Positions 1 to 64,000 of a stretch of 64,000 bases of DNA are shown here, piece by piece; position 1 is the first letter of the stretch; every line of letters begins with the position of its first letter. Location: contig NC_087074.1 in the NCBI RefSeq assembly GCF_026151205.1, positions 18,078,712-18,142,711 of the forward strand, read 5' to 3'. Both the position numbers and the translations under genes were made by a program. Source of the DNA: Bolinopsis microptera (Eukaryota; Ctenophora; Tentaculata; Lobata; Bolinopsidae). Under the pieces are notes generated by a model, which did not search any database, had not been told where the DNA came from, and saw only the letters and a program-made list of their open reading frames with translations.

Positions 1-2110
1 TCCATCCCAGTTCTTGAGCTGAAATATTGAGTGAGCAGTCAGTAAAATCTAAAAAACTTATCAATGTTACCATAAATTTATCCGAATATATCAGGTGCAA
101 AATTGGAGGAAAAAAAACATAAACAAAAGTAAAATTCACCTGTCTGTCGTAAAGGGCTTGCAGAGGTGATTTCATGACAAAGCCATCCTGTATATATTTT
201 TAGTTATTATTTAATTCAAATTAAATAATAATATATGATTAATGTTATTCTAATTAAATAAATATTTAAATATTTATTATCAAATCGTACGTGCGCGCAC
301 AACAACCTACAAGATTAAGTGTCGCGTTTTACAAACATGACAATTGCCATGTGCCATTTCTTGCACCAAAATCAGCTCATTATCTATCCAGCAAATGGAA
401 TCATAATAGCACGCCATAACAGAAGACACTTTTATTACATTGGGAAAGAAGTGATTAAACGAAATAAACAATAGAAGAAGGTTGAATTTTTTATTTCAGT
501 ACAATGCACATTTACATTTTACAGTGTGACAAGCAGTCAACACAACTTCAGTCATGGATTCTCAGTAATCAATACTGGATATGCTATATGAACGATAAAA
601 TTTGTTTTTAAAGAAATAATGATGAAAAGTTAAACCTCTCTATACCAGTCTAGTTAGGGAAAAGAAAGTGCACGGTATAGAAAAAAAAAACTGGTATAGA
701 GATGTGATGTATGTTACAATTTTGAAAATCATAACATTTTAAAACGCAGAAACTTAAAGTTGGCTCAAAATTGTTGAAATAATCGAAGTAATATCTAGCG
801 ACACCAGTACAACCTACCCATCAAATATTCAATAAATTACCAGATTTAAAATAGCGTGACTAGGTAAATTATAATATTATAATAACACAAAAACATAAAA
901 TCCAGTTTTTTACGATTACAGGAATCACTACTAGCTCCCAGGTGTTGTAATTCATTCTATGTGGCCGGAACAAAATTCCTTAAAAACGCCATGTGATTCT
1001 AGCGAAAACGTTTTGTATCGGAAGACAGAATTTTATTTTAACTAAGTAACAACTAACTAGAGTGCAAACTAGGAGTATGGAGTATTCTCCTGTTGACACA
1101 TTGACTAAAATTGAATGTCGTTTGATTCAGCTTTTACTAAAATTCAGTTCCAAAACTGATGTTAGATTTAGGAAAACAAATTGTTTATAAATTTTCATCT
1201 AAGGCAAGTGTATATCCGTTTGAACTATTTCACATAATAGTAGTCGGATAATTGTATGCGAGGCGCGAGCATTGTGTATTATGTACAATGTACATCGTAA
1301 TACTTGATTATGCGTTTTATTCATGTCATCTTAACGATAATCTAATATTATTGTAAATGTACAAATATATTCTCAATTCTTAATACATTGTACCTACATT
1401 GTTATATAAATGTTATAAATTACACAATAGTCTGATAATATCACATAATTAACATTCTATTTCAAATGTTAATCTTGATAGCTACATAATAAATCCTTAT
1501 TCTACAATCAAAAGAATTTAAACTACATAATTATAATATTACTACATAATTTGCTACATTTTTGAACCATCAATATAAAAAATCAACAAAAAAAGCATTG
1601 TCTTGAAAAAAAGATAAGCCACATAACAAATTATTTTTTCTACATTTGTCAACTAAATATTAAAAATCAAACAATTTTTATTTTGAAAAACTAAAACCAT
1701 AAAAATTAAATCAGTTTTACTACAAAATACCATGTACATTCTTTGCGTAAGTTGCATGCAAATAACTACCTACAATTAATAAAAATATGCAAACCACAAT
1801 GAATATTATGCACAATAAACGTAAGATTTTATTGTAAGCAAATACTTTTTTCTTCACTGCCCCAAGTGTACTACTATAAATTGATACAACCACCATTATA
1901 CAAATATACTTTTGTGGTTGAAGTATAATAGTGGAGCTATGAAAAACATTTCGAATTTATGAAACACAAGGGGCACTTTCAAGATTTCTCATGGAGAACT
2001 TTCGGGTTACTCGAATATTTCTTAATTTCAATGTAACACTATTTCCATTTACCACTCAGTTTCCACCTAGTTACCACCTAGTAACCAGTAACCACCCAGT
2101 TACCACCTAG
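1..2110. other. AT-rich non-coding region downstream of the PPP1R3-like gene
   Basis: No open frame with a recognisable product was found. A small inverted repeat (CTCTATACCAGT at about 638-649 and its complement at about 690-701) resembles a tiny DNA-transposon relic. Near the right end (about 2050-2115) there are degenerate short repeats of an AGTTACCACCT-like word next to the stop codon of the neighbouring gene. The rest is AT-rich, with many short A/T runs, and looks like ordinary intergenic or 3' flanking sequence. Confidence 0.5.
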
Positions 2111-5089
2111 TTACCAATACGGAGAGACACTAGGAACCCTCCTCTCCCCCACACTCATCTCCCTACACTGACTAACCCCCTCCACAACCATCACCTTATA
2201 ATTCCTCCCGTAGTTATTATCCCAGAACTCCTCTCCATCAACCGTCCTAAAACACAAACAAAACTCAAGTTCACGGCCCACTATAAACTCACTAAACACC
2301 AGGTTGAACTGGAACAAATCCACCTGACGGTTGACAGGGTTGAGGTAAGAGCTGGAGACATCGTGGCTAGACCGCCATCTGTCGGTAGAGTATCGGACGA
2401 AGACTGTCTTCTCGAAACATATGTTGTGGATGAGGAGGGTACCAGAGAGGGTATTGTCACGTGGTGTGACTGTGGAGAGCTGGAGGTGGGTTTCTAGAAG
2501 TTTCCGGTGAGAGAGTGGTGATGCGCCGATGTTTGACTTAGGGGGAGAAGAGTGGTGTTAATATCACTATTAGACTGAGATATTGATATGGAGAGCGTTA
2601 GGTCTTAGATTTGAAATCAATGTCGAATCGGCGCTGATCGGCTATACTATAACATTTGTCAATATTCTGAGAAATATTGTCGCCTGCAAAACTGCCCGAA
2701 ATCGCCGCCGATCGGTGTCGAAAAGGCCTTTCAAGACTGAAATTTGGCATGCGATTACCAGTTTTAACTACGACAAAATAATCGACAACAATTATTTTTA
2801 CTTAATACTCATCGAATGTCGTAGTCGCCAAATCTAGATTAAATCGTTGATCAAATTTGCGATTGAGTTTTTAATTGGCTGAGAATAATTGATTGATAAG
2901 TTTCTCTTATGATGAATTGTTGCAAAATGATAGCGGTAGAGTAAACTGCCCTCTCGCTACAGCTGATACCAAAATATATTGAATTTAAACAGAAATTTTG
3001 GTGTATCATTTTTTGGACCACAGAACAGCTAGTGGTATGATTTTGGAATCAAATTACTTGATTTTCAGACGCATTGCATGTGAAGTGTGAAGGGATATGA
3101 AACTTGATAAAATATGTAGACAGAATGACATAGGACACCATTTGTTTCAAATTTGGCCAGGATTCGTTCGAGTAAACCGCCCCTAAAATGTCACCCACCC
3201 CTAAAACGCCACTCTTGATTGATTGGATTCCATCTTCTTAGAAAGTATCTTACCTAATCATTTGTAACTCCTAAACATAAAAAAATATCATTCAGACCCT
3301 GCCACATCCTGAAATTGAATCTAAATGATGCCATAAGGGCATTTTTTTCACTTTGTACGAATTTTTTACTTTTGAAAAAAAAAAGCGCACAATTTTATAA
3401 CTCTGGAATTCATTAATATTAACTCAGTTTTGGTCTAGGATAGTTATATTTACATATTTTAGCAACTTTGTACATATGACTGGAGATATGGAAAGTTATA
3501 CATTACTCAATATTACTACCCTCCCCTAAAATGTCACCTGGCCGCCCCCTAAAATGTCATTTTATCAGATTCTGGCTTTGAGACTACAATACAAGCACCA
3601 TAAAATGGAGGAACCCGCCTATTAAACATCATATTTAGCATCTAATGGTAATATTAGAAAGCTTTGGCAGCTCAAGGAATTAGTTTTATTTTATTAATTG
3701 CAATAAACATCCCCTAAAATGTCTAATTATCCCCCCTAAAATGTCATTTTAACATGATCAAATTACTCAGGCTTTTCCTAAGATGCAATGCATACTCACA
3801 TTTCGTTAATAGTTGATGTTAATAATTAACAAGTGCCAAAACAAGAGCTATTATCGCACACCATGCGAACAAAATACAAATTTGAAATTTTAGGGGAGAA
3901 AAAAATGACATTTTAGGGGGCATATCATAGGTTTACCATAAACTAGTAAGTACCAAAAACCGTAGTTTTTGACATTCAATTTTGCTAAAAGCAGTCAAAT
4001 CTAGTCTATAGAGAAGGTCAGATCGATTACTGGGTTGGATTAGTTAACTACAGGTCACTAAAATTGCCAAAATGCAGGATGATGTTAAAAATCCCAAAAA
4101 ATGAAATTAAAACATGCAATTTGCACAAGGTTAAAATCACATTGAATCCATTTCTTTTGTGCCAATTGTTAGTTTATAACTAGATAATCTAACTACAGGT
4201 GTTAATTTTGTTGACTGAGTTACTGTTTTGCCGTAAGTTCTGGGTATTTAAAAAAAAGTCCCCAAAATGTCACAAAAAGTAAATTGACTAAATTCCACCA
4301 TTTTTTTTCAACAGAGAGAGAAATTCTGGTCGACACCTCTCAGAAATAGGTTATATTTGTCCCAGAAGTGGTTAAAATTAATAACTGAGCAACATTCTGA
4401 GTGCTACACAACCTGTTTTAGCTGACGTTTTAGGGGTGGTGCACGTGACATTTTAGGGGGTGATTACGGTTCCTTCAAAATTTCAAGACGACTAAAAAAG
4501 AGCAACCGGCCGAAATTTGCTAAATTGGGAAAAGTCACCGTAACGGTGGTGATATGTTGTAATTGATCATGCAAATTATTAATTGAGATTTAAACACACA
4601 CCTGAACAAAACACAGTTGAAGCATCGGAACTGTTTTAGGCTTAGCAGCATGAGTAAGGATGCGTGTAGGGGTCAAGTTCAACTCATCTTCCGCTTTGAA
4701 TTCCTTCGACTGAGAGATATAATGATAAAATTAAATGTGTTTTTATCTGAACCGCAGTAATTTTCAAAATGGGGTCAACTGGTTATAGCCTATAAAGTAT
4801 CAGTGCCAACATGTTAATACCTCAAGCTCTAATGGGTTTGGTGCATATTCCGATCATTTTAAATCAAAATAAAACCCACCTGTACCAGAGGGAGACCCAC
4901 AGAATCAGCAAATCTGACACATTTCTTCCTCTTTCCAGGACCAAGTGATTTCGTTTTCAGTACGTGCTTTTGATCATTTGAGTTCGGTGAACTCAGATCA
5001 AATGACCATATTTTGGAGATGTCAGATCCGGGGAGTAGAGGCAATGTGATGGCAGGTGGATTAAGTTCTGTTATTGCCACGGCACACAT
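2111..5089 (-). CDS. PPP1R3: PPP1R3-family protein phosphatase 1 regulatory (glycogen-targeting) subunit, three exons
   Basis: Exons on the minus strand are 5089-4880, 4709-4602 and 2536-2111. All are phase 0 with GT/AG borders and together encode about 247 residues, near the usual length of the small PPP1R3B/C/D proteins. Exon 1 carries the PP1-docking RVxF motif in a basic stretch (KKCVRFADSVGLPLVQ, residues about 55-70). Exon 2 ends with the family-type LCFVQ. Exon 3 is a CBM21 glycogen-binding domain, recognised by VRYSTDRWRSS and by EEFWDNNYGRNYKV near the C-terminus. Known family role: it brings PP1 to glycogen so that glycogen synthase is activated. The start at 5089 was chosen because the ATG further upstream is followed almost at once by a stop. 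Which vertebrate paralogue is closest cannot be decided here. The second intron is 2.1 kb and contains an unusual motif cluster. Confidence 0.88.
3180..4462. repeat. Cluster of CCCCTAAAATGTCA words in both orientations, inside PPP1R3 intron 2
   Basis: The word CCCCTAAAATGTCA, or one-base variants, occurs about ten times in 1.3 kb. Direct copies start near 3180, 3198 (variant), 3523, 3546, 3711, 3733 and 4259 (variant). Reverse copies lie near 3888, 3906, 4423 (variant) and 4445. They tend to come in pairs 15-25 bp apart. Nothing coding is seen between them. The copies are dispersed and not tandem, so slippage alone does not explain them. They could be the remains of a mobile element with sub-terminal repeats or a block of protein-binding sites. 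Confidence 0.7.
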
Positions 5090-5392
5090 TCGGGACAGGT
5101 CGGAGGAATTTGGTTGTTGGACCCTGGACTCACGGAACCTATCCTGTCATATTGAGATTTTAGAGACACATTTTATTAAATATTACTATACTGAGATGGT
5201 GGTGATTGATCATTTTAATATTTAATTCATTATTCATATTTAGGAATGCAGGAATTTAGTAATCATAAACTTGTGTATTGCATCAATTGTATCAAATTTC
5301 AAATATCAAATATTAAATATCATCATGATTAAAATAACTAAAAATAGAAATTAGGCTCATAAAACGTTTAAAATATGCAGTTAAAAAGTCAA

Positions 5393-6985
5393 TCACTTTG
5401 AATCGAAAAATCCAGCAAGTCTCTGAATCTCAGCAAACAAGTCAGAACTGGTGATATGAAAGTGAGCTGCAACATCATCTATAATAATCTGCAGCTCCAG
5501 CGGCAATATTGAATCTTCCAATAATTCATCAATAGGGTAGACTAGTATTTTTCTATCATAATGTAACCCATCTGACTTCTTCTTGTATTTCCGTTTAGCA
5601 CTGTTTTTAGGACAGTCATTTTCATGTTGTTCTTCATTCTGCACAATTTGATCTTCAGATTTAACATCAAGAAAACTTGAAAACTGCTGTTTGAGTTCGC
5701 TTGACAATTCGGAGTCTTTTAAGACTTTAACATTCTGGGATATGATGGCTTCCACTGATTTTAAGTAATCTTCGAGAGGCATGTTTAAGAAATGTTTTTC
5801 GGTGACAAAACCGTGCCTTTCCACTATAGATTTATCAACTAAATTACATACACTGTTTTCATGCCTAGATTTAAGATATGGTAAAAACCAAATGAGCCAT
5901 GGTTCTTTTGGTGAATCAGGATTTTCAAATTGGAAAAAGAGACGTAGAGCAGTAACAAAGCACCCCGCTATGATAAGTTCAACATTTACCATGGTTTGGT
6001 TTTCTGCCCTATAAAACTTTTTGAAAAGTCCGACGCACAATAAATGGACATCATTAGCTGAGATTTCAAATTTAGTTCGCAGTCTATTGAACAGAGCTGC
6101 TAGAACACTAAAATGAAGCTTGGGTTTGGGAACATCATCTAAAATATCTGAAACAGCCAGGACCCTTTCTTTCAAACTTTTTAACGTAGGTAGACTACGA
6201 ACTCGGAGTGAACTCCCCAGAAGCTTTTTTGGTTTGAAGTATTCAGGCAACAATCGAGTTGTGTTGAAATAGCACAAAGTCCCATCACCTATCCAACTCA
6301 GGATATCACAACACAGCACCGGATAGTGTATAGAAAGTAGGGATAAATACAGGATAGCCAAGTTATCAAAAATACTGATCTTATAGATATCAGTCAAAAC
6401 AACTGGCTCCACTTTCGGCACGTTTATAGTTCCGATCTTAGCAAGGAACCTGAACCAGAGGTTTCCTACAACGTTTGTTAATTGCTCCGGGACTCCTTGA
6501 CTGATGAGACCGTTGGTTTGGATCAGGAGGATTGCTTGTACGGCTTCTGTTACCGTCCATATTCTGTCCGGGATCCCAGTGGTTTTGGTGCTGTTCAAAC
6601 CTTTGGCTACTCGCCTGTAAACATTTTGTATTAATTTATGACCAAAGTTTTTGATATGTGTGCGATGTTATTTAACTAGACATTTGATAAGCGGGACTGA
6701 GAACGGGATAAACAATTCTTTTCTCATGTTCACTTCATTTGATAGAAAATCATCAAAAAGCAAATCACAAATTACACGATTAACAGCTGTATCCATGATG
6801 ACCCCTAGTAACGTCTCTATCCCAACTCACCTGACACTAGCGTTATGTTGGGTGAATAAGGTATCGTCCAGTTCCACCACCTCCTCTCTGATGTCCTGAG
6901 ACTGGGTACCACACACTCTGCAGTAACCTGTACCATCACCCAGCTCGAAGTCATTTGCAGTTCCACATTCCTGACATCGCAGCAT
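5393..6985 (-). CDS. TAF1B: TAF1B / Rrn7-like RNA polymerase I initiation factor subunit, complete
   Basis: Two exons: 6985-6831 (155 nt) and 6614-5393 (1222 nt), joined in frame through GT/AG borders, encoding about 458 residues (human about 588). Exon 1 is the Rrn7-type N-terminal zinc ribbon with cysteine pairs CQEC (residues 4-7) and CRVC (22-25). Exon 2 starts in the cyclin-like core (about residues 60-330) with the WFRF and LAILYLSLL helices typical of TAF1B/Rrn7, and ends in a divergent lysine-rich tail. Known role: subunit of the SL1/core factor that recruits RNA polymerase I to rDNA promoters, with TFIIB-like architecture, acting in the nucleolus. The first ATG sits directly before the zinc ribbon. 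The 5' part of this gene is present twice more to the right as truncated copies. This is the only complete copy in the window. Confidence 0.88.
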
Positions 6986-8130
6986 TCCTACGACATTGTT
7001 GAAGGATTTGTGGGTTATCTAATTATGTATTTGTGGGTTATATCTAATGTGAATTTGTGGGTTATATCTAATGTGAATTTGAATTATTCGACTGTTGCAG
7101 CTGCATGTCAATTTTGAGTGGAGACACTTGATTTTTCATATAAAAGACATTATCAGCATGCTGCTGTCGGTGGTTTTCATTTACAAACACAAGTAATACT
7201 GCCCATGCTGTCATACAAAATAGAAATATTTATCATCGGATAAAATTCACAGTAAAACACCCCAAATCAGACGAGTTGGTTTAAAACGTAACTGTAAAAG
7301 GCAAAACTTAGGTTTTCAAAACATTGGCGGTGTACATTTTAATGTAGACTATTTAATCAATTGGTCAAAATGGTAAATATCTGTACTTCTGGTTAAAACG
7401 TGTGTCATGCAATAAAAACATCGTGGCCAGCACATTTAATAAATTAATTGATACAAATCGATATTATATCTAAACGTATGAAACGAAATTATGCATCTTA
7501 ATCAACAATCGTCAACAATCTATATTATAATTAATAATTTTGTATCTAAAAGCAATCACCAACAAGTTAAAGAAGGTTAAAACAACAATAAAATTTCTGT
7601 TGAAATTCTAAATTGATTCATCATCTGTCAATTCAACGAAGAAGTAATGTCATTTATATAAGCATTCATCGATAAAAGCCAATAGAGATCAATCAACAAC
7701 GAACATTTTCTATGTCTATGACTAGTAGTACCTGAAAAAAATGCTGTCTTTCATTTCAAAACCATGATGTTATAAATATGGTTCGAGATTTCAATTATTC
7801 TAAACTTTTAAAAATTTCTTGGTTTAATTGGATGATGATGGTAAGTCTAAAAGTGTCTGGAGCGAGATTATTGTTTTACATCAATCTTTGAATCAATCAA
7901 TTTGTTTCTTGAAGAAAACAAGTTGTAATCAGAATGACTTTAGGATCTTATATTATCTATCAGCTTATAACGACAAACCAGAGCTTAAAAAGATCACCAA
8001 GAATTCAAGATCCAAACAAAGCATTAAAAAAAAAAAAAACAAAGAAATGTTAACAAAGTAAATAAGATCCTCGAGAATTCAAGATCCAAACAAGGCTTTT
8101 TTTTTTAAAGAAAAAAAATGTAGATGACAA
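6986..8130. other. Intergenic region between the upstream gene and TAF1B (copy A)
   Basis: This is the head-to-tail interval on the minus strand between the stop codon of the upstream gene (8131) and the TAF1B start, and presumably contains the TAF1B promoter. It shows short direct repeats of a TTTGTGGGTTATATCTAATG-like word near 7010-7080 and two A/T runs near 8020-8115. The same interval is repeated almost unchanged at about 12180-13274 and 16140-17234. Open frames within it differ between copies and end at poly-A runs, so they are not taken as genes. Confidence 0.5.
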
Positions 8131-10677
8131 TTATGAAGTAAGCCTGATGGGAAACAAGGAGGCAGAACCATAGAAGTCATACTTGAACTCAGTGCTGAGG
8201 TTGTGGGAGGTGGCGAGGAGAGAGGAGGTGGGGTTGAGGAGGAGAAGGATCTGGAACTTGTAGATCTGATTATCGCACTGTTCTTCAGGGCTTGTTCCGA
8301 GAACAGCTTCTACTGAGCACTGTGGGTATTATAGACTGTTAGAGGACAGCACTGTGGGTATTATAGACTGTTAGAGGACAGCACTGTGGGTATTATAGAC
8401 TGTTAGAGGACAGCACTGTGGGTATTATAGACTGTTAGAGGACAGCACTGTGGGTATTATAGACTGTTAGAGGACAGCACTGTGGGTATTATAGACTGTT
8501 AGAGGACAGCACTGTGGGTATTATAGACTGTTAGAGGACAGCACTGTGGGTATTATAGACTGTTAGAGGACAGCACTGTGGGTATTATAGACTGTTAGAG
8601 GACAGCACTGTGGGTATTATAGACTGTTAGAGGACAGTACTGTGGGTATTATAGACTGTTAGAGGACAGCACTGTGGGTATTATAGACTGTTAGAGGACA
8701 GCACTGTGGGTATTATAGACTGTTAGAGGACAGCACTGTGGGTATTATAGACTGTTAGAGGACAGCACTGTGGGTATTATAGACTGTTAGAGGACAGCAC
8801 TGCGCGTATTATAGATTGTTAGAGGACAGCACTGTGGGTATTATGGACTGTTAGAGGACAGCACTGTGGGTATTATAGACTGATAGAGGACAGCACTGTG
8901 GGTATTATAGACTGTTAGAGGACAGCACTGTGGGTATTATGGATTGTTAGAGGACAGCACTGTGGGTATTATTATAGACTGTTAGAAGACAGCACTGTGG
9001 GTATTATAATTTATAGACTGTTAGAGGACAGCACTGTGGGTATTATAGACTGTTAGAGGACAGCACTGTTGGTATTATAGACTGTTAGAGGACATCACTG
9101 TGGGTATTATAGACTGTTAGAGGACAGCACTGTGGGTATTATAGACTGTTAGAGGACATCACTGTGGGTATTATAGACTATTAGAGGACAGCACTGTGGG
9201 TATTATAGACTGTTAGAGGACAGCACTGTGGGTATTATAGACTGTTAGAGGACAGCACTGTGGGTATTATAGACTGTTAGAGGACAGCACTGTGGGTATT
9301 ATAGACTGTTAGAGGACAGCACTGTGGGTATTATAGACTGTTAGAGGACAGCACTGTGGGTATTATAGACTGTTAGAGGACAGCACTGTGGGTATTATAG
9401 ACTGTTAGAGGACAGCACTGTGGGTATTATAGACTGTTAGAGGACAGCACTGTGGGTATTATAGACTGTTAGAGGACAGCACTGTGGGTATTATAGACTG
9501 TTAGAGGACAGCACTGTGGGTATTATAGACTGTTAGAGGACAGCACTGTGGGTATTATAGACTGTTAGAGGACAGCACTGTGGGTATTATAGACTGTTAG
9601 AGGACAGCACTGTGGGTATTATAGACTGTTAGAGGACAGCACTGTGGGTATTATAGACTGTTAGAGGACAGCACTGTGGGTATTATAGACTGTTAGAGGA
9701 CAGCACTGTGGGTATTATAGACTGTTAGAGGACAGCACTGTGGGTATTATAGACTGTTAGAGGACAGCACTGTGGGTATTATAGACTGTTAGAGGACAGC
9801 ACTGTGGGTATTATAGACTGTTAGAGGACAGCACTGTGGGTATTATAGACTGTTAGAGGACAGCACTGTGGGTATTATAGACTGTTAAAGGACAGCACTG
9901 TGGGTATTATAGACTGTTAGAGGACAGCACTGTGGGTATTATAGACTGTTAGAGGACAGCACTGTGGGTATTATAGACTGTTAGAGGACAGCACTGTGGG
10001 TATTATAGACTGTTAGAGGACAGCACTGTGGGTATTATAGACTGTTAGAGGACAGCACTGTGGGTATTATAGACTGTTAGAGGACAGCACTGTGGGTATT
10101 ATAGACTGTTAAAGGACAGCACTGTGGGTATTATAGACTGTTAGAGGACAGCACTGTGGGTATTATAGACTGTTAGAGGACAGCACTGTGGGTATTATAG
10201 ACTGTTAGAGGACAGCACTGTGGGTATTATAGACTGTTAGAGGACAGCACTGTGGGTATTATAGACTGTTAGAGGACAGCACTGTGGGTATTATAGACTG
10301 TTAGAGGACAGCACTGTGGGTATTATAGACTGTTAGAGGACAGCACTGTGGGTATTATAATTTATAGACTGTTAGAGGACAGCACTGTGGGTATTATAGA
10401 CTGTTAGAGGACAGCACTGTGGGTATTATAGACTGTTAGAGGACAGCACTGTGGGTATTATAGACTGTTAGAGGACAGCACTGTGGAGTTTGGGTGAGGA
10501 TAGTTAGAGCGTTCAAATATTAAACCATGGATCTTAAACAAATTGTGTGTCTAATTACCTCTTTGTCAAGTAGCAAGGAGTAATATTTGTCTAGGAGCTC
10601 GAACGCTAGCTCAGAAACAAGACCTGACTGAACCACGCTGAACAACGTTCTTTCTGCGGAAAGTATTGATTTGTCAG
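8131..10677 (-). CDS. Unidentified gene upstream of TAF1B, last two exons (copy A)
   Basis: Penultimate exon 10677-10559 (119 nt) encodes a helix-rich stretch containing SAERTLFSVVQSGLVSELAF and ends with a GAG/GTAATT donor. The last exon, 8319-8131 (189 nt, 62 codons plus stop), begins after a CCCACAG acceptor and encodes ...YKFQILLLLNPTSSLL... up to a TAA. The two join in phase 0. I do not recognise the family; the hydrophobic, regularly spaced leucines would suit an alpha-helical (HEAT-like) protein, but that is a guess. The intron between them (8320-10558) is almost wholly a 32-bp minisatellite. Copy A lacks the gene's upstream exons because the duplicated block cuts it off, so this copy is probably a 3'-end relic. 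Confidence 0.5.
8319..10486. repeat. 32-bp minisatellite, array A (about 68 units), each unit carrying a 3'-splice-site-like sequence
   Basis: Near-perfect tandem repeats of 32 bp, with rare single-base variants and a few small insertions (for example near 8970, 9010 and 10360). Read on the minus strand each unit contains CTCTAAC, matching the branch-point consensus, and 19 nt later CCCACAG/TGC, a good 3' splice site. The array-end unit supplies the real acceptor of the last exon at 8319. The array thus fills the intron with dozens of copies of its own acceptor. Confidence 0.9.
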
Positions 10678-10718
10678 CTTGTAGTAATAATAGTAGTAAT
10701 CTATTGTAGTAATTTATT

Positions 10719-10905
10719 GCGACAATATTGCCCTAATTCCTCCGAAAATATTGCCCTAATTCCTCCGACAATATTGCCCTAATTCCTCCGACAATATTGC
10801 CCTAATTCCTCCGACAATATTGCCCTAATTCCTCCGACAATATTGCCCTAATTCCTCCGACAATATTGCACTAATTCCTCCGAAAATATAGCCCTCATTC
10901 CTCCG
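10719..10905. repeat. 23-bp tandem repeat, about 8 units, only in copy A
   Basis: Units of 23 bp built on CGACAATATTGCCCTAATTC, with single-base changes towards the right end. Copies B and C contain just one unit at the matching place (about 14835 and 18730). The expansion therefore happened after, or was lost after, the segmental duplication. Confidence 0.88.
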
Positions 10906-11437
10906 CCCCGAACCCAACATCCTACAGTCTGTTAATACGAATAAGGCTGCTTTTTTCCAAATTATATTAGCCCTATAATATGTTGATAAATCTTTGCAGG
11001 TAGCGCTTTATTCGCCAACTCAGGAAATTCAGTGTAAGACATTAACCTTATTTTGGTTTAAAAGTTTAAAAGGAAATAGCTGCAGTAGCCAGTAAATCGG
11101 GGTATGTGGTAAATATGGGTGTGATAAATCAGAGTTTAATCGTGCCACGACAACTTCTACCAGATGAGATCTGATTATATTAAATTATATTGATCCTCAC
11201 AATATCACTATTCATCCACCCAATATAATTAGTCAATATCCACCCATATGGCGCATCAGACAGATAATGCAAAAAATCATTTACTTACCATAATTATTAA
11301 TTACGTCCTTATTTTTCCATTTACTATCATTACTCCATATAAATGTCGGCATATTCTGTTCTTTTTTTAGATAATTTTTCGTTTATTTTTTAAATGTTAC
11401 TCGTTTATAAGAAAGTGAAGATGTGAAAACAGCTTAC
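10906..11437. other. Non-coding right part of copy A, with one possible exon
   Basis: Mostly AT-rich sequence shared by all three copies. On the minus strand at about 11150-11045 there is an open stretch reading LPHTPIYWLLQLFPFK and ending at AAG/GTTAATG. In copies B and C an 8-bp deletion shifts this frame into a stop. The phase does not match the next exon of the unidentified gene, so I do not call it an exon. Confidence 0.35.
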
Positions 11438-12179
11438 TCAGGCAACAATCGAATTGTGTTGAAATAGCACAAAGTCCCATCACCTATCCAACTCAGGATA
11501 TCACAACACAGCACCGGATAGTGTATAGAAAGTAGGGATAAATACAGGATAGCCAAGTTATCAAAAATACTGATCTTATAGATATCAGTCAAAACAACTG
11601 GCTCCACTTTCGGCACGTTTATAGTTCCGATCTTAGCAAGGAACCGGAACCAGAGGTTTCCTACAACGTTTGTTAGCTGCTCTGGGATTCCTTGACTGAT
11701 GAGACCGTTGGTTTGGATCAGGAGGATTGCTTGTACGGCTTCTGTTACCGTCCATATTCTGTCCGGGATCCCAGTGGTCTTGGTGCTGTTCAAACCTTTG
11801 GCTACTCGCCTGTAACCATTTTGTATTAATTTATGACCAAAGTTTTTGATATGTGCGCGATGTTATTTAACTAGACATTTGATGAGCGGGACTGATAACG
11901 GGGTAAACAATTCTTCTCTAATGTTCACTTCATTTGATAGAAAATCATCAAAAAGCAAACACAAATAACACGATTAACAGCTGTATCCATGATGACCCCT
12001 AGTAACGTCTCTATCCCAACTCACCTGACACTAGCGTTATGTTGGGTGAATAAGGTATCGTCCAGTTCCACCACCTCCTCTCTGATGTCCTGAGACTGGG
12101 TACCACACACTCTGCAGTAACCTGTACCATCACCCAGCTCGAAGTCATTCGCAGTTCCACATTCCTGACATCGCAGCAT
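11438..12179 (-). pseudogene. TAF1B: Truncated TAF1B copy (copy B)
   Basis: Exon 1 (12179-12025) with the complete zinc ribbon, and exon 2 from 11809, match the intact gene almost exactly. The coding region stops at the duplication breakpoint, where codon PE is followed by TAA made by the junction bases. About 173 residues remain, lacking most of the cyclin-like core. The start, splice sites and upstream interval are preserved, so transcription and a zinc-ribbon-only peptide are possible, but the gene cannot encode a full TAF1B. Confidence 0.85.
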
Positions 12180-13274
12180 TCCTACGACATTGTGGAAGGA
12201 TTTGTGGGTTATCTAATTATGTATTTGTGGGTTATATCTAATATGAATTTGTGGGTTATATCTAATGTGAATTTGAATTATTCGACTGTTGCAGCTGCAT
12301 GTCAATTTTGAGTGGAGACACTTGATTTTTCATATAAAAGACATTATCAGCATGCTGCTGTCGGTGGTTTCCATTCACAAACACAAGTAACACTTCCCAT
12401 GCTGTCATACAAAAATAGAAATATTTATCATCGGATAAAATTCACAGTAAAACACCCCAAATCAGACGAGTTGGTTTAAAACGTAACTGAAAAAGGTAAA
12501 ACTTAGGTTTTCAAAACATTGGCGGTGAACATTTTAATGTAGACTATTTAATCAATTGGTCAAAATGGTAAATATCTGTACTTCTGGTTAAAACGTGCAA
12601 TAAAAACATCGTGGCCAGCACATTTAATAAATTAATTGATACAAATCGATATTATATCTAAACGTATGAAACGAAATTATGCATCTTAATCAACAATCGT
12701 CAACAATCTATATTATAATTAATAATTTTGTATCTAAAAGCAATCACCAACAAGTTAAAGAAGGTTAAAACAACAATAAAATTTCTGTTGAAATTCTAAA
12801 TTGATTCATCATCTGTCAATTCAACGAAGAAGTAATGTCATTTATATAAGCATTCATCGATAAAAGCCAATAGAGATCAATCAACAACGAACATTTTCTA
12901 TGTCTATGACTAGTAGTACCTGAAAAAAATGCTGTCTTTCATTTCAAAACCATGATGTTATAAATATGGTTCGAGATTTCAATTATTCTAAACTTTTAAA
13001 AATTTCTTTTAAAAGTGTCTGGAGCGAGATTATTGTTTTACATCAATCTTTGAATCAATCAATTTGTTTCTTGAAGAAAACAAGTTATAATCAGAATGAC
13101 TTTAGGATCTTATATTATCTATCAGCTTATAACGACAAACCAGAGCTTAAAAGATCCAAACAAAGCATTAAAAAAAAAAAAACAAAGAAATGTTTACAAA
13201 GTAAATAAGATCCTCGAGAATTCAAGATCCAAACAAGGCTTTTTTTTTAAAGAGAAAAAAAATTTAGAGGACAA

Positions 13275-14787
13275 TTATGAAGTAAGCCTGATGGGAAACA
13301 AGGAGGCAGAACCATAGAAGTCATACTTGAACTCAGTGCTGAGGTTGTGGGAGGTGGCGAGGAGAGAGGAGGTGGGGTTGAGGAGGAGAAGGATCTGGAA
13401 CTTGTAGATCTGATTATCGCACTGTTCTGCAGGGCTTGTTCCGAGAACAGCTTCTACTGAGCACTGTGGGTATTATAGACTGTTAGAGGACAGCACTGTG
13501 GGTATTATAGACTGTTAGAGGACAGCACTGTGGGTATTATAGACTGTTAGAGGACAGCACTGTGGGTATTATAGACTGTTAGAGGACAGCACTGTGGGTA
13601 TTATAGACTGTTAGAGGACAGCACTGTGGGTATTATAGACTGTTAGAGGACAGCACTGTGGGTATTATAGACTGTTAGAGGACAGCACTGTGGGTATTAT
13701 AGACTGTTAGAGGACAGCACTGTGGGTATTATAGACTGTTAGAGGACAGCACTGTGGGTATTATAGACTGTTAGAGGACAGCACTGTGGGTATTATAGAC
13801 TGTTAGAGGACAGCACTGTGGGTATTATAGACTGTTAGAGGACAGCATTGTGGGTATTATAGACTGTTAGAGGACAGCATTGTGGGTATTATAGACTGTT
13901 AGAGGACAGCACTGTGGGTATTATAGACTGTTAGAGGACAGCACTGTGGGTATTATAGACTGTTAGAGGACAGCACTGTGGGTATTATAGACTGTTAGAG
14001 AACAGCACTGTGGGTATTATAGACTGTTAGAGGACAGCACTGTGGGTATTATAGACTGTTAGAGAACAGCACTGTGGGTATTATAGACTGTTAGAGGACA
14101 GCACTGTGGGTATTATAGACTGTTAGAGGACAGCATTGTGGGTATTATAGACTGTTAGAGGACAGCACTGTGGGTATTATAGACTGTTAGAGGACAGCAC
14201 TGTGGGTATTATAGACTATTAGAGGACAGCACTGTAGGTATTATAGACTGTTAGAGGACAGCACTGTGGGTATTATAGACTGTTAGAGGACAGCACTGTG
14301 GGTATTATAGACTGTTAGAGGACAGCACTGTGGGTATTAAAGACTGTTAGAGGACAGCACTGTGGGTATTATAGACTGTTAGAGGACAGCACTGTGGGTA
14401 TTATAGACTGTTAGAGGACAGCACTGTGGGTATTATAGACTGTTAGAGGACAGCACTGTGGGTATTATAGACTGTTAGAGGACAGCACTGTGGGTATTAT
14501 AGACTATTAGAGGACAGCACTGTGGGTATTATAGACTGTTAGAGGACAGCACTGTGGGTATTATAGACTATTAGAGGACAGCACTGTGTTTGAGGATCAT
14601 AGTTAGAGGGTTCAAATATCAAACCATGGAATTTAAGAAGATCTTAAACAAATTGTGTGTCTAATTACCTCTTTGTCAAGTAGCAAGGAGTAATATTTGT
14701 CTAGGAGCTCGAACGCTAGCTCAGAAACAAGACCTGACTGAACCACGCTGAACAACGTTCTTTCTGCGGAAAGTATTGATTTGTCAG
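13275..14787 (-). CDS. Unidentified gene, last two exons (copy B)
   Basis: Same structure as copy A: penultimate exon 14787-14669, last exon 13463-13275, phase 0 join, and identical product at the level read. The upstream exons are missing from this copy, so it is most likely an untranscribed or run-on relic. The intron is filled by minisatellite array B. Confidence 0.45.
13463..14589. repeat. 32-bp minisatellite, array B (about 35 units)
   Basis: Same unit as array A. It shares a series of variant units with array C (GCATTG, AGAACAG, TGTAGG, TTAAAG, ACTATTAG) in the same order, which shows that B and C are recent copies of one array differing by two units. Confidence 0.92.
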
Positions 14788-14789
14788 CT

Positions 14790-15396
14790 TGTAGTAATAA
14801 TAGTAGCAAACTATTGTAGTAGTAATTTATTGCGACAATATTGTCCTCATTCCTCCGCCCCGAACCCAACATCCTACAGTCCGTTAATACGAATAAGGTC
14901 GATTTTTCCAAATTATATTAGCCCTATAATTATATGTTGATAAATCTTTGCAGGTAGCGCTTTATTCACCAACTCAGGAATCCAGTGTAAGACATTAACC
15001 TTATTTTGGTTTAAAAGGAAATAGCTGCAGTATCCAGTAAATCGGGGTATGTGGTAAATATGGGCGTGATAAATCAGAGTTTAATCGTGCCACGACAACT
15101 CTACTCACAACTTCTACCAGATGAGATCTGATTATATTAAATTATATTGATCCTCACAATATCACTATTCATCCACCCAATATAATTAGTCAATACCCAC
15201 CCATATGGCGCATCAGACAGATAATGCATAAAATCATTTACTTACCATAATTATTAATTACGTCCTTATTTTACCATTTACTATCATTACTCCATATATA
15301 AATGTCGGCATATTCTGTTCTTTTTTTAGATAATTTTTCGTTTATTTTTTAAATGTTACTCGTTTATAAGAAAGTGAAGATGTGAAAACAGCTTAC
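14790..15396. other. Non-coding right part of copy B
   Basis: Matches 18686-19290 of copy C and 10680-11437 of copy A apart from the 23-bp expansion there. No gene is seen. The right edge is the junction with copy C. Confidence 0.5.
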
Positions 15397-16139
15397 TCAG
15401 GCAACAATCGAATTGTGTTGAAATAGCACAAAGTCCCATCACCTATCCAACTCAGGATATCACAACACAGCACCGGATAGTGTATAGAAAGTAGGGATAA
15501 ATACAGGATAGCCAAGTTATCAAAAATACTGATCTTATAGATATCAGTCAAAACAACTGGCTCCACTTTCGGCACGTTTATAGTTCCGATCTTAGCAAGG
15601 AACCGGAACCAGAGGTTTCCTACAACGTTTGTTAGCTGCTCTGGGATTCCTTGACTGATGAGACCGTTGGTTTGGATCAGGAGGATTGCTTGTACGGCTT
15701 CTGTTACCGTCCATATTCTGTCCGGGATCCCAGTGGTCTTGGTGCTGTTCAAACCTTTGGCTACTCGCCTGTAACCATTTTGTATTAATTTATGACCAAA
15801 GTTTTTGATATGTGCGCGATGTTATTTAACTAGACATTTGATGAGCGGGACTGATAACGGGATAAACAATTCTTCTCTCATGTTCACTTCATTTGATAGA
15901 AAGTCATCAAAAAGCAAATCACAAATTACACGATTAACAGCTGTATCCATGATGACCCCTAGTAACGTCTCTATCGCAACTCACCTGACACTAGCGTTAT
16001 GTTGGGTGAATAAGGTATCGTCCAGTTCCACCACCTCCTCTCTGATGTCCTGAGACTGGGTACCACACACTCTGCAGTAACCTGTACCATCACCCAGCTC
16101 GAAGTCATTCGCAGTTCCACATTCCTGACATCGCAGCAT
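15397..16139 (-). pseudogene. TAF1B: Truncated TAF1B copy (copy C)
   Basis: Exon 1 at 16139-15985 and exon 2 from 15768 down to the breakpoint at 15397, followed at once by a TAA. It has the same truncation as copy B and is nearly identical to it. It retains the zinc ribbon and the first part of the cyclin-like core only. Confidence 0.85.
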
Positions 16140-17234
16140 TCCTACGACATTGTGGAAGGATTTGTGGGTTATCTAATTATGTATTTGTGGGTTATATCTA
16201 ATATGAATTTGTGGGTTATATCTAATGTGAATTTGAATTATTCGACTGTTGCAGCTGCATGTCAATTTTGAGTGGAGACACTTGATTTTTCATATAAAAG
16301 ACATTATCAGCATGCTGCTGTCGGTGGTTTCCATTCACAAACACAAGTAACACTTCCCATGCTGTCATACAAAAATAGAAATATTTATCATCGGATAAAA
16401 TTCACAGTAAAACACCCCAAATCAGACGAGTTGGTTTAAAACGTAACTGAAAAAGGTAAAACTTAGGTTTTCAAAACATTGGCGGTGAACATTTTAATGT
16501 AGACTATTTAATCAATTGGTCAAAATGGTAAATATCTGTACTTCTGGTTAAAACGTGCAATAAAAACATCGTGGCCAGCACATTTAATAAATTAATTGAT
16601 ACAAATCGATATTATATCTAAACGTATGAAACGAAATTATGCATCTTAATCAACAATCGTCAACAATCTATATTATAATTAATAATTTTGTATCTAAAAG
16701 CAATCACCAACAAGTTAAAGAAGGTTAAAACAACAATAAAATTTCTGTTGAAATTCTAAATTGATTCATCATCTGTCAATTCAACGAAGAAGTAATGTCA
16801 TTTATATAAGCATTCATCGATAAAAGCCAATAGAGATCAATCAACAACGAACATTTTCTATGTCTATGACTAGTAGTACCTGAAAAAAATGCTGTCTTTC
16901 ATTTCAAAACCATGATGTTATAAATATGGTTCGAGATTTCAATTATTCTAAACTTTTAAAAATTTCTTTTAAAAGTGTCTGGAGCGAGATTATTGTTTTA
17001 CATCAATCTTTGAATCAATCAATTTGTTTCTTGAAGAAAACAAGTTATAATCAGAATGACTTTAGGATCTTATATTATCTATCAGCTTATAACGACAAAC
17101 CAGAGCTTAAAAGATCCAAACAAAGCATTAAAAAAAAAAAAACAAAGAAATGTTTACAAAGTAAATAAGATCCTCGAGAATTCAAGATCCAAACAAGGCT
17201 TTTTTTTTAAAGAGAAAAAAAATTTAGAGGACAA

Positions 17235-18683
17235 TTATGAAGTAAGCCTGATGGGAAACAAGGAGGCAGAACCATAGAAGTCATACTTGAACTCAGTGCT
17301 GAGGTTGTGGGAGGTGGCGAGGAGAGAGGAGGTGGGGTTGAGGAGGAGAAGGATCTGGAACTTGTAGATCTGATTATCACACTGTTCTTCAGGGCTTGTT
17401 CCGAGAACAGCTTCTACTGAGCACTGTGGGTATTATAGACTGTTAGAGGACAGCACTGTGGGTATTATAGACTGTTAGAGGACAGCACTGTGGGTATTAT
17501 AGACTGTTAGAGGACAGCACTGTGGGTATTATAGACTGTTAGAGGACAGCACTGTGGGTATTATAGACTGTTAGAGGACAGCACTGTGGGTATTATAGAC
17601 TGTTAGAGGACAGCACTGTGGGTATTATAGACTGTTAGAGGACAGCACTGTGGGTATTATAGACTGTTAGAGGACAGCACTGTGGGTATTATAGACTGTT
17701 AGAGGACAGCACTGTGGGTATTATAGACTGTTAGAGGACAGCATTGTGGGTATTATAGACTGTTAGAGGACAGCATTGTGGGTATTATAGACTGTTAGAG
17801 GACAGCACTGTGGGTATTATAGACTGTTAGAGGACAGCACTGTGGGTATTATAGACTGTTAGAGGACAGCACTGTGGGTATTATAGACTGTTAGAGAACA
17901 GCACTGTGGGTATTATAGACTGTTAGAGGACAGCACTGTGGGTATTATAGACTGTTAGAGAACAGCACTGTGGGTATTATAGACTGTTAGAGGACAGCAC
18001 TGTGGGTATTATAGACTGTTAGAGGACAGCATTGTGGGTATTATAGACTGTTAGAGGACAGCACTGTGGGTATTATAGACTGTTAGAGGACAGCACTGTG
18101 GGTATTATAGACTATTAGAGGACAGCACTGTAGGTATTATAGACTGTTAGAGGACAGCACTGTGGGTATTATAGACTGTTAGAGGACAGCACTGTGGGTA
18201 TTATAGACTGTTAGAGGACAGCACTGTGGGTATTAAAGACTGTTAGAGGACAGCACTGTGGGTATTATAGACTGTTAGAGGACAGCACTGTGGGTATTAT
18301 AGACTGTTAGAGGACAGCACTGTGGGTATTATAGACTGTTAGAGGACAGCACTGTGGGTATTATAGACTGTTAGAGGACAGCACTGTGGGTATTATAGAC
18401 TATTAGAGGACAGCACTGTGGGTATTATAGACTGTTAGAGGACAGCACTGTGGGTATTATAGACTATTAGAGGACAGCACTGTGTTTGAGGATCATAGTT
18501 AGAGGGTTCAAATATCAAACCATGGAATTTAAGAAGATCTTAAACAAATTGTGTGTCTAATTACCTCTTTGTCAAGTAGCAAGGAGTAATATTTGTCTAG
18601 GAGCTCGAACGCTAGCTCAGAAACAAGACCTGACTGAACCACGCTGAACAACGTTCTTTCTGCGGAAAGTATTGATTTGTCAG
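17235..18683 (-). CDS. Unidentified gene, last two exons (copy C, still joined to upstream DNA)
   Basis: Penultimate exon 18683-18565 and last exon 17423-17235, identical in structure to copies A and B. Because copy C keeps the original right flank, it is the copy most likely to serve as the true 3' end of the upstream gene. No upstream exon could be firmly assigned: a candidate on the minus strand near 20150-20245 (reading RQLLDLFTATLWF, with a GTGAGA donor) does not match in phase. The family is not recognised. Confidence 0.5.
17423..18485. repeat. 32-bp minisatellite, array C (about 33 units)
   Basis: Same 32-bp unit and the same ordered variants as array B, two units shorter. It fills the intron between the last two exons of the unidentified gene in copy C. 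Each unit again holds CTCTAAC and CCCACAG/TGC on the minus strand. Confidence 0.92.
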
Positions 18684-19290
18684 CTTGTAGTAATAATAGT
18701 AGCAAACTATTGTAGTAGTAATTTATTGCGACAATATTGTCCTCATTCCTCCGCCCCGAACCCAACATCCTACAGTCCGTTAATACGAATAAGGTCGATT
18801 TTTCCAAATTATATTAGCCCTATAATTATATGTTGATAAATCTTTGCAGGTAGCGCTTTATTCACCAACTCAGGAATCCAGTGTAAGACATTAACCTTAT
18901 TTTGGTTTAAAAGGAAATAGCTGCAGTATCCAGTAAATCGGGGTATGTGGTAAATATGGGCGTGATAAATCAGAGTTTAATCGTGCCACGACAACTCTAC
19001 TCACAACTTCTACCAGATGAGATCTGATTATATTAAATTATATTGATCCTCACAATATCACTATTCATCCACCCAATATAATTAGTCAATACCCACCCAT
19101 ATGGCGCATCAGACAGATAATGCATAAAATCATTTACTTACCATAATTATTAATTACGTCCTTATTTTACCATACCACCCTATCATTACTCCATATAAAT
19201 GTCGGCATATTCTGTTCTTTTTTTAGATAATTTTCTTTTATTTTTTAAATATTACTCGTTTATAAGAAAAGTGTAGATGTGAAAACAGCT

Positions 19291-19755
19291 GCACTGCATT
19301 CATCCACAGTCGTTGGCACATGGCAAATAAAATATTTTTGGTCATTAGTAATCTTTCGCTAGTTTGAGGCCTCATTTGAAAGATTTGAAGATGTGGGTTA
19401 TATAAATTAATCAAATTGATTTGTCTAAGTACACAATATCCAAGTCGTATCCTGACCCAACGTGATAAGTCTGATGAATGATGAATCTGTTTAAATGTCA
19501 GGAATAAGCACGACTAAACTTTTCTCAGAGGTCGATCGTTAGTCCCACATTCACAAAGGCGGCAGATCAGCTAATAATCTGAGACCTGGAACTTTTGGAT
19601 TTTTGAGAAAATTTTTCGAAGATGTGACCTTTTTTAGGGAGGAAACATTGATATCTGAGAGGAAATTAAAAACTTTCAGGATGTGGGTCGTTAGTTGCAG
19701 CATTTTAAATCATCATAGTTTGTATTGCTCGCTTATTTAAGTAAGTAAGTAGTTG
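19291..19755. other. Single-copy region right of the triplication
   Basis: No coding sequence recognised. It marks the point where the three-fold repeat ends and contains only short AT-rich motifs and a TAAGTAAGTAAG-like run just before the MITE. Confidence 0.4.
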
Positions 19756-19982
19756 GGGGTCGTTCACATATGTTGTAAAGCTGAGGGGGGGGGGGGGGGT
19801 AATTACACTAGCGGGGGGTAATTACACTAGCGTAATCGTTCTGAAACCCCCGGGGGTTTCCGAATTATTACGCTAGTATAATTTTGACACAACAGCTATG
19901 TGTAAAACTGATTACGGAGGGGGGGGGGGGGGGGGGGGTTAAAATTTTCCAAAAAATGGTTACGTAATATGTGAACGACCCC
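19756..19982. mobile_element. MITE-like element with GGGGTCGTTCACATAT terminal inverted repeats and two long G-runs
   Basis: The left end GGGGTCGTTCACATAT (from 19756) is matched by its exact complement ending at 19982. Inside, TAATTACACTAGCG is repeated and then mirrored around a CCCCC/GGGGG centre near 19845. Two uninterrupted G-runs (about 16 and 20 bases) lie just inside the ends. There is no coding capacity. The termini are of the kind seen on non-autonomous DNA transposons. The target-site duplication is not clear. Confidence 0.75.
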
Positions 19983-20838
19983 TTAATAGTAATACTATTA
20001 CACATCTTATACTGTTATAGCTACAGCTTTTATCCCTAGTCCCTACAATATATTCCTATAGTTCTATAGAGGGGGAATACGTTCGCCACTCTGCAGGTCA
20101 ACTAACAAGGTGCTTCAATAGTATCTGAGTATCTCACTCTTCAACAGAATATGTTATATGATCCACAACAGATAATCTAATGAACCACAATGTGGCCGTG
20201 AACAAGTCCAGAAGTTGTCTTCTAAACGACTGGACGTAATAATACTATTTCCACAGCCCCCGCCCCACAGGACATTAAAACTCTTTATTTAAAAACAACA
20301 ATAGCATCAACACTATTTCACTGTCCACTGCGTTCAGTGACGAACACACTGTGCCCATCTCCGTTACCTAATCACCATATTATTATAAATAGGTAACGGT
20401 CTTTGTCATCACATTTACTGACAGTTGGTCAAACTTTACGGTATAGTGTAATCTCACATAATAATAATGGTAGAAAATGCATCATTCCGTCTGTCCATTT
20501 GAGATTTACAAATCGGTTAATCAAGAAAACGGTAAGAGTTAGGGGACCGACACAACTCTAATGAGTAACTGGTTTAGTTGGCAATGGTTGGATTTATTTT
20601 GGTCGATTTATTTTTATAACGTTCAATAGTAAGAATCTATAACAGATGCTAATAACTGTTGACGATTACAACTCTCTCACAATCCTCTCCCCTCTCTTAA
20701 CAAATATCGTAACATATTTGGGACTAAGGAGTAAGTAACGGTGTCTATGTAACTCTATATAAATATGCTATCACGTTTACAGCTGCATGGCTAAGACGAA
20801 ATAGCTCTAAGCTGAGCAGTAAGCACTCGTGTTTTACT
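19983..20838. other. Non-coding region
   Basis: No gene recognised. A minus-strand open stretch near 20245-20150 (RQLLDLFTATLWF) has splice-like borders and might be an exon of the gene whose 3' end lies at 17.2-18.7 kb, but the phases do not fit. Confidence 0.35.
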
Positions 20839-20904
20839 TTTTAGGAGTCGTTTTCAATGAGGCTTATTCCACATCATAAACCTCATTGAAAACGACTCCT
20901 AAAA
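20839..20904. repeat. Perfect 24-bp inverted repeat with 18-nt loop
   Basis: TTTTAGGAGTCGTTTTCAAT followed by GAGG (20839-20862) is exactly complementary to 20881-20904. The transcript of either strand would form a perfect 24-bp hairpin. It could be a tiny foldback transposon or a small-RNA precursor. No family is recognised. Confidence 0.8.
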
Positions 20905-22948
20905 TAAAGTATAAACCATACTATCATTAAGCACGGCTGACGGACAACTAGGAACCTTCCAATTTTACCTAGTTAACTAATTAACATGCAAGCTTGGGAA
21001 ATCCAATCAGCTCCGACAACTAGGAACCAATCATGACATATCCCCGACAACTAGGAACCTCTGGAGATACTTTAAACATTCAGGTGTCCACCGATTTCAC
21101 AGCTGTGCTGTATATATTTCTGCACGCATTAATTAAGACAAGGATTTTTTTCAAGATAATGATAGTTCAAACTCAACATTTCACCGATTTTCACGTTTAA
21201 TCACTGTCTTGACCACGATGAGTAGTTATTTCGTTTTGTTTGTCTGTGGAATTTGATCTTGATTCGGCGAATTCAACTTTGTAAATTATCGATATATTTT
21301 TGCATTTTATTTCCTTGCAGTCATTTTTATAAGTTAAGTAGCATTATTTGGTACAGTAACGTGATTAAAAGTAAGGATATCTCTTTGCCAACTACAACCG
21401 TACGATAAACAGGTAATAGTCCAATAGTTTCCAACAATCATCGCCCGTTCCTTGGGTTTATATTTCTAAGTCTCGCTAATTTTCTGTATTATACTACATT
21501 TGATTACATTAATTGCGAGTTTTGTTCGGTTATTAGCATTGAACGTTCCCTTGCTAATTGTTGCGATCATCTGGTGACTGGTCGATTATATCATGTGCCC
21601 TAGAACAGAACGCCGCTATTTGCTGTGCTCCTTTTCCTGACTGCGGCAGAGAATGTTTGCCAATTGCAACTGTCTACAGATCTTCATTAAAACTACTGTA
21701 GTACAGCTCTTATCTCTTATCTCTATCTCCGCATTCGTCCTAACCTGATCGATCTGTCCGATAACGAAAATATCTTGACTCTTATTGGTGAATATATAAC
21801 CATGTGGGGCAATTTTATCAACAGAAACATTTGTTATAAAGTTGTGTTAAAAGTATTAAACTTTCAAAGTGTTAAAGATTATTGTCACATGACCTAAGCT
21901 ATGTCTCTTCTGATCTCCCTCGGCTTCAGTATTACTCGGTTTTGCATTATTTTTACGCGTAGTAACTAGTAGGACCCTCCTCATAAACAATGTTTGTTAC
22001 GTTCAATACGTCAAATTATTGTTGCTTTACCTCACTTTCGGCCCAATTGCTCTAATAAACATACCGACCATTACCATGCATCAACAATATTTTAATAAAC
22101 AGTGTTGTTGTTTGTTGTTGTTATAATTGTTACTAATACTAACCACTGAAGCTGTGTTATTGTTGTTATTAGTACTAACCACTGAAGCTGACACTGTTCT
22201 TGCTGCCGTCTTCTCCCCAGATCCGCGGGATAAGATCTCCTCGGTACTTGGGAGCCTTACCACTTCGTCTCTCGTGGTGTATCACACTACATAATCCGCT
22301 CTGAAAATGGAGGAGATATGGGTCACTCTATGAAACGGAGTTGCACTAGCTAAGATAATTTGGAAACCAGATCGCTGCAGAGTTATCTTGAAATCTAATT
22401 AACCATCAGACCAATCAGCCTCGATTTTAATTTGAGTTCATAAGCTTGGTAGCACATAATATTAGGTTTCTCCGTTTTGTCAAAAGTTAATTGATAAATT
22501 AATTAGATTTGATGACACTTGACGGAGCAAACCTCCGACAGACTGTCGTTCCGAGTTTATTTACCTGGTTTAGTTTTTAACCACAATACCGCATTTTTTA
22601 GAAACCATAGAACAAAACAGCAGATTCCTAATCGAATTATATCACAAGCCAACAATCTAATGTTGTGCAATACTTTCCGTTCGAACAGCGCGAATTGCTT
22701 TATACTTTTATATTGTTGCGGAATTTCGTCAATTCACTTAACTGCCAACACAAATACCTTTTCTCGTGTGACTCAAACGTTTTAATTTATATCACTATTC
22801 GTTTTAAAGGAGCGCATTTTTGTTCATTGTTAATATTATGCGCTAAGACTTTCATTCACACACCGAAACCAGCATCAGTAAATCTCGGTTAACCTGGTTG
22901 GTTCAGTTTAGCGCACTTTTGTTGCGCTGTGGATATTGTTCTCAAGCA
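20905..22948. other. Non-coding region with three GACAACTAGGAACC words
   Basis: GACAACTAGGAACC occurs at about 20944, 21018 and 21046, all in the same orientation. At 22100-22200 there are two direct copies of an ACTAACCACTGAAGCTG word. A minus-strand open stretch at about 22275-22150 (reading DEVVRLPSTEEILSRGSGEK, then an asparagine run) looks protein-like but has no clear borders, so it is not called. Confidence 0.4.
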
Positions 22949-23052
22949 GTATCCAAGTAGCCCGACAATGTGTTCCCGATCACAGGTTTAACCCTAACAC
23001 ACCTGCTCGGGAACACCTGTTCGAGAACACATGTCGGGCTACTTGTATACTG
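22949..23052. repeat. Imperfect inverted repeat (foldback), about 34-bp arms
   Basis: The left arm (about 22949-22982: GCAGTATCCAAGTAGCCCGA...) is complementary, with a few mismatches, to about 23019-23051 (...TCGGGCTACTTGTATACTGC). The loop carries extra GAACAC repeats. It is probably a small non-autonomous DNA transposon. Confidence 0.7.
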
Positions 23053-23952
23053 CCTGTTCTCCTTAGTCGTGATGGCGTCGAGTTTCGGCAAAAAGGGTCA
23101 TAAATTCTTACATATCATTGTTTACTATAGCATATAACTTATAAATTAATTATTTATTATAATGTTGCGAGTTTAAGTTTAGCTTTTAAATAGTGTTTTG
23201 TGTAATAGGTTTCATAGTTTAATTGATAGAAGATACGTTCAAAGGACAGTTCCAAGGTTAATACATCTCAGACTTGTAACTGTAAAATAGCAGAGCATTA
23301 CCGGACGTAGTGGCAGCGAGATAGATACGACGTTGCATTGTTACTTTAAGAGGTGTTGATTATAGCACCAGGATCAGTTTATTCATAGTCTAGGAGACGT
23401 TTAGACACCTGGTATTGGTAGAGAAACTACAAAGTTGCAATACTGCTTACAAGAGGCGCTTGAATATACTTTAATCTTATAATGATACTGTCCGTAATCG
23501 GTCTTGCTAACACTTGTTCACTTGTTGTGACTCTCCAGATCGCAGAATTTGTAACGTTTATATTACCATTAAGATGATTTACAATTTTGAAGGCGTTATT
23601 GCTAAGTCCAATCATGTCTCAAAACGTTCCCATATCGGTAATCAGATATTCTTCCCTAATTAAAGATGAGAATGTACAAATATTATGATTAATCAGGTAT
23701 ACTTATTTGCATATCATGGAGCTATAGGTGGACTTTAGAGCGTATCTGGTATCACTTCCCGGGTCATGGCACATTCTTCTTTTACTCTTTAACAAAGCAA
23801 ACGTTTGATAGACTTCAAGACTTTAGCCTTGAGACACACTTGTTAAACTATTCCGTGAGGATTTCTACATTGTTTGTTACAATTAATGAATTAAAGCTAC
23901 AGTGCTGTGTCTCGTTTAATGTTTAACGTCAATTAGTTCTGGTAACTTTGTA
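23053..23952. other. Non-coding region
   Basis: No product recognised on either strand. The minus-strand open frame at 23615-23427 has no motif and no good borders. Confidence 0.35.
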
Positions 23953-24055
23953 CAGTAAAACCCCGATTAACCGCAAACCCCGATTTACCGCGAAACCCGA
24001 TTTACCGCGGATGTTTTCTCTCCCCAAAACCCCGCGGTAAATCAGGGTTTTACTG
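23953..24055. mobile_element. pogo/Tigger-type MITE (103 bp) with TA target duplication
   Basis: Begins CAGTAAAACCCCGATTAACC and ends with the imperfect complement (...AATCAGGGTTTTACTG). The CAGTARAACC terminus is the known hallmark of pogo/Tigger-like Tc1/mariner elements. Both ends are flanked by TA (23951-23952 and 24056-24057), the superfamily's target site. Internal sequence is only further copies of CCCCGATTTACCGCG. It has no coding capacity. Confidence 0.85.
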
Positions 24056-24057
24056 TA

Positions 24058-24664
24058 GCTTCACGAGATAACCATACTGTTATACTGGCTGAGCGATATA
24101 GAACACTATACGTGCGTTATGCGTATGATAACGTTAACTCTATTGTTTTGCTCATTTCTTAGAAGTGGGTCCTCGGCCCAACAGGAACAGTTCATTCGCA
24201 AATGCATAATCATACACATCATATTATTGACTTATCATTCCAATACATTAGCTCAATAAATTAGCTCGTTAGCTTCTGGATATTGCTGAGTGATAAGTTT
24301 AGTACAGGTCTTATAATGCCAGTTACTGAGTTAGCAAGGTATGTTTTACCTAGATCAGCCGAATCAGACTTAGAGGCTCGGCCCTTTAGGTTACCCCGAT
24401 AAGATCATTGGTAACTTACAATTTAAACAACCTTAATAACCTTTTCCTATTTAATTGTTATCGTTTATATCTTTATATACATATTTCCCATGAGGGATGA
24501 TATCTGTTTAAAAGTTTAAAAGCTGAATCAATTATGAGACCTCCCTCAGTGTTACGCAAACTTAAACTTTTATTATCTTGTAATTATATAAACTTGTGTC
24601 TTGTATTCTACTTTTCAGTTCACTGCGATAACAATTGATTATTATACTCAGTAACAAGTGTGCA
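24058..24664. other. Upstream region of the GPCR gene
   Basis: Contains no recognised gene. A CTACTTTTCAG/TTCAC acceptor-like sequence at about 24608-24620 lies 45 bp before the chosen ATG, so a non-coding first exon further left is possible. Confidence 0.4.
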
Positions 24665-25810
24665 ATGGATGGCGAGCCCTTTAACAAAACTGTGTTTGGT
24701 ATAGCCACTCCAGAAGCCCGTTACAGCCTTGCAGCCGTGACATTCCTGGTGATATTCATCTCAATAGTGGGGAATGTTTTGGTTCTGGTGGCGTCCCTGC
24801 GTGATGCCATCAAGCTGGATAAGATATCTGTGATCTTGGTAAAGAACATTGCGATAGCTGATCTTTCGTATGCGTTCCTTGTTATTTTACAGGTGAATTT
24901 TCTTATTTCTGTTCATTTATTTATTCATATTCGTATCCCAATTGAAAAATACCATGGGTCTGTGTTCTGTTATATCTCCCAGCAAAGTGTGATTTCGGAT
25001 TACTACGATATACTTTTGATGATGTTGACGATTTGTATAATTTATAAGATAAATTCAATGCTTTTCTCTTGACTGAAACTTTTTCAGGTGGGAGTGTCTC
25101 TAATAGCACACGAATGGTTGTACGGCAAAATACTCTGTCACGTGACAACCTATCTTGAACACGTGCTCTCCGCAACAGATATCCTCCTCATCTGCGCGCT
25201 CAACATCTCTAAACTAATCGTCATCCTGAAACCCTTCGCAGCCCGCCAATGGTCCAACAAGACAGCGTATGTGATCGTAGGACTGATCTTCCTAGGAGCT
25301 AACGTGTATCCTGTGTGCGAGAGCGTGTTTAGAAAGGTGTACTTTGACTACAGGTCTTACAGGTGCACCTTCCTTCATGAAGCAGGGGTCTGGGCCTTGA
25401 CTGATCCTCTCTTCACCGTATTTATTGTAGCAATACCCACTTTAGTTATCATACTCTCAACGGTCGGACTCCTGGTTTACGTTAACAAAGTCAGTGGAAT
25501 CCACAAGAAAGCAGTGTTCACCAATGTTTGGATCTCTGCCATATTTGTCATATCTTACGCCCCCATGTGTACCTATGTTTTAGGTGAAAAGTGGATTCTT
25601 CACGATTCTAAGTCCGGAAATCTTTCAACGGACTCTGTCTATAAGAACCTCTACAGATGGGGTATGTTCTTGAAGTTTGTGAACAGTACAGCCAACCCGT
25701 TAATATACTATGCCACCATTATGAGTTTTAACACTTATGTCAAGAGTTTGTTTACAACTAAAAGACCAAAGATCAACAAGGTTGGTAAATTTGAGATGGG
25801 CGTCCTTTAG
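24665..25810 (+). CDS. Rhodopsin-like (class A) GPCR, two exons, orphan
   Basis: Exons 24665-24892 and 25088-25810, joined in phase 0 (CAG/GTGAAT ... TTTTCAG/GTG), encode 316 residues. Seven hydrophobic segments are visible. TM1 has GNVLVLVASL (about residue 38), TM2 has NIAIADLSYAF, the conserved TM3 cysteine is in KILCHV, its partner is in YRCTF of extracellular loop 2, and TM7 has NPLIYY. The N-terminus carries an NKT glycosylation site. The DRY motif at the end of TM3 is replaced by ISK, and TM6 has no CWxP, so coupling may be unusual. The Met at 24665 was chosen over the one at 24635 because it directly precedes the glycosylated N-tail. Ligand unknown. It is similar to the broken GPCR at 61.9-62.95 kb. 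It may sit within an intron of SMCR8 on the opposite strand. Confidence 0.85.
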
Positions 25811-26021
25811 AAAGTGTTTTATAATGAGCGTTACAAGAACTAACCTGCTTCATACATCACTTTCTCACGTTCTTTACTAATGGAGCATGATTCTTAAATG
25901 ACCTCCACGCATCAATTAGTGAGGTTCGATTACTGGTTGAGGAAGACTGATCAGTCTTTCATGTGCTCGATGGATAATAAACAGAAAACTCTCAGACGTG
26001 ATAATTGCCAATTGAGCTCAC
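25811..26021. other. Short spacer between GPCR stop and SMCR8 exon
   Basis: 3' flank of the GPCR, presumably its 3' UTR. No other feature seen. Confidence 0.4.
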
Positions 26022-26110
26022 CTGGGCGAAACATTCGACCATTTTGATAGTTGTAGCGTTCCTTTTACACTGAATCAAGGTGTACTTTCCCAGATCTTCC
26101 AACTGTAACT
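26022..26110 (-). CDS. SMCR8: SMCR8 C-terminal exon (candidate)
   Basis: An 89-nt open stretch on the minus strand bordered by TTTTCAG and CAG/GTGAGC. It encodes LQLEDLGKYTLIQCKR plus 13 residues. It fits, position by position, the human SMCR8 segment around DFQKWKLIGLQR (leucine, D, aromatic, K, aromatic, LI and R at matching spacing), which in the human protein lies shortly after the SGRTLVV motif seen in the exon at 36.4 kb. A second acceptor 8 nt inside (start 26102) would give phase 0 directly after that exon. Later C-terminal exons should lie further left; I could not find them. Confidence 0.5.
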
Positions 26111-27171
26111 CTGAAAATTAAGACTAAATCATCAAACTGTCCAAATGCGAGGATTTTGTTTTCTTTGTTTCGTTAATGTCGTTGACCAGTAATCATATTT
26201 AGGATAATAATAATAATAATAATAACAAAGTATTTATATCCCGCTCATATTAGCAACTAGTAACCAAGAATGGTACTAGCTACTAATGTCAGAGCGGCTG
26301 TCCAAACAAAGATAAAACTTTAATAATTTAGAATTCTCCAACAAAAAATTCTCAATTTCCTTTAAACTGCTTATTAGTAACACTAACGTCTAAAAACTAT
26401 ATTATACGACAGACATGGTGGTACAATCAGACATCAGATGGAATAAACTATAAGAGAAAATAATAATCTCGACACATAATGGTTACCTTTATTTATTCAA
26501 AAGAATTTAATTAATTGAACTTCATTATACACTCTTCTTTATTTGTAGATTAAAACAACAAACACAAACTGAGGCCTGCATCCCCGTCAATACCACACAA
26601 TTATTTAATGAGTTGCTCAAGGTAGTAGACCAGGCCGACGGATCCCCAGTCCGATTTCCCTGAGTATTGTCGCACCCAATTAAGGGAACTCGCACACTAC
26701 ATCACCCTGTACCCAACAGCTTGCAAGCAAGCTGCCGTTCACCCACCGGTTCACTGAGGTACAGGTAGATTGCCGAAGCATGTGCTACCAACTCTGCAAT
26801 CATGTGGTACCGGCCAAAGATACAGGTTTATAAAAATAAAAAATAAAAACAAGCCAGGGCATGGCAAATGGCAGTCTAGTCTCTCCGGACTCCGTGTAAG
26901 TGTAACTATACACACAACTCATGACAGTTAAAAAATCCCATGGAATAATCTACAAACTAAGGCCAGGTTCTAGGAACTTTCTAAAAAAGAACACAAATAT
27001 AAATACGACTAGGTATGTTCTAGATTATTGAAAAAATGGGTTTTTAAAGCCCGTTTAAAAGTATCAATGTTGTTAGCTTTTCTTACCGTATACGGTAGCA
27101 AGTTCCAGAGTTTTGGGGCTGCGTTGCTAAACCTCCTATCACCTAGCCTGATTTTACTGGGTCTACTAACC

Positions 27172-28815
27172 CTAGAGGTCGCACCATGTTTTCCGTATCT
27201 GAGTGATAGTGATATACCCCCTAGCAGAACAGAGATCTCTGAGGCTTTAAAGAGTCTGAAGAATCACAAGAGCCCTGGAATTGATGACATTTCCAACGAA
27301 CAGCTGAAGTATGGGGCTCCTGGTCTTTTAGACAGGCTTGAGAAACTGTTTGCACGTGTATGGGAGACGGAGAATGTGCCAGAGGATTGGGTTAAGGGTA
27401 TCATTGTTATTGTCCCGAAAAAGGGTGATACATCATTCTGCTCGAACAACAGGGGCATTACCCTACGCTCCACGGCATCAAAACTCTATCAGATAATAGT
27501 GTTGCGACGGATGAATGCGGGGCTTGAAGAACTGCTCCGAGAGAATCAGTGCGGGTTCAGGAAAAACAGGTCTTGCATTGATCAGATTTATTCACTCCGT
27601 ACTATTATTCACAACAGCATTGAGTTTAATCTCCCCCTGTACATAAATTTTGTTGACTTTAAAACTGCATTCGATTCAATTAATCGGGAGTTTATCTGGA
27701 AAGCTTTCAGTCATTATGGCTTGCCTTGTAAATACATTCGCATAATGCAAGCATTCTTTTGCGGCACCGTCAGCGCTGTCAGACATAATGGTGAGCTCTC
27801 TGATTGGTTTGACGTTACATCTGGTTCTGGGCAGGGGGATATTCAGGGTCCACCTATCTTTAATGTTTGCATCAACCTGCCTGCGCAGCGGGCTGAGGAT
27901 AACAAAGTGTTGTCACACGGGGCAGTGCTGCAGAGAGCTACCACCAGCTCTGGTCAGGATACAGTCGTCCTGGATACTGACTATGCAGATGATTTGGCTA
28001 TCATGGACAACACCAAGGACGGTCTCCAGGAGACGACTGATCTTTTATGCATGTATGCGGCTCAGGCTGGCCTCAGAATCAATGCGAAGAAAACAGAGGT
28101 TATGGCCATCGGCAAGAATACATCACAGAGGCCGTATACTGAAGCATCAACGGTGGACATTACAGTAGGAGACACGGCTATCCAGCAAGTCAGCAACTTC
28201 ACTTACCTTGGGTCGATTATATCAAGTGATGGGACTATTGACCGGGACTTGTCTGCACGGATCCAGAAAGCCTCAGGAGCATTCAATCAGCTCGGTAATA
28301 TTTGGAAGAATCGCAATATCCAAACTAACACCAAAATACGGATATATGTTGCAGCGGTTCTAACAATATTACTTTATGGAAGCGAAGTCTGGAACACTAC
28401 TTCAAAGCAACTACATCGCTTCGAAGTTTTTCATCAAAACTGTTTGAGGAGAATCCTTCGAATTAAGTGGTTCCACCGGACGAGCAATGTTCAAGTGTTG
28501 GAGCGGGCAAGAATAAACCCGGTTATAACCTACATCAGTGCCAACCGTCTTCGCTGGTTTGGACATGTTTCTAGAATGCCGGACACCAGGCTACCAAAGT
28601 ATCTACTTGACTGGACACCTGCTCACGGCCGAAGATCACGTGGGCGGCCAAGAAAGAACTGGCGAACTTGTGTCCTAGAAGACGCAGTAACATTCACAGG
28701 AGATCCAGACATTGTATTTGATAAGGTCCGAGAGTTGGCAGGAAACCGAAAGCACTGGAGAGAGATGATACGACATAAGCGGCAATTCCTTGGTGCAGGC
28801 CACTCGAATGATTGA
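27172..28815 (+). CDS. RTE-like reverse transcriptase (5'-truncated)
   Basis: Open over about 547 codons. Visible reverse-transcriptase signs are KNHKSPGIDDI, KKGD, a degenerate GSGQGDIQGPPIF in place of the usual GxxQGxxxSPxLF, and YADDLAIMD (near 27980). The C-terminal part, with FTYLGSIISSDGTIDRDL, RLRWFGHVSRMPD and GRRSRGRPRKNW, is typical of RTE/RTEX-type proteins. The longer open frame to the left (from 27028) is an accident, because those 48 codons are antisense to the older LINE. It would copy LINE RNA into DNA at the target site but cannot act alone without the endonuclease. Confidence 0.85.
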   Translation, partial: LEVAPCFPYLSDSDIPPSRTEISEALKSLKNHKSPGIDDISNEQLKYGAPGLLDRLEKLFARVWETENVPEDWVKGIIVIVPKKGDTSFCSNNRGITLRSTASKLYQIIVLRRMNAGLEELLRENQCGFRKNRSCIDQIYSLRTIIHNSIEFNLPLYINFVDFKTAFDSINREFIWKAFSHYGLPCKYIRIMQAFFCGTVSAVRHNGELSDWFDVTSGSGQGDIQGPPIFNVCINLPAQRAEDNKVLSHGAVLQRATTSSGQDTVVLDTDYADDLAIMDNTKDGLQETTDLLCMYAAQAGLRINAKKTEVMAIGKNTSQRPYTEASTVDITVGDTAIQQVSNFTYLGSIISSDGTIDRDLSARIQKASGAFNQLGNIWKNRNIQTNTKIRIYVAAVLTILLYGSEVWNTTSKQLHRFEVFHQNCLRRILRIKWFHRTSNVQVLERARINPVITYISANRLRWFGHVSRMPDTRLPKYLLDWTPAHGRRSRGRPRKNWRTCVLEDAVTFTGDPDIVFDKVRELAGNRKHWREMIRHKRQFLGAGHSND

Positions 28816-28841
28816 GGAGACCTTATCAAGTATCAAGTAAG
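27172..28841 (+). mobile_element. 5'-truncated RTE-like LINE inserted into the CR1/L2-like LINE
   Basis: The element is flanked by a direct repeat TACTAACC (27164-27171 and 28842-28849), the target-site duplication. Its 3' end is a short repeat, TATCAAG twice, as in RTE-clade elements. It has lost the endonuclease and begins inside the region before the reverse transcriptase. On both sides the minus-strand ORF2 of the older LINE resumes, so the order of events is clear. Confidence 0.88.
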
Positions 28842-28849
28842 TACTAACC

Positions 28850-31567
28850 TTAAACCTTAAGTCATCGCCAGACAGTTGCCGTGTTTTAGAAAATGCTGCC
28901 TGGGAGTCAATCTGAAGAAGTTCAGACAGATATGGTGGTGCTTGGCTGTACATAACCTTATACGCCAGAAGACAAATCTTGAAACTTATTCGTTCTTCAA
29001 TGGGGAGAATGTGTGCTTTTTTGTAGTATTGAAGTATTGAAGAAGATCTACATCACGGTCATCGATGTTATAGATGAATCGTATTCCAGCATTCAGTACA
29101 GATTTGAGCTTTTTCAGTGACTTCATCGGTAGGCAAACATACAGTGCATTACAGTAGTCAAGCTTCGATATAACCAGTTGCTTCACTAGCATAACTTTTA
29201 AACTTTCATCAAGATAACATCGTATTCTCTTCAGATTAGTTAATGCCCACATTGACTTCTGTTTAACATTGTTTAGCTGTCTTTCCATGGTAAGAGCTGG
29301 GTCTAGTTTGACTCCTAAACTCTTCCAATTGTCACCGACACATTCTGTTGGCATCACTTCCGTACTCCCAAAATTAACAGAAATTTGATTCTGTCCAAAT
29401 TCTCTAAGAACCAAAGGCTTCCCAATGACTAGTAGCTCTGTTTTTGACTCATTAAGTTTCATATAATTTTCAAGCATCCAGGCCCTTATTTCATCAAGGC
29501 AGGCATTGATCTTAATTTTCATTTCACTTAGTTCTCCAGGTATTAGGGGTTCAAAAGAAATGTAGAGCTGCGAGTCATCTGCATATAGCTGAATACGAAT
29601 CCCATATTTAGCAGCTATCTTCTGAAGTTGTTTAATGTACAGGATGAACAGAATCGGTCCAAGCAAAGATCCCTGAGGCACTCCAAAAAGAAGACACATT
29701 ACATCAGATAGCTCCTGACCAACTTTGACATTGAACGATCTTGCATGAAGATAATCCTCAAACCAGCTGTTAGCTTTACCTGTGATTCCAAAATCAGCTA
29801 AGAGTTTTCTGATAAGTATCTTATGATCAATTGTGTCGAAAGCTGCTGAAAGGTCTAGCAGGACCAGTGTCACAATTCTACCCTGCTCAATTTCCCCAAG
29901 AATGTCATCAGTCATTTTCACTAATAAAGTTTCACAGCTATGTTTTGGTCTATAACCAGACTGAACTGGACAATGAAGATTTTCTGCATCCAAGTATTCG
30001 TTGAGTTGACTGAGTATGTACTTTTCAAGGATTTTGGACATAACCGGGAGATTTGAAACTGGTCTATAGTTTTTTAGACAGTCAGGATCTGCTCCATCCT
30101 TTTTGAGGGTGGGTCTGACCACTGCTCTCTTAAGATCTGATGGAAACTTAGCAGTTTCAATAGAAAGGTTGACGATGTAGCAGAGAAATGATGCTAGTTC
30201 TTTAATGCAGTGTTTCAGGAGAAACATGGGTATTGGATCTAAGTCACAGAACTTATTTGACATACTTTTCACCAGGGTTTCCATCTCGGACACTTCTACT
30301 GCTTTAAAAGTCTCTAACTTTGACTCATTTTTATCACCTCTTGGGTTTTCCTGGGGTTCGGCCGGTACATCACGAAGGTTTTCAATTGAGGACCGGATGT
30401 TTTCCACTTTTCCAGAAAAGAAAGCTTTTAGATCATCTGCAACTTCCTTGGGATTTCCAGATGGCATACTTGTCTGAGAATTACCCAACAAGCGATTGAC
30501 TTTCTTGTAAAGGGATTTAATATCACCTGATGAAGCTGTGATAGAGTTTCTATAGTATCCCTTTCTTTTTTCAAACTCCATACCCTGAAATTTATCCCGA
30601 AGTCCTACGTACGCTGATTTAAGTCCTTTTCCAGACCTCCAAGCTCTCTCTGCTCTTCTTCTCTTTCTTCTCACTTCTCTCAGCTCTTCATCAATCCAGG
30701 GAGTTTCATTAGCTTTCACTTTCCTGTCCACTTCTGGGCAATGGGTGTCCATAAGGCTCGAAAGAACCTCATTGTACTGTGTAACAGCTTCGTCTAGTGA
30801 CCAGTCAAAGTTTCCTTGGCACAGAGATGAGTTCTTCAAACTTTCTCTAAAAATGTTTTTGTCAAGATCTTTAAAATTTCGGTAATTAACCTTTTTCCAA
30901 ATCATCTTGGGTTTCTTACAGCAGTGATACTCTAAATCAAAATGAACCAGAAAGTGGTCGGAGGATGTTCCTGATTTGGTCACAGAAACTGGGCCCATTC
31001 TGGACCTAAGGTTTTCTGTAGAGAGTATAAGGTCAATTGTACCACCTTGTTCATGCGTCGCGTTGGTACAATAGGCATGATTTGATAAAGGTCATAGTCT
31101 TGTAGAAGTCTTACCAATTTCATAGGGTACAAATCATTAGGACGCTCCATGTGAATGTTGAAATCTCCCATCAGAAGAGGGATACCAGTCTTGGTACTTA
31201 AGTCATCTAGGTAGCTCTCGAACTCCTCTAGAAACATACATTCCGTGTATCTAGCTTTCTTTGTATAAGGAGGCCTGTATATGTTCACAAAGCGAATCGA
31301 ATCTGTCTCAGTCTCAGATTGGAGCAATGCTTCCATAACCTGGAACGTTTTGTACTTAGTTACTTTTTCGTTAACTTTTAAGGTTATTTCTGGTCTGTAA
31401 AGGAAAGCAATACCTCCTCCACCTCTGTGTTTCCTAGGATTTGATATTATCTCCCAGCCATAACTCTTGATCTCTTGAATCTTTACGCTATCTGCCTCCT
31501 TAAGAAACGTTTCCTGTACAAAGCAAACATCACATTTCTGATCATTGAGGTGCTCCATCACTCCCAC
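28850..31567 (-). pseudogene. ORF2 (endonuclease plus reverse transcriptase) of the CR1/L2-like LINE, frameshifted
   Basis: The endonuclease part (31567-30980) carries FVQETFL, GGGGIAFLYRP, FVNIYRPP and MGDFNIH motifs of AP-like endonucleases. A frameshift near 31000 leads into 30998-28986, starting with SGTSSDHFLVHFDL (end of the endonuclease), then the RT core with LLDLSAAFDTIDH, GVPQGSLLGPILF and YADDSQLYISF (near 29580). A second frameshift at a duplicated AGTATTGA near 29015 separates the tail, which continues as LPIEERISFKICLLAYKVMY and PPYLSELLQ to about 28850, where the RTE-like element interrupts. It is a dead copy. Confidence 0.85.
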
Positions 31568-31608
31568 TGTCTTATTTACAAGCGATCTGACATTAAAGGT
31601 TCCAACCC

Positions 31609-32112
31609 TTAGGTTTTTGTTCTCTTTGTCATTAGCTCCTTTACCCTGATTTGGTAGGAGTTTTTTGCATCACTTGATGAGTGAGTTCTGGACATGACCC
31701 ACAGTTTTTCTCTCACATAAAACGGACAAAGAGTGTCTGACGCCTTGTGTCTTGGATCTGACTTCTCTGATCGATTCTTGCTATGTGAACAGTTTGTGCA
31801 TCGTATGTCCCCTGTCTGTTTCTCTTTCTTCTTAATACAGTCCTTCGATTTGTGGCTTCCTGCACAGTAGAAACATGTTGGGTCTGAGTCCTTGGACTTG
31901 CAGTATATGGATCCACTTGTATGACCAAAACCTTGACAGTGATAACACTGTATAACGTGATACCTGTCTCTGACAGGGTACATTTCCAATCCCAGACAGA
32001 TCCTGTTTCCAGCCTTTTTGATAACTTCCCTTATAGCCGGTGAAACCTGTAAAACGGCAAACCTATCCTTGTCATCCATAAAGACAGCCTTGAACTCATC
32101 ACCATTTTCCAT
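31609..32112 (-). pseudogene. ORF1 second part of the CR1/L2-like LINE (zinc-knuckle region)
   Basis: Encodes CYHCQGFGHTSGSIYC and two further cysteine knuckles (CFYCAGSHKSKDC and CTNCSHSK), the Gag-like nucleic-acid-binding part of LINE ORF1. Its start is not a true start: the sequence continues the ORF1 half at 36027-35341 across a 3.2-kb insertion, with LM at the break. Confidence 0.82.
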
Positions 32113-35100
32113 CAAGAAAACAACAATTTCAAGAAAACAACAATTTTATTTAGTATCAGTTAAAGCAGACAAAAACATATTTTATATATATAACTAGTGC
32201 AAACTTTAGACCATATATCTTAGGGGACTTGGAGTAGCAAGAGAGTGACCAGAAAGTATATGTATACTTTTACCAAAAATACGTCGAAATGAATCCAGGG
32301 TGATACAGGATCTGAGAGTGCAGACCATAAAGTTTACGCACCCACCCTTGCCTCCTGAATTCTTGGTTGGAAAGACAATTATGCAAAATTGGTCGTTTAT
32401 ACTCCAAGTCCCTTTGTTAATAGAAGTAGTATTATTTATGTCTGGAGTTAGCTTCATTCAATAATAACAATATCAATATAATCAATATTAATATCAATAT
32501 CAGACTAAACTATCAAATAAATAAATTATCAAATATCAATTATTAATTCATTCTGATTAAAAAGTTATAGATTAGGATATCTAATATTTAAGAATTACAA
32601 CTACAAGTTGTTAAAAACGCCCAAAATAGATCTGAGATATTTTCAGTCTGTAGTACAATAATGATAGCAATAGTTTAAATTATGTTATGTGCCGCTGCAA
32701 TTAGATTAAATTACTGTAACTTAAAATTGTTTGGAGTCCAAGTCTCTTTTAAGTCAGCAGCCTGTGATTGTATTAATAGTGCTTTCGTTCTCAATTTTAT
32801 CAAGTTAATGGAAGTTTCTAGACAATTGCTTGAAGTTAAAATTTTTTTATGAACAGTGTTCCAAAGCTTGGCTGCATTAAACAAAAAGGTATTTGATTTG
32901 TTTAGAAGAATAACTGTTAGACTCGTTGCACGGTTTGAAATGTTGATAGCCTCATAAAGGGAGTATGGGCAGTGGTACTTGATAATCTTAGAGAATTCTA
33001 AAATACAGTGATATTTGTACAAGTTTTGAGCCGTAAGAATTTTTAACCTATTAAAAATGGGTTTCGTATGCTCCTTTTCAAAATGTTTATGGCCTAGTAT
33101 TTGCATGCCATATGGTCTAGTTCTTGCACATGTTGATTGTTTATCTAGATATGAGTCGAGATCACCAAAAAGGATTCTTATACAGTGCTTCTGTGTGATA
33201 AAAAGACTATCATTTGACCGTTCTTTGAGGACAACTCCCCAAACACTTATACCATAACTTAGATGTGATTCAAATAGAGCATTATATATTTTTAAATATA
33301 GTTCAGCAGGTATCGAGTGCCGAATTCTACAGATTGCACCAGTCATGGACCTCAGTTTTTTACGGATGTAGTGCATGTGGGCAGACCAGTTTAGCTTACT
33401 ATCTATAACAACACCTAAGAATTTGGTATCCTTGACTTTAGTGATAACCTTACCATTGATGAATATTGATCTAGATTCATCTAGCAGGGTAGCAAATGGT
33501 CTAGTCCGTGCACAGGTGTCATCATATTCAGAGGCAGGTTTAAAATGGATGTAGCAGCATTTTGACATGTTGATATGAAGTAGATTACATTTCATATAAA
33601 TCGAGACATGTTTAAGCACTAAGTTGGCTTTTTTGTATGTTGCTTCTCTAGACGGTCCTGATATGAAGATATTAGTGTCATCAGCATAAAGTACAAATTT
33701 CACTTCACTGTCTGAAAAAGAGTTTACTATATCGTTCATATACAGTAGGAAGAGTAATGGCCCTAGAATTGACCCTTGAGGAACCCCGAATTCCACATCC
33801 ATTGTTTCTGATGGTACATCGTTATACATCACATACTGCTTTCTGTTAGTCAAGTAGCTTTTTAGTAAAGTTAGTGCTGTGCCCCTAATACCATAGGAAT
33901 TTAGCTTGCTTAGAAGAATATTGTGATCAAGGGTGTCAAAGGCTTTGCTCAAGTCAATGAATATGCCTAGGACATGTTTATTGCTAGCCAGGGACTTTGT
34001 AACAGAGTCTATAGATTTGTGTAGAGCATGGGCGGTAGAATGGCCTTTTCTAAATCCAAACTGCGAGTCTGTTAGTACACCTTTAGACGTGAAGAAATTA
34101 TAGAGCCGTTTGTAAATGACCTTCTCGAAAATTTTTCCAAATAAAGGTAATATTGATACAGGCCGATAATTTTCAATACATTCCTTATTGTCTTTCTTGT
34201 AAATAGGAATAACTTTACCAGTTTTAAAAATACTTGGGAATGTTCCACTTTGTATGCATATGTTGTAAAGCCTAGCCAAGGTACCAGCGATGAGCTTTGC
34301 CGATTTTTTTACAACGATTATAGGTATGTCACTTGCCTTGCCATTTTGAAAATCTCTGATGACCTCGATAATCTCATCTTCATTAGTTTCTTCTAGGTAT
34401 ATGGAGTCAGACACTGAATTAGACATGAATTGAGCAAATGATTCTACTGGTTCCAGAGAAATACTAATATTGTTCGACAATACATTTCTATTGAGATTGC
34501 TTGCAAGAGATGTAAAGTATTCACAAAATTTGTTAGCAATTATTCGTCTGCAGGTAATTCTCTGGCCATCTATGACAAAATCGTCCTTACATCTAGACAC
34601 ATTCTTACCACGGAGTTCATTGATAACTTCCCAGGTCTTTTTTGAGTTCATGCTGTACTTCTCGAATTTTCTAGTATAGCACATAACTTTTGCCATATTT
34701 ATTGAGTTTTTGAGAAACTTGTCGAATTCCTTGTAGCAGATGTGCTTGTTTTGATCCCCGTCAGGTAGTTTTAATGTACAAGTCTTCTTCCATTCGAAAT
34801 ACAACCTAGCTTTCTTGTCTATGGAATTAATTAGCCCCTGGGTAATCCAAGGGTTAGTTATGCTGTTGCGTTTAGTGGTTCTAGGAGTAAGAAGTTTGCA
34901 AGACAAATCTATCTTTTCTTGAAATAACTGCATGAAAGAGTCAAATGTGTCACAGCTGTACTGGAACCTATCTATATCGTTTTCTATTTCAAGACAGAGC
35001 TTCTCTAGGTTAGCATTACTATAGTCGTAGTGTATGGTAATTTTGTCTGGTGAATCAGGTTTAGGCACAGAGTTAGGGGGAAGCTCAACAAGAGTGAATA

Positions 35101-35340
35101 CAGGGTGATGGTGGGAGATATTATCAGATATCACACCAGAAATAAGGGATTGGTCTACTACATTGGTGTGGATATTGTCAATACAAGTCCTGGAACAGCC
35201 AGGCATTTGGTGTGTTGGTACTGATATGGTTGGTGTGAAGCCGTTGTTGAATATTATTTCTTGGAATTTGTCCTCTGATGGAGATGGGTCTTTCAAAATG
35301 TTGACATTGAAATCACCAAGAATGTATACTTTTTCATCAG
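32113..35340 (-). mobile_element. Second LINE (jockey/CR1-like), 5'-truncated, inserted in ORF1 of the first LINE
   Basis: The right border at about 35340 lies inside the endonuclease (the element begins with YILGDFNVNIL). The left border at about 32113 follows a tail in which AATTGTTGTTTTCTTG is repeated. A TGATG word is present at both borders and may be the target duplication. The 3' UTR is about 600 bp (32113-32710). A decayed relative of the same family lies at 59.9-60.8 kb. Confidence 0.85.
32711..35296 (-). CDS. Reverse transcriptase of the second LINE (endonuclease mostly lost)
   Basis: An intact 861-codon frame. After the end of the endonuclease domain (ISVPTHQMPGCSRTCIDNIH and SHHHPVFTLV) comes a linker with a YSMNSKKTWEVINELRG motif. 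Then follows the RT core with IGTFPSIF-like lead, YRPVSILPLFGKIFEKVIY, LGIFIDLSKAFDTLDH, VEFGVPQGSILGPLLFLLYM and FVLYADDTNIF (near 33685). A C-terminal part ends ALLIQSQAADL. The lack of stops over 2.6 kb suggests recent insertion. It is not autonomous without the lost 5' part. Confidence 0.88.
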   Translation of the reverse strand: MKDPSPSEDKFQEIIFNNGFTPTISVPTHQMPGCSRTCIDNIHTNVVDQSLISGVISDNISHHHPVFTLVELPPNSVPKPDSPDKITIHYDYSNANLEKLCLEIENDIDRFQYSCDTFDSFMQLFQEKIDLSCKLLTPRTTKRNSITNPWITQGLINSIDKKARLYFEWKKTCTLKLPDGDQNKHICYKEFDKFLKNSINMAKVMCYTRKFEKYSMNSKKTWEVINELRGKNVSRCKDDFVIDGQRITCRRIIANKFCEYFTSLASNLNRNVLSNNISISLEPVESFAQFMSNSVSDSIYLEETNEDEIIEVIRDFQNGKASDIPIIVVKKSAKLIAGTLARLYNICIQSGTFPSIFKTGKVIPIYKKDNKECIENYRPVSILPLFGKIFEKVIYKRLYNFFTSKGVLTDSQFGFRKGHSTAHALHKSIDSVTKSLASNKHVLGIFIDLSKAFDTLDHNILLSKLNSYGIRGTALTLLKSYLTNRKQYVMYNDVPSETMDVEFGVPQGSILGPLLFLLYMNDIVNSFSDSEVKFVLYADDTNIFISGPSREATYKKANLVLKHVSIYMKCNLLHINMSKCCYIHFKPASEYDDTCARTRPFATLLDESRSIFINGKVITKVKDTKFLGVVIDSKLNWSAHMHYIRKKLRSMTGAICRIRHSIPAELYLKIYNALFESHLSYGISVWGVVLKERSNDSLFITQKHCIRILFGDLDSYLDKQSTCARTRPYGMQILGHKHFEKEHTKPIFNRLKILTAQNLYKYHCILEFSKIIKYHCPYSLYEAINISNRATSLTVILLNKSNTFLFNAAKLWNTVHKKILTSSNCLETSINLIKLRTKALLIQSQAADLKETWTPNNFKLQ

Positions 35341-36027
35341 GGTCTTGATAGTGTCATTCTTCTTCAGGACACCCTCCACTAGCTCTTCTTTCGTCTTTAT
35401 GTCTGCATCAAGGCCTGAGATAGTTATCTTTGGATTAAGCTTCCTCAGTTCTTCCGACTTAGATGTGACATTATATTTGGATTTAAGCGCTTCTTCTGCA
35501 TGACCTAGATCCTCTTTGGATTTGAACACCAGTCTGGCAACACCTTCAGTTTTAGGGGGATTAGCCCTAACTACAGGAATATTGCTCAGTTTTCGCTTAA
35601 GATCCTTTTTCACAACTGTTATCCATTCTTCACCCGAGATTTTAATATCTCCATCAGGTCCCAAGTCCTCAGACTTCTTTTCAACCACCAAAGTGTGCCT
35701 GACCTTCTCAGTATGCAAAGACTTCACACCAGAATAACCTGACTGAGCTGTTGCCAAGCTCTCCTGGATAATATGTGGCAGTGTAGAAGCTAGTTCCTCT
35801 CTTACAATAGCTAAAACCTGTGCATGTGTACTGGATTCTTGTGGGCAAGACAGAGCTTCGATTGCTTTTTCAGCTAAATTGTAGGCCATTTTTAGGGACT
35901 GCCAAATGCCCTCCTTTGTATTAGTACACTTTTTAACATCATCACACTCAGATATTCTTACCTTAAGGGAGGTGTTGATTTTCTCCAACTCTATCTCCAG
36001 TTTCTTCTTCAATTTCATATCCGCCAT
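35341..36027 (-). pseudogene. ORF1 first part of the CR1/L2-like LINE
   Basis: Begins MADMKLKKKLEIELEKINTS (a predicted coiled coil) and runs to TIKTLM, where the second LINE interrupts. The central part, with ARLVFKSKEDLGHAEEALKS and NPKITISGLD, resembles the RRM-like fold of LINE ORF1 proteins. The last 12 residues of the open frame are from the inserted element. Confidence 0.8.
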
Positions 36028-36344
36028 AATGCCCTGTCAAGTACTGAGGACCAGACTCGGATTTCCAAACTCTTTAGTTCTGAGAAAAACTATACAGTAG
36101 TATTGAAGTAAGATTCCAAATCCTCAAATTATTTGTTATATAGTAGTGTTGAAAGTATTAAAAAAGTAACAATAAAGTTCTGAAAACTAATAACCTAATG
36201 ATATTAGTACTTTAGAGACTTTACTATATAATTGGAGCTGGCTACACCCTCATTTCATCACAATCCGCTGATTACTAACCACAGGCTGATTACTAACAAC
36301 TGCTTACTACTAAAGTACTAACCACTGACGACAAAAGGGCACAC

Positions 36345-36475
36345 CCTATGAGGACACGTCACGAACAGAGACAGAGCGTTTTTAAAGGAGCAGCTCATGT
36401 CGTCATCCTCGTTACCTATAACCACCAGAGGTCGACCACTCAGAACGGAGAATACAAAGTCTCTGTAACTGTTTT
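36345..36475 (-). CDS. SMCR8: SMCR8 exon in the C-terminal DENN region
   Basis: A 131-nt minus-strand exon bordered by CCCCCACAG and AGG/GTGTGC. It encodes FVFSVLSGRPLVVIGNED followed by an amphipathic helix and LSLFVTCPHR. This matches the human SMCR8 block with LLSGRTLVVLGEDE and a following helix ending in IFVP, the start of its C-terminal dDENN part. Phase is 2 nt in and 0 out. The 10-kb LINE nest lies just downstream in the next intron. Confidence 0.75.
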
Positions 36476-37166
36476 CTGTGGGGGTTATTATGTAATAGGG
36501 CTTAAATCAATTATTATAAGAAATTGGTTTTAATTGTTTGTTTGTAACGTTATCAAACTGAAGTTCAATTTCTAGCTTAGAACACCTGGAATACCAGCGA
36601 CATTTCAAATCTTTGCTAAAAGCACAATTTAGTAGAAACTAACTGAGAATTCGTCTGAACCGGAACAAGTCAAGTTCTATAGTTTTCGGAGAACTGCAGC
36701 TTACTGATTGTCTCAACTTTTGCTGCTTATTATCTGAAATATGCAAATCAATCAATCTCACACTGATTCCTCATCAGTCAGACTGGTTATTATATTATGG
36801 TTATTGTGTCGAAACAGCAAATCTAAAGAGTAAGAAACGAACTTGATAGAGGTGATCCCGTGAAGACGCTGATGAAGGAAGGATCAGAACTCTTCAGCGA
36901 ACAATCCAGTTTTGGACTTAGCAGTATGTCGTAAGCGTTACTCTGAAAATTTTAAAGTTGATCTCGTACTGAGATGAAGTATAAGGTTAAACTTGACGTC
37001 AAACAATATCAACTTAATTTTTGATTTGCAAAGTCCTAATATATAAACCGATCCTAGAATGTAACGACGAGTCATACATAATAATGTCACTTAATATGGC
37101 TTAATGACCGAGCAGTCATTTTTGACTGGTTGCAACAGCCACACAATAAATTATCCGCTAACAAAT
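36476..37166. other. Probable SMCR8 intron
   Basis: No firm exon. A minus-strand stretch at about 36890-36830 reads SSDPSFISVFTGSPLSSSF after an AG and could be a short serine-rich SMCR8 exon, but its donor is poor. Confidence 0.35.
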
Positions 37167-37428
37167 TCAAATAACACGACCTCTAAAGACTCTAACAAAT
37201 TCAAATAACACGACCTCTAATGAATCTCCCCCAGATCTGCCCTCTTCCTCCTCCTCTTCCTCCAGAGCCTCCCTAACTGCCCAGTCAATGTCATTAAAGT
37301 GCTCGTATCGGTCGTAAAACGTAGAGTCCCCCACCAGTGTAGTGCCAAAACCCTCATCATCATCACTGTTGGTTCTAGAGTCCAGGTAAAATGTAGATCC
37401 TCCTACCTTATCTTTACTGCTCTTCCTT
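37167..37428 (-). CDS. Acidic exon, probably SMCR8 linker region
   Basis: Bordered on the right by TTCCATTTCACAG. The open stretch, 87 codons to the TGA, contains STFYLDSRTNSDDDEGFG, a second STFYDRYEHFNDIDWAVRE and a run of seven glutamates. SMCR8 proteins have a long, acidic, serine-rich linker between the N- and C-terminal DENN parts, and this exon lies between exons assigned to those parts, hence the proposal. A donor at GAG/GTCGTG before the TGA is possible. A 34-bp direct repeat near 37160-37225 overlaps its end. Confidence 0.4.
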
Positions 37429-37640
37429 CTGTGAAATGGAACAGTGCATGGTAACTACATGTTACTAAAACTTAAAAGTAATATAATATAAAACCCTATT
37501 CAAATACCTATAAGATATTATCATGTTTTGAATAGTTAGATATTCGAACAAAAGCTGACAATATAGCGAATACATATTATATTCGTTGATTTAAGATAAG
37601 CGTTCAATAATTGTTCATAATTGGGGTCTGCTTCACTAAC

Positions 37641-37694
37641 CTTGTCTATACTAGCAATTCCTTCTACACCAGACGTGAAAGTTGGACTTGGGAA
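37641..37694 (-). CDS. Small 54-nt exon, possibly SMCR8 linker
   Basis: TTTTTTTCAG on the right and AAG/GTTAGT on the left enclose 18 codons (FPSPTFTSGVEGIASIDK), phase 0 on both sides. It is too short to identify and is placed in SMCR8 only by strand and position. Confidence 0.3.
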
Positions 37695-38587
37695 CTGAAA
37701 AAAATGTATTTATCAAGATTGCACATTTGTATATTTCTCAAGGGTCTCAACACAACTATAATAATATTACAAATAATTAAGTACTGGAGAGTGCAGGAAT
37801 ATGAATCATTCATAATGTAGAATAACTGAGAAATCGAAATCAATGAAGTTGGTCAAATCAGTGGCTAATGTTGGGAAAGTATTTATGTATTTATAGAGCG
37901 AAACAATGTCTCAAATGTTTGCGAAACTTGTGCGCTGAAAGGGGGATTGTACCATATATAAACACGATCGTTTATCGGGATAACTTCTTCATTGCAGGCT
38001 CAATTGTTCATATTCTGTAAACATTTGTCGCTATATCTAAAACCTCTCCAGTAATCGTGCTTGGTTTTGTGGAGGCATTCATCATTGCTAGAAATATTTT
38101 TACCTTCATCGGACTATTCAGTTAAATCTAGTTAAATTAAGAATTTAATACAGATGGTGTACTGAATAAACGCTAGAATTTAATTAAGAAAAGTAAGGAT
38201 GGTTAATAAACAAGAATTTCATTTCAAGATTAGGTGGCCCATTGCATTGGCCATATTTTGTCATGGTATCAAATGACCACAAAAGGTATTATATGATCAG
38301 TCTCACTGATTGCTTGTTATCAGGTTATTCTGCAATAATTTGCACTTGCTCATTGCTCATTGGTCATTGCTCATTGCTCATCGTTTATGTTCCATCGGCA
38401 GCTTGATCATCCCCCCATGTTATAGTAACACGATAATTATTGTGTATTATTTTAAAGTATTGATTTTGTTTCCAACAATACTTTCGATACACTGTTTTCC
38501 AGTACGATATTCCTTAATTTATTTAGCAAATACTTACTTCGTTACTTCGTTACTTCGTTGAGTTCATCCGTGGAGCCGGAAGGGTCA
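37695..38587. other. Intronic or intergenic, AT-rich
   Basis: Nothing recognised. There is a short tandem run of TTGCTCATTGCTCAT near 38345-38385 and a TTACTTCG triple near 38535-38555. Confidence 0.35.
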
Positions 38588-39531
38588 TCAGATATCTGAC
38601 CACCTGGATGGCGAGTAGTCAACCAGTGAGTTTGACCAACTGCAGCTGTAGCCGGCGACCGGAGGGTTGTCCGGTATCAAAGCAAGAAAGTTCGACAAAC
38701 TACACTTAAACATGTCAAAGGATGTATCAGCCTTTACTGTGTGCGGCACTATGTTCCACAGTTTCGGTCCTTGGACTGCAAAAGACCTGTCGTACAGTGA
38801 CTGGTTGCGTACGGAACTTGACTTGGACACTGAGGCTATGACAGCTACATCACCGTGTCTTGGGGTCACCTTGAACTTGATATCACAGCAGTTTGGTACC
38901 ACATTATGGAGAATCTTCCACATCATCAGGATGATATACCTCTCCCGTCTGCGCTGTAGAGACATCAATTTAAGCTGTACAAGTCTTTCCCAATAGTTGA
39001 GATGTTGAAGACCGCCAATGCGACTGGTGAAAGTTCTATGCACCCCCTCTATCAGCTGTATTTCAGTCACCTTGGTAGGGCTCCAGAGTGGGCAGCAATA
39101 TTCCAGTAGGCTTCTTACTAGTGACTTATAGAGAGTAGTCATTACGGTCTTGTCGCGAGTTTTGAACACACTGAATACCCAAGATAGCGTGCTCCTTGCT
39201 TTGGGTACCATGTTGCCGATATGTGTCGACCAGCTAAGATCACTTGAGACCATAACTACAAGATCTCGGACGTTTTCGACAGGATAAAGTATGTCCTGAC
39301 TGGATACTTGAAGGGTAGTTCGGGGAATGAGCTCTTACTGTTATGGAGGTGATTTAACAGCTCGAACTTCTGCTCGTGAAGCTTCATGTTGTTGCTACGT
39401 GACCAGTCAAGAATCTTATAGATATCTTCTTGTAACAACTGACAGTCTTCAAAACAGCCAATCTGTTTGGAGACCCTAGTATCATCGGCGAAAAAAACTC
39501 ACCCTAGATGAATCCACGACTTGTTCTAGAT
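38588..39531 (-). pseudogene. LINE reverse transcriptase C-terminal fragment (frameshifted)
   Basis: Starts inside the RT palm: LEQVVDSSR, then after a one-base slip in a T-run FFADDTRVSKQ, followed by DWSRSNNMKLHEQKFELL and, in the next frame, a tail with SLLEYCCPLWSPTK, ERYIILMMWKILH and RSFAVQGPKLWNIVP. These are typical CR1/jockey-type LINE blocks. At least two frameshifts are present. Confidence 0.8.
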
Positions 39532-39810
39532 CAAGAGAGCTTTGAAACCTAAATAAACACGATCCATAAGAGCTGGCTTAGCAAAGATCTTGAAACCCTT
39601 CTGATCAGCAAGAGCAATACCGAGAAACTCAGCACAACTTTTAAGTAACGGAACCGTGAACTGATCGAGCCGCTTGATAATGGCCGTACGACTTTGAACA
39701 CTGTCAAAAACGGAGATAACCGGTCTGATAGGTATTACAGCCTTATCGAGGAGTTTCCCGATGATGATCTTAATGTTTTCACTGTCATTTTGCTTTAGTA
39801 TACTTCCCAT
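39532..39810 (-). pseudogene. Probable LINE ORF1 N-terminal fragment fused to the RT fragment by deletion
   Basis: An open frame of about 93 codons from an ACCATGG start, with DSENIKIIIGKLLDKAVIPI, SRTAIIKRLDQF and KPALMDRVYLGFKAL. It runs straight into the RT fragment at 39531 in the same orientation. The simplest reading is one LINE with the middle deleted. An origin as an exon of the host gene is less likely but not excluded. Confidence 0.4.
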
Positions 39811-40019
39811 GGTTCAATGTACACGGTGAATACAATATGTACACGGTGAATACAATATGTAGCCGATGGTAACAGTAGATAATTTTAGCTGATAAGAGCA
39901 GTAAAAATCGATACAAAAGCAATTAACAGCAGTTTAAAAAAATATTTAAGATTCCCTGCTGATTTTTTTCCTGGAGTAAAATGGTAGGAAAAATGCAAAC
40001 TATTTGATGAACGTGTTAC

Positions 40020-40105
40020 CTGTATAGAGTATCGTCCTATCGCTAACGTGGGTGTCTCTTTAACACAAGGTTTCTTTAAACTACCACAGGTACCTGTGAT
40101 GGGGT
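40020..40105 (-). CDS. Candidate SMCR8 exon (cysteine-containing linker)
   Basis: The minus-strand open stretch ends at CAG/GTAACA. With an acceptor at CAACAAG it gives 28 codons (starting PITGTCGSLKKPCVKETPTL), in phase with the exon at 40404-40544. The acceptor is weak, so the 5' border is uncertain. Confidence 0.3.
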
Positions 40106-40403
40106 CTTGTTGGTTTAAACTGCAACGTTTATAACAAACACAACTTTGGTAATTTAATGTCAGTATCAAAATGAGACGAAAGTCAAAAACGCTTAATTTA
40201 GTTTTGACCCTGAAATCTCAAGATAAACGAAGATGGCCGTGATATTTAAGCATCTATATAATTATAAGAAATGCATTATACACATTATACCTTGTACAAT
40301 GATTGTAATGTAATAATTTTAAAATGTAAAGACTAAGAGAGAACAACACTTAAAATATCATAGAAGTACACCCTAAATTGAAAGTACAGTAGCCAGTAAA
40401 AAC

Positions 40404-40544
40404 CTTTGCTCTTGTAGAGCTGAACCATGGATCGCTGCAAGTAACAGTAAGCAATTGGAACCAGCTCGGCAATACCCCGCAGTGATCCCTCTCCGCACTG
40501 TATTTTACCCTTCACTATATGCTTCACGTACTTATTTGACGGAT
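40404..40544 (-). CDS. SMCR8: SMCR8 exon 5 (candidate)
   Basis: Bordered by ACTCGCAG and AAAG/GTTTTT, 141 nt. Entry phase (two nt) fits exon 4, which leaves one. It encodes KYVKHIVKGKIQCGEG and then SLRGIAELVPIAYCYLQRSM, similar in pattern to the human SMCR8 helix with LAQLSHIEHMFRGDLCYLL. The intron between this exon and exon 4 is 5.6 kb and holds the minisatellite and the peptide-gene duplication. Confidence 0.5.
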
Positions 40545-41727
40545 CTGCGAGTTATATTAATTATTAATGTGTGTTATATTAATTATTAATGTGTATAAAT
40601 ATGAATAAATAAAATCAAGTTTTAAACATCACAATTCACAAATATGGTGAACGTGAATTTCTTCCCACAGATATATTCATATAATGATATCAAATGACAA
40701 ATTTTGATCACGAACTGGCCATTTTATCACAAAACTACTAATTGTGAAAGTTACCGGGCATTTGCAGATTTTTCTTAAATAGCTTTCAAGAATAAAGATT
40801 TTACTAAGAAGTTGCGGAAATTCGGTAATCTGTCGATGCTCACTTAACTCACGGTTAAGGCACGATTTTATTTTTGCACTTACAGTTAAAGTTCGATGGT
40901 TCTACTTTGTACTTCTAGCTTAGTTATAATTGGTTTCATTTTAATCAGCAAAAGCCGTAGAATCACGGCTAAAATGCAATTATGTCCGATGGTATTTTTT
41001 TGCCTACAGTACTGCCCAGTTCCATAATTAACAGTCTATTCTATTAAAGTATTAAGGTTCATGGATGAGGAAATAGGTATGATTCCCTGCGAAAAATGGA
41101 ACAAGTTGCTGCTTTAAATCAAAATTTGTATGCTTGCCAAGTATTGCTTCATTTTAAGTAATGAATTTTACTTACAAAATTCAACCAAAATTGTTGAGTT
41201 AGCGACCGAAAGATGTCCATGAACTTGAAGTGAAATATTAATAACATGAATCAGTCAGAACATCTGGGAAAGTCACGGACTCTTGGATCTTCCAAGTACT
41301 AGGGTAAAGTACTCTGTGCTACAATAGTGGTGCACAAAGAGACAATTTATATGTCAATATGTAGATAAAATGTGTCCACTTATTCATAATCATACTGGCA
41401 ACTTCGCCACAGATAACATAACTTGATTTCTGCAGCCACAAAGAATTCTGATAAATATTCCTAGAATTTAATTAAAAATAATCCAAAAACGAAAGTTTTT
41501 CATTATTAGTATTAATTAAATTTCCACCGTAATATTATGGTTATAACCGTGACTCATTATTTTATTAGCATGATCGATAACTTGAGATAAAATGTAAAAC
41601 ATCATCATAAAAATCAACGATTTTTATGACAAACTGTTCTGTTGTATCAGTGACAAAATCATAGTGTTCGTTTATATTTTAGCCGGTATGTGAACTTATT
41701 TACGAAAAATCTAGTGAATCCACCGGA
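40545..41727. other. Intronic region, AT-rich
   Basis: No coding or RNA feature recognised. TATTAATTATTAATGTGT is tandemly duplicated near 40553-40600. Confidence 0.4.
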
Positions 41728-42790
41728 CATTTGAAGCACCGGGCATTTGAAACACCGGGCATTTGAAGCACCGGGCATTTGAAACACCGGGCATTTGAAA
41801 CACCGGGCATTTGAAACACCGGGCATTTGAAACACCGGGCATTTGAAACACCGGGCATTTGAAACACCGGGCATTTGAAACACCGGGCATTTGAAGCACC
41901 GGGTATTTGAAACACCGGGCATTTGAAACACCGGGCATTTGAAACAGCGAGCATTTGAAACACCGGGCATTTGAAACACCGGGCATTTGAAACAGCGAGC
42001 ATTTGAAACACCGGGCATTTGAAACACCGGGCATTTGAAACACCGGGCATTTGAAACACCGGGCATTTGAAACACCGGGCATTTGAAGCACCGGGCATTT
42101 GAAACACCGGGCATTTGAAACACCGGGCATTTGAAACACCGGGCATTTGAATCACCGGGCATTTGAAGCACCGGGCATTTGAAGCACCGGGCATTTGAAG
42201 CACCGGGTATTTGAAACACCGGGCATTTGAAACACCGGGCATTTGAAACAGCGAGCATTTGAAACACCGGGCATTTGAAACACCGGGCATTTGAAACAGC
42301 GAGCATTTGAAACACCGGGCATTTGAAACACCGGGCATTTGAAACACCGGGCATTTGAAACACCGGGCATTTGAAACACCGGGCATTTGAAGCACCGGGC
42401 ATTTGAAACACCGGGCATTTGAAACACCGGGCATTTGAAACACCGGGCATTTGAATCACCGGGCATTTGAAGCACCGGGCATTTGAAACACCGGGCATTT
42501 GAAACACCGGGCATTTGAAACACCGGGCATTTGAAACACCGGGCATTTGAAACACCGGGCATTTGAAACAGCGAGCATTTGAAGCACCGGGCTTTTGAAA
42601 CACCGGGCATTTGAAACACCGGGCATTTGAAGCACCGGGTATTCGAAACACCGGGCATTTGAAACACCGGGCATTTGAAACACCGGGCATTTGAAACAGC
42701 GAGCATTTGAAGCACCGGGCTTTTGAAACACCGGGCATTTGAAGCACCGGGCATTTGAAGCACCGGGCATTTGAAACACTGGGCTTCTGG
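41728..42790. repeat. 16-bp minisatellite (about 66 units) with higher-order structure
   Basis: The unit is CACCGGGCATTTGAAA, with recurrent variants (AGCGAGC, GGGTATTT, GGCTTTTG, GAAGC, GAATC). Two variants recur at exactly 304 bp (19 units): GGGTATTT at 41901 and 42205, and ATCACCG at 42151 and 42455. AGCGAGC followed by GGCTTTTG recurs at 128 bp (8 units; 42571 and 42699). Because 16 is not a multiple of three, the minus strand is open in all three frames with a 16-residue cycle (CFKCPVFQMPGVSNAR). I regard those frames as by-products of the repeat. Confidence 0.92.
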
Positions 42791-44391
42791 TTCACATTTG
42801 ACACATTGCTAACTGTTACCCTCCAAAAAACCAGGCTCCACGAACAGCTATAATAATTTTATCATTAGGTAATGATAAATAATATAACTTCTAAAGTTAT
42901 AAAACCATCCCGGGTAGGGCGCAAATAATACTATGAATATTGGTAGTTAGTTTCTAGAACTTTCTCGAGCTACAAATTCTTAGAAATTTACCTAATTTCT
43001 TCTAGGTCCATCTATCACATAACCTGGGAAATCATTCAAATGGTTATTGAATGCTGGATTCGACTACACCAATCCCGATAACGCGTGAGAGAGTGAAGCT
43101 TGATGATTAACCACCACGCTAACGCGCGGATTCGACCCTTAACTTGGAACCGACGAAAAAACCTTATGAAATTCCTTCAATTTTGGATTTGCGGGAGAAA
43201 TTTGACAGTTCATCATCACGCTTTTTAAAAAGTTTCTTTTTAATATTTCCTACTTTATGATCTGATATATACCGTAAATATTTAATTTTTATTTTAATAG
43301 TCATATTCATTAAACAATCGAATGATATAGGTAGAAGTCTTTATGATATCGCATCTTCGCCCTTTAAACATTATAATAACGGAGATTTCAATATTTGAGA
43401 ATGCCTATATTATGCCCATTATATTATTATTTAAGTATTTAGTACATAACAATATAATATGAGTAGATATTGAGATGGAGACGTAAGATATTAAAAGCTA
43501 AAGTATCGCTCAGAGATATCTGAATTTACAAAAAGCGTAAAAACGTTTATAAACGTTATATAAATATATAACGTTATATAAATATATAATACTAAATAGT
43601 CGTTAAATACCGTACTAAACAATTGACATTCCATGACGCTGTTTCCTCGTGCTCAAATAGTTGCACTATAAATAAAGTGAATGCTTGGTCACAGATAGAA
43701 CTATAATCTTCGAATACCTATTCGTTATGTTAGCTCCAGTATAAATTTTGGTCGTGATTTTCTCAAAAAAGGCTTAGGCAAGCGTTGACGTTCTTGCAGA
43801 ATTGTTTTCAGGACGAGTCTTACTAATTCTTGTAAATACCTTGCGTTACATATTTTATATTAATTTAGGATAGTCTTTGTTATGGTTGGACCGAAAGATG
43901 ACGAAAACCTTAAAAATCTTTCGATTTTGGTTCACTGGATTTAATAAAGCGATTTTAAATCAATTCTAGCAACTTCTATGGCTTGGACAGTACCTGGTAC
44001 CAAAACACAGTGTATTAACCGACTTACAATATTCCCGTACGTGGTATATTTATATACCTAGCCATTTAAATTTTAATACCCGAATCTTCCCAGAATCCAA
44101 TCTGACACAATTTTTCCAAGAAGAACTTACGTAATGTGACGTAACGGTGGATAATTTTATGGTTGAATCTTAAAACAGCATAATTTCTGAAATCCCTCAT
44201 TAAATTCAGTTCAGCATAATCATTATGATAATATTATGTAACTTTAGTTTTATTCAATACAAGGGGTTTAAGGCCATATTAGTATTACTGCTGGACCAAA
44301 ATTATGACCGAAATATGTTCTACAGATTACAGAGTTAGAAGTAAGGACCAAGAATTTAATCTGTTATTACGTAACGTAGATTACTTATCGA
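42791..44391. other. Intronic/intergenic AT-rich region with a tRNA-like relic
   Basis: No gene recognised. AACGTTATATAAATATAT is duplicated in tandem near 43553-43590. A possible polymerase III promoter-like segment is listed separately. Confidence 0.35.
43053..43131 (-). other. tRNA-like / SINE-head relic (tentative)
   Basis: On the minus strand, TTAGCGTGGTGGTTAATC resembles a polymerase III A box and, about 45 nt on, GTAGTCGAATCC resembles a B box. No complete cloverleaf with a clear anticodon loop can be drawn. It may be the head of a SINE or chance. Confidence 0.22.
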
Positions 44392-45210
44392 GTTTTCACT
44401 TTTCAAGTTGTTCAAATTCAGCTCGATAAAAATTACTCCGTCCCTTTTACTGCATCCAAGTTTCAGTTTTATTTTTAATCAAACTATCCAGTATTTTTAC
44501 AAAGTTACTCTAAACCCCTTGTTAAAAGTGTTTTATAATTACATAACACTGAACTCCACAACCCAAGGCACTAGCACAACATGGTATCCAGATCTCTCGC
44601 TCTTCTCCTTCTCATTGGAGTAATGTTGCTCTTTTCCCCACAAGTCACAACCAGCTGACGCTCAATTTGCCGGACACGGCTTTGGCAGCTGGATGGAAAA
44701 GAACACGGGGGGCTCGGCGGATTCTGAAGAGGGAGTAGCGGAGATGAACGATAAGGCAGAAATGGACGGAGATCATGTGATGGTGAGCAGACGTGCCGCT
44801 TAAAACAGTGGTGTTTAGCAGTGAGGTGACGAAATAGCAAGTTGAAATAATGAAATATACTTGAAGTGGGACAGTTATTGAGCTGAGCAAGAGTTGCTGA
44901 TTGACCTGATTACTGCTGTTATCCAAAAGGAAGGATTATAATATAGCAAGTTGAATAAGCTGTCTGGAATTGTGTGAATAGCCGAGTAGAGTGAGTAGGT
45001 GCAAAGATTTGGTTGATCTCAATTTGAGATAAATGCTACTTCGTCACTTCAAGCTAGTGACCTGGCCCGAAAAATTTGCGAGATTAGTTTGTTAAAAATA
45101 TTTGTTGTTTAGTCTGGAAGTTTTTCTGAATTATCAATTGCATTCATAATTGTGTTTTACTTGTACTTACGTCACAATTTATTGGAAATTTAGCGTAGAA
45201 CTACTCCTGA
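44392..45210 (+). pseudogene. Copy 1 of a duplicated small secreted-peptide gene, frameshifted
   Basis: First member of an ~819-bp tandem duplication (second at 45211-46016). The ATG at 44581 begins the same signal peptide as the second copy, but a 7-bp insertion (GTCACAA, flanked by CACAA) directly after the signal peptide shifts the frame into a stop after about 25 codons. The remainder is otherwise intact. A good donor, ATG/GTGAGC, is present near the end (44781), where copy 2 has GGCGCGC, so the two copies may once have differed in splicing. Read-through by sequencing error cannot be excluded. Confidence 0.65.
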
Positions 45211-45400
45211 GTTTTCACTTTTCAAGTTGTTCAAATTCAGCTAGATAAAAATTACTCCGTCCCTTTTACTGCATCCAAGTTTCAGTTTTATTTTTAATCA
45301 AACTATCCAATATTTTTACAAAGTTACTCTAAACCTCTTGTTAAAAGTGTTTTATAATTACATAATACTAAAACTCCACAACCCAAGGCACTAGCGCAAC

Positions 45401-45616
45401 ATGGTATCCAGATCTCTTGCTCTTCTCCTTCTCATTGGAGTCATGTTGCTCTTTTCCCCACAACCAGCTGACGCTCAATTTGCCGGACACGGCTTTGGCA
45501 GCTGGATGGAAAAGAACACGGGGGGCTCGGCGGATTCTGAAGAGGGAGTAGCGGAGATGAACGATAAGGCAGAAATGGACGGAGATCATGTGATGGCGCG
45601 CAGACGTGCCGCTTAA
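45401..45616 (+). CDS. Small secreted peptide precursor (71 aa), copy 2
   Basis: Starts MVSRSLALLLLIGVMLLFSP, a clear signal peptide with likely cleavage after PADA (residue about 25). The rest is a glycine- and aromatic-rich segment (QFAGHGFGSWMEKNTGG), an acidic middle (SEEGVAEMNDKAEMDGDH) and a basic end (ARRRAA). There are no cysteines. The acidic-then-basic layout recalls secreted antimicrobial or neuropeptide precursors, but no family is recognised and no function is claimed. The unit, including about 190 bp upstream and 400 bp downstream, is duplicated. The gene lies on the opposite strand in a large intron of the proposed SMCR8. Confidence 0.65.
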   Translation: MVSRSLALLLLIGVMLLFSPQPADAQFAGHGFGSWMEKNTGGSADSEEGVAEMNDKAEMDGDHVMARRRAA

Positions 45617-46016
45617 AACAGTGGTGTTTAGCAGTGAGGTGACGAAATAGCAAGTTGAAATAATGAAATATACTTGAAGTGGGACAGTTATTGAGCTGAG
45701 CAAGAGTTGCTGATTGAGTAACTGCTGTTATTCAAAAGGAAGGATTATATTATAGCAAGTTGAATAAGCTGTCTGGAATTGTGTGAATAGCCGAGCAGAG
45801 TGAGTAGGTGCAATGATTTGGTTGATCTCAATTTGAGATAAATGCTACTTCGTCACTTCAAGCTAGTGACCTGGCCCGAAAAATTTGCGAGATTAGTTTG
45901 TTAAAAATATTTGTTGTTTAGTCTGGAAGTTTTTCTGAATTATCAATTGCATTCATAATTGTGTTTTACTTGTACTTACGTCATAATTTATTGGAAATTT
46001 ATCTTAGAACTACTCC

Positions 46017-46134
46017 TTTAAAAACATAATCCTTAAATTTTGCTTGATATAATTCATCTAAAATCCATACCAATCTGATATCCAACATTATTAACATACG
46101 TCTTCGAACATCTGTCTGTCATTCATGAACTTAC
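46017..46134. other. Short SMCR8 intronic segment
   Basis: Downstream of exon 4's donor on the minus strand; no feature seen. Confidence 0.35.
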
Positions 46135-47637
46135 CCTGATCTAGTAAACTAGGTAAACTTCTCCAACTCTGGACCAGTTTGGGTCCAGCATCACCAGCAG
46201 GGTAGGTTGAGAAGGGTCTGAGAGTGATGTCATCAGTAGCAGTACCTTCCACTTTATCTAGGTTGTCAGGGGAGTCGGGGGCTGGTGACGGTAGTGAGTA
46301 CATCCTCTCCATCTCGTTCAACCACCATTGTATCTGCCTACGCTATCATTGGAGAAATCTATATTAAGTTTAGATAATATTTAGGTATAAATGATAGTTA
46401 CAGCTTGATATTACAGGCTAGGTGGGCGGTGGGCCGGGGGGGGGGGGGCCGGGGGGGATTGAACAAATTATTTCCTGGTATGTATATGACTCAATTCATA
46501 ACACTGTTCATTAATTCTGAATGTTCAACGTTTCATTCTAAGGTGAAAGTGATTGAAAAAGATATAAACTTATGAAATGTATCAAATTTGGAAAATTAGA
46601 AAATCAAACAAGGCACGAGCTGAAAAATACCAACCTCAATGACATCGTTAGCAAAATGAACTTTCTTGTCCAGCATTTCTGAATGAAACATCAAGAGATT
46701 TTCGTCGTGGCACACCTTGGAGATATCCTCAAAGCAAGATTTGATGGTGTTTACATTCGGAAACAGACAGTCAGGTGATAGAGTTATGAAAGAGAGGGTG
46801 AATATCCGTGAGTACCCTGAAAACAAAAACCAAACTTGAACGTTTGGATTGCGGTATAGCACTAGTCACTAGTCATGACCATGATTTATCTGCCGTTTGA
46901 AACGAATTCTGTGCATAAGTCATAATGGTCATTATCATTTGTCATGGTGCTTCAATTAAAATCTAGGTACATAAAATTACATTCTACTTAACAATAAGCT
47001 GCTTCTAACCTCTCGCCTTGACATCGTGCAGATTAAAATAATGAACGAGAGCGGATATGTGTGACTTTGTCTGCTGGTACAACAACGAGGTATCAGCTGG
47101 GGAGTAGGTGGGTACTCCCGCGTGGGTTCCTGTGTAGTCCACTGCCATCACTTGCACTGTTGGGTGGGCGTGGGATCACTAACTATATCAAATGCTTGGT
47201 TCAATAAAGATTCCATTCGTAGATATAATGTACTGGAGTAAGATATTATGTAAATAGCGTACATATTTAGTATTTACTGTATCAAATCAGTTCAACTTTC
47301 TAATAATCAAGTGATGACAATAAGGTAGATATTTAGCAAACAAAAAGAAGTATTCCATCCAAATCGAACAAGCATTCAACCAAAATTTGAAAACTTCTCA
47401 ACTCTCTAGAAGACAAGTTAATGATTAATACAACTCACCGATAAAGTTGCTGATTTCCTCACGAGTACTCTTCTCAATATCATCAGGGATTATTTTCAAG
47501 GCCAGTGGTCCAAACACCTCCGAGAATTCACCGAGCACAACAACACAACGATCTTTTAGAGCTGATCTACCACGCTGCTGTATGGGCATTCTGTAAGTTT
47601 GAGTTTGTGGAACACTCACTGATCTCAAACGGGGCAT
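46135..47637 (-). CDS. SMCR8: SMCR8 N-terminal exons 1-4 (longin domain)
   Basis: Exons 47637-47439, 47156-47010, 46816-46635 and 46333-46135 have GT/AG borders and matching phases (1, 1, 0, 1 nt carried over). Exon 1 encodes CVVVLGEFSEVFGPLALKII, the hallmark of the SMCR8 longin domain. Exon 2 gives VMAVDYTGTHAG and LVHYFNLHDVKARG, and exon 3 YSRIFTLSFITL; these track the human protein closely. Exon 4 begins the disordered linker (SLPSPAPDSPDN). Known role: SMCR8 forms a complex with C9orf72 and WDR41 that acts as a GTPase-activating complex in autophagy and lysosome control. Further exons are proposed at 40.4, 36.4 and 26.1 kb. A G-run of 14 lies in intron 3 near 46436. Confidence 0.82.
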
Positions 47638-47640
47638 CAA

Positions 47641-48603
47641 AAAGACTTAAAATACGTATTTGCAAGCATATCTTGAAAAAAGGGCACTGCATCGTATATT
47701 TTGATGCAGAATCAGTTCATGTAATTTGATTCCCTTTACACAATGATGCCAAAGGACAAATATGGTTAGGCTGATAACGATAATATATTATATATAATAT
47801 ATCATATAATATGACATGATGCAAGCATAATTCCAATTCTAAGCAATAGTCTAAAACAGTTCAGGTGTCAATATCACTGTCCACCCTTAACTTATTCACG
47901 TGCACAACATTGGGAGTGATAGTACTGCTGTTTTTTATAACTTTCAAACTTATTAAAAGTGTACAATGACAACACTACGCTCTATTTCAATAAATCGTAT
48001 AACAATTGTATAAATACCTGTTGGGAGGATGTTTCCGAGTGACTAACATAAGAGGTGTTTGATATGTCTAAATAAATCATCATTCATTCATTGTCTGAAC
48101 AAATCACTTGAACAGACTGGATGTCCCTCAATCCATCCTAAAAGTAAAATGAGCTTGTTAGAAATGATGAAATAAGTCAATAATTCAACGATATTTTCAA
48201 TCATGCTGGGCAAAACGATTCAACATTGTTTATAGACAGTTTAGTCAAAGAGTAGCAGAACAATCATTGAATAGTTTTTACTACGAACTGTTTTTACCCA
48301 ATCATTGATTCATCAATTCATCAAATCATGACATCTCTGACATGAATTTTCAATTATTGTGATTGAGATAAAAAACTCATTAAAGTGCATTACTATGATG
48401 TTGAATAATTGACACTTGACCTTCTAACGAGCCGAAATTTCTTTAACCCTAAAATTATTACCAACATAATTATATAATGTAAAATGTAATTTATAGATAA
48501 TGATAATGTAATAATAATATGTAGATTAATTGATAATATACATCCTGTCATGGAGTGATTCAACGCTCATTAACCATAATGTTAGGTGTTGGGACATTCG
48601 GAG
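47641..48603. other. Intergenic region between FBXL4 and SMCR8
   Basis: Downstream of FBXL4 and upstream of SMCR8 on the minus strand. It contains a TATATTATATATAATATATC palindrome near 47785 and short TTCATCAATTCATC repeats. The SMCR8 promoter presumably lies here. Confidence 0.4.
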
Positions 48604-50427
48604 TCAAAACCCTACAAAGCTTCTATCGTCACTATCACGAAAAAAATTGGATTCATGTAGATAAGTTTGAACATGTTTGATAGAAATATTTGAGCTGAGT
48701 GTTTGTAAATTAGCAACGTCTTCAATTGATAGTTTAGCACAATACGAAACATCCAAAAATGAGAGGTTTTCACATGCCATAATCAATGTCTGTAAAAAAG
48801 ACAATGTTATATTTCTCGAACCAAGAAGGTCAAGCTGTTCCAATAGCAAACATCCTTTAGAGAGATCAACTAAACCAGCGTCAGTTGTTTCGTGGTGAGC
48901 AGTAAGGAGCAGAACAACAAGATTAGGACAAGCACTTGCAACATTTGGTAAAATGTCATTTACTCCAATGTTTAAACACCAGCCTAGATCCAACTGAACT
49001 AAAGTTCGTCCATGACAATACAAAAACTGTGAAATAAAGCTAAAACTGATTTTATCCCAGTACCACAATTCAATACCTTTGAGTGGACCACATGAGTTAT
49101 CAGTGATTGAACTTATCACAGCATCTTGGTCAGCGATAAGGGACGGTGAACCAAGTAGCAGCCATTCAAGGTTTTTCATTTTATCCAACAAACACAACAA
49201 CTCTGAAGTTGTAATTAAGGTATGTGCCATGTCCAGATACTTTAATCTTTTTAAGTTTGTCAACCATGATACACATAAGTGAAGTCCATTGCTACAATAT
49301 GATATGTCTAACAGTTTAAGATTTGAACAATAAATTGCCAAAGTCTCTAAAACAGAAGAGGCTAGCATTTGACAGGAAGACACTCTCAATTCAGTTATAT
49401 TAGGAACGTTTCTGAGGAAAGTGCATAAAGCAGGAGTAGAAATTTGATTATTCGATCCCAACCAAGATAGGTCTAGCTTTTGAAGGGCAGCACACTTCTT
49501 TGAAATATGTATTATTGATTCATCTACTAAGAATCTGTAGAATGGGCGTAGATTGATACAAGTATATAAACCTGGATCTTTCGATAAGTTGTAAAATAAT
49601 TTGTTAATACGAGTTGCACGGCTAAGATCATCAATATCAAGAAATCCCAATATTTTGATGAGGATTTCACTTGGTAGAGAATCAATGCCTTGAGACTCAT
49701 CTGATGAGACTGAAACAATAGGAGAAGAATAGTCAATGTCAATGATATCATCACGAGTATGTTTCATAAGATTTTTAGAAGTTATCTCATTAGAAATCTT
49801 GTATTGTTCAAATCTGTTTCCAAACCCATCTGAATTGTGTTCCATTGGATCGCAGTCCAGCCTTTCGATATACTTCTCTCCTATCAATTTGACTGCTTCC
49901 AATTGATAGTAATAAATTGACTCAGTAAAATCAAATTCTATCCGAATGGTATCAACTGGAATCAAAGTCTTTGGAAAAGTTATCACATGAAAGTGGTAAG
50001 CAAAAGAGCAACATTTTGAATTTTCTGCTGACTCATTATACTGCCAAAGAACTTGCCAATGTTTTGCAACCCCTTTATCTTCGATGCAACCATGTCTTGC
50101 TGCTAAAATTCTTCTAACTGATCCTGGGAAAAAGTTCTCAGATATTTGAACAGACACTGCAAGGACAGGCTGGGAAAATGAGCATTCCATAAAGTCGGTA
50201 TAGGGAAACCATTTTGGAGACAACAAGCAGGGAAACGCAATGTAAGATGGACGGTGTAGATGAAAATCACCGTAACGACGAAATGCAGCAGCATACTGAT
50301 TATCACCATAATGAGATGCATCAGATTTTTGACCACAAACATTTCTCAGAACTTGATTCGATGAATAAGGTGGTCCATATTCACTGCTAAAACTCCTCAC
50401 AGCAACAGGATACTGTTCATAAGCCAT
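48604..50427 (-). CDS. FBXL4: FBXL4, F-box and leucine-rich repeat protein, single coding exon
   Basis: A 607-codon open frame. Residues about 40-190 form the discoidin-like beta domain specific to FBXL4 (AAAFRRYGDF, PGSVRRILA, WQVLWQYNES, RIEFDF, YYYQLEAVKL). The F-box is at about 247-293 (IDSLPSEILIKILGFLDIDD). Leucine-rich repeats fill the rest (for example LQKLDLSWLG, LKLLDISYC, LVQLDLGWCLNI, LEQLDLLGSRNI). Human FBXL4 is 621 aa and begins with a mitochondrial/outer-membrane targeting segment; here the frame starts near the SSEYG motif and that segment is missing. A TTGATATAG acceptor-like sequence lies one base before the ATG, so a 5' exon carrying it may exist. Known role: an SCF ubiquitin-ligase subunit that limits mitophagy by driving BNIP3/NIX turnover. 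Confidence 0.9.
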   Translation of the reverse strand: MAYEQYPVAVRSFSSEYGPPYSSNQVLRNVCGQKSDASHYGDNQYAAAFRRYGDFHLHRPSYIAFPCLLSPKWFPYTDFMECSFSQPVLAVSVQISENFFPGSVRRILAARHGCIEDKGVAKHWQVLWQYNESAENSKCCSFAYHFHVITFPKTLIPVDTIRIEFDFTESIYYYQLEAVKLIGEKYIERLDCDPMEHNSDGFGNRFEQYKISNEITSKNLMKHTRDDIIDIDYSSPIVSVSSDESQGIDSLPSEILIKILGFLDIDDLSRATRINKLFYNLSKDPGLYTCINLRPFYRFLVDESIIHISKKCAALQKLDLSWLGSNNQISTPALCTFLRNVPNITELRVSSCQMLASSVLETLAIYCSNLKLLDISYCSNGLHLCVSWLTNLKRLKYLDMAHTLITTSELLCLLDKMKNLEWLLLGSPSLIADQDAVISSITDNSCGPLKGIELWYWDKISFSFISQFLYCHGRTLVQLDLGWCLNIGVNDILPNVASACPNLVVLLLTAHHETTDAGLVDLSKGCLLLEQLDLLGSRNITLSFLQTLIMACENLSFLDVSYCAKLSIEDVANLQTLSSNISIKHVQTYLHESNFFRDSDDRSFVGF

Positions 50428-51035
50428 CCTATATCAAGGAAATAGAGTCACAGTTGATTGTTATTTTATTATTCAGCGACCAATAAAATGAATTATAAAA
50501 CTGTAAGATAGGTGAAGTGTTGGATGGGATGACAGACATTCAGATTACCAAACAGTAAATTCTTTTCCATTTCAAAGTAAAAAGAAGGATAACAAGTGGG
50601 AGCAATACATGATTAAATAGAAAAAGTAGCATATAATTACATGATTGTTTCTTTTCAAAAAAAGGAAGAGTTCATGTAATCCACTAGCTGATTCTTTCGT
50701 ATACACTTAGTTTGGGCTTCTTGTGACAGTTATGCAGTATGCTGATCAACTTTTGGACTTACCAGGGAGAAGAGGAAGACCCCAAAGCAATCTATTCTCG
50801 CTGATTGTGCATGATTTATGTAAAAGAAATCTTTATTTGAATAATATCTTTGACCTGCATTATCTCCGTAATTTGAGTTATGACAAGAGATTAAAAAAAA
50901 GTTTTTAATTTTTAGTTTTTGTTTTAGGGAAAGATTAGACTTGGGCGTTGTTTTTTTAACTATCCCTTGTTTAGAACTTTGATTTAATAACAGTATAAAT
51001 TAGTTGAAATACAATAAAAACGCTCGGCGCGAAAT
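50428..51035. other. Upstream of FBXL4, with a short LINE tail fragment
   Basis: Plus-strand 50723-50908 encodes LLDLPGRRGRPQSNLFSLI and an arginine/lysine-rich end, like the tail of a LINE reverse transcriptase. It is too short to classify. The rest is A/T-rich and non-coding. Confidence 0.35.
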
Positions 51036-52238
51036 TTAAAATATTGAAATATAGGCGGCGCGCAACATTTTATTTAAATTTTAAGTCAAATTTTAAGTCT
51101 AATAATTTTAACTGGGCCGCGCTCAGCCTGTCATTCCGCCAAATCTATATGTTAATGAACATAATAGCCTGGGGTCCTCAGGTAAAATAATTTAAGTCAA
51201 ATTTTGAGTCAATTTTTAAGTACATTTTTATAAGTCAAATTTCAAATCAAATTTTAAGTCATATTTTAATCCAAATTTCAAACCAAATTTTAAGTCAAAT
51301 TTTAAGTCACATTTTTTACTTAAATCATAAATGATCATTTAGCAAAATCACTAAAAATGCAGCATAAATGAGTTTTAACATTTAAACTATAATATAATTA
51401 CAACACTACAACTTTATTTGTATCTTGTGGTGACCCCCACTGTCGCTTCGACGATACAGGGGGAGCCGCGCACTTCGTGCGCGGCGGGTCTTGATACATG
51501 TTTCGTATCCCAATATCAGAGATAATATATTTTTCCGCTCGCGCGCGAAAAGTGGCATGCAACGTATGTCAAGGCGGGTCACACAACGTATGACAAAAAT
51601 TTATTACATTTATTGAGAATTATATGTAATGTAACTATAATGTAATTATATGTAAATTTTAAGCCAAATTTTAAGTCAAATTTTAAGTCAAATTTTAAGT
51701 CTAATAATTTTAACTGGGCCGCGCTCAGCCTGTCATTCCGCCAAATCTATATGTTAATGAACATAATAGCCTGGGGTCCTCAGGTAAAATAATTTAAGTC
51801 AAATTTTGAGTCAATTTTTAAGTACATTTTTATAAGTCAAATTTCAAATCAAATTTTAAGTCATATTTTAATCCAAATTTCAAACCAAATTTTAAGTCAA
51901 ATTTTAAGTCACATTTTTTACTTAAATCATAAATGATCATTTAGCAAAATCACTAAAAATGCAGCATAAATGAGTTTTAACATTTAAACTATAATATAAT
52001 TACAACACTACAACTTTATTTGTATCTTGTGGTGACCCCCACTGTCGCTTCGACGATACAGGGGGAGCCGCGCACTTCGTGCGCGGCGGGTCTTGATACA
52101 TGTTTCGTATCCCAATATCAGAGATAATATATTTTTCCGCTCGCGCGCGAAAAGTGGCATGCAACGTATGTCAAGGCGGGTCACACAACGTATGACAAAA
52201 ATTTATTACATTTATTGAGAATTATATGTAATGTAACG
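51036..52238. repeat. 602-bp tandem duplication with GC-rich hairpins
   Basis: Two nearly identical units (about 51036-51637 and 51638-52238; ACTGGGCCGC at 51111 and 51713). Each unit has an AT-rich part made of degenerate CAAATTTTAAGT repeats and a GC-rich part with CCCCCACTGTCGCTTCGACG followed by ATACAGGGGG, then the perfect hairpin CCGCGCACTTCGTGCGCGG. The hairpin-plus-tandem-unit design recalls non-autonomous Helitron/Helentron-type elements, but no terminal TC/CTRR pair is certain. Confidence 0.85.
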
Positions 52239-52319
52239 TGATGGAAATATTTTATAAGCGGGCATATTTTGTCCAAACCCAGGATGCAAGACATGAAGAA
52301 TTCGTTATAACTTTGTATA

Positions 52320-53540
52320 AAAAGCGTTAATAAGACAGTACACGATTAGATTTTGGTATTAAAAGTTGTATTCTCAAATTTATAATCAAGCTTCAAAAAT
52401 ATATAAAAGATTTTAGATGTTGGAAGATTTTTGAAAGAGGCTTTTTTGCCGTCTTTCTAGTCTTTGTTCGATATTTCGCAGTTTTGACTGAAGTTTTGAC
52501 CAATGACTCATCAATAAGGTTGGTGGGAATGAAACAAAATGCCATCAATGTACTGGTTGTAGGTTTATAACCTACTAAGAAGCGCGCCGTTTGGACATAT
52601 TCGAATTTCAACTTTCCGCGACCCAAATTTCACTGTCAAGAGGATGACACAAGACACGATTGAGGTACTCAAAAGATTTATTTCTATAAAAGCTTTGATA
52701 AATGGAAAATTGTCAAAATATAAAGAAATTTTTTTGAAGAAAAGCTTTTCTGTCGTCTCTTTGACCGAAATTTCGCGGTTTTGACTGAAATTTTGACCAT
52801 TTACCAATCAGTGAGGTCGGTGAAAGTGACACAAGTCGCTATAAAGGTACTGAAAGCAGTATATCCTGAGAAAACGTTAATGCAATGAAAATTTGAATTG
52901 TCCTATTGGTAGGACAAATTGGAATTTCAGTTTTCCATGACCCAAATTTTACTGTTTTGATTAAATTTGTCTTGAAAGACCATCTAGCAAGGTAGGTCAC
53001 TGGCACAAGACAAGATTGTGGTATTGAAAGTTCTGTTTCCAAAGAAAGCTTTGATAAACGGAAAATCGTCAAAATATAAAAAGAGATTTTGGAAGATGTT
53101 TGAAGAGAAGCTTTTCTGCTGTCTCCTTGACCGAAATTTCGTGGCTTTGACTGACATTTTGACCAGTAACTCATCAGTGAGGTCGATTAGAGTGACACAA
53201 GTCGCCATTAAGGTACTGGAAGCAGTATATCCGAAGAAAACTTTGATGCAATGAAAATTTTGAATATGTCCTACCGGTAGGACATATTCGAATTTCAGCT
53301 TTCAGCGACCTTAATTTCACTGTTTTGACTGAATTTTTCTTCAATGACCATCTTACAAGGTCACTGCTATTCTCAAATAAAGCTTTGATAAACGAAAAAT
53401 CGTCAAAATATAAAAAGATATTTTGGAAACTTTTTCTAATAGAAGTTTTTCTTCCGTTTCCTTCCGCAACCAAAATTTCACAGTTTTGACTGCGAAAGAT
53501 CAATATGTCAAAATATGATCCCAAATCGAGTTCTCTTAAA
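52320..53540. repeat. Degenerate ~340-bp tandem repeat, 3-4 units
   Basis: AGCTTTGATAAA(T/C)GGAAAAT recurs at 52691, 53047 and 53381 (spacings 356 and 334), with the same order of words around each (GACCGAAATTTCG, TTTTGACTGA, TCCTACCGGTAGGA-like palindrome, TTCAATTT). A fourth, worn unit lies to the left, about 52340-52640. Several minus-strand open frames repeat the same peptide in different phases, so the repeat is DNA-level and not coding. Confidence 0.8.
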
Positions 53541-53829
53541 TTTGCTCGAACCCTTTAAATGCCTTATCACCTGTTATTGATTTAGCACAGATATGGTCAA
53601 AGGAAAGGGAGGAAAAGACAGGCCACGCTCTTCAGGTGATTGTTGCAGCTTCTTCGTAATACTAAATACCGATTCATGTTGCTTCATATAATATAACTGA
53701 TTTTGAACATCTTTGACTTTTTTACTTTATTTTCATAGTGAGAACTGGCATTCCTATTGTATGAGTGCAAACATCATAGGTTCCCACTCTGATGGCATAT
53801 AGCCCAGATCACTCACATTTAATCCCAAA
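53541..53829. other. Upstream flank of the MYCBPAP exons
   Basis: No feature seen. TTTACAG just after 53830 could also be an acceptor, so the first MYCBPAP exon could be internal with earlier exons to the left. Confidence 0.35.
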
Positions 53830-56800
53830 GTGTTTACAGCAAACAAGAGGAAGAAGGCAGGGTCTCCAGATGGATCTGACATCCCACTCGAAGGCCAACT
53901 TGCTTCCTTTGAGAACTACCATCAACCACCGATTGTTGATGTGATCCGCGGACCAACGGTGGAGGAACTGACCATTACAGATCACGATATGATCGCTGTA
54001 AGTTTGCTTTGCTATTAGTTAAGCATGCAGGTTGGAAACCATGAACCAAAAATAGTTCTTTGGCAGTTTAATTTCTGTTAAACATGAATCTTAACATCGA
54101 CAAATATTTTTTAATTTTGTATTCTTTCAGAGGCGGCCCGCGCCCTTAGTTGCTCCTCCAAAAGAGCTGAAAAGTGTTGAAGTAAGGAAAAAGCGTGTCG
54201 TGTCAAATGTACCTACTAAAACGTAAGTGTTACTCATAAATTCTTGAATTCTGGAATTTATCTGATAGTAGGGAATACAATATTTCTTCAAAAATTACTT
54301 CTACAGTCAGCTGGCAGTTAAAGTATCGTCTAACTTACTAACATTATTAATATTGTCATAACATTACCAAAATGATCTCCAGAGTGTCTGTTCTGAAGAA
54401 AGTAGAAGCGAGACTACCCGAGGTGGCTGTGCAAAGTGCTGGTCCTCGGTTCAATCCTCAAGGAGAGATATTACCTTACTCCATCCTGGGTGCTGTGGAT
54501 CAGTACCAAACTGCAAAGATAGCTGACGGAAATGTGGTATGTGTGTTTTGTGTTTGCTGCTTCAGTTCACAAATCATGACATTTTTTTCGACAAGTAAAA
54601 TAATTGATCTTGAATTCGTAAGAAACTCAGTTTTAGATATAAGGTGTTTTGGATAAGTAAAGGTCCAGCTGCAGTGCAAGTAATATTCATTTTTTTATGA
54701 AAAAAATATACCGTCTGTTCATGTTGTATTATCAACAATATTTTATTTGTTGCTTCGAATTTAATAGTATGTATGTATATTTAATCACAACCTTTTAGGA
54801 TTTCATTGATAAGCCAGTATTTCAAGTAAGAACATGCATGATAACTGCATGTCCTTCAATCCTGAATTCTGAACAAAATTAATTAAGTAAAGTCACGCAA
54901 AACATTGCATTTGTTCTGCAAAAAACTAGCAATCAAGCAATGCTCTCTGATTTTGATTTGAGGAGAAAACTCGAACGTAACCATCAATTCAAACTTTTTC
55001 TGGGCATGATTTTATCATTAATTGTTATATAGTATTATACTGTACTCAGCACTCAACGAATATTGATAAGACGACGTTATCATTTCAGGAGAAATCGAAA
55101 GCTCCGAGACCTATTTCTGTAACCCCTTCAGAAACCCTAGAGATCTTAGAGGTAAAAAAATATAGTACACCCTCTTTCTAGTCTTTATACCAGGCTTCTT
55201 TTTTCCCCAAACATTTAGTCAATTAGCCCGTGTTTAGTCAGTAGTTTTTGCAAATGATGGATTTAGTAATTTCTGAAATTAATTTAGATGTCACTCAGGA
55301 AACAAGGGAGGGTAAAGCGCTTTCAAATTGGGAACGCCAGCTGAGAGCACATGGAAGACAAATGGACGTTCTGGCCAGCAAAACGGGCAAAACTCCTTCT
55401 TCCCTGCTTATGAACCGAACTAGTGAGCACAGAATCAAGCAAGAGGAAAGGTAGGTTCAAGCAGTCTTCGCATTCGAGTTTTTGAATTATTTTCTTCATT
55501 CATGACAGTTTCCAAATATCATTTTGTTTTTAAACAAAAAAAAAATCTTTAAAAAGATTATTTCGATTTTAATTTCACTTGTTTATGATGTTGTAGCCTA
55601 TCTCTCATATTGAACGTCACTTGAAATGTTACTTTTCAGGACAATTATTGACAGAGTAATCCCTGTTATGGACACTGGAAAGGGATGTGAGTAAGCATCT
55701 ATACTTGATCTTACCCGATCAGTCATGAAAAATATGTTGATTTTAAAGATTGATTACAATGATATCATACAAAATAGTGTAGACATATTGAAACCACTTA
55801 TTTAGGCTACACTTCCATGATAATATTAGAGTATAAAAGTAAGTTGCTAAGTCGTAAAGCTGATTGCCCTATTTTTCTCATTCATTACAAACTTGTTATA
55901 ATTTTAACTTACTACCCAACTCAATATCAACAGTATTCTGATGGAACTTAAAAGAGCTTAAAACCCCGCTTCAAATGTTGTTTCGTTCGTTAAGACAGCC
56001 CATGTGCTATATTTGTTTTCCATTAACAGTGTTAAAATAGCTTTGTTAATAATTGTTTTTTCTAAATTATAAAGTCAGCCTTTTCTATCAGTCCGAGTAG
56101 GGAGTGAGTTCTGGAGTCAGCCTCAACAAATCGGAGAGGAAGACAATTCTATTGTGTGAGTTCTTTTTGAGCAAAGATTTCTATAAAGATTTCTTTTAAA
56201 TTTTACCCAAAATTACGAATTATACTTCATCTTGAGAATTTGTACCCTCAACTGAACGTGTAAAAAATTCAAAAACATGACTTTAGTACTAAAAAACCTG
56301 TTTTTCAGAATGACTCTGAATCAAAGTGAACAAGGAAAACATCCAGAACTGGAGCGGATTGGGAATCCTTTCATCAGCGGTAATATATCATACAGGACGT
56401 TTTATTGCTGCCACTTTTTACAGTTTTCGAATTAAAACACTCCAAGACAGCATCATTCTAAATAAAGGTACCGAATTTAAGTTTAACTTTGTATTATGTA
56501 TTATTTCAGAGGGTAAACAAGGACACATGTATCCATGGAAACGGAGCAAGTTCTTTGAGAAGAGAAGAAAAGAACTTGACTGTGTGTTAACTGAACAAGA
56601 GCCTCCTAGACCAGTAAAAACTATATTTTATATGCTGCAAGTATTATAATTATAGACCAGTGAGAGTAATGTGGAACTCCAGATTCTAAGATCATTCAGT
56701 TATTGATGAAACGATAGTTTTAGCTAAGATATCTAAAAATCCCCTCTTCGTCTGGCAGCTGAACCAAAATTAATAATGTTTGTCCTCGCTATGTCTCAAA

Positions 56801-57672
56801 ACCGACAGAATACTAATTCATCCCTTATCCTCAGGATTTTTCTGGTTTGTTTGTAAGAGGCAAACGAGAGCTCAAGTCTGCTGAAGTTTCGGAACACGAT
56901 ATTTGTATCCCTGCAGAAGAATCGTTAGTATTTTCATGAATCAAATCACGATAAAACCTACCAAATTAAGCCCTAAGTTATCAAAATTAAACTGTCTCGA
57001 TATTCGTCCATTTAACCAATAGAGTTTCCAAATAAAACTCACTAGCATTGTTGGGGTTCGAGGTTCCGGGGGTTCCGGTTTGAATAAGAGTTTGGGTGGA
57101 CACTGAACATCCGAGGGTTCAATAATTTTATGATCAAAACTGGGTTTCACTTTTTGGTTCCAATTCACCAGCCATCCAGAATCACTTATCGTTAAACCTC
57201 TCCAATCTATTCAGTGTGGAAAAAGTTGACACTGAAATGCTCCAATCACCCCCGGAGGAGGACACAAGAAAAGGGCCAATTTTAGAAATAAATGGAGTGG
57301 AATCTAGATGGGGCTCAAAGACCCGGGATCCCACAGTGGTTAGGATCCTGTTCAACACAGATGCAGGTGTTATCTCAACTCAGCACATCAATTTGAAAAA
57401 CACCGGCACCACTGCTATATTCTACGCATGGAAGGTAATTTATTCCGTTTGTTGTTTCTCGGATTTTCTTCTCTGTCTGTCTGATTATAATAAAAAGTTG
57501 TTCAGTTTTATTAGCATTTACTTGACTGATATGAATTGTTCAAAGGATACAGAAAATAGTGTTGCTTTAAACTCTTTAAAAGTGAAATTGTTTCAGTTTT
57601 TACCAAGAGAAAACAAACTTAACACGATCATGGAGGGAAACAAACAGAGATTTTACTTTAGCATAAACGACG
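53830..57672 (+). CDS. MYCBPAP: MYCBPAP (MYCBP-associated protein), N-terminal part, twelve exons
   Basis: Exons are 53830-53997, 54131-54222, 54383-54536, 55089-55151, 55299-55450, 55640-55686, 56092-56155, 56309-56379, 56510-56613, 56835-56923, 57215-57434 and 57597-57672. All phases match, giving about 433 residues. Landmarks shared with human MYCBPAP are LPYSILGAVDQY (exon 3), LSNWERQLRAHGRQMDVLAS (exon 5), IDRVIPVMDTGKG plus RVGSEFWSQPQQIGEED (exons 6-7), the LNQSEQGKHPELERIGNPF block (exon 8) and QRFYFSINDG (exon 12). The human protein is about 950 aa, so the C-terminal half is missing: it is either further right, beyond the repeats, or lost. Known family role: a testis/cilia-associated partner of MYCBP (AMY-1). 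Confidence 0.85.
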
Positions 57673-58146
57673 GTAAGATAAAAGATTATTGGATCACTGA
57701 TTTAGATAATTTTCACTCACGGTTTAACTCATTTTAATCCTGTGAGATTTCCGATGTAAGTCTAGAGTAGTTTTTATAAGGAACCAGTAGTCGAAGCTGT
57801 TAAAGGTCAACCGAGGGCCTTTAAGGCCAAAGGGGAGGGTAAACATCTTTTTTTAGGTTACACATAATATGTGATAGAGCTGCTGGAGATGAACAATCAG
57901 GAAAAAAACTGCATACAAATCTGACCTTGCGTTGCTAAGATATTACACCCCAAAGTTTGAGATTTATATGTAATTAAGGCCAGAGGGGGGGGGGGGGGGG
58001 GGTAAATTATCATTTTTTCATTTTCACATATGTGATCGAGCTGCTGGAGATGAACAAGTAGAAAAAAACGCATAAAAATCTGACCTTGCGTTGCTGAGAT
58101 ACTGCTCGCAAAAATTTGAGGTTTACCTGTAATTACATGTAATTAC
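57673..58146. other. Post-exon region with two ~115-bp direct repeats and a G-run
   Basis: GAGCTGCTGGAGATGAACAA marks two direct copies (from about 57876 and 58037) that share further words such as TCTGACCTTGCGTTGCT. A run of about 20 G lies between them near 57985. No coding sequence. Confidence 0.7.
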
Positions 58147-59645
58147 TTAATTCTAGGATCAAATTTTTTGTTGAGCAGCCTTTTCTCAATACAATTAATT
58201 ATGTCCCAACTGCCAGAATTTCCAGCCCAGGCAAGCAGCTCTGACTGGCTGTCTCTCAAGTAATCTTTATTCCTACTCAATTTGTCAAATGGTTAATTAA
58301 CCTATCTCGCGTGGAAAGTGTAAGGAACTGAAATTAGTTTTACGAACTTCTTGGCAGTGAAAATTAATAATAATATTATATCACATCCTTTCTCAGGGAA
58401 TCTGGACAAGGATCAAATCAAATAATCAATTTTTTTGTTGAGCAGCAATTCTCATATGAGAATTAATTAAATTGTGTCTTTTCAGCTCCTCCCTAGCCTC
58501 AGCCTAGCTGATTAGCGATTGGCTGTTACCCAATCTTTGTTCTTACTCAATTTGTAAAATGGTTAACATTTCTCACGGGTATGCTGTAAGGAACTAAAAT
58601 CACAACTGCAGTTAAATAATGGTTGCGTGGCATTACTTTGCTATTCTTTCTTAGATATTGTTCCTGACGTGGCTCAAACTTTCTTAAGGTCATTTCTCTC
58701 AGTGGTATTTAGGATTCGTGCACTTATTCTTTTATGAGATTATAATATAACTAGAAAGCCCGTGATCACAGGGAGGAAGATAATATTAGTTTTTATCACA
58801 TCAAATATCTGTCACAACCGAAGATACAGCCAATTAAAATGTAGCTCGCACTGAACACAACTTAATTACCACAAAATCGATCAAAATGTGCACATCCGCG
58901 TTCAACGCTGTTACCAAGGTTGTGACATCGGTTGTGACAGATATTTTTTGATGTGATAAAAACTAATATTATCTTCCTTCCTGTGATCACGGGCTTTCTA
59001 GTTATATTATAATCTCATAAAAGAATAAGTGCACGAATCCTAAATATAATACTGCTGAGAGAAATGATTTTAAGAAAGTCTGAGCTACGTCAGGGACAAT
59101 ATCTAAGAAAGAATAGCAAAGTAATGCCACGCAACCATTATTTAACTGCAGTTGTGATTTTAGTTCCTTACAGCATACCCGTGAGAAATGTTACTCAATT
59201 TGTAAAATGGTTAACATTGTTAACCATTTTACAAATTGAGTAAGAACAAAGATTGGGTAACAGCCAATCGCTAATCAGCTAGGCTGAGGCTAGGAGAGCT
59301 GAAAAGACACAATTTAATTAATTCTCATATGAGAATGGCTGCTCAACAAAAAAATTGATTACTTGATTTGATCCTTGTCCAGATTCCCTGAGAAAGGATG
59401 TGATATAATATTATTATTAATTTTCACTGCCAAGAAGTTCGTAAAACTAATTTCAGTTCCTTACACTTTCCACGCGAGATAGGTTAATTAACCATTTGAC
59501 AAATTGAGTAGGAATAAAGATTACTTGAGAGACAGCCAGTCAGACTGTCAGAGCTGCTTGCCTGAGCTGGAAATTCTGGGAGTTGGGACATAATTAATTG
59601 TCATGAGAAAAGGCTGCTCAACAAAAAATTTGATCCTAGAATTAA
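58147..59645. mobile_element. 1.5-kb foldback element: inverted repeats of about 0.67-0.72 kb with a 106-bp spacer
   Basis: The left arm (58147-58821) is complementary nearly throughout to the right arm (58928-59645). Outer ends are TTAATTCTAGGATC and GATCCTAGAATTAA; inner ends meet around 58822-58927. Inside each arm, TATAACTAGAAAGCCCGTGA appears again in inverse form, suggesting an older palindrome within. No coding capacity. A transcript would form a very long double-stranded hairpin. It lies 0.5 kb after the last MYCBPAP exon found. Confidence 0.85.
59191..59242. repeat. Extra small palindrome inside the right foldback arm
   Basis: TTACTCAATTTGTAAAATGG with TTAACA is followed two bases later by its own complement. 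The left arm has only one of these halves (about 58548-58575), so the right arm gained an inverted duplication. Confidence 0.75.
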
Positions 59646-59929
59646 ATCCTTGTCTTGATTTCCTGAGAAAGGATTTGGTAATATTAAAGTTTTGTCACGT
59701 CTCACTGCTAAGAAGTCTGTAAAATAAAAATCCCAAATTTCGTACCCCGAATTAAATATTGATTTAATAGTATCCGAATTATTAATGGTAATTGTTAGTC
59801 GGTTACTACTAGTACTACTAGCTTACTAGTTAAAAGAGATCTGAAGAAGGTAAATAAGCTACATCTTGACCTTGTTTTTCGAATATTTCAATAACGAGCA
59901 TGAGCAGCCGCTATCATTATCATTGTAAA
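59646..59929. other. Spacer
   Basis: No feature apart from an ACTAGTACTACTAGCTTACTAG run near 59806-59829. Confidence 0.35.
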
Positions 59930-60838
59930 TAGGAATAACTTTACCAGTTTTAAAAATACTTGGGAAAGTACCACTTTGTAGTTTGTATACATGTGTTGTA
60001 AAACCTAGCCAAGGTACCAGCAATGAGGTTTGACGATTTTTTTTACAACGATTATAGACTCACCTTGCCATTTTGAAAGTCTCTGATCACCTCGATAATC
60101 TCGTCTTCATTAGTTTCTTCCAGGTATAATATGGAGTCAGATACTGAATTAGACATGAACTGAGCTAATGATTTTACTGGTTCCAGAGAAAAACTATTGT
60201 TCGACAGTACATTTTTATTGAGATTACTTGCAAGAGATGTAAAATATTCACAAAATTTGTTAGCAATTATTCGTCTGCAAGTAACTCTCTGACAATCTAT
60301 GACATAGTTTTACCACGAAGTTCATTAATAACTTCCCAAGTCTTTTTCGAGTTCATGCTGTACTTCTCGAATTTTCTAGTATAGCATGTATAGCCTTTGC
60401 CATATTTATTGAGCTTTATAGAAACTTGTCGAATTCCTTTATGTAGTGGATGTGGCGATGTGCTTGTTTGGATCCCCGTCAGGTAGTTTTAATGTACAAG
60501 TCTTCTTCCATTCGAAATACAACCCAGATTTCTTTTCGATAGAATTAATTAGGCCCTGGGTAATGCAACGGTTGTTTGTGTTGTTACGTTTAGTGGTTCT
60601 AAATCAGGTATTGGCACAGAGTCGGGGGAAAGCTTCACAAGAGTAAATATAGGGTGATGGTGGGAGATCTTAAATCAGATATCAGATATGACACCAGAGA
60701 TAAGAGATTTGTCTACTACATTGGTATGGATATTGTCAATACAAGTCCTGGAACAGCCATGCATTTTGTGAGTTGGTATTGATATGGTTGGTATGAAGCC
60801 GTTGTTGAATATTTTCTTGGAATTTGTCCTCTGATATA
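59930..60838 (-). pseudogene. Decayed copy of the second LINE (as at 32.1-35.3 kb)
   Basis: Nucleotide blocks match 34195-35280 in the same order and orientation, with many deletions: GTAAATAGGAATAACTTTAC, the fragment around GAGATTACTTGCAAGAGATG, GTTCATTAATAACTTCCCA and CAATACAAGTCCTGGAACAG. The reading frame is broken throughout. It covers the end of the endonuclease and the region before the RT core. Confidence 0.82.
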
Positions 60839-61946
60839 TAGGACGTACTCTAGTCTCTAGTACGACAAGTACTCTAGTTAGACAACTGAAGTTCGCTAGA
60901 AATCACCCCAGTCGAATTTCAGTACGTGTCGAACTAGAGTCCAGGTTCGACAAATATTTTTCGTTCCCAACCTCTTTAAGCAGCTGGTGACCATCCATGG
61001 ACGACAGATGAAGAATGCCCTTTGCCTACGGCCTGCATATTTATATGAGCACACAATAAACAAATACACTACACCAATATAAAACCTGAGTCCGGAAAAA
61101 TGTAATACGAATTATATTGTTACAAAAGATCTTACAAAACTCATATTTTCGTTTAAGTAGAATAATAAAGCTAATATGCAATGAGACAACTATTAATATA
61201 CTGCAGAGTGGAAATTTTGGGAAAGTGGAAAATGTTAACACAGTTTAAGGGAATAATACTGTGAAGGAAGAATCATGAGGAAGATTTCTTAAGATAAGGC
61301 TAGTAATTGGTTGCAGTAACGCAATAGCGCAAATAAAACTGAAATAATAATGTTAAAATAATTGATCAAATGCATGCCAAAAACAAACAATTGTCCGTGA
61401 GATACGACAGTTATTCTGGTCTCCAGTCTGGAATTCCGAAATTCTTTGAATTCTTCTACGAACAGTTCCAACTGAAAAGGTTTCAGTATGAGATATTTAT
61501 CTGGTAAAATACTTTAATACATTTTCAAATTACCTGGTAAAAATGTGATAATTTTTATTAGATAGCAATAACTTAATAATCAGAGATGGAACAATTTCAA
61601 AGATTCGAACTATCTAAAAATGTCCGTGTCAGTTAAGATGACAGCTAGAATGACAGGAATTAAGACGATTATAACTTTAAGATAACAGTTAAGATGAGTA
61701 TAACATTAAGATGACAAGTACATTACCAATGTGACAGATGAACATCAAACTCCTGTCTGCAGATTGTGTGAGTATCTTGAAGTGTTCTCTTGGCCCGGCA
61801 GCTGAGGTTCCTGAGAATTACCACAGCTGTACATTCTAATTTATATACTCAGATGAAATACCAACCTAACTTTCTCGTTTCAAACATAATATGATCCTAT
61901 GATCAGCATTCAGCACCATACACAGGTCACCCAAAATTGATTATGA
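60839..61946. other. Non-coding region downstream of the second GPCR
   Basis: GTACTCTAGT/CTAGTACGAC words near 60845-60880 form small palindromes. Near 61620-61735, AGATGACA/TAAGATGA words repeat irregularly. No gene recognised. Confidence 0.35.
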
Positions 61947-62950
61947 TTAAAAAATTAACAAGATATCTAATTTTCTCACCGGAGAAGGAGGCAATATAAC
62001 AGCACGAAAAGCTGACCTAGTCGGACAAAGTCTACTTCGAATAAAGTTTCGAAAACTGGGTACAGCAAGACTGTAAACAAAAAAGTTGGATGCAACGTTC
62101 AGATACGTGCAGGTTTTAGCTACCCGAGAGAAATATCGATGGCCTGACTTCCCCAGGTATAGCTGCATCAAGATATTCAGACCATCTGGTAAAAAAGAGA
62201 CACAGTACACAACAGCTGTAAGGACAACAGTGACAACGCCCTGCCAACGAACTTTGCCAAGAGATCGCATTGATAATCTTCTTGCATCGTGCAAGTGCTT
62301 CACCAACAAGATTGATACTAGAATCATCACAAAGGTCGGAAACAATACATACAGTACATAAATGGTCGGGGTAAGCCATTCCCAAGTTTTGGAACTGAAT
62401 TTATAAGAACACTTGTACCGATTATCATTTAAATATATATCGTCAGAATCTACCAGAAGAAGGATACAAACGGAACTGAAACTAAAAATCCATACACCTG
62501 CGCAGAGAATATGGGCTTGATTTCTTGACCACAATCGAGCTTTCATGGGGTACTTGAGCATCAGCCACTTGCCAACAATCATTGTACAAATTAGAATTAT
62601 TGAGGCACAATTTGCATAGAAGTCTAGGTATGTGGTAATCCAACAAAATACTTTCCCGAAGACCAAACTATTTGCAATCAATGTGACAATTTGAGGAAAT
62701 ATTACAGTAGTTGACATTATCAGATCACACATAGCAATGTGTTGAATGAACACTACAATGACAGTCATTGAATGACTTCGTTCAGTTTAAAGGCCCGGTA
62801 CTTGATTGAAGCTACAAGAATGGTTGTGTCCCCCAAAAGTGACGTCAGAAACATCAAGATCAGCCATCCAGCCCAAATAAAACGCTCAACATCATTTCTG
62901 ATTTTTCCGTTTAGGGCCAGGGTATCGTTTGAGCTGTTGTTTTGTAACAT
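61947..62950 (-). pseudogene. Rhodopsin-like GPCR disrupted by a 14-bp insertion
   Basis: From the ATG at 62950 the frame encodes an N-tail with NNSSNDT glycosylation sites, TM1 (ILMFLTSLLGDTTILVAS) and the first intracellular loop, then hits a stop at the start of TM2. The downstream frame (from 62768) continues TM2 (VVFIQHIAMCDLIM), TM3 with CWITTYLDF, and on to TM7 (SNFFVYSLAVPSF). Between them 14 bp, flanked by AATGAC (62757-62762 and 62771-62776), shift the frame; reading without them joins the helix as NEVIVVF. TM3 ends with VGK instead of DRY, and TM7 has SNFFVY in place of NPxxY. It resembles the intact GPCR at 24.7 kb (TTYLD, LIC, K, AR.WS shared). It is a recent pseudogene or an assembly error. 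Confidence 0.75.
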
Positions 62951-63495
62951 CTTGAGACGATCACTTTAGATTTAAAGCATAACTTAGCATATAATACAAG
63001 TAAGATTCAGTTAAAAATAACGGTTAAGTTTGATTTTGTACTCGAGTTTTATGAATACCAAATCTGCGGAAAACCTAGGTATTTACTGTTCAGTAATTAC
63101 TCGGCGAATACTTAGTTTTTAATCATGACCCTCTCAGTGGCGTTTAACATTGCATGTTGCCCCCCGGCCCCCCTCCTCCCGCCGAAAAAGCCTCGGCCCC
63201 GACCCCTCCCCTTTTAGCGTCCCTCCCTAATATTAGACAAATTAGGTGATTTTAGAGGATACGCCAGCAAAATCTCTAAAAAAACGTTTTTCCAGATCAA
63301 AACACATTTTGATCGTTTTTGTTGTTATTTTGTTGTGCTCAGTGCGAGTTACAGGGTGTACCGCATAAAGTGTGAATTTTTTCCACTTCCAATAGTTTTT
63401 GACAAAATTAAACTTCACGGTTAATTTTAACTAAATTTTGTCAGAAATATAGTTGAATTGATAAAAATAATAAAAATATGGTTAATAGTTATTAG
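62951..63495. other. Intergenic, upstream of the GPCR relic and of the LINE
   Basis: C-rich stretches near 63160-63215 and otherwise A/T-rich sequence. No gene recognised. Confidence 0.35.
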
Positions 63496-64000
63496 ATGGA
63501 CCGTATGGGTAACGCCAGCGGCGGAGAGACGACAACATCGCCCTCCGTAATGTTTACCTCAGGTACAGGACGATCCCTGTTTGCTACACTCCTCATCAGC
63601 TTCGCCACCTTTAACATACGTGGCCTCGGTTCTTGTGATGATCCAGACGACATCCACAGCAAACGGGAGCAACTGGGTACCGATTGTCTACGGTACGGCA
63701 TAGATATCTGCGCTATTCAGGAGACTAAGGTTGTAAAACCGGATTCTTGCAGTCTTAGCAACGGATACAAACTATTATTGTTTGAGCAGAAAAATGGCCG
63801 GCACTATGGACTCGGTTTTGTTATCAGTCCCCGATTTATTGACTATGTGGTATGCTGGAACAGTATCAGTGATCGAGTAAGCTTTTTGGACCTAGAACTC
63901 CCTACAAAATCTGGAAAATTTTATCAAATGTAGGGTGGTCAATGTATATGGGCCACACAAGAAACTTGCAGAAAATGATCAACAACTGTTGATTAATTTT
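63496..64000 (+). pseudogene. RTE-like LINE, N-terminal endonuclease, running off the window
   Basis: Begins with a short N-tail, then ATFNIRGLGS and CAIQETKVV, the first two motifs of LINE AP-like endonucleases. A frame change near 63930 is needed to reach VVNVYGPHKKLAENDQQL, the next motif, so the copy is probably dead or carries a sequencing slip. The design fits the RTE-type proteins such as the one at 27.2-28.8 kb. The rest lies beyond the right edge. Confidence 0.75.

Follow-up and report, generated by a model that had tools for sequence, protein, structure and literature searches.

Amphioxus genes carry 'mirage' minisatellites, reported in Adh3, the globin genes BflGb6 and BflGb9 and troponin C, with similar imperfect repeats in PGBD5, as described in two papers (PMC3087553, PMC3902484). 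The same papers describe mirages as duplicating intron/exon boundaries and varying in length while reportedly sparing regular splicing, and report them from cephalochordates. In human ABCA7, the first two bases of an intron 18 VNTR form the splice donor of the adjoining exon, and transcripts that retain a single unit exist and are frameshifted (PMC5954066). Some of the internal tandem repeats in human segmental duplications lie at exon-intron boundaries (PMC2812944). Here we describe, in a 64,000-nucleotide stretch of Bolinopsis microptera DNA (the window), an intron-filling minisatellite in which most units carry both a branch point motif and an acceptor.

Results

The apparent last intron of an animal gene, here called gene X, is filled by a 32-bp minisatellite. 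The tail of this gene, on the minus strand, is triplicated, and the array with it. Copy 1 of the array occupies 8316..10486 (TRF, 67.3 copies) and comprises 67 units, two of 39 bp and one of 35 bp. Copy 2 occupies 13460..14588 (35.3 copies; 35 units) and copy 3 occupies 17420..18484 (33.3 copies; 33 units), the latter with the variants of copy 2 and two units fewer. These unit counts, obtained by cutting the arrays at the acceptor, agree with the roughly 68, 35 and 33 acceptors of a first-pass annotation, and they span a twofold range among duplicated copies of one locus, which are not alleles.

The minus-strand consensus of the unit is TGCTGTCCTCTAACAGTCTATAATACCCACAG, which 54 of the 67 units in copy 1, 25/35 in copy 2 and 23/33 in copy 3 match exactly. 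Each unit had been proposed to hold a branch point and a 3' splice site; CTCTAAC and the terminal AG, which ends 18 nt later, are indeed both intact in 62/67, 29/35 and 27/33 units, respectively, and three units each of copies 2 and 3 have the AG changed to AA. The sole AG between these two elements lies so near the presumed branch A (its end is 3 nt away) that it would not generally be expected to serve in splicing. Given the exon model, the array overruns the acceptor by four bases of the last exon (TGCT), and the joint CACAGTGCT is present at both array ends.

Searching the 264.65-Mb genome returned 132 matches to the unit with up to 3 mismatches, the same 132 that lie in the window, indicating that the unit is not a dispersed element. 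Dispersed intron-forming (introner-like) elements place their unit or element at many loci, and a transposon or introner-like origin is thus rejected. A coding array is rejected as well, because TAA is met after at most two units and a 32-bp unit does not divide into whole codons. Units that combine donor and acceptor, or serve recursive splicing, are rejected since no site in the unit scores above -4.62 as a donor, compared with 8.39 for the real donor. For want of a donor, intron gain by duplication of AGGT or of a proto-splice site, in which the segment supplies both donor and acceptor, does not describe the array either.

Splice sites were scored with a model built on 25 PRP8 introns of the same genome, the doubtful second of 26 having been dropped before counting. 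The acceptor of the unit scores 5.76, higher than 8 of the 25 PRP8 acceptors and higher than the acceptor of the TAF1B intron (2.47). CTAAC stands near the 3' end of 4/25 PRP8 introns, compared with 2.9% of random 40-nt stretches. When random 32-mers of the window were made tandem, CTAAC with an equally good acceptor appeared on either strand in 63 of 20,000 draws; base-shuffled units gave this combination in 131 of 20,000. Among 66 minisatellite arrays found in 304 kb of the genome only these three carry it, and a looser branch motif (YTNAY) adds two short arrays to the three.

The last exon of gene X lies at 8131..8319 in copy 1 (62 aa plus stop, CSVEAVLG...FPIRLTS, in a frame open from the acceptor) and, by alignment, at 13275..13463 in copy 2 and 17235..17423 in copy 3, the latter with one synonymous change relative to copy 1; on the minus strand these exons start at 8319, 13463 and 17423. 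The 95-nt penultimate exon lies at 10559..10653 in copy 1 (acceptor 8.05; donor GAG/GTAATT, 8.39) and, by alignment and splice scores, at 14669..14763 and 18565..18659 in copies 2 and 3, also on the minus strand. The exons have good splice sites and the frame used is the best coding of the three. Copies 1 and 3 differ by 1 change in 284 nt of exon and by 62 events (42 mismatches and 20 gaps) in 1,747 nt of flank (Fisher p = 0.002). On a coding score trained partly on genes of the window, with a noncoding set that overlaps the null, the last exon of copy 1 is equalled or passed by 2/89 open noncoding pieces, and its two halves score at or above 26/65 and 0/65 PRP8 pieces. The penultimate exon scores at or above only 2/65 PRP8 pieces; coding scores of the two exons are thus modest, and the mean for the TAF1B pieces is lower still than that of the gene X exons. 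Together, the gene X exons look real. A stretch of several hundred bases beyond gene X is conserved as well as the exons, so that gene conversion could mimic constraint.

Gene X gave no Pfam match at E up to 1, two PDB matches of which none was better than E 0.06, and no paralogue in its own genome beyond one weak match (E 0.05). The acceptor of the penultimate exon implies upstream exons; open frames, a coding scan and Pfam revealed none, copy 3 included, and of 10 chosen frames at 19.2-24.4 kb submitted to Pfam one gave a sub-threshold match (E 0.067) and nine no match. Such results would suit a non-functional gene tail next to an ordinary minisatellite whose unit resembles an acceptor by accident. 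We regard this as improbable: the exon constraint, the coding score, the matched phase and the good splice sites speak against it, the exact joint of array and exon would be a coincidence, and random 32-mers rarely offer such an acceptor.

The last unit had been predicted to join the last exon in phase 0, and it holds the only array acceptor that does so. Upstream of it stand 129 intact array-type acceptors (67 + 32 + 30, left edge included), none of which reaches the long C-terminus; each leads to a stop within 0 to 28 residues, in line with the quick stop that the first-pass annotation expected. The reading frames thus support the view that splicing to any unit further upstream would shorten the predicted protein. 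Six AGs within the last exon, 42-138 nt past the last acceptor, would preserve the long frame while shortening the exon; their scores in copy 1 run from -7.71 to 2.38, compared with 5.76 for the last unit.

Each array also has an acceptor, absent from the first-pass annotation, at its 5' edge, with 78-85 nt between it and the donor. On the minus strand, donor to edge acceptor covers 10481..10558 in copy 1 (78 nt; CTCTAAC, 17 nt, CACAG/TGCT; score 7.73), 14584..14668 in copy 2 (85 nt; edge sequence the same as in copy 3) and 18480..18564 in copy 3 (85 nt; CTCTAAC, 13 nt, CACAG/TGCT; score 5.16). In PRP8, the sole gene surveyed (n = 25), introns are short (median 176 nt, two above 1.1 kb, minimum 102), and an early acceptor near the donor might therefore win over the last one. 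The spliceosome would then mostly use the 5' edge or the first units and remove an intron of 78-85 nt, leaving the array as 3' untranslated sequence and a protein that ends in CCPLTVYNTHSAVL or similar. In favor of such splicing, the edge is transcribed first, carries both CTCTAAC and CACAG, outscores the unit in copy 1 and would yield a short intron of the kind that prevails in PRP8. However, this intron would be shorter than all 25 PRP8 introns counted, the edge of copy 3 scores below the unit, and the coding signal and constraint of the 62-codon last exon would be left unexplained. We consider predominant use of an early acceptor doubtful, while giving it some weight.

The downstream neighbor of gene X is an untruncated TAF1B/Rrn7-like gene at 5393..7000 (minus strand), whose 5393-6613 frame matches Pfam PF20644 (Rrn7_cyclin_N, E 4.2e-13). 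Alignment with this full gene places truncated 5' parts of TAF1B directly upstream of copy 1 (11434..12194) and of copy 2 (15393..16154), both on the minus strand. These parts travel with the triplicated segment: copies 1 and 2 follow truncated TAF1B, an arrangement not given in the first-pass annotation, and have no upstream exons of their own, and copy 3 is the sole copy with no TAF1B fragment before it. A spliced fusion from truncated TAF1B to gene X was rejected on the score of the junction donor (-0.57).

We examined whether the splice signals had been spared by substitutions. Copy 1 has 14 substitutions, 4 of them in CTCTAAC and none in the AG, and copy 3 has 10, 3 in CTCTAAC and 3 in the AG; there was no sign that the branch point or the AG is better preserved than the rest of the unit. 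Since these signals are not spared, nothing shows selection for many acceptors. A selected device, in which array length acts as switch or buffer and acceptor number sets the balance between long and truncated C-termini, would fit the truncation that every tested upstream acceptor brings and the twofold difference in array length. In human ABCA7, VNTR length alters splicing, but unit retention was independent of VNTR length and it was exon 19 skipping that varied (PMC5954066). Given the substitutions and the two of three copies that lack upstream exons of their own, we judge a selected device very improbable, and the splicing buffer or isoform source suggested earlier found no support as a selected function.

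Discussion

We favor, at a probability of about 60%, a locus-specific minisatellite of the mirage type: a 3' splice site amplified by slippage, perhaps leaky, with no selected function. At the 3' end of the last intron, a short segment that starts with the branch point, includes the AG and takes in four bases of the last exon would have been duplicated in tandem, then amplified to 33-67 units via slippage or unequal exchange. The triplication, later in this reading, copied a longer segment, which begins in the region upstream of the penultimate exon and reaches into the start of the neighboring gene, TAF1B. The first-pass annotation had offered birth by splice-site duplication as one option. 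The four-base exon overlap and the presence of CACAGTGCT at both array ends are suggestive of it. With the joint excluded, the CTCTAAC in the left flank is reached by 2,698 of 20,000 shuffles in copy 1 and 907 of 20,000 in copy 3, and, outside the joint, similarity between the left edge and the unit is weak evidence for such an origin.

A unit with acceptor signals but no donor means that the pre-mRNA would present the spliceosome with dozens of acceptors of nearly equal quality. The long protein end would require the last one, and any other array acceptor would lead to truncation. We infer that the last one is normally used, with some leak. Copy 3 alone lies where upstream exons of gene X could directly precede it, and copies 1 and 2 would be usable solely via read-through from further upstream.

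More speculatively, array length might set acceptor choice as a rheostat. Dozens of equal acceptors would then compete with the single productive one, heritable or somatic changes in copy number would set how many C-termini are truncated, and the tandem copies would serve one upstream gene as alternative tails that differ in array length; we see this as very improbable. Pairing of neighboring acceptors might in that case hide internal sites. The sequence ACAGUGCUGU is nearly self-complementary. Folding of five units gave z = -1.81, and 11 of 200 shuffles fold equally well.

Tens of near-identical modules of branch point and AG in series, three array lengths within one locus and a reading frame that tells whether the last acceptor was chosen make this a natural test bed for the choice among acceptors. 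The arrays also bear on the way in which introns grow longer through minisatellites at their splice sites.

In the open-licence literature, searched by titles and abstract openings, the matches listed included no repeat whose units all hold both branch point and acceptor. The earlier statement that no described system of this type is known is nevertheless wrong, given the amphioxus mirages (PMC3087553) and, as a donor-side counterpart, ABCA7 (PMC5954066). The ABCA7 VNTR has a 25-bp unit that abuts an exon, like the array here, but it repeats the donor side whereas the present array repeats the acceptor; polymorphism and a splicing effect were measured there. Internal tandem repeats of human segmental duplications likewise have units of ~30 bp, lie in recently duplicated genes and alter gene structure; in contrast, they average about four repeats, and the accessible text describes no acceptor array (PMC2812944). 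The mirages come closest. As in the available descriptions of mirages, tandem repeats here run across an intron/exon boundary and many units carry splice signals; the BflGb6 repeat duplicates the 3' end of an intron and the start of an exon, and Adh3 units of 10-72 bp include 32 bp in their range (PMC3087553, PMC3902484). The present arrays differ in having 33-67 near-identical units, compared with 6 and 3 in two BflGb6 haplotypes, in units that consist of branch point and acceptor with only four bases of exon, and in their place within a gene tail that is triplicated. The array thus looks like a further case of the rare repeats known from amphioxus intron edges, and it widens the mirage phenomenon to include a highly uniform, almost pure acceptor array.

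Splice signals in the repeat unit

The last intron of gene X, a minus-strand gene model whose tail is present in three copies, is filled by a 32-bp minisatellite reading TGCTGTCCTCTAACAGTCTATAATACCCACAG on the minus strand. Cut at the acceptor, the array holds 67 units in copy 1 (8316-10486, minus strand), 35 in copy 2 (13460-14588, minus strand) and 33 in copy 3 (17420-18484, minus strand), of which 54, 25 and 23, respectively, equal the consensus exactly. The branch-point motif CTCTAAC and the terminal AG are both intact in 62/67, 29/35 and 27/33 units, which bears out the first-pass annotation's claim that each unit provides a branch point and a 3' splice site. A search of the genome (264.65 Mb, 232 contigs), in which spliceosomal introns and TAF1B/Rrn7-like, PRP8 and clathrin genes are present, returned 132 unit matches at up to 3 mismatches; a scan of the window gave the same number, every one in the three arrays.

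Splice sites were scored with a matrix derived from 25 PRP8 introns of this genome, placed by spliced alignment. The unit acceptor, at 5.76, outscores 8 of the 25 acceptors of PRP8 and also that of the TAF1B intron (2.47); across the window, 3.6% of AGs on the plus strand do as well or better. An equally good acceptor occurred in 63/20,000 random 32-mers from the window and 131/20,000 shuffled units. The best donor-like site found within the unit scores just -4.62. A survey of 304 kb, made up of the window, the region around PRP8 and 20 sampled pieces, covered 66 minisatellite arrays; the strict branch motif is joined to an acceptor of this strength in these three alone, the loose motif in 5/66. 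The acceptor joint ACAGUGCUGU of one unit is close to complementary to that of another, and a predicted five-unit fold pairs acceptors together (z -1.81).

Exon model and reading frame

One 95-nt penultimate exon precedes each array (10653-10559, minus strand, in copy 1), where its acceptor TTTCCGCAG/AAAG scores 8.05 and its donor GAG/GTAATT 8.39. We counted 31 codons in it; directly 5' of these the coding score falls below zero (copies 2 and 3: -14.64 across 52 codons; copy 1: -7.53 across 27). The last exon, 3' of the array, has 62 codons. The frame joining both exons at the last unit, which adjoins the last exon, is the top coding frame of three in each. The last exon's coding score is matched by 2/89 equal-length open noncoding pieces and that of the penultimate exon by 31/527 noncoding pieces. 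PRP8 pieces score at or below the penultimate exon in 2/65 cases, and at or below the first and last halves of the last exon in 26/65 and 0/65; the gene X scores are low against PRP8 yet above the TAF1B mean. Between copies 1 and 3 the exons differ at 1/284 nt, a synonymous change with zero gaps, versus 42/1,747 nt and 20 gaps in non-exon flanks (Fisher p = 0.002). Several hundred bases 3' of gene X are likewise identical across copies; divergence is therefore uneven along the block, and gene conversion may have occurred.

Splicing to the last unit would join the exons in frame and create introns of 2,239, 1,205 and 1,141 nt in copies 1, 2 and 3 (the 25 PRP8 introns have a median of 176 nt, the shortest being 102 nt). 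As had been predicted, use of any of the 129 intact acceptors of array type that precede it would truncate the protein, with a stop within 0-28 residues; 94 of them (52 + 22 + 20) would give the ending CCPLTVYNTHSAVL. Of the array acceptors, then, the last one alone leads to the long C-terminus; six AGs inside the last exon would likewise preserve the frame, scoring -7.71 to 2.38 in copy 1. A further acceptor at the donor-side edge of each array consists of CTCTAAC, 17 nt (copy 1) or 13 nt (copies 2 and 3), and CACAG/TGCT; it lies 78-85 nt from the donor, shorter than every one of the 25 PRP8 introns.

Origin of the arrays and constraint on their units

The sequence CACAGTGCT stands at either end of the array, which extends four bases into the last exon, the pattern expected from tandem duplication across the boundary. 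These features are suggestive of the earlier proposal that the array was born by duplication of a splice site; the CTCTAAC also seen in the left flank adds little once the joint is set aside (matched by 2,698/20,000 shuffles in copy 1 and 907/20,000 in copy 3).

Substitutions in the units fall on functional bases too: 4 of 14 in copy 1 hit CTCTAAC and 0 hit AG, while of 10 in copy 3, 3 hit CTCTAAC and 3 hit AG. Thus a requirement for many working acceptors is not visible, which gives no support to the array as a selected splicing buffer or isoform switch. We consider it very improbable that array copy number serves as a rheostat of acceptor choice.

Triplication with the head of TAF1B

The triplicated block starts in the region 5' of the gene X penultimate exon and extends as far as the head of the adjacent TAF1B gene. 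Beside the TAF1B gene without truncation (5393-7000), two truncated 5' heads (11434-12194 and 15393-16154, minus strand) stop at the duplication junction, with 19/761 and 18/762 nt mismatched to the full gene (2.4-2.5%). Gene X copies 1 and 2 therefore lie behind TAF1B fragments, with two exons of their own each; copy 3 alone could directly follow any upstream exons of gene X, and copies 1 and 2 could be used by read-through as alternative tails. Reading frames, a coding scan and Pfam on 10 chosen frames at 19.2-24.4 kb did not reveal such upstream exons. Copies 2 and 3 share unit variants and their arrays are two units apart in length, indicating recent duplication; the variants of copy 1 are largely its own. 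A 23-bp repeat just 5' of the penultimate exon (10720-10905, 8.1 copies) is expanded solely in copy 1; its extra units have no counterpart at the corresponding positions of copies 2 and 3.

Other repeats occur in the window. A 16-bp minisatellite (41721-42784, minus strand, 66.5 copies) leaves several minus-strand frames open over long stretches, the longest encoding 399 aa with repeats like PVFQMPGVSNARCFKC. Several long reverse-transcriptase-like frames at 26.9-36.1 kb, apparently non-LTR retrotransposons, include one confirmed RVT_1 (Pfam) match, at 32711-35353. A 366-bp unit forms two tandem copies (52648-53361), 81% matching.

Together, the sequence suggests, with a probability of roughly 60%, that the arrays are an amplified 3' splice site tolerated by gene X, with leaky truncation possible. 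The modest coding scores of the exons call for caution, as does the chance that read-through brings copies 1 and 2 into use.

Comparison with known systems

The first-pass annotation knew of no such system; PMC3087553 and PMC5954066 already describe amphioxus mirages, minisatellites spanning an intron/exon boundary, and the human ABCA7 VNTR, respectively. ABCA7 has a 25-bp VNTR starting with the exon 18 donor; one-unit retention occurs, and exon 19 skipping increases with VNTR length (PMC5954066). In the amphioxus globin BflGb6, mirage units comprise an intron 3' end and exon start, one haplotype having 6 of them and another 3; from Adh3 data and globin RT-PCR the authors suggest regular splicing despite splice signals in many units, and they state that the Adh3 mirage is somatically unstable (PMC3087553). 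PMC3902484 makes like remarks on mirage splicing. The gene X array shares two of the defining features of mirages: it spans a predicted intron/exon boundary and its units bear splice signals. It differs from them in its high copy number, its homogeneity and its nearly pure acceptor character.
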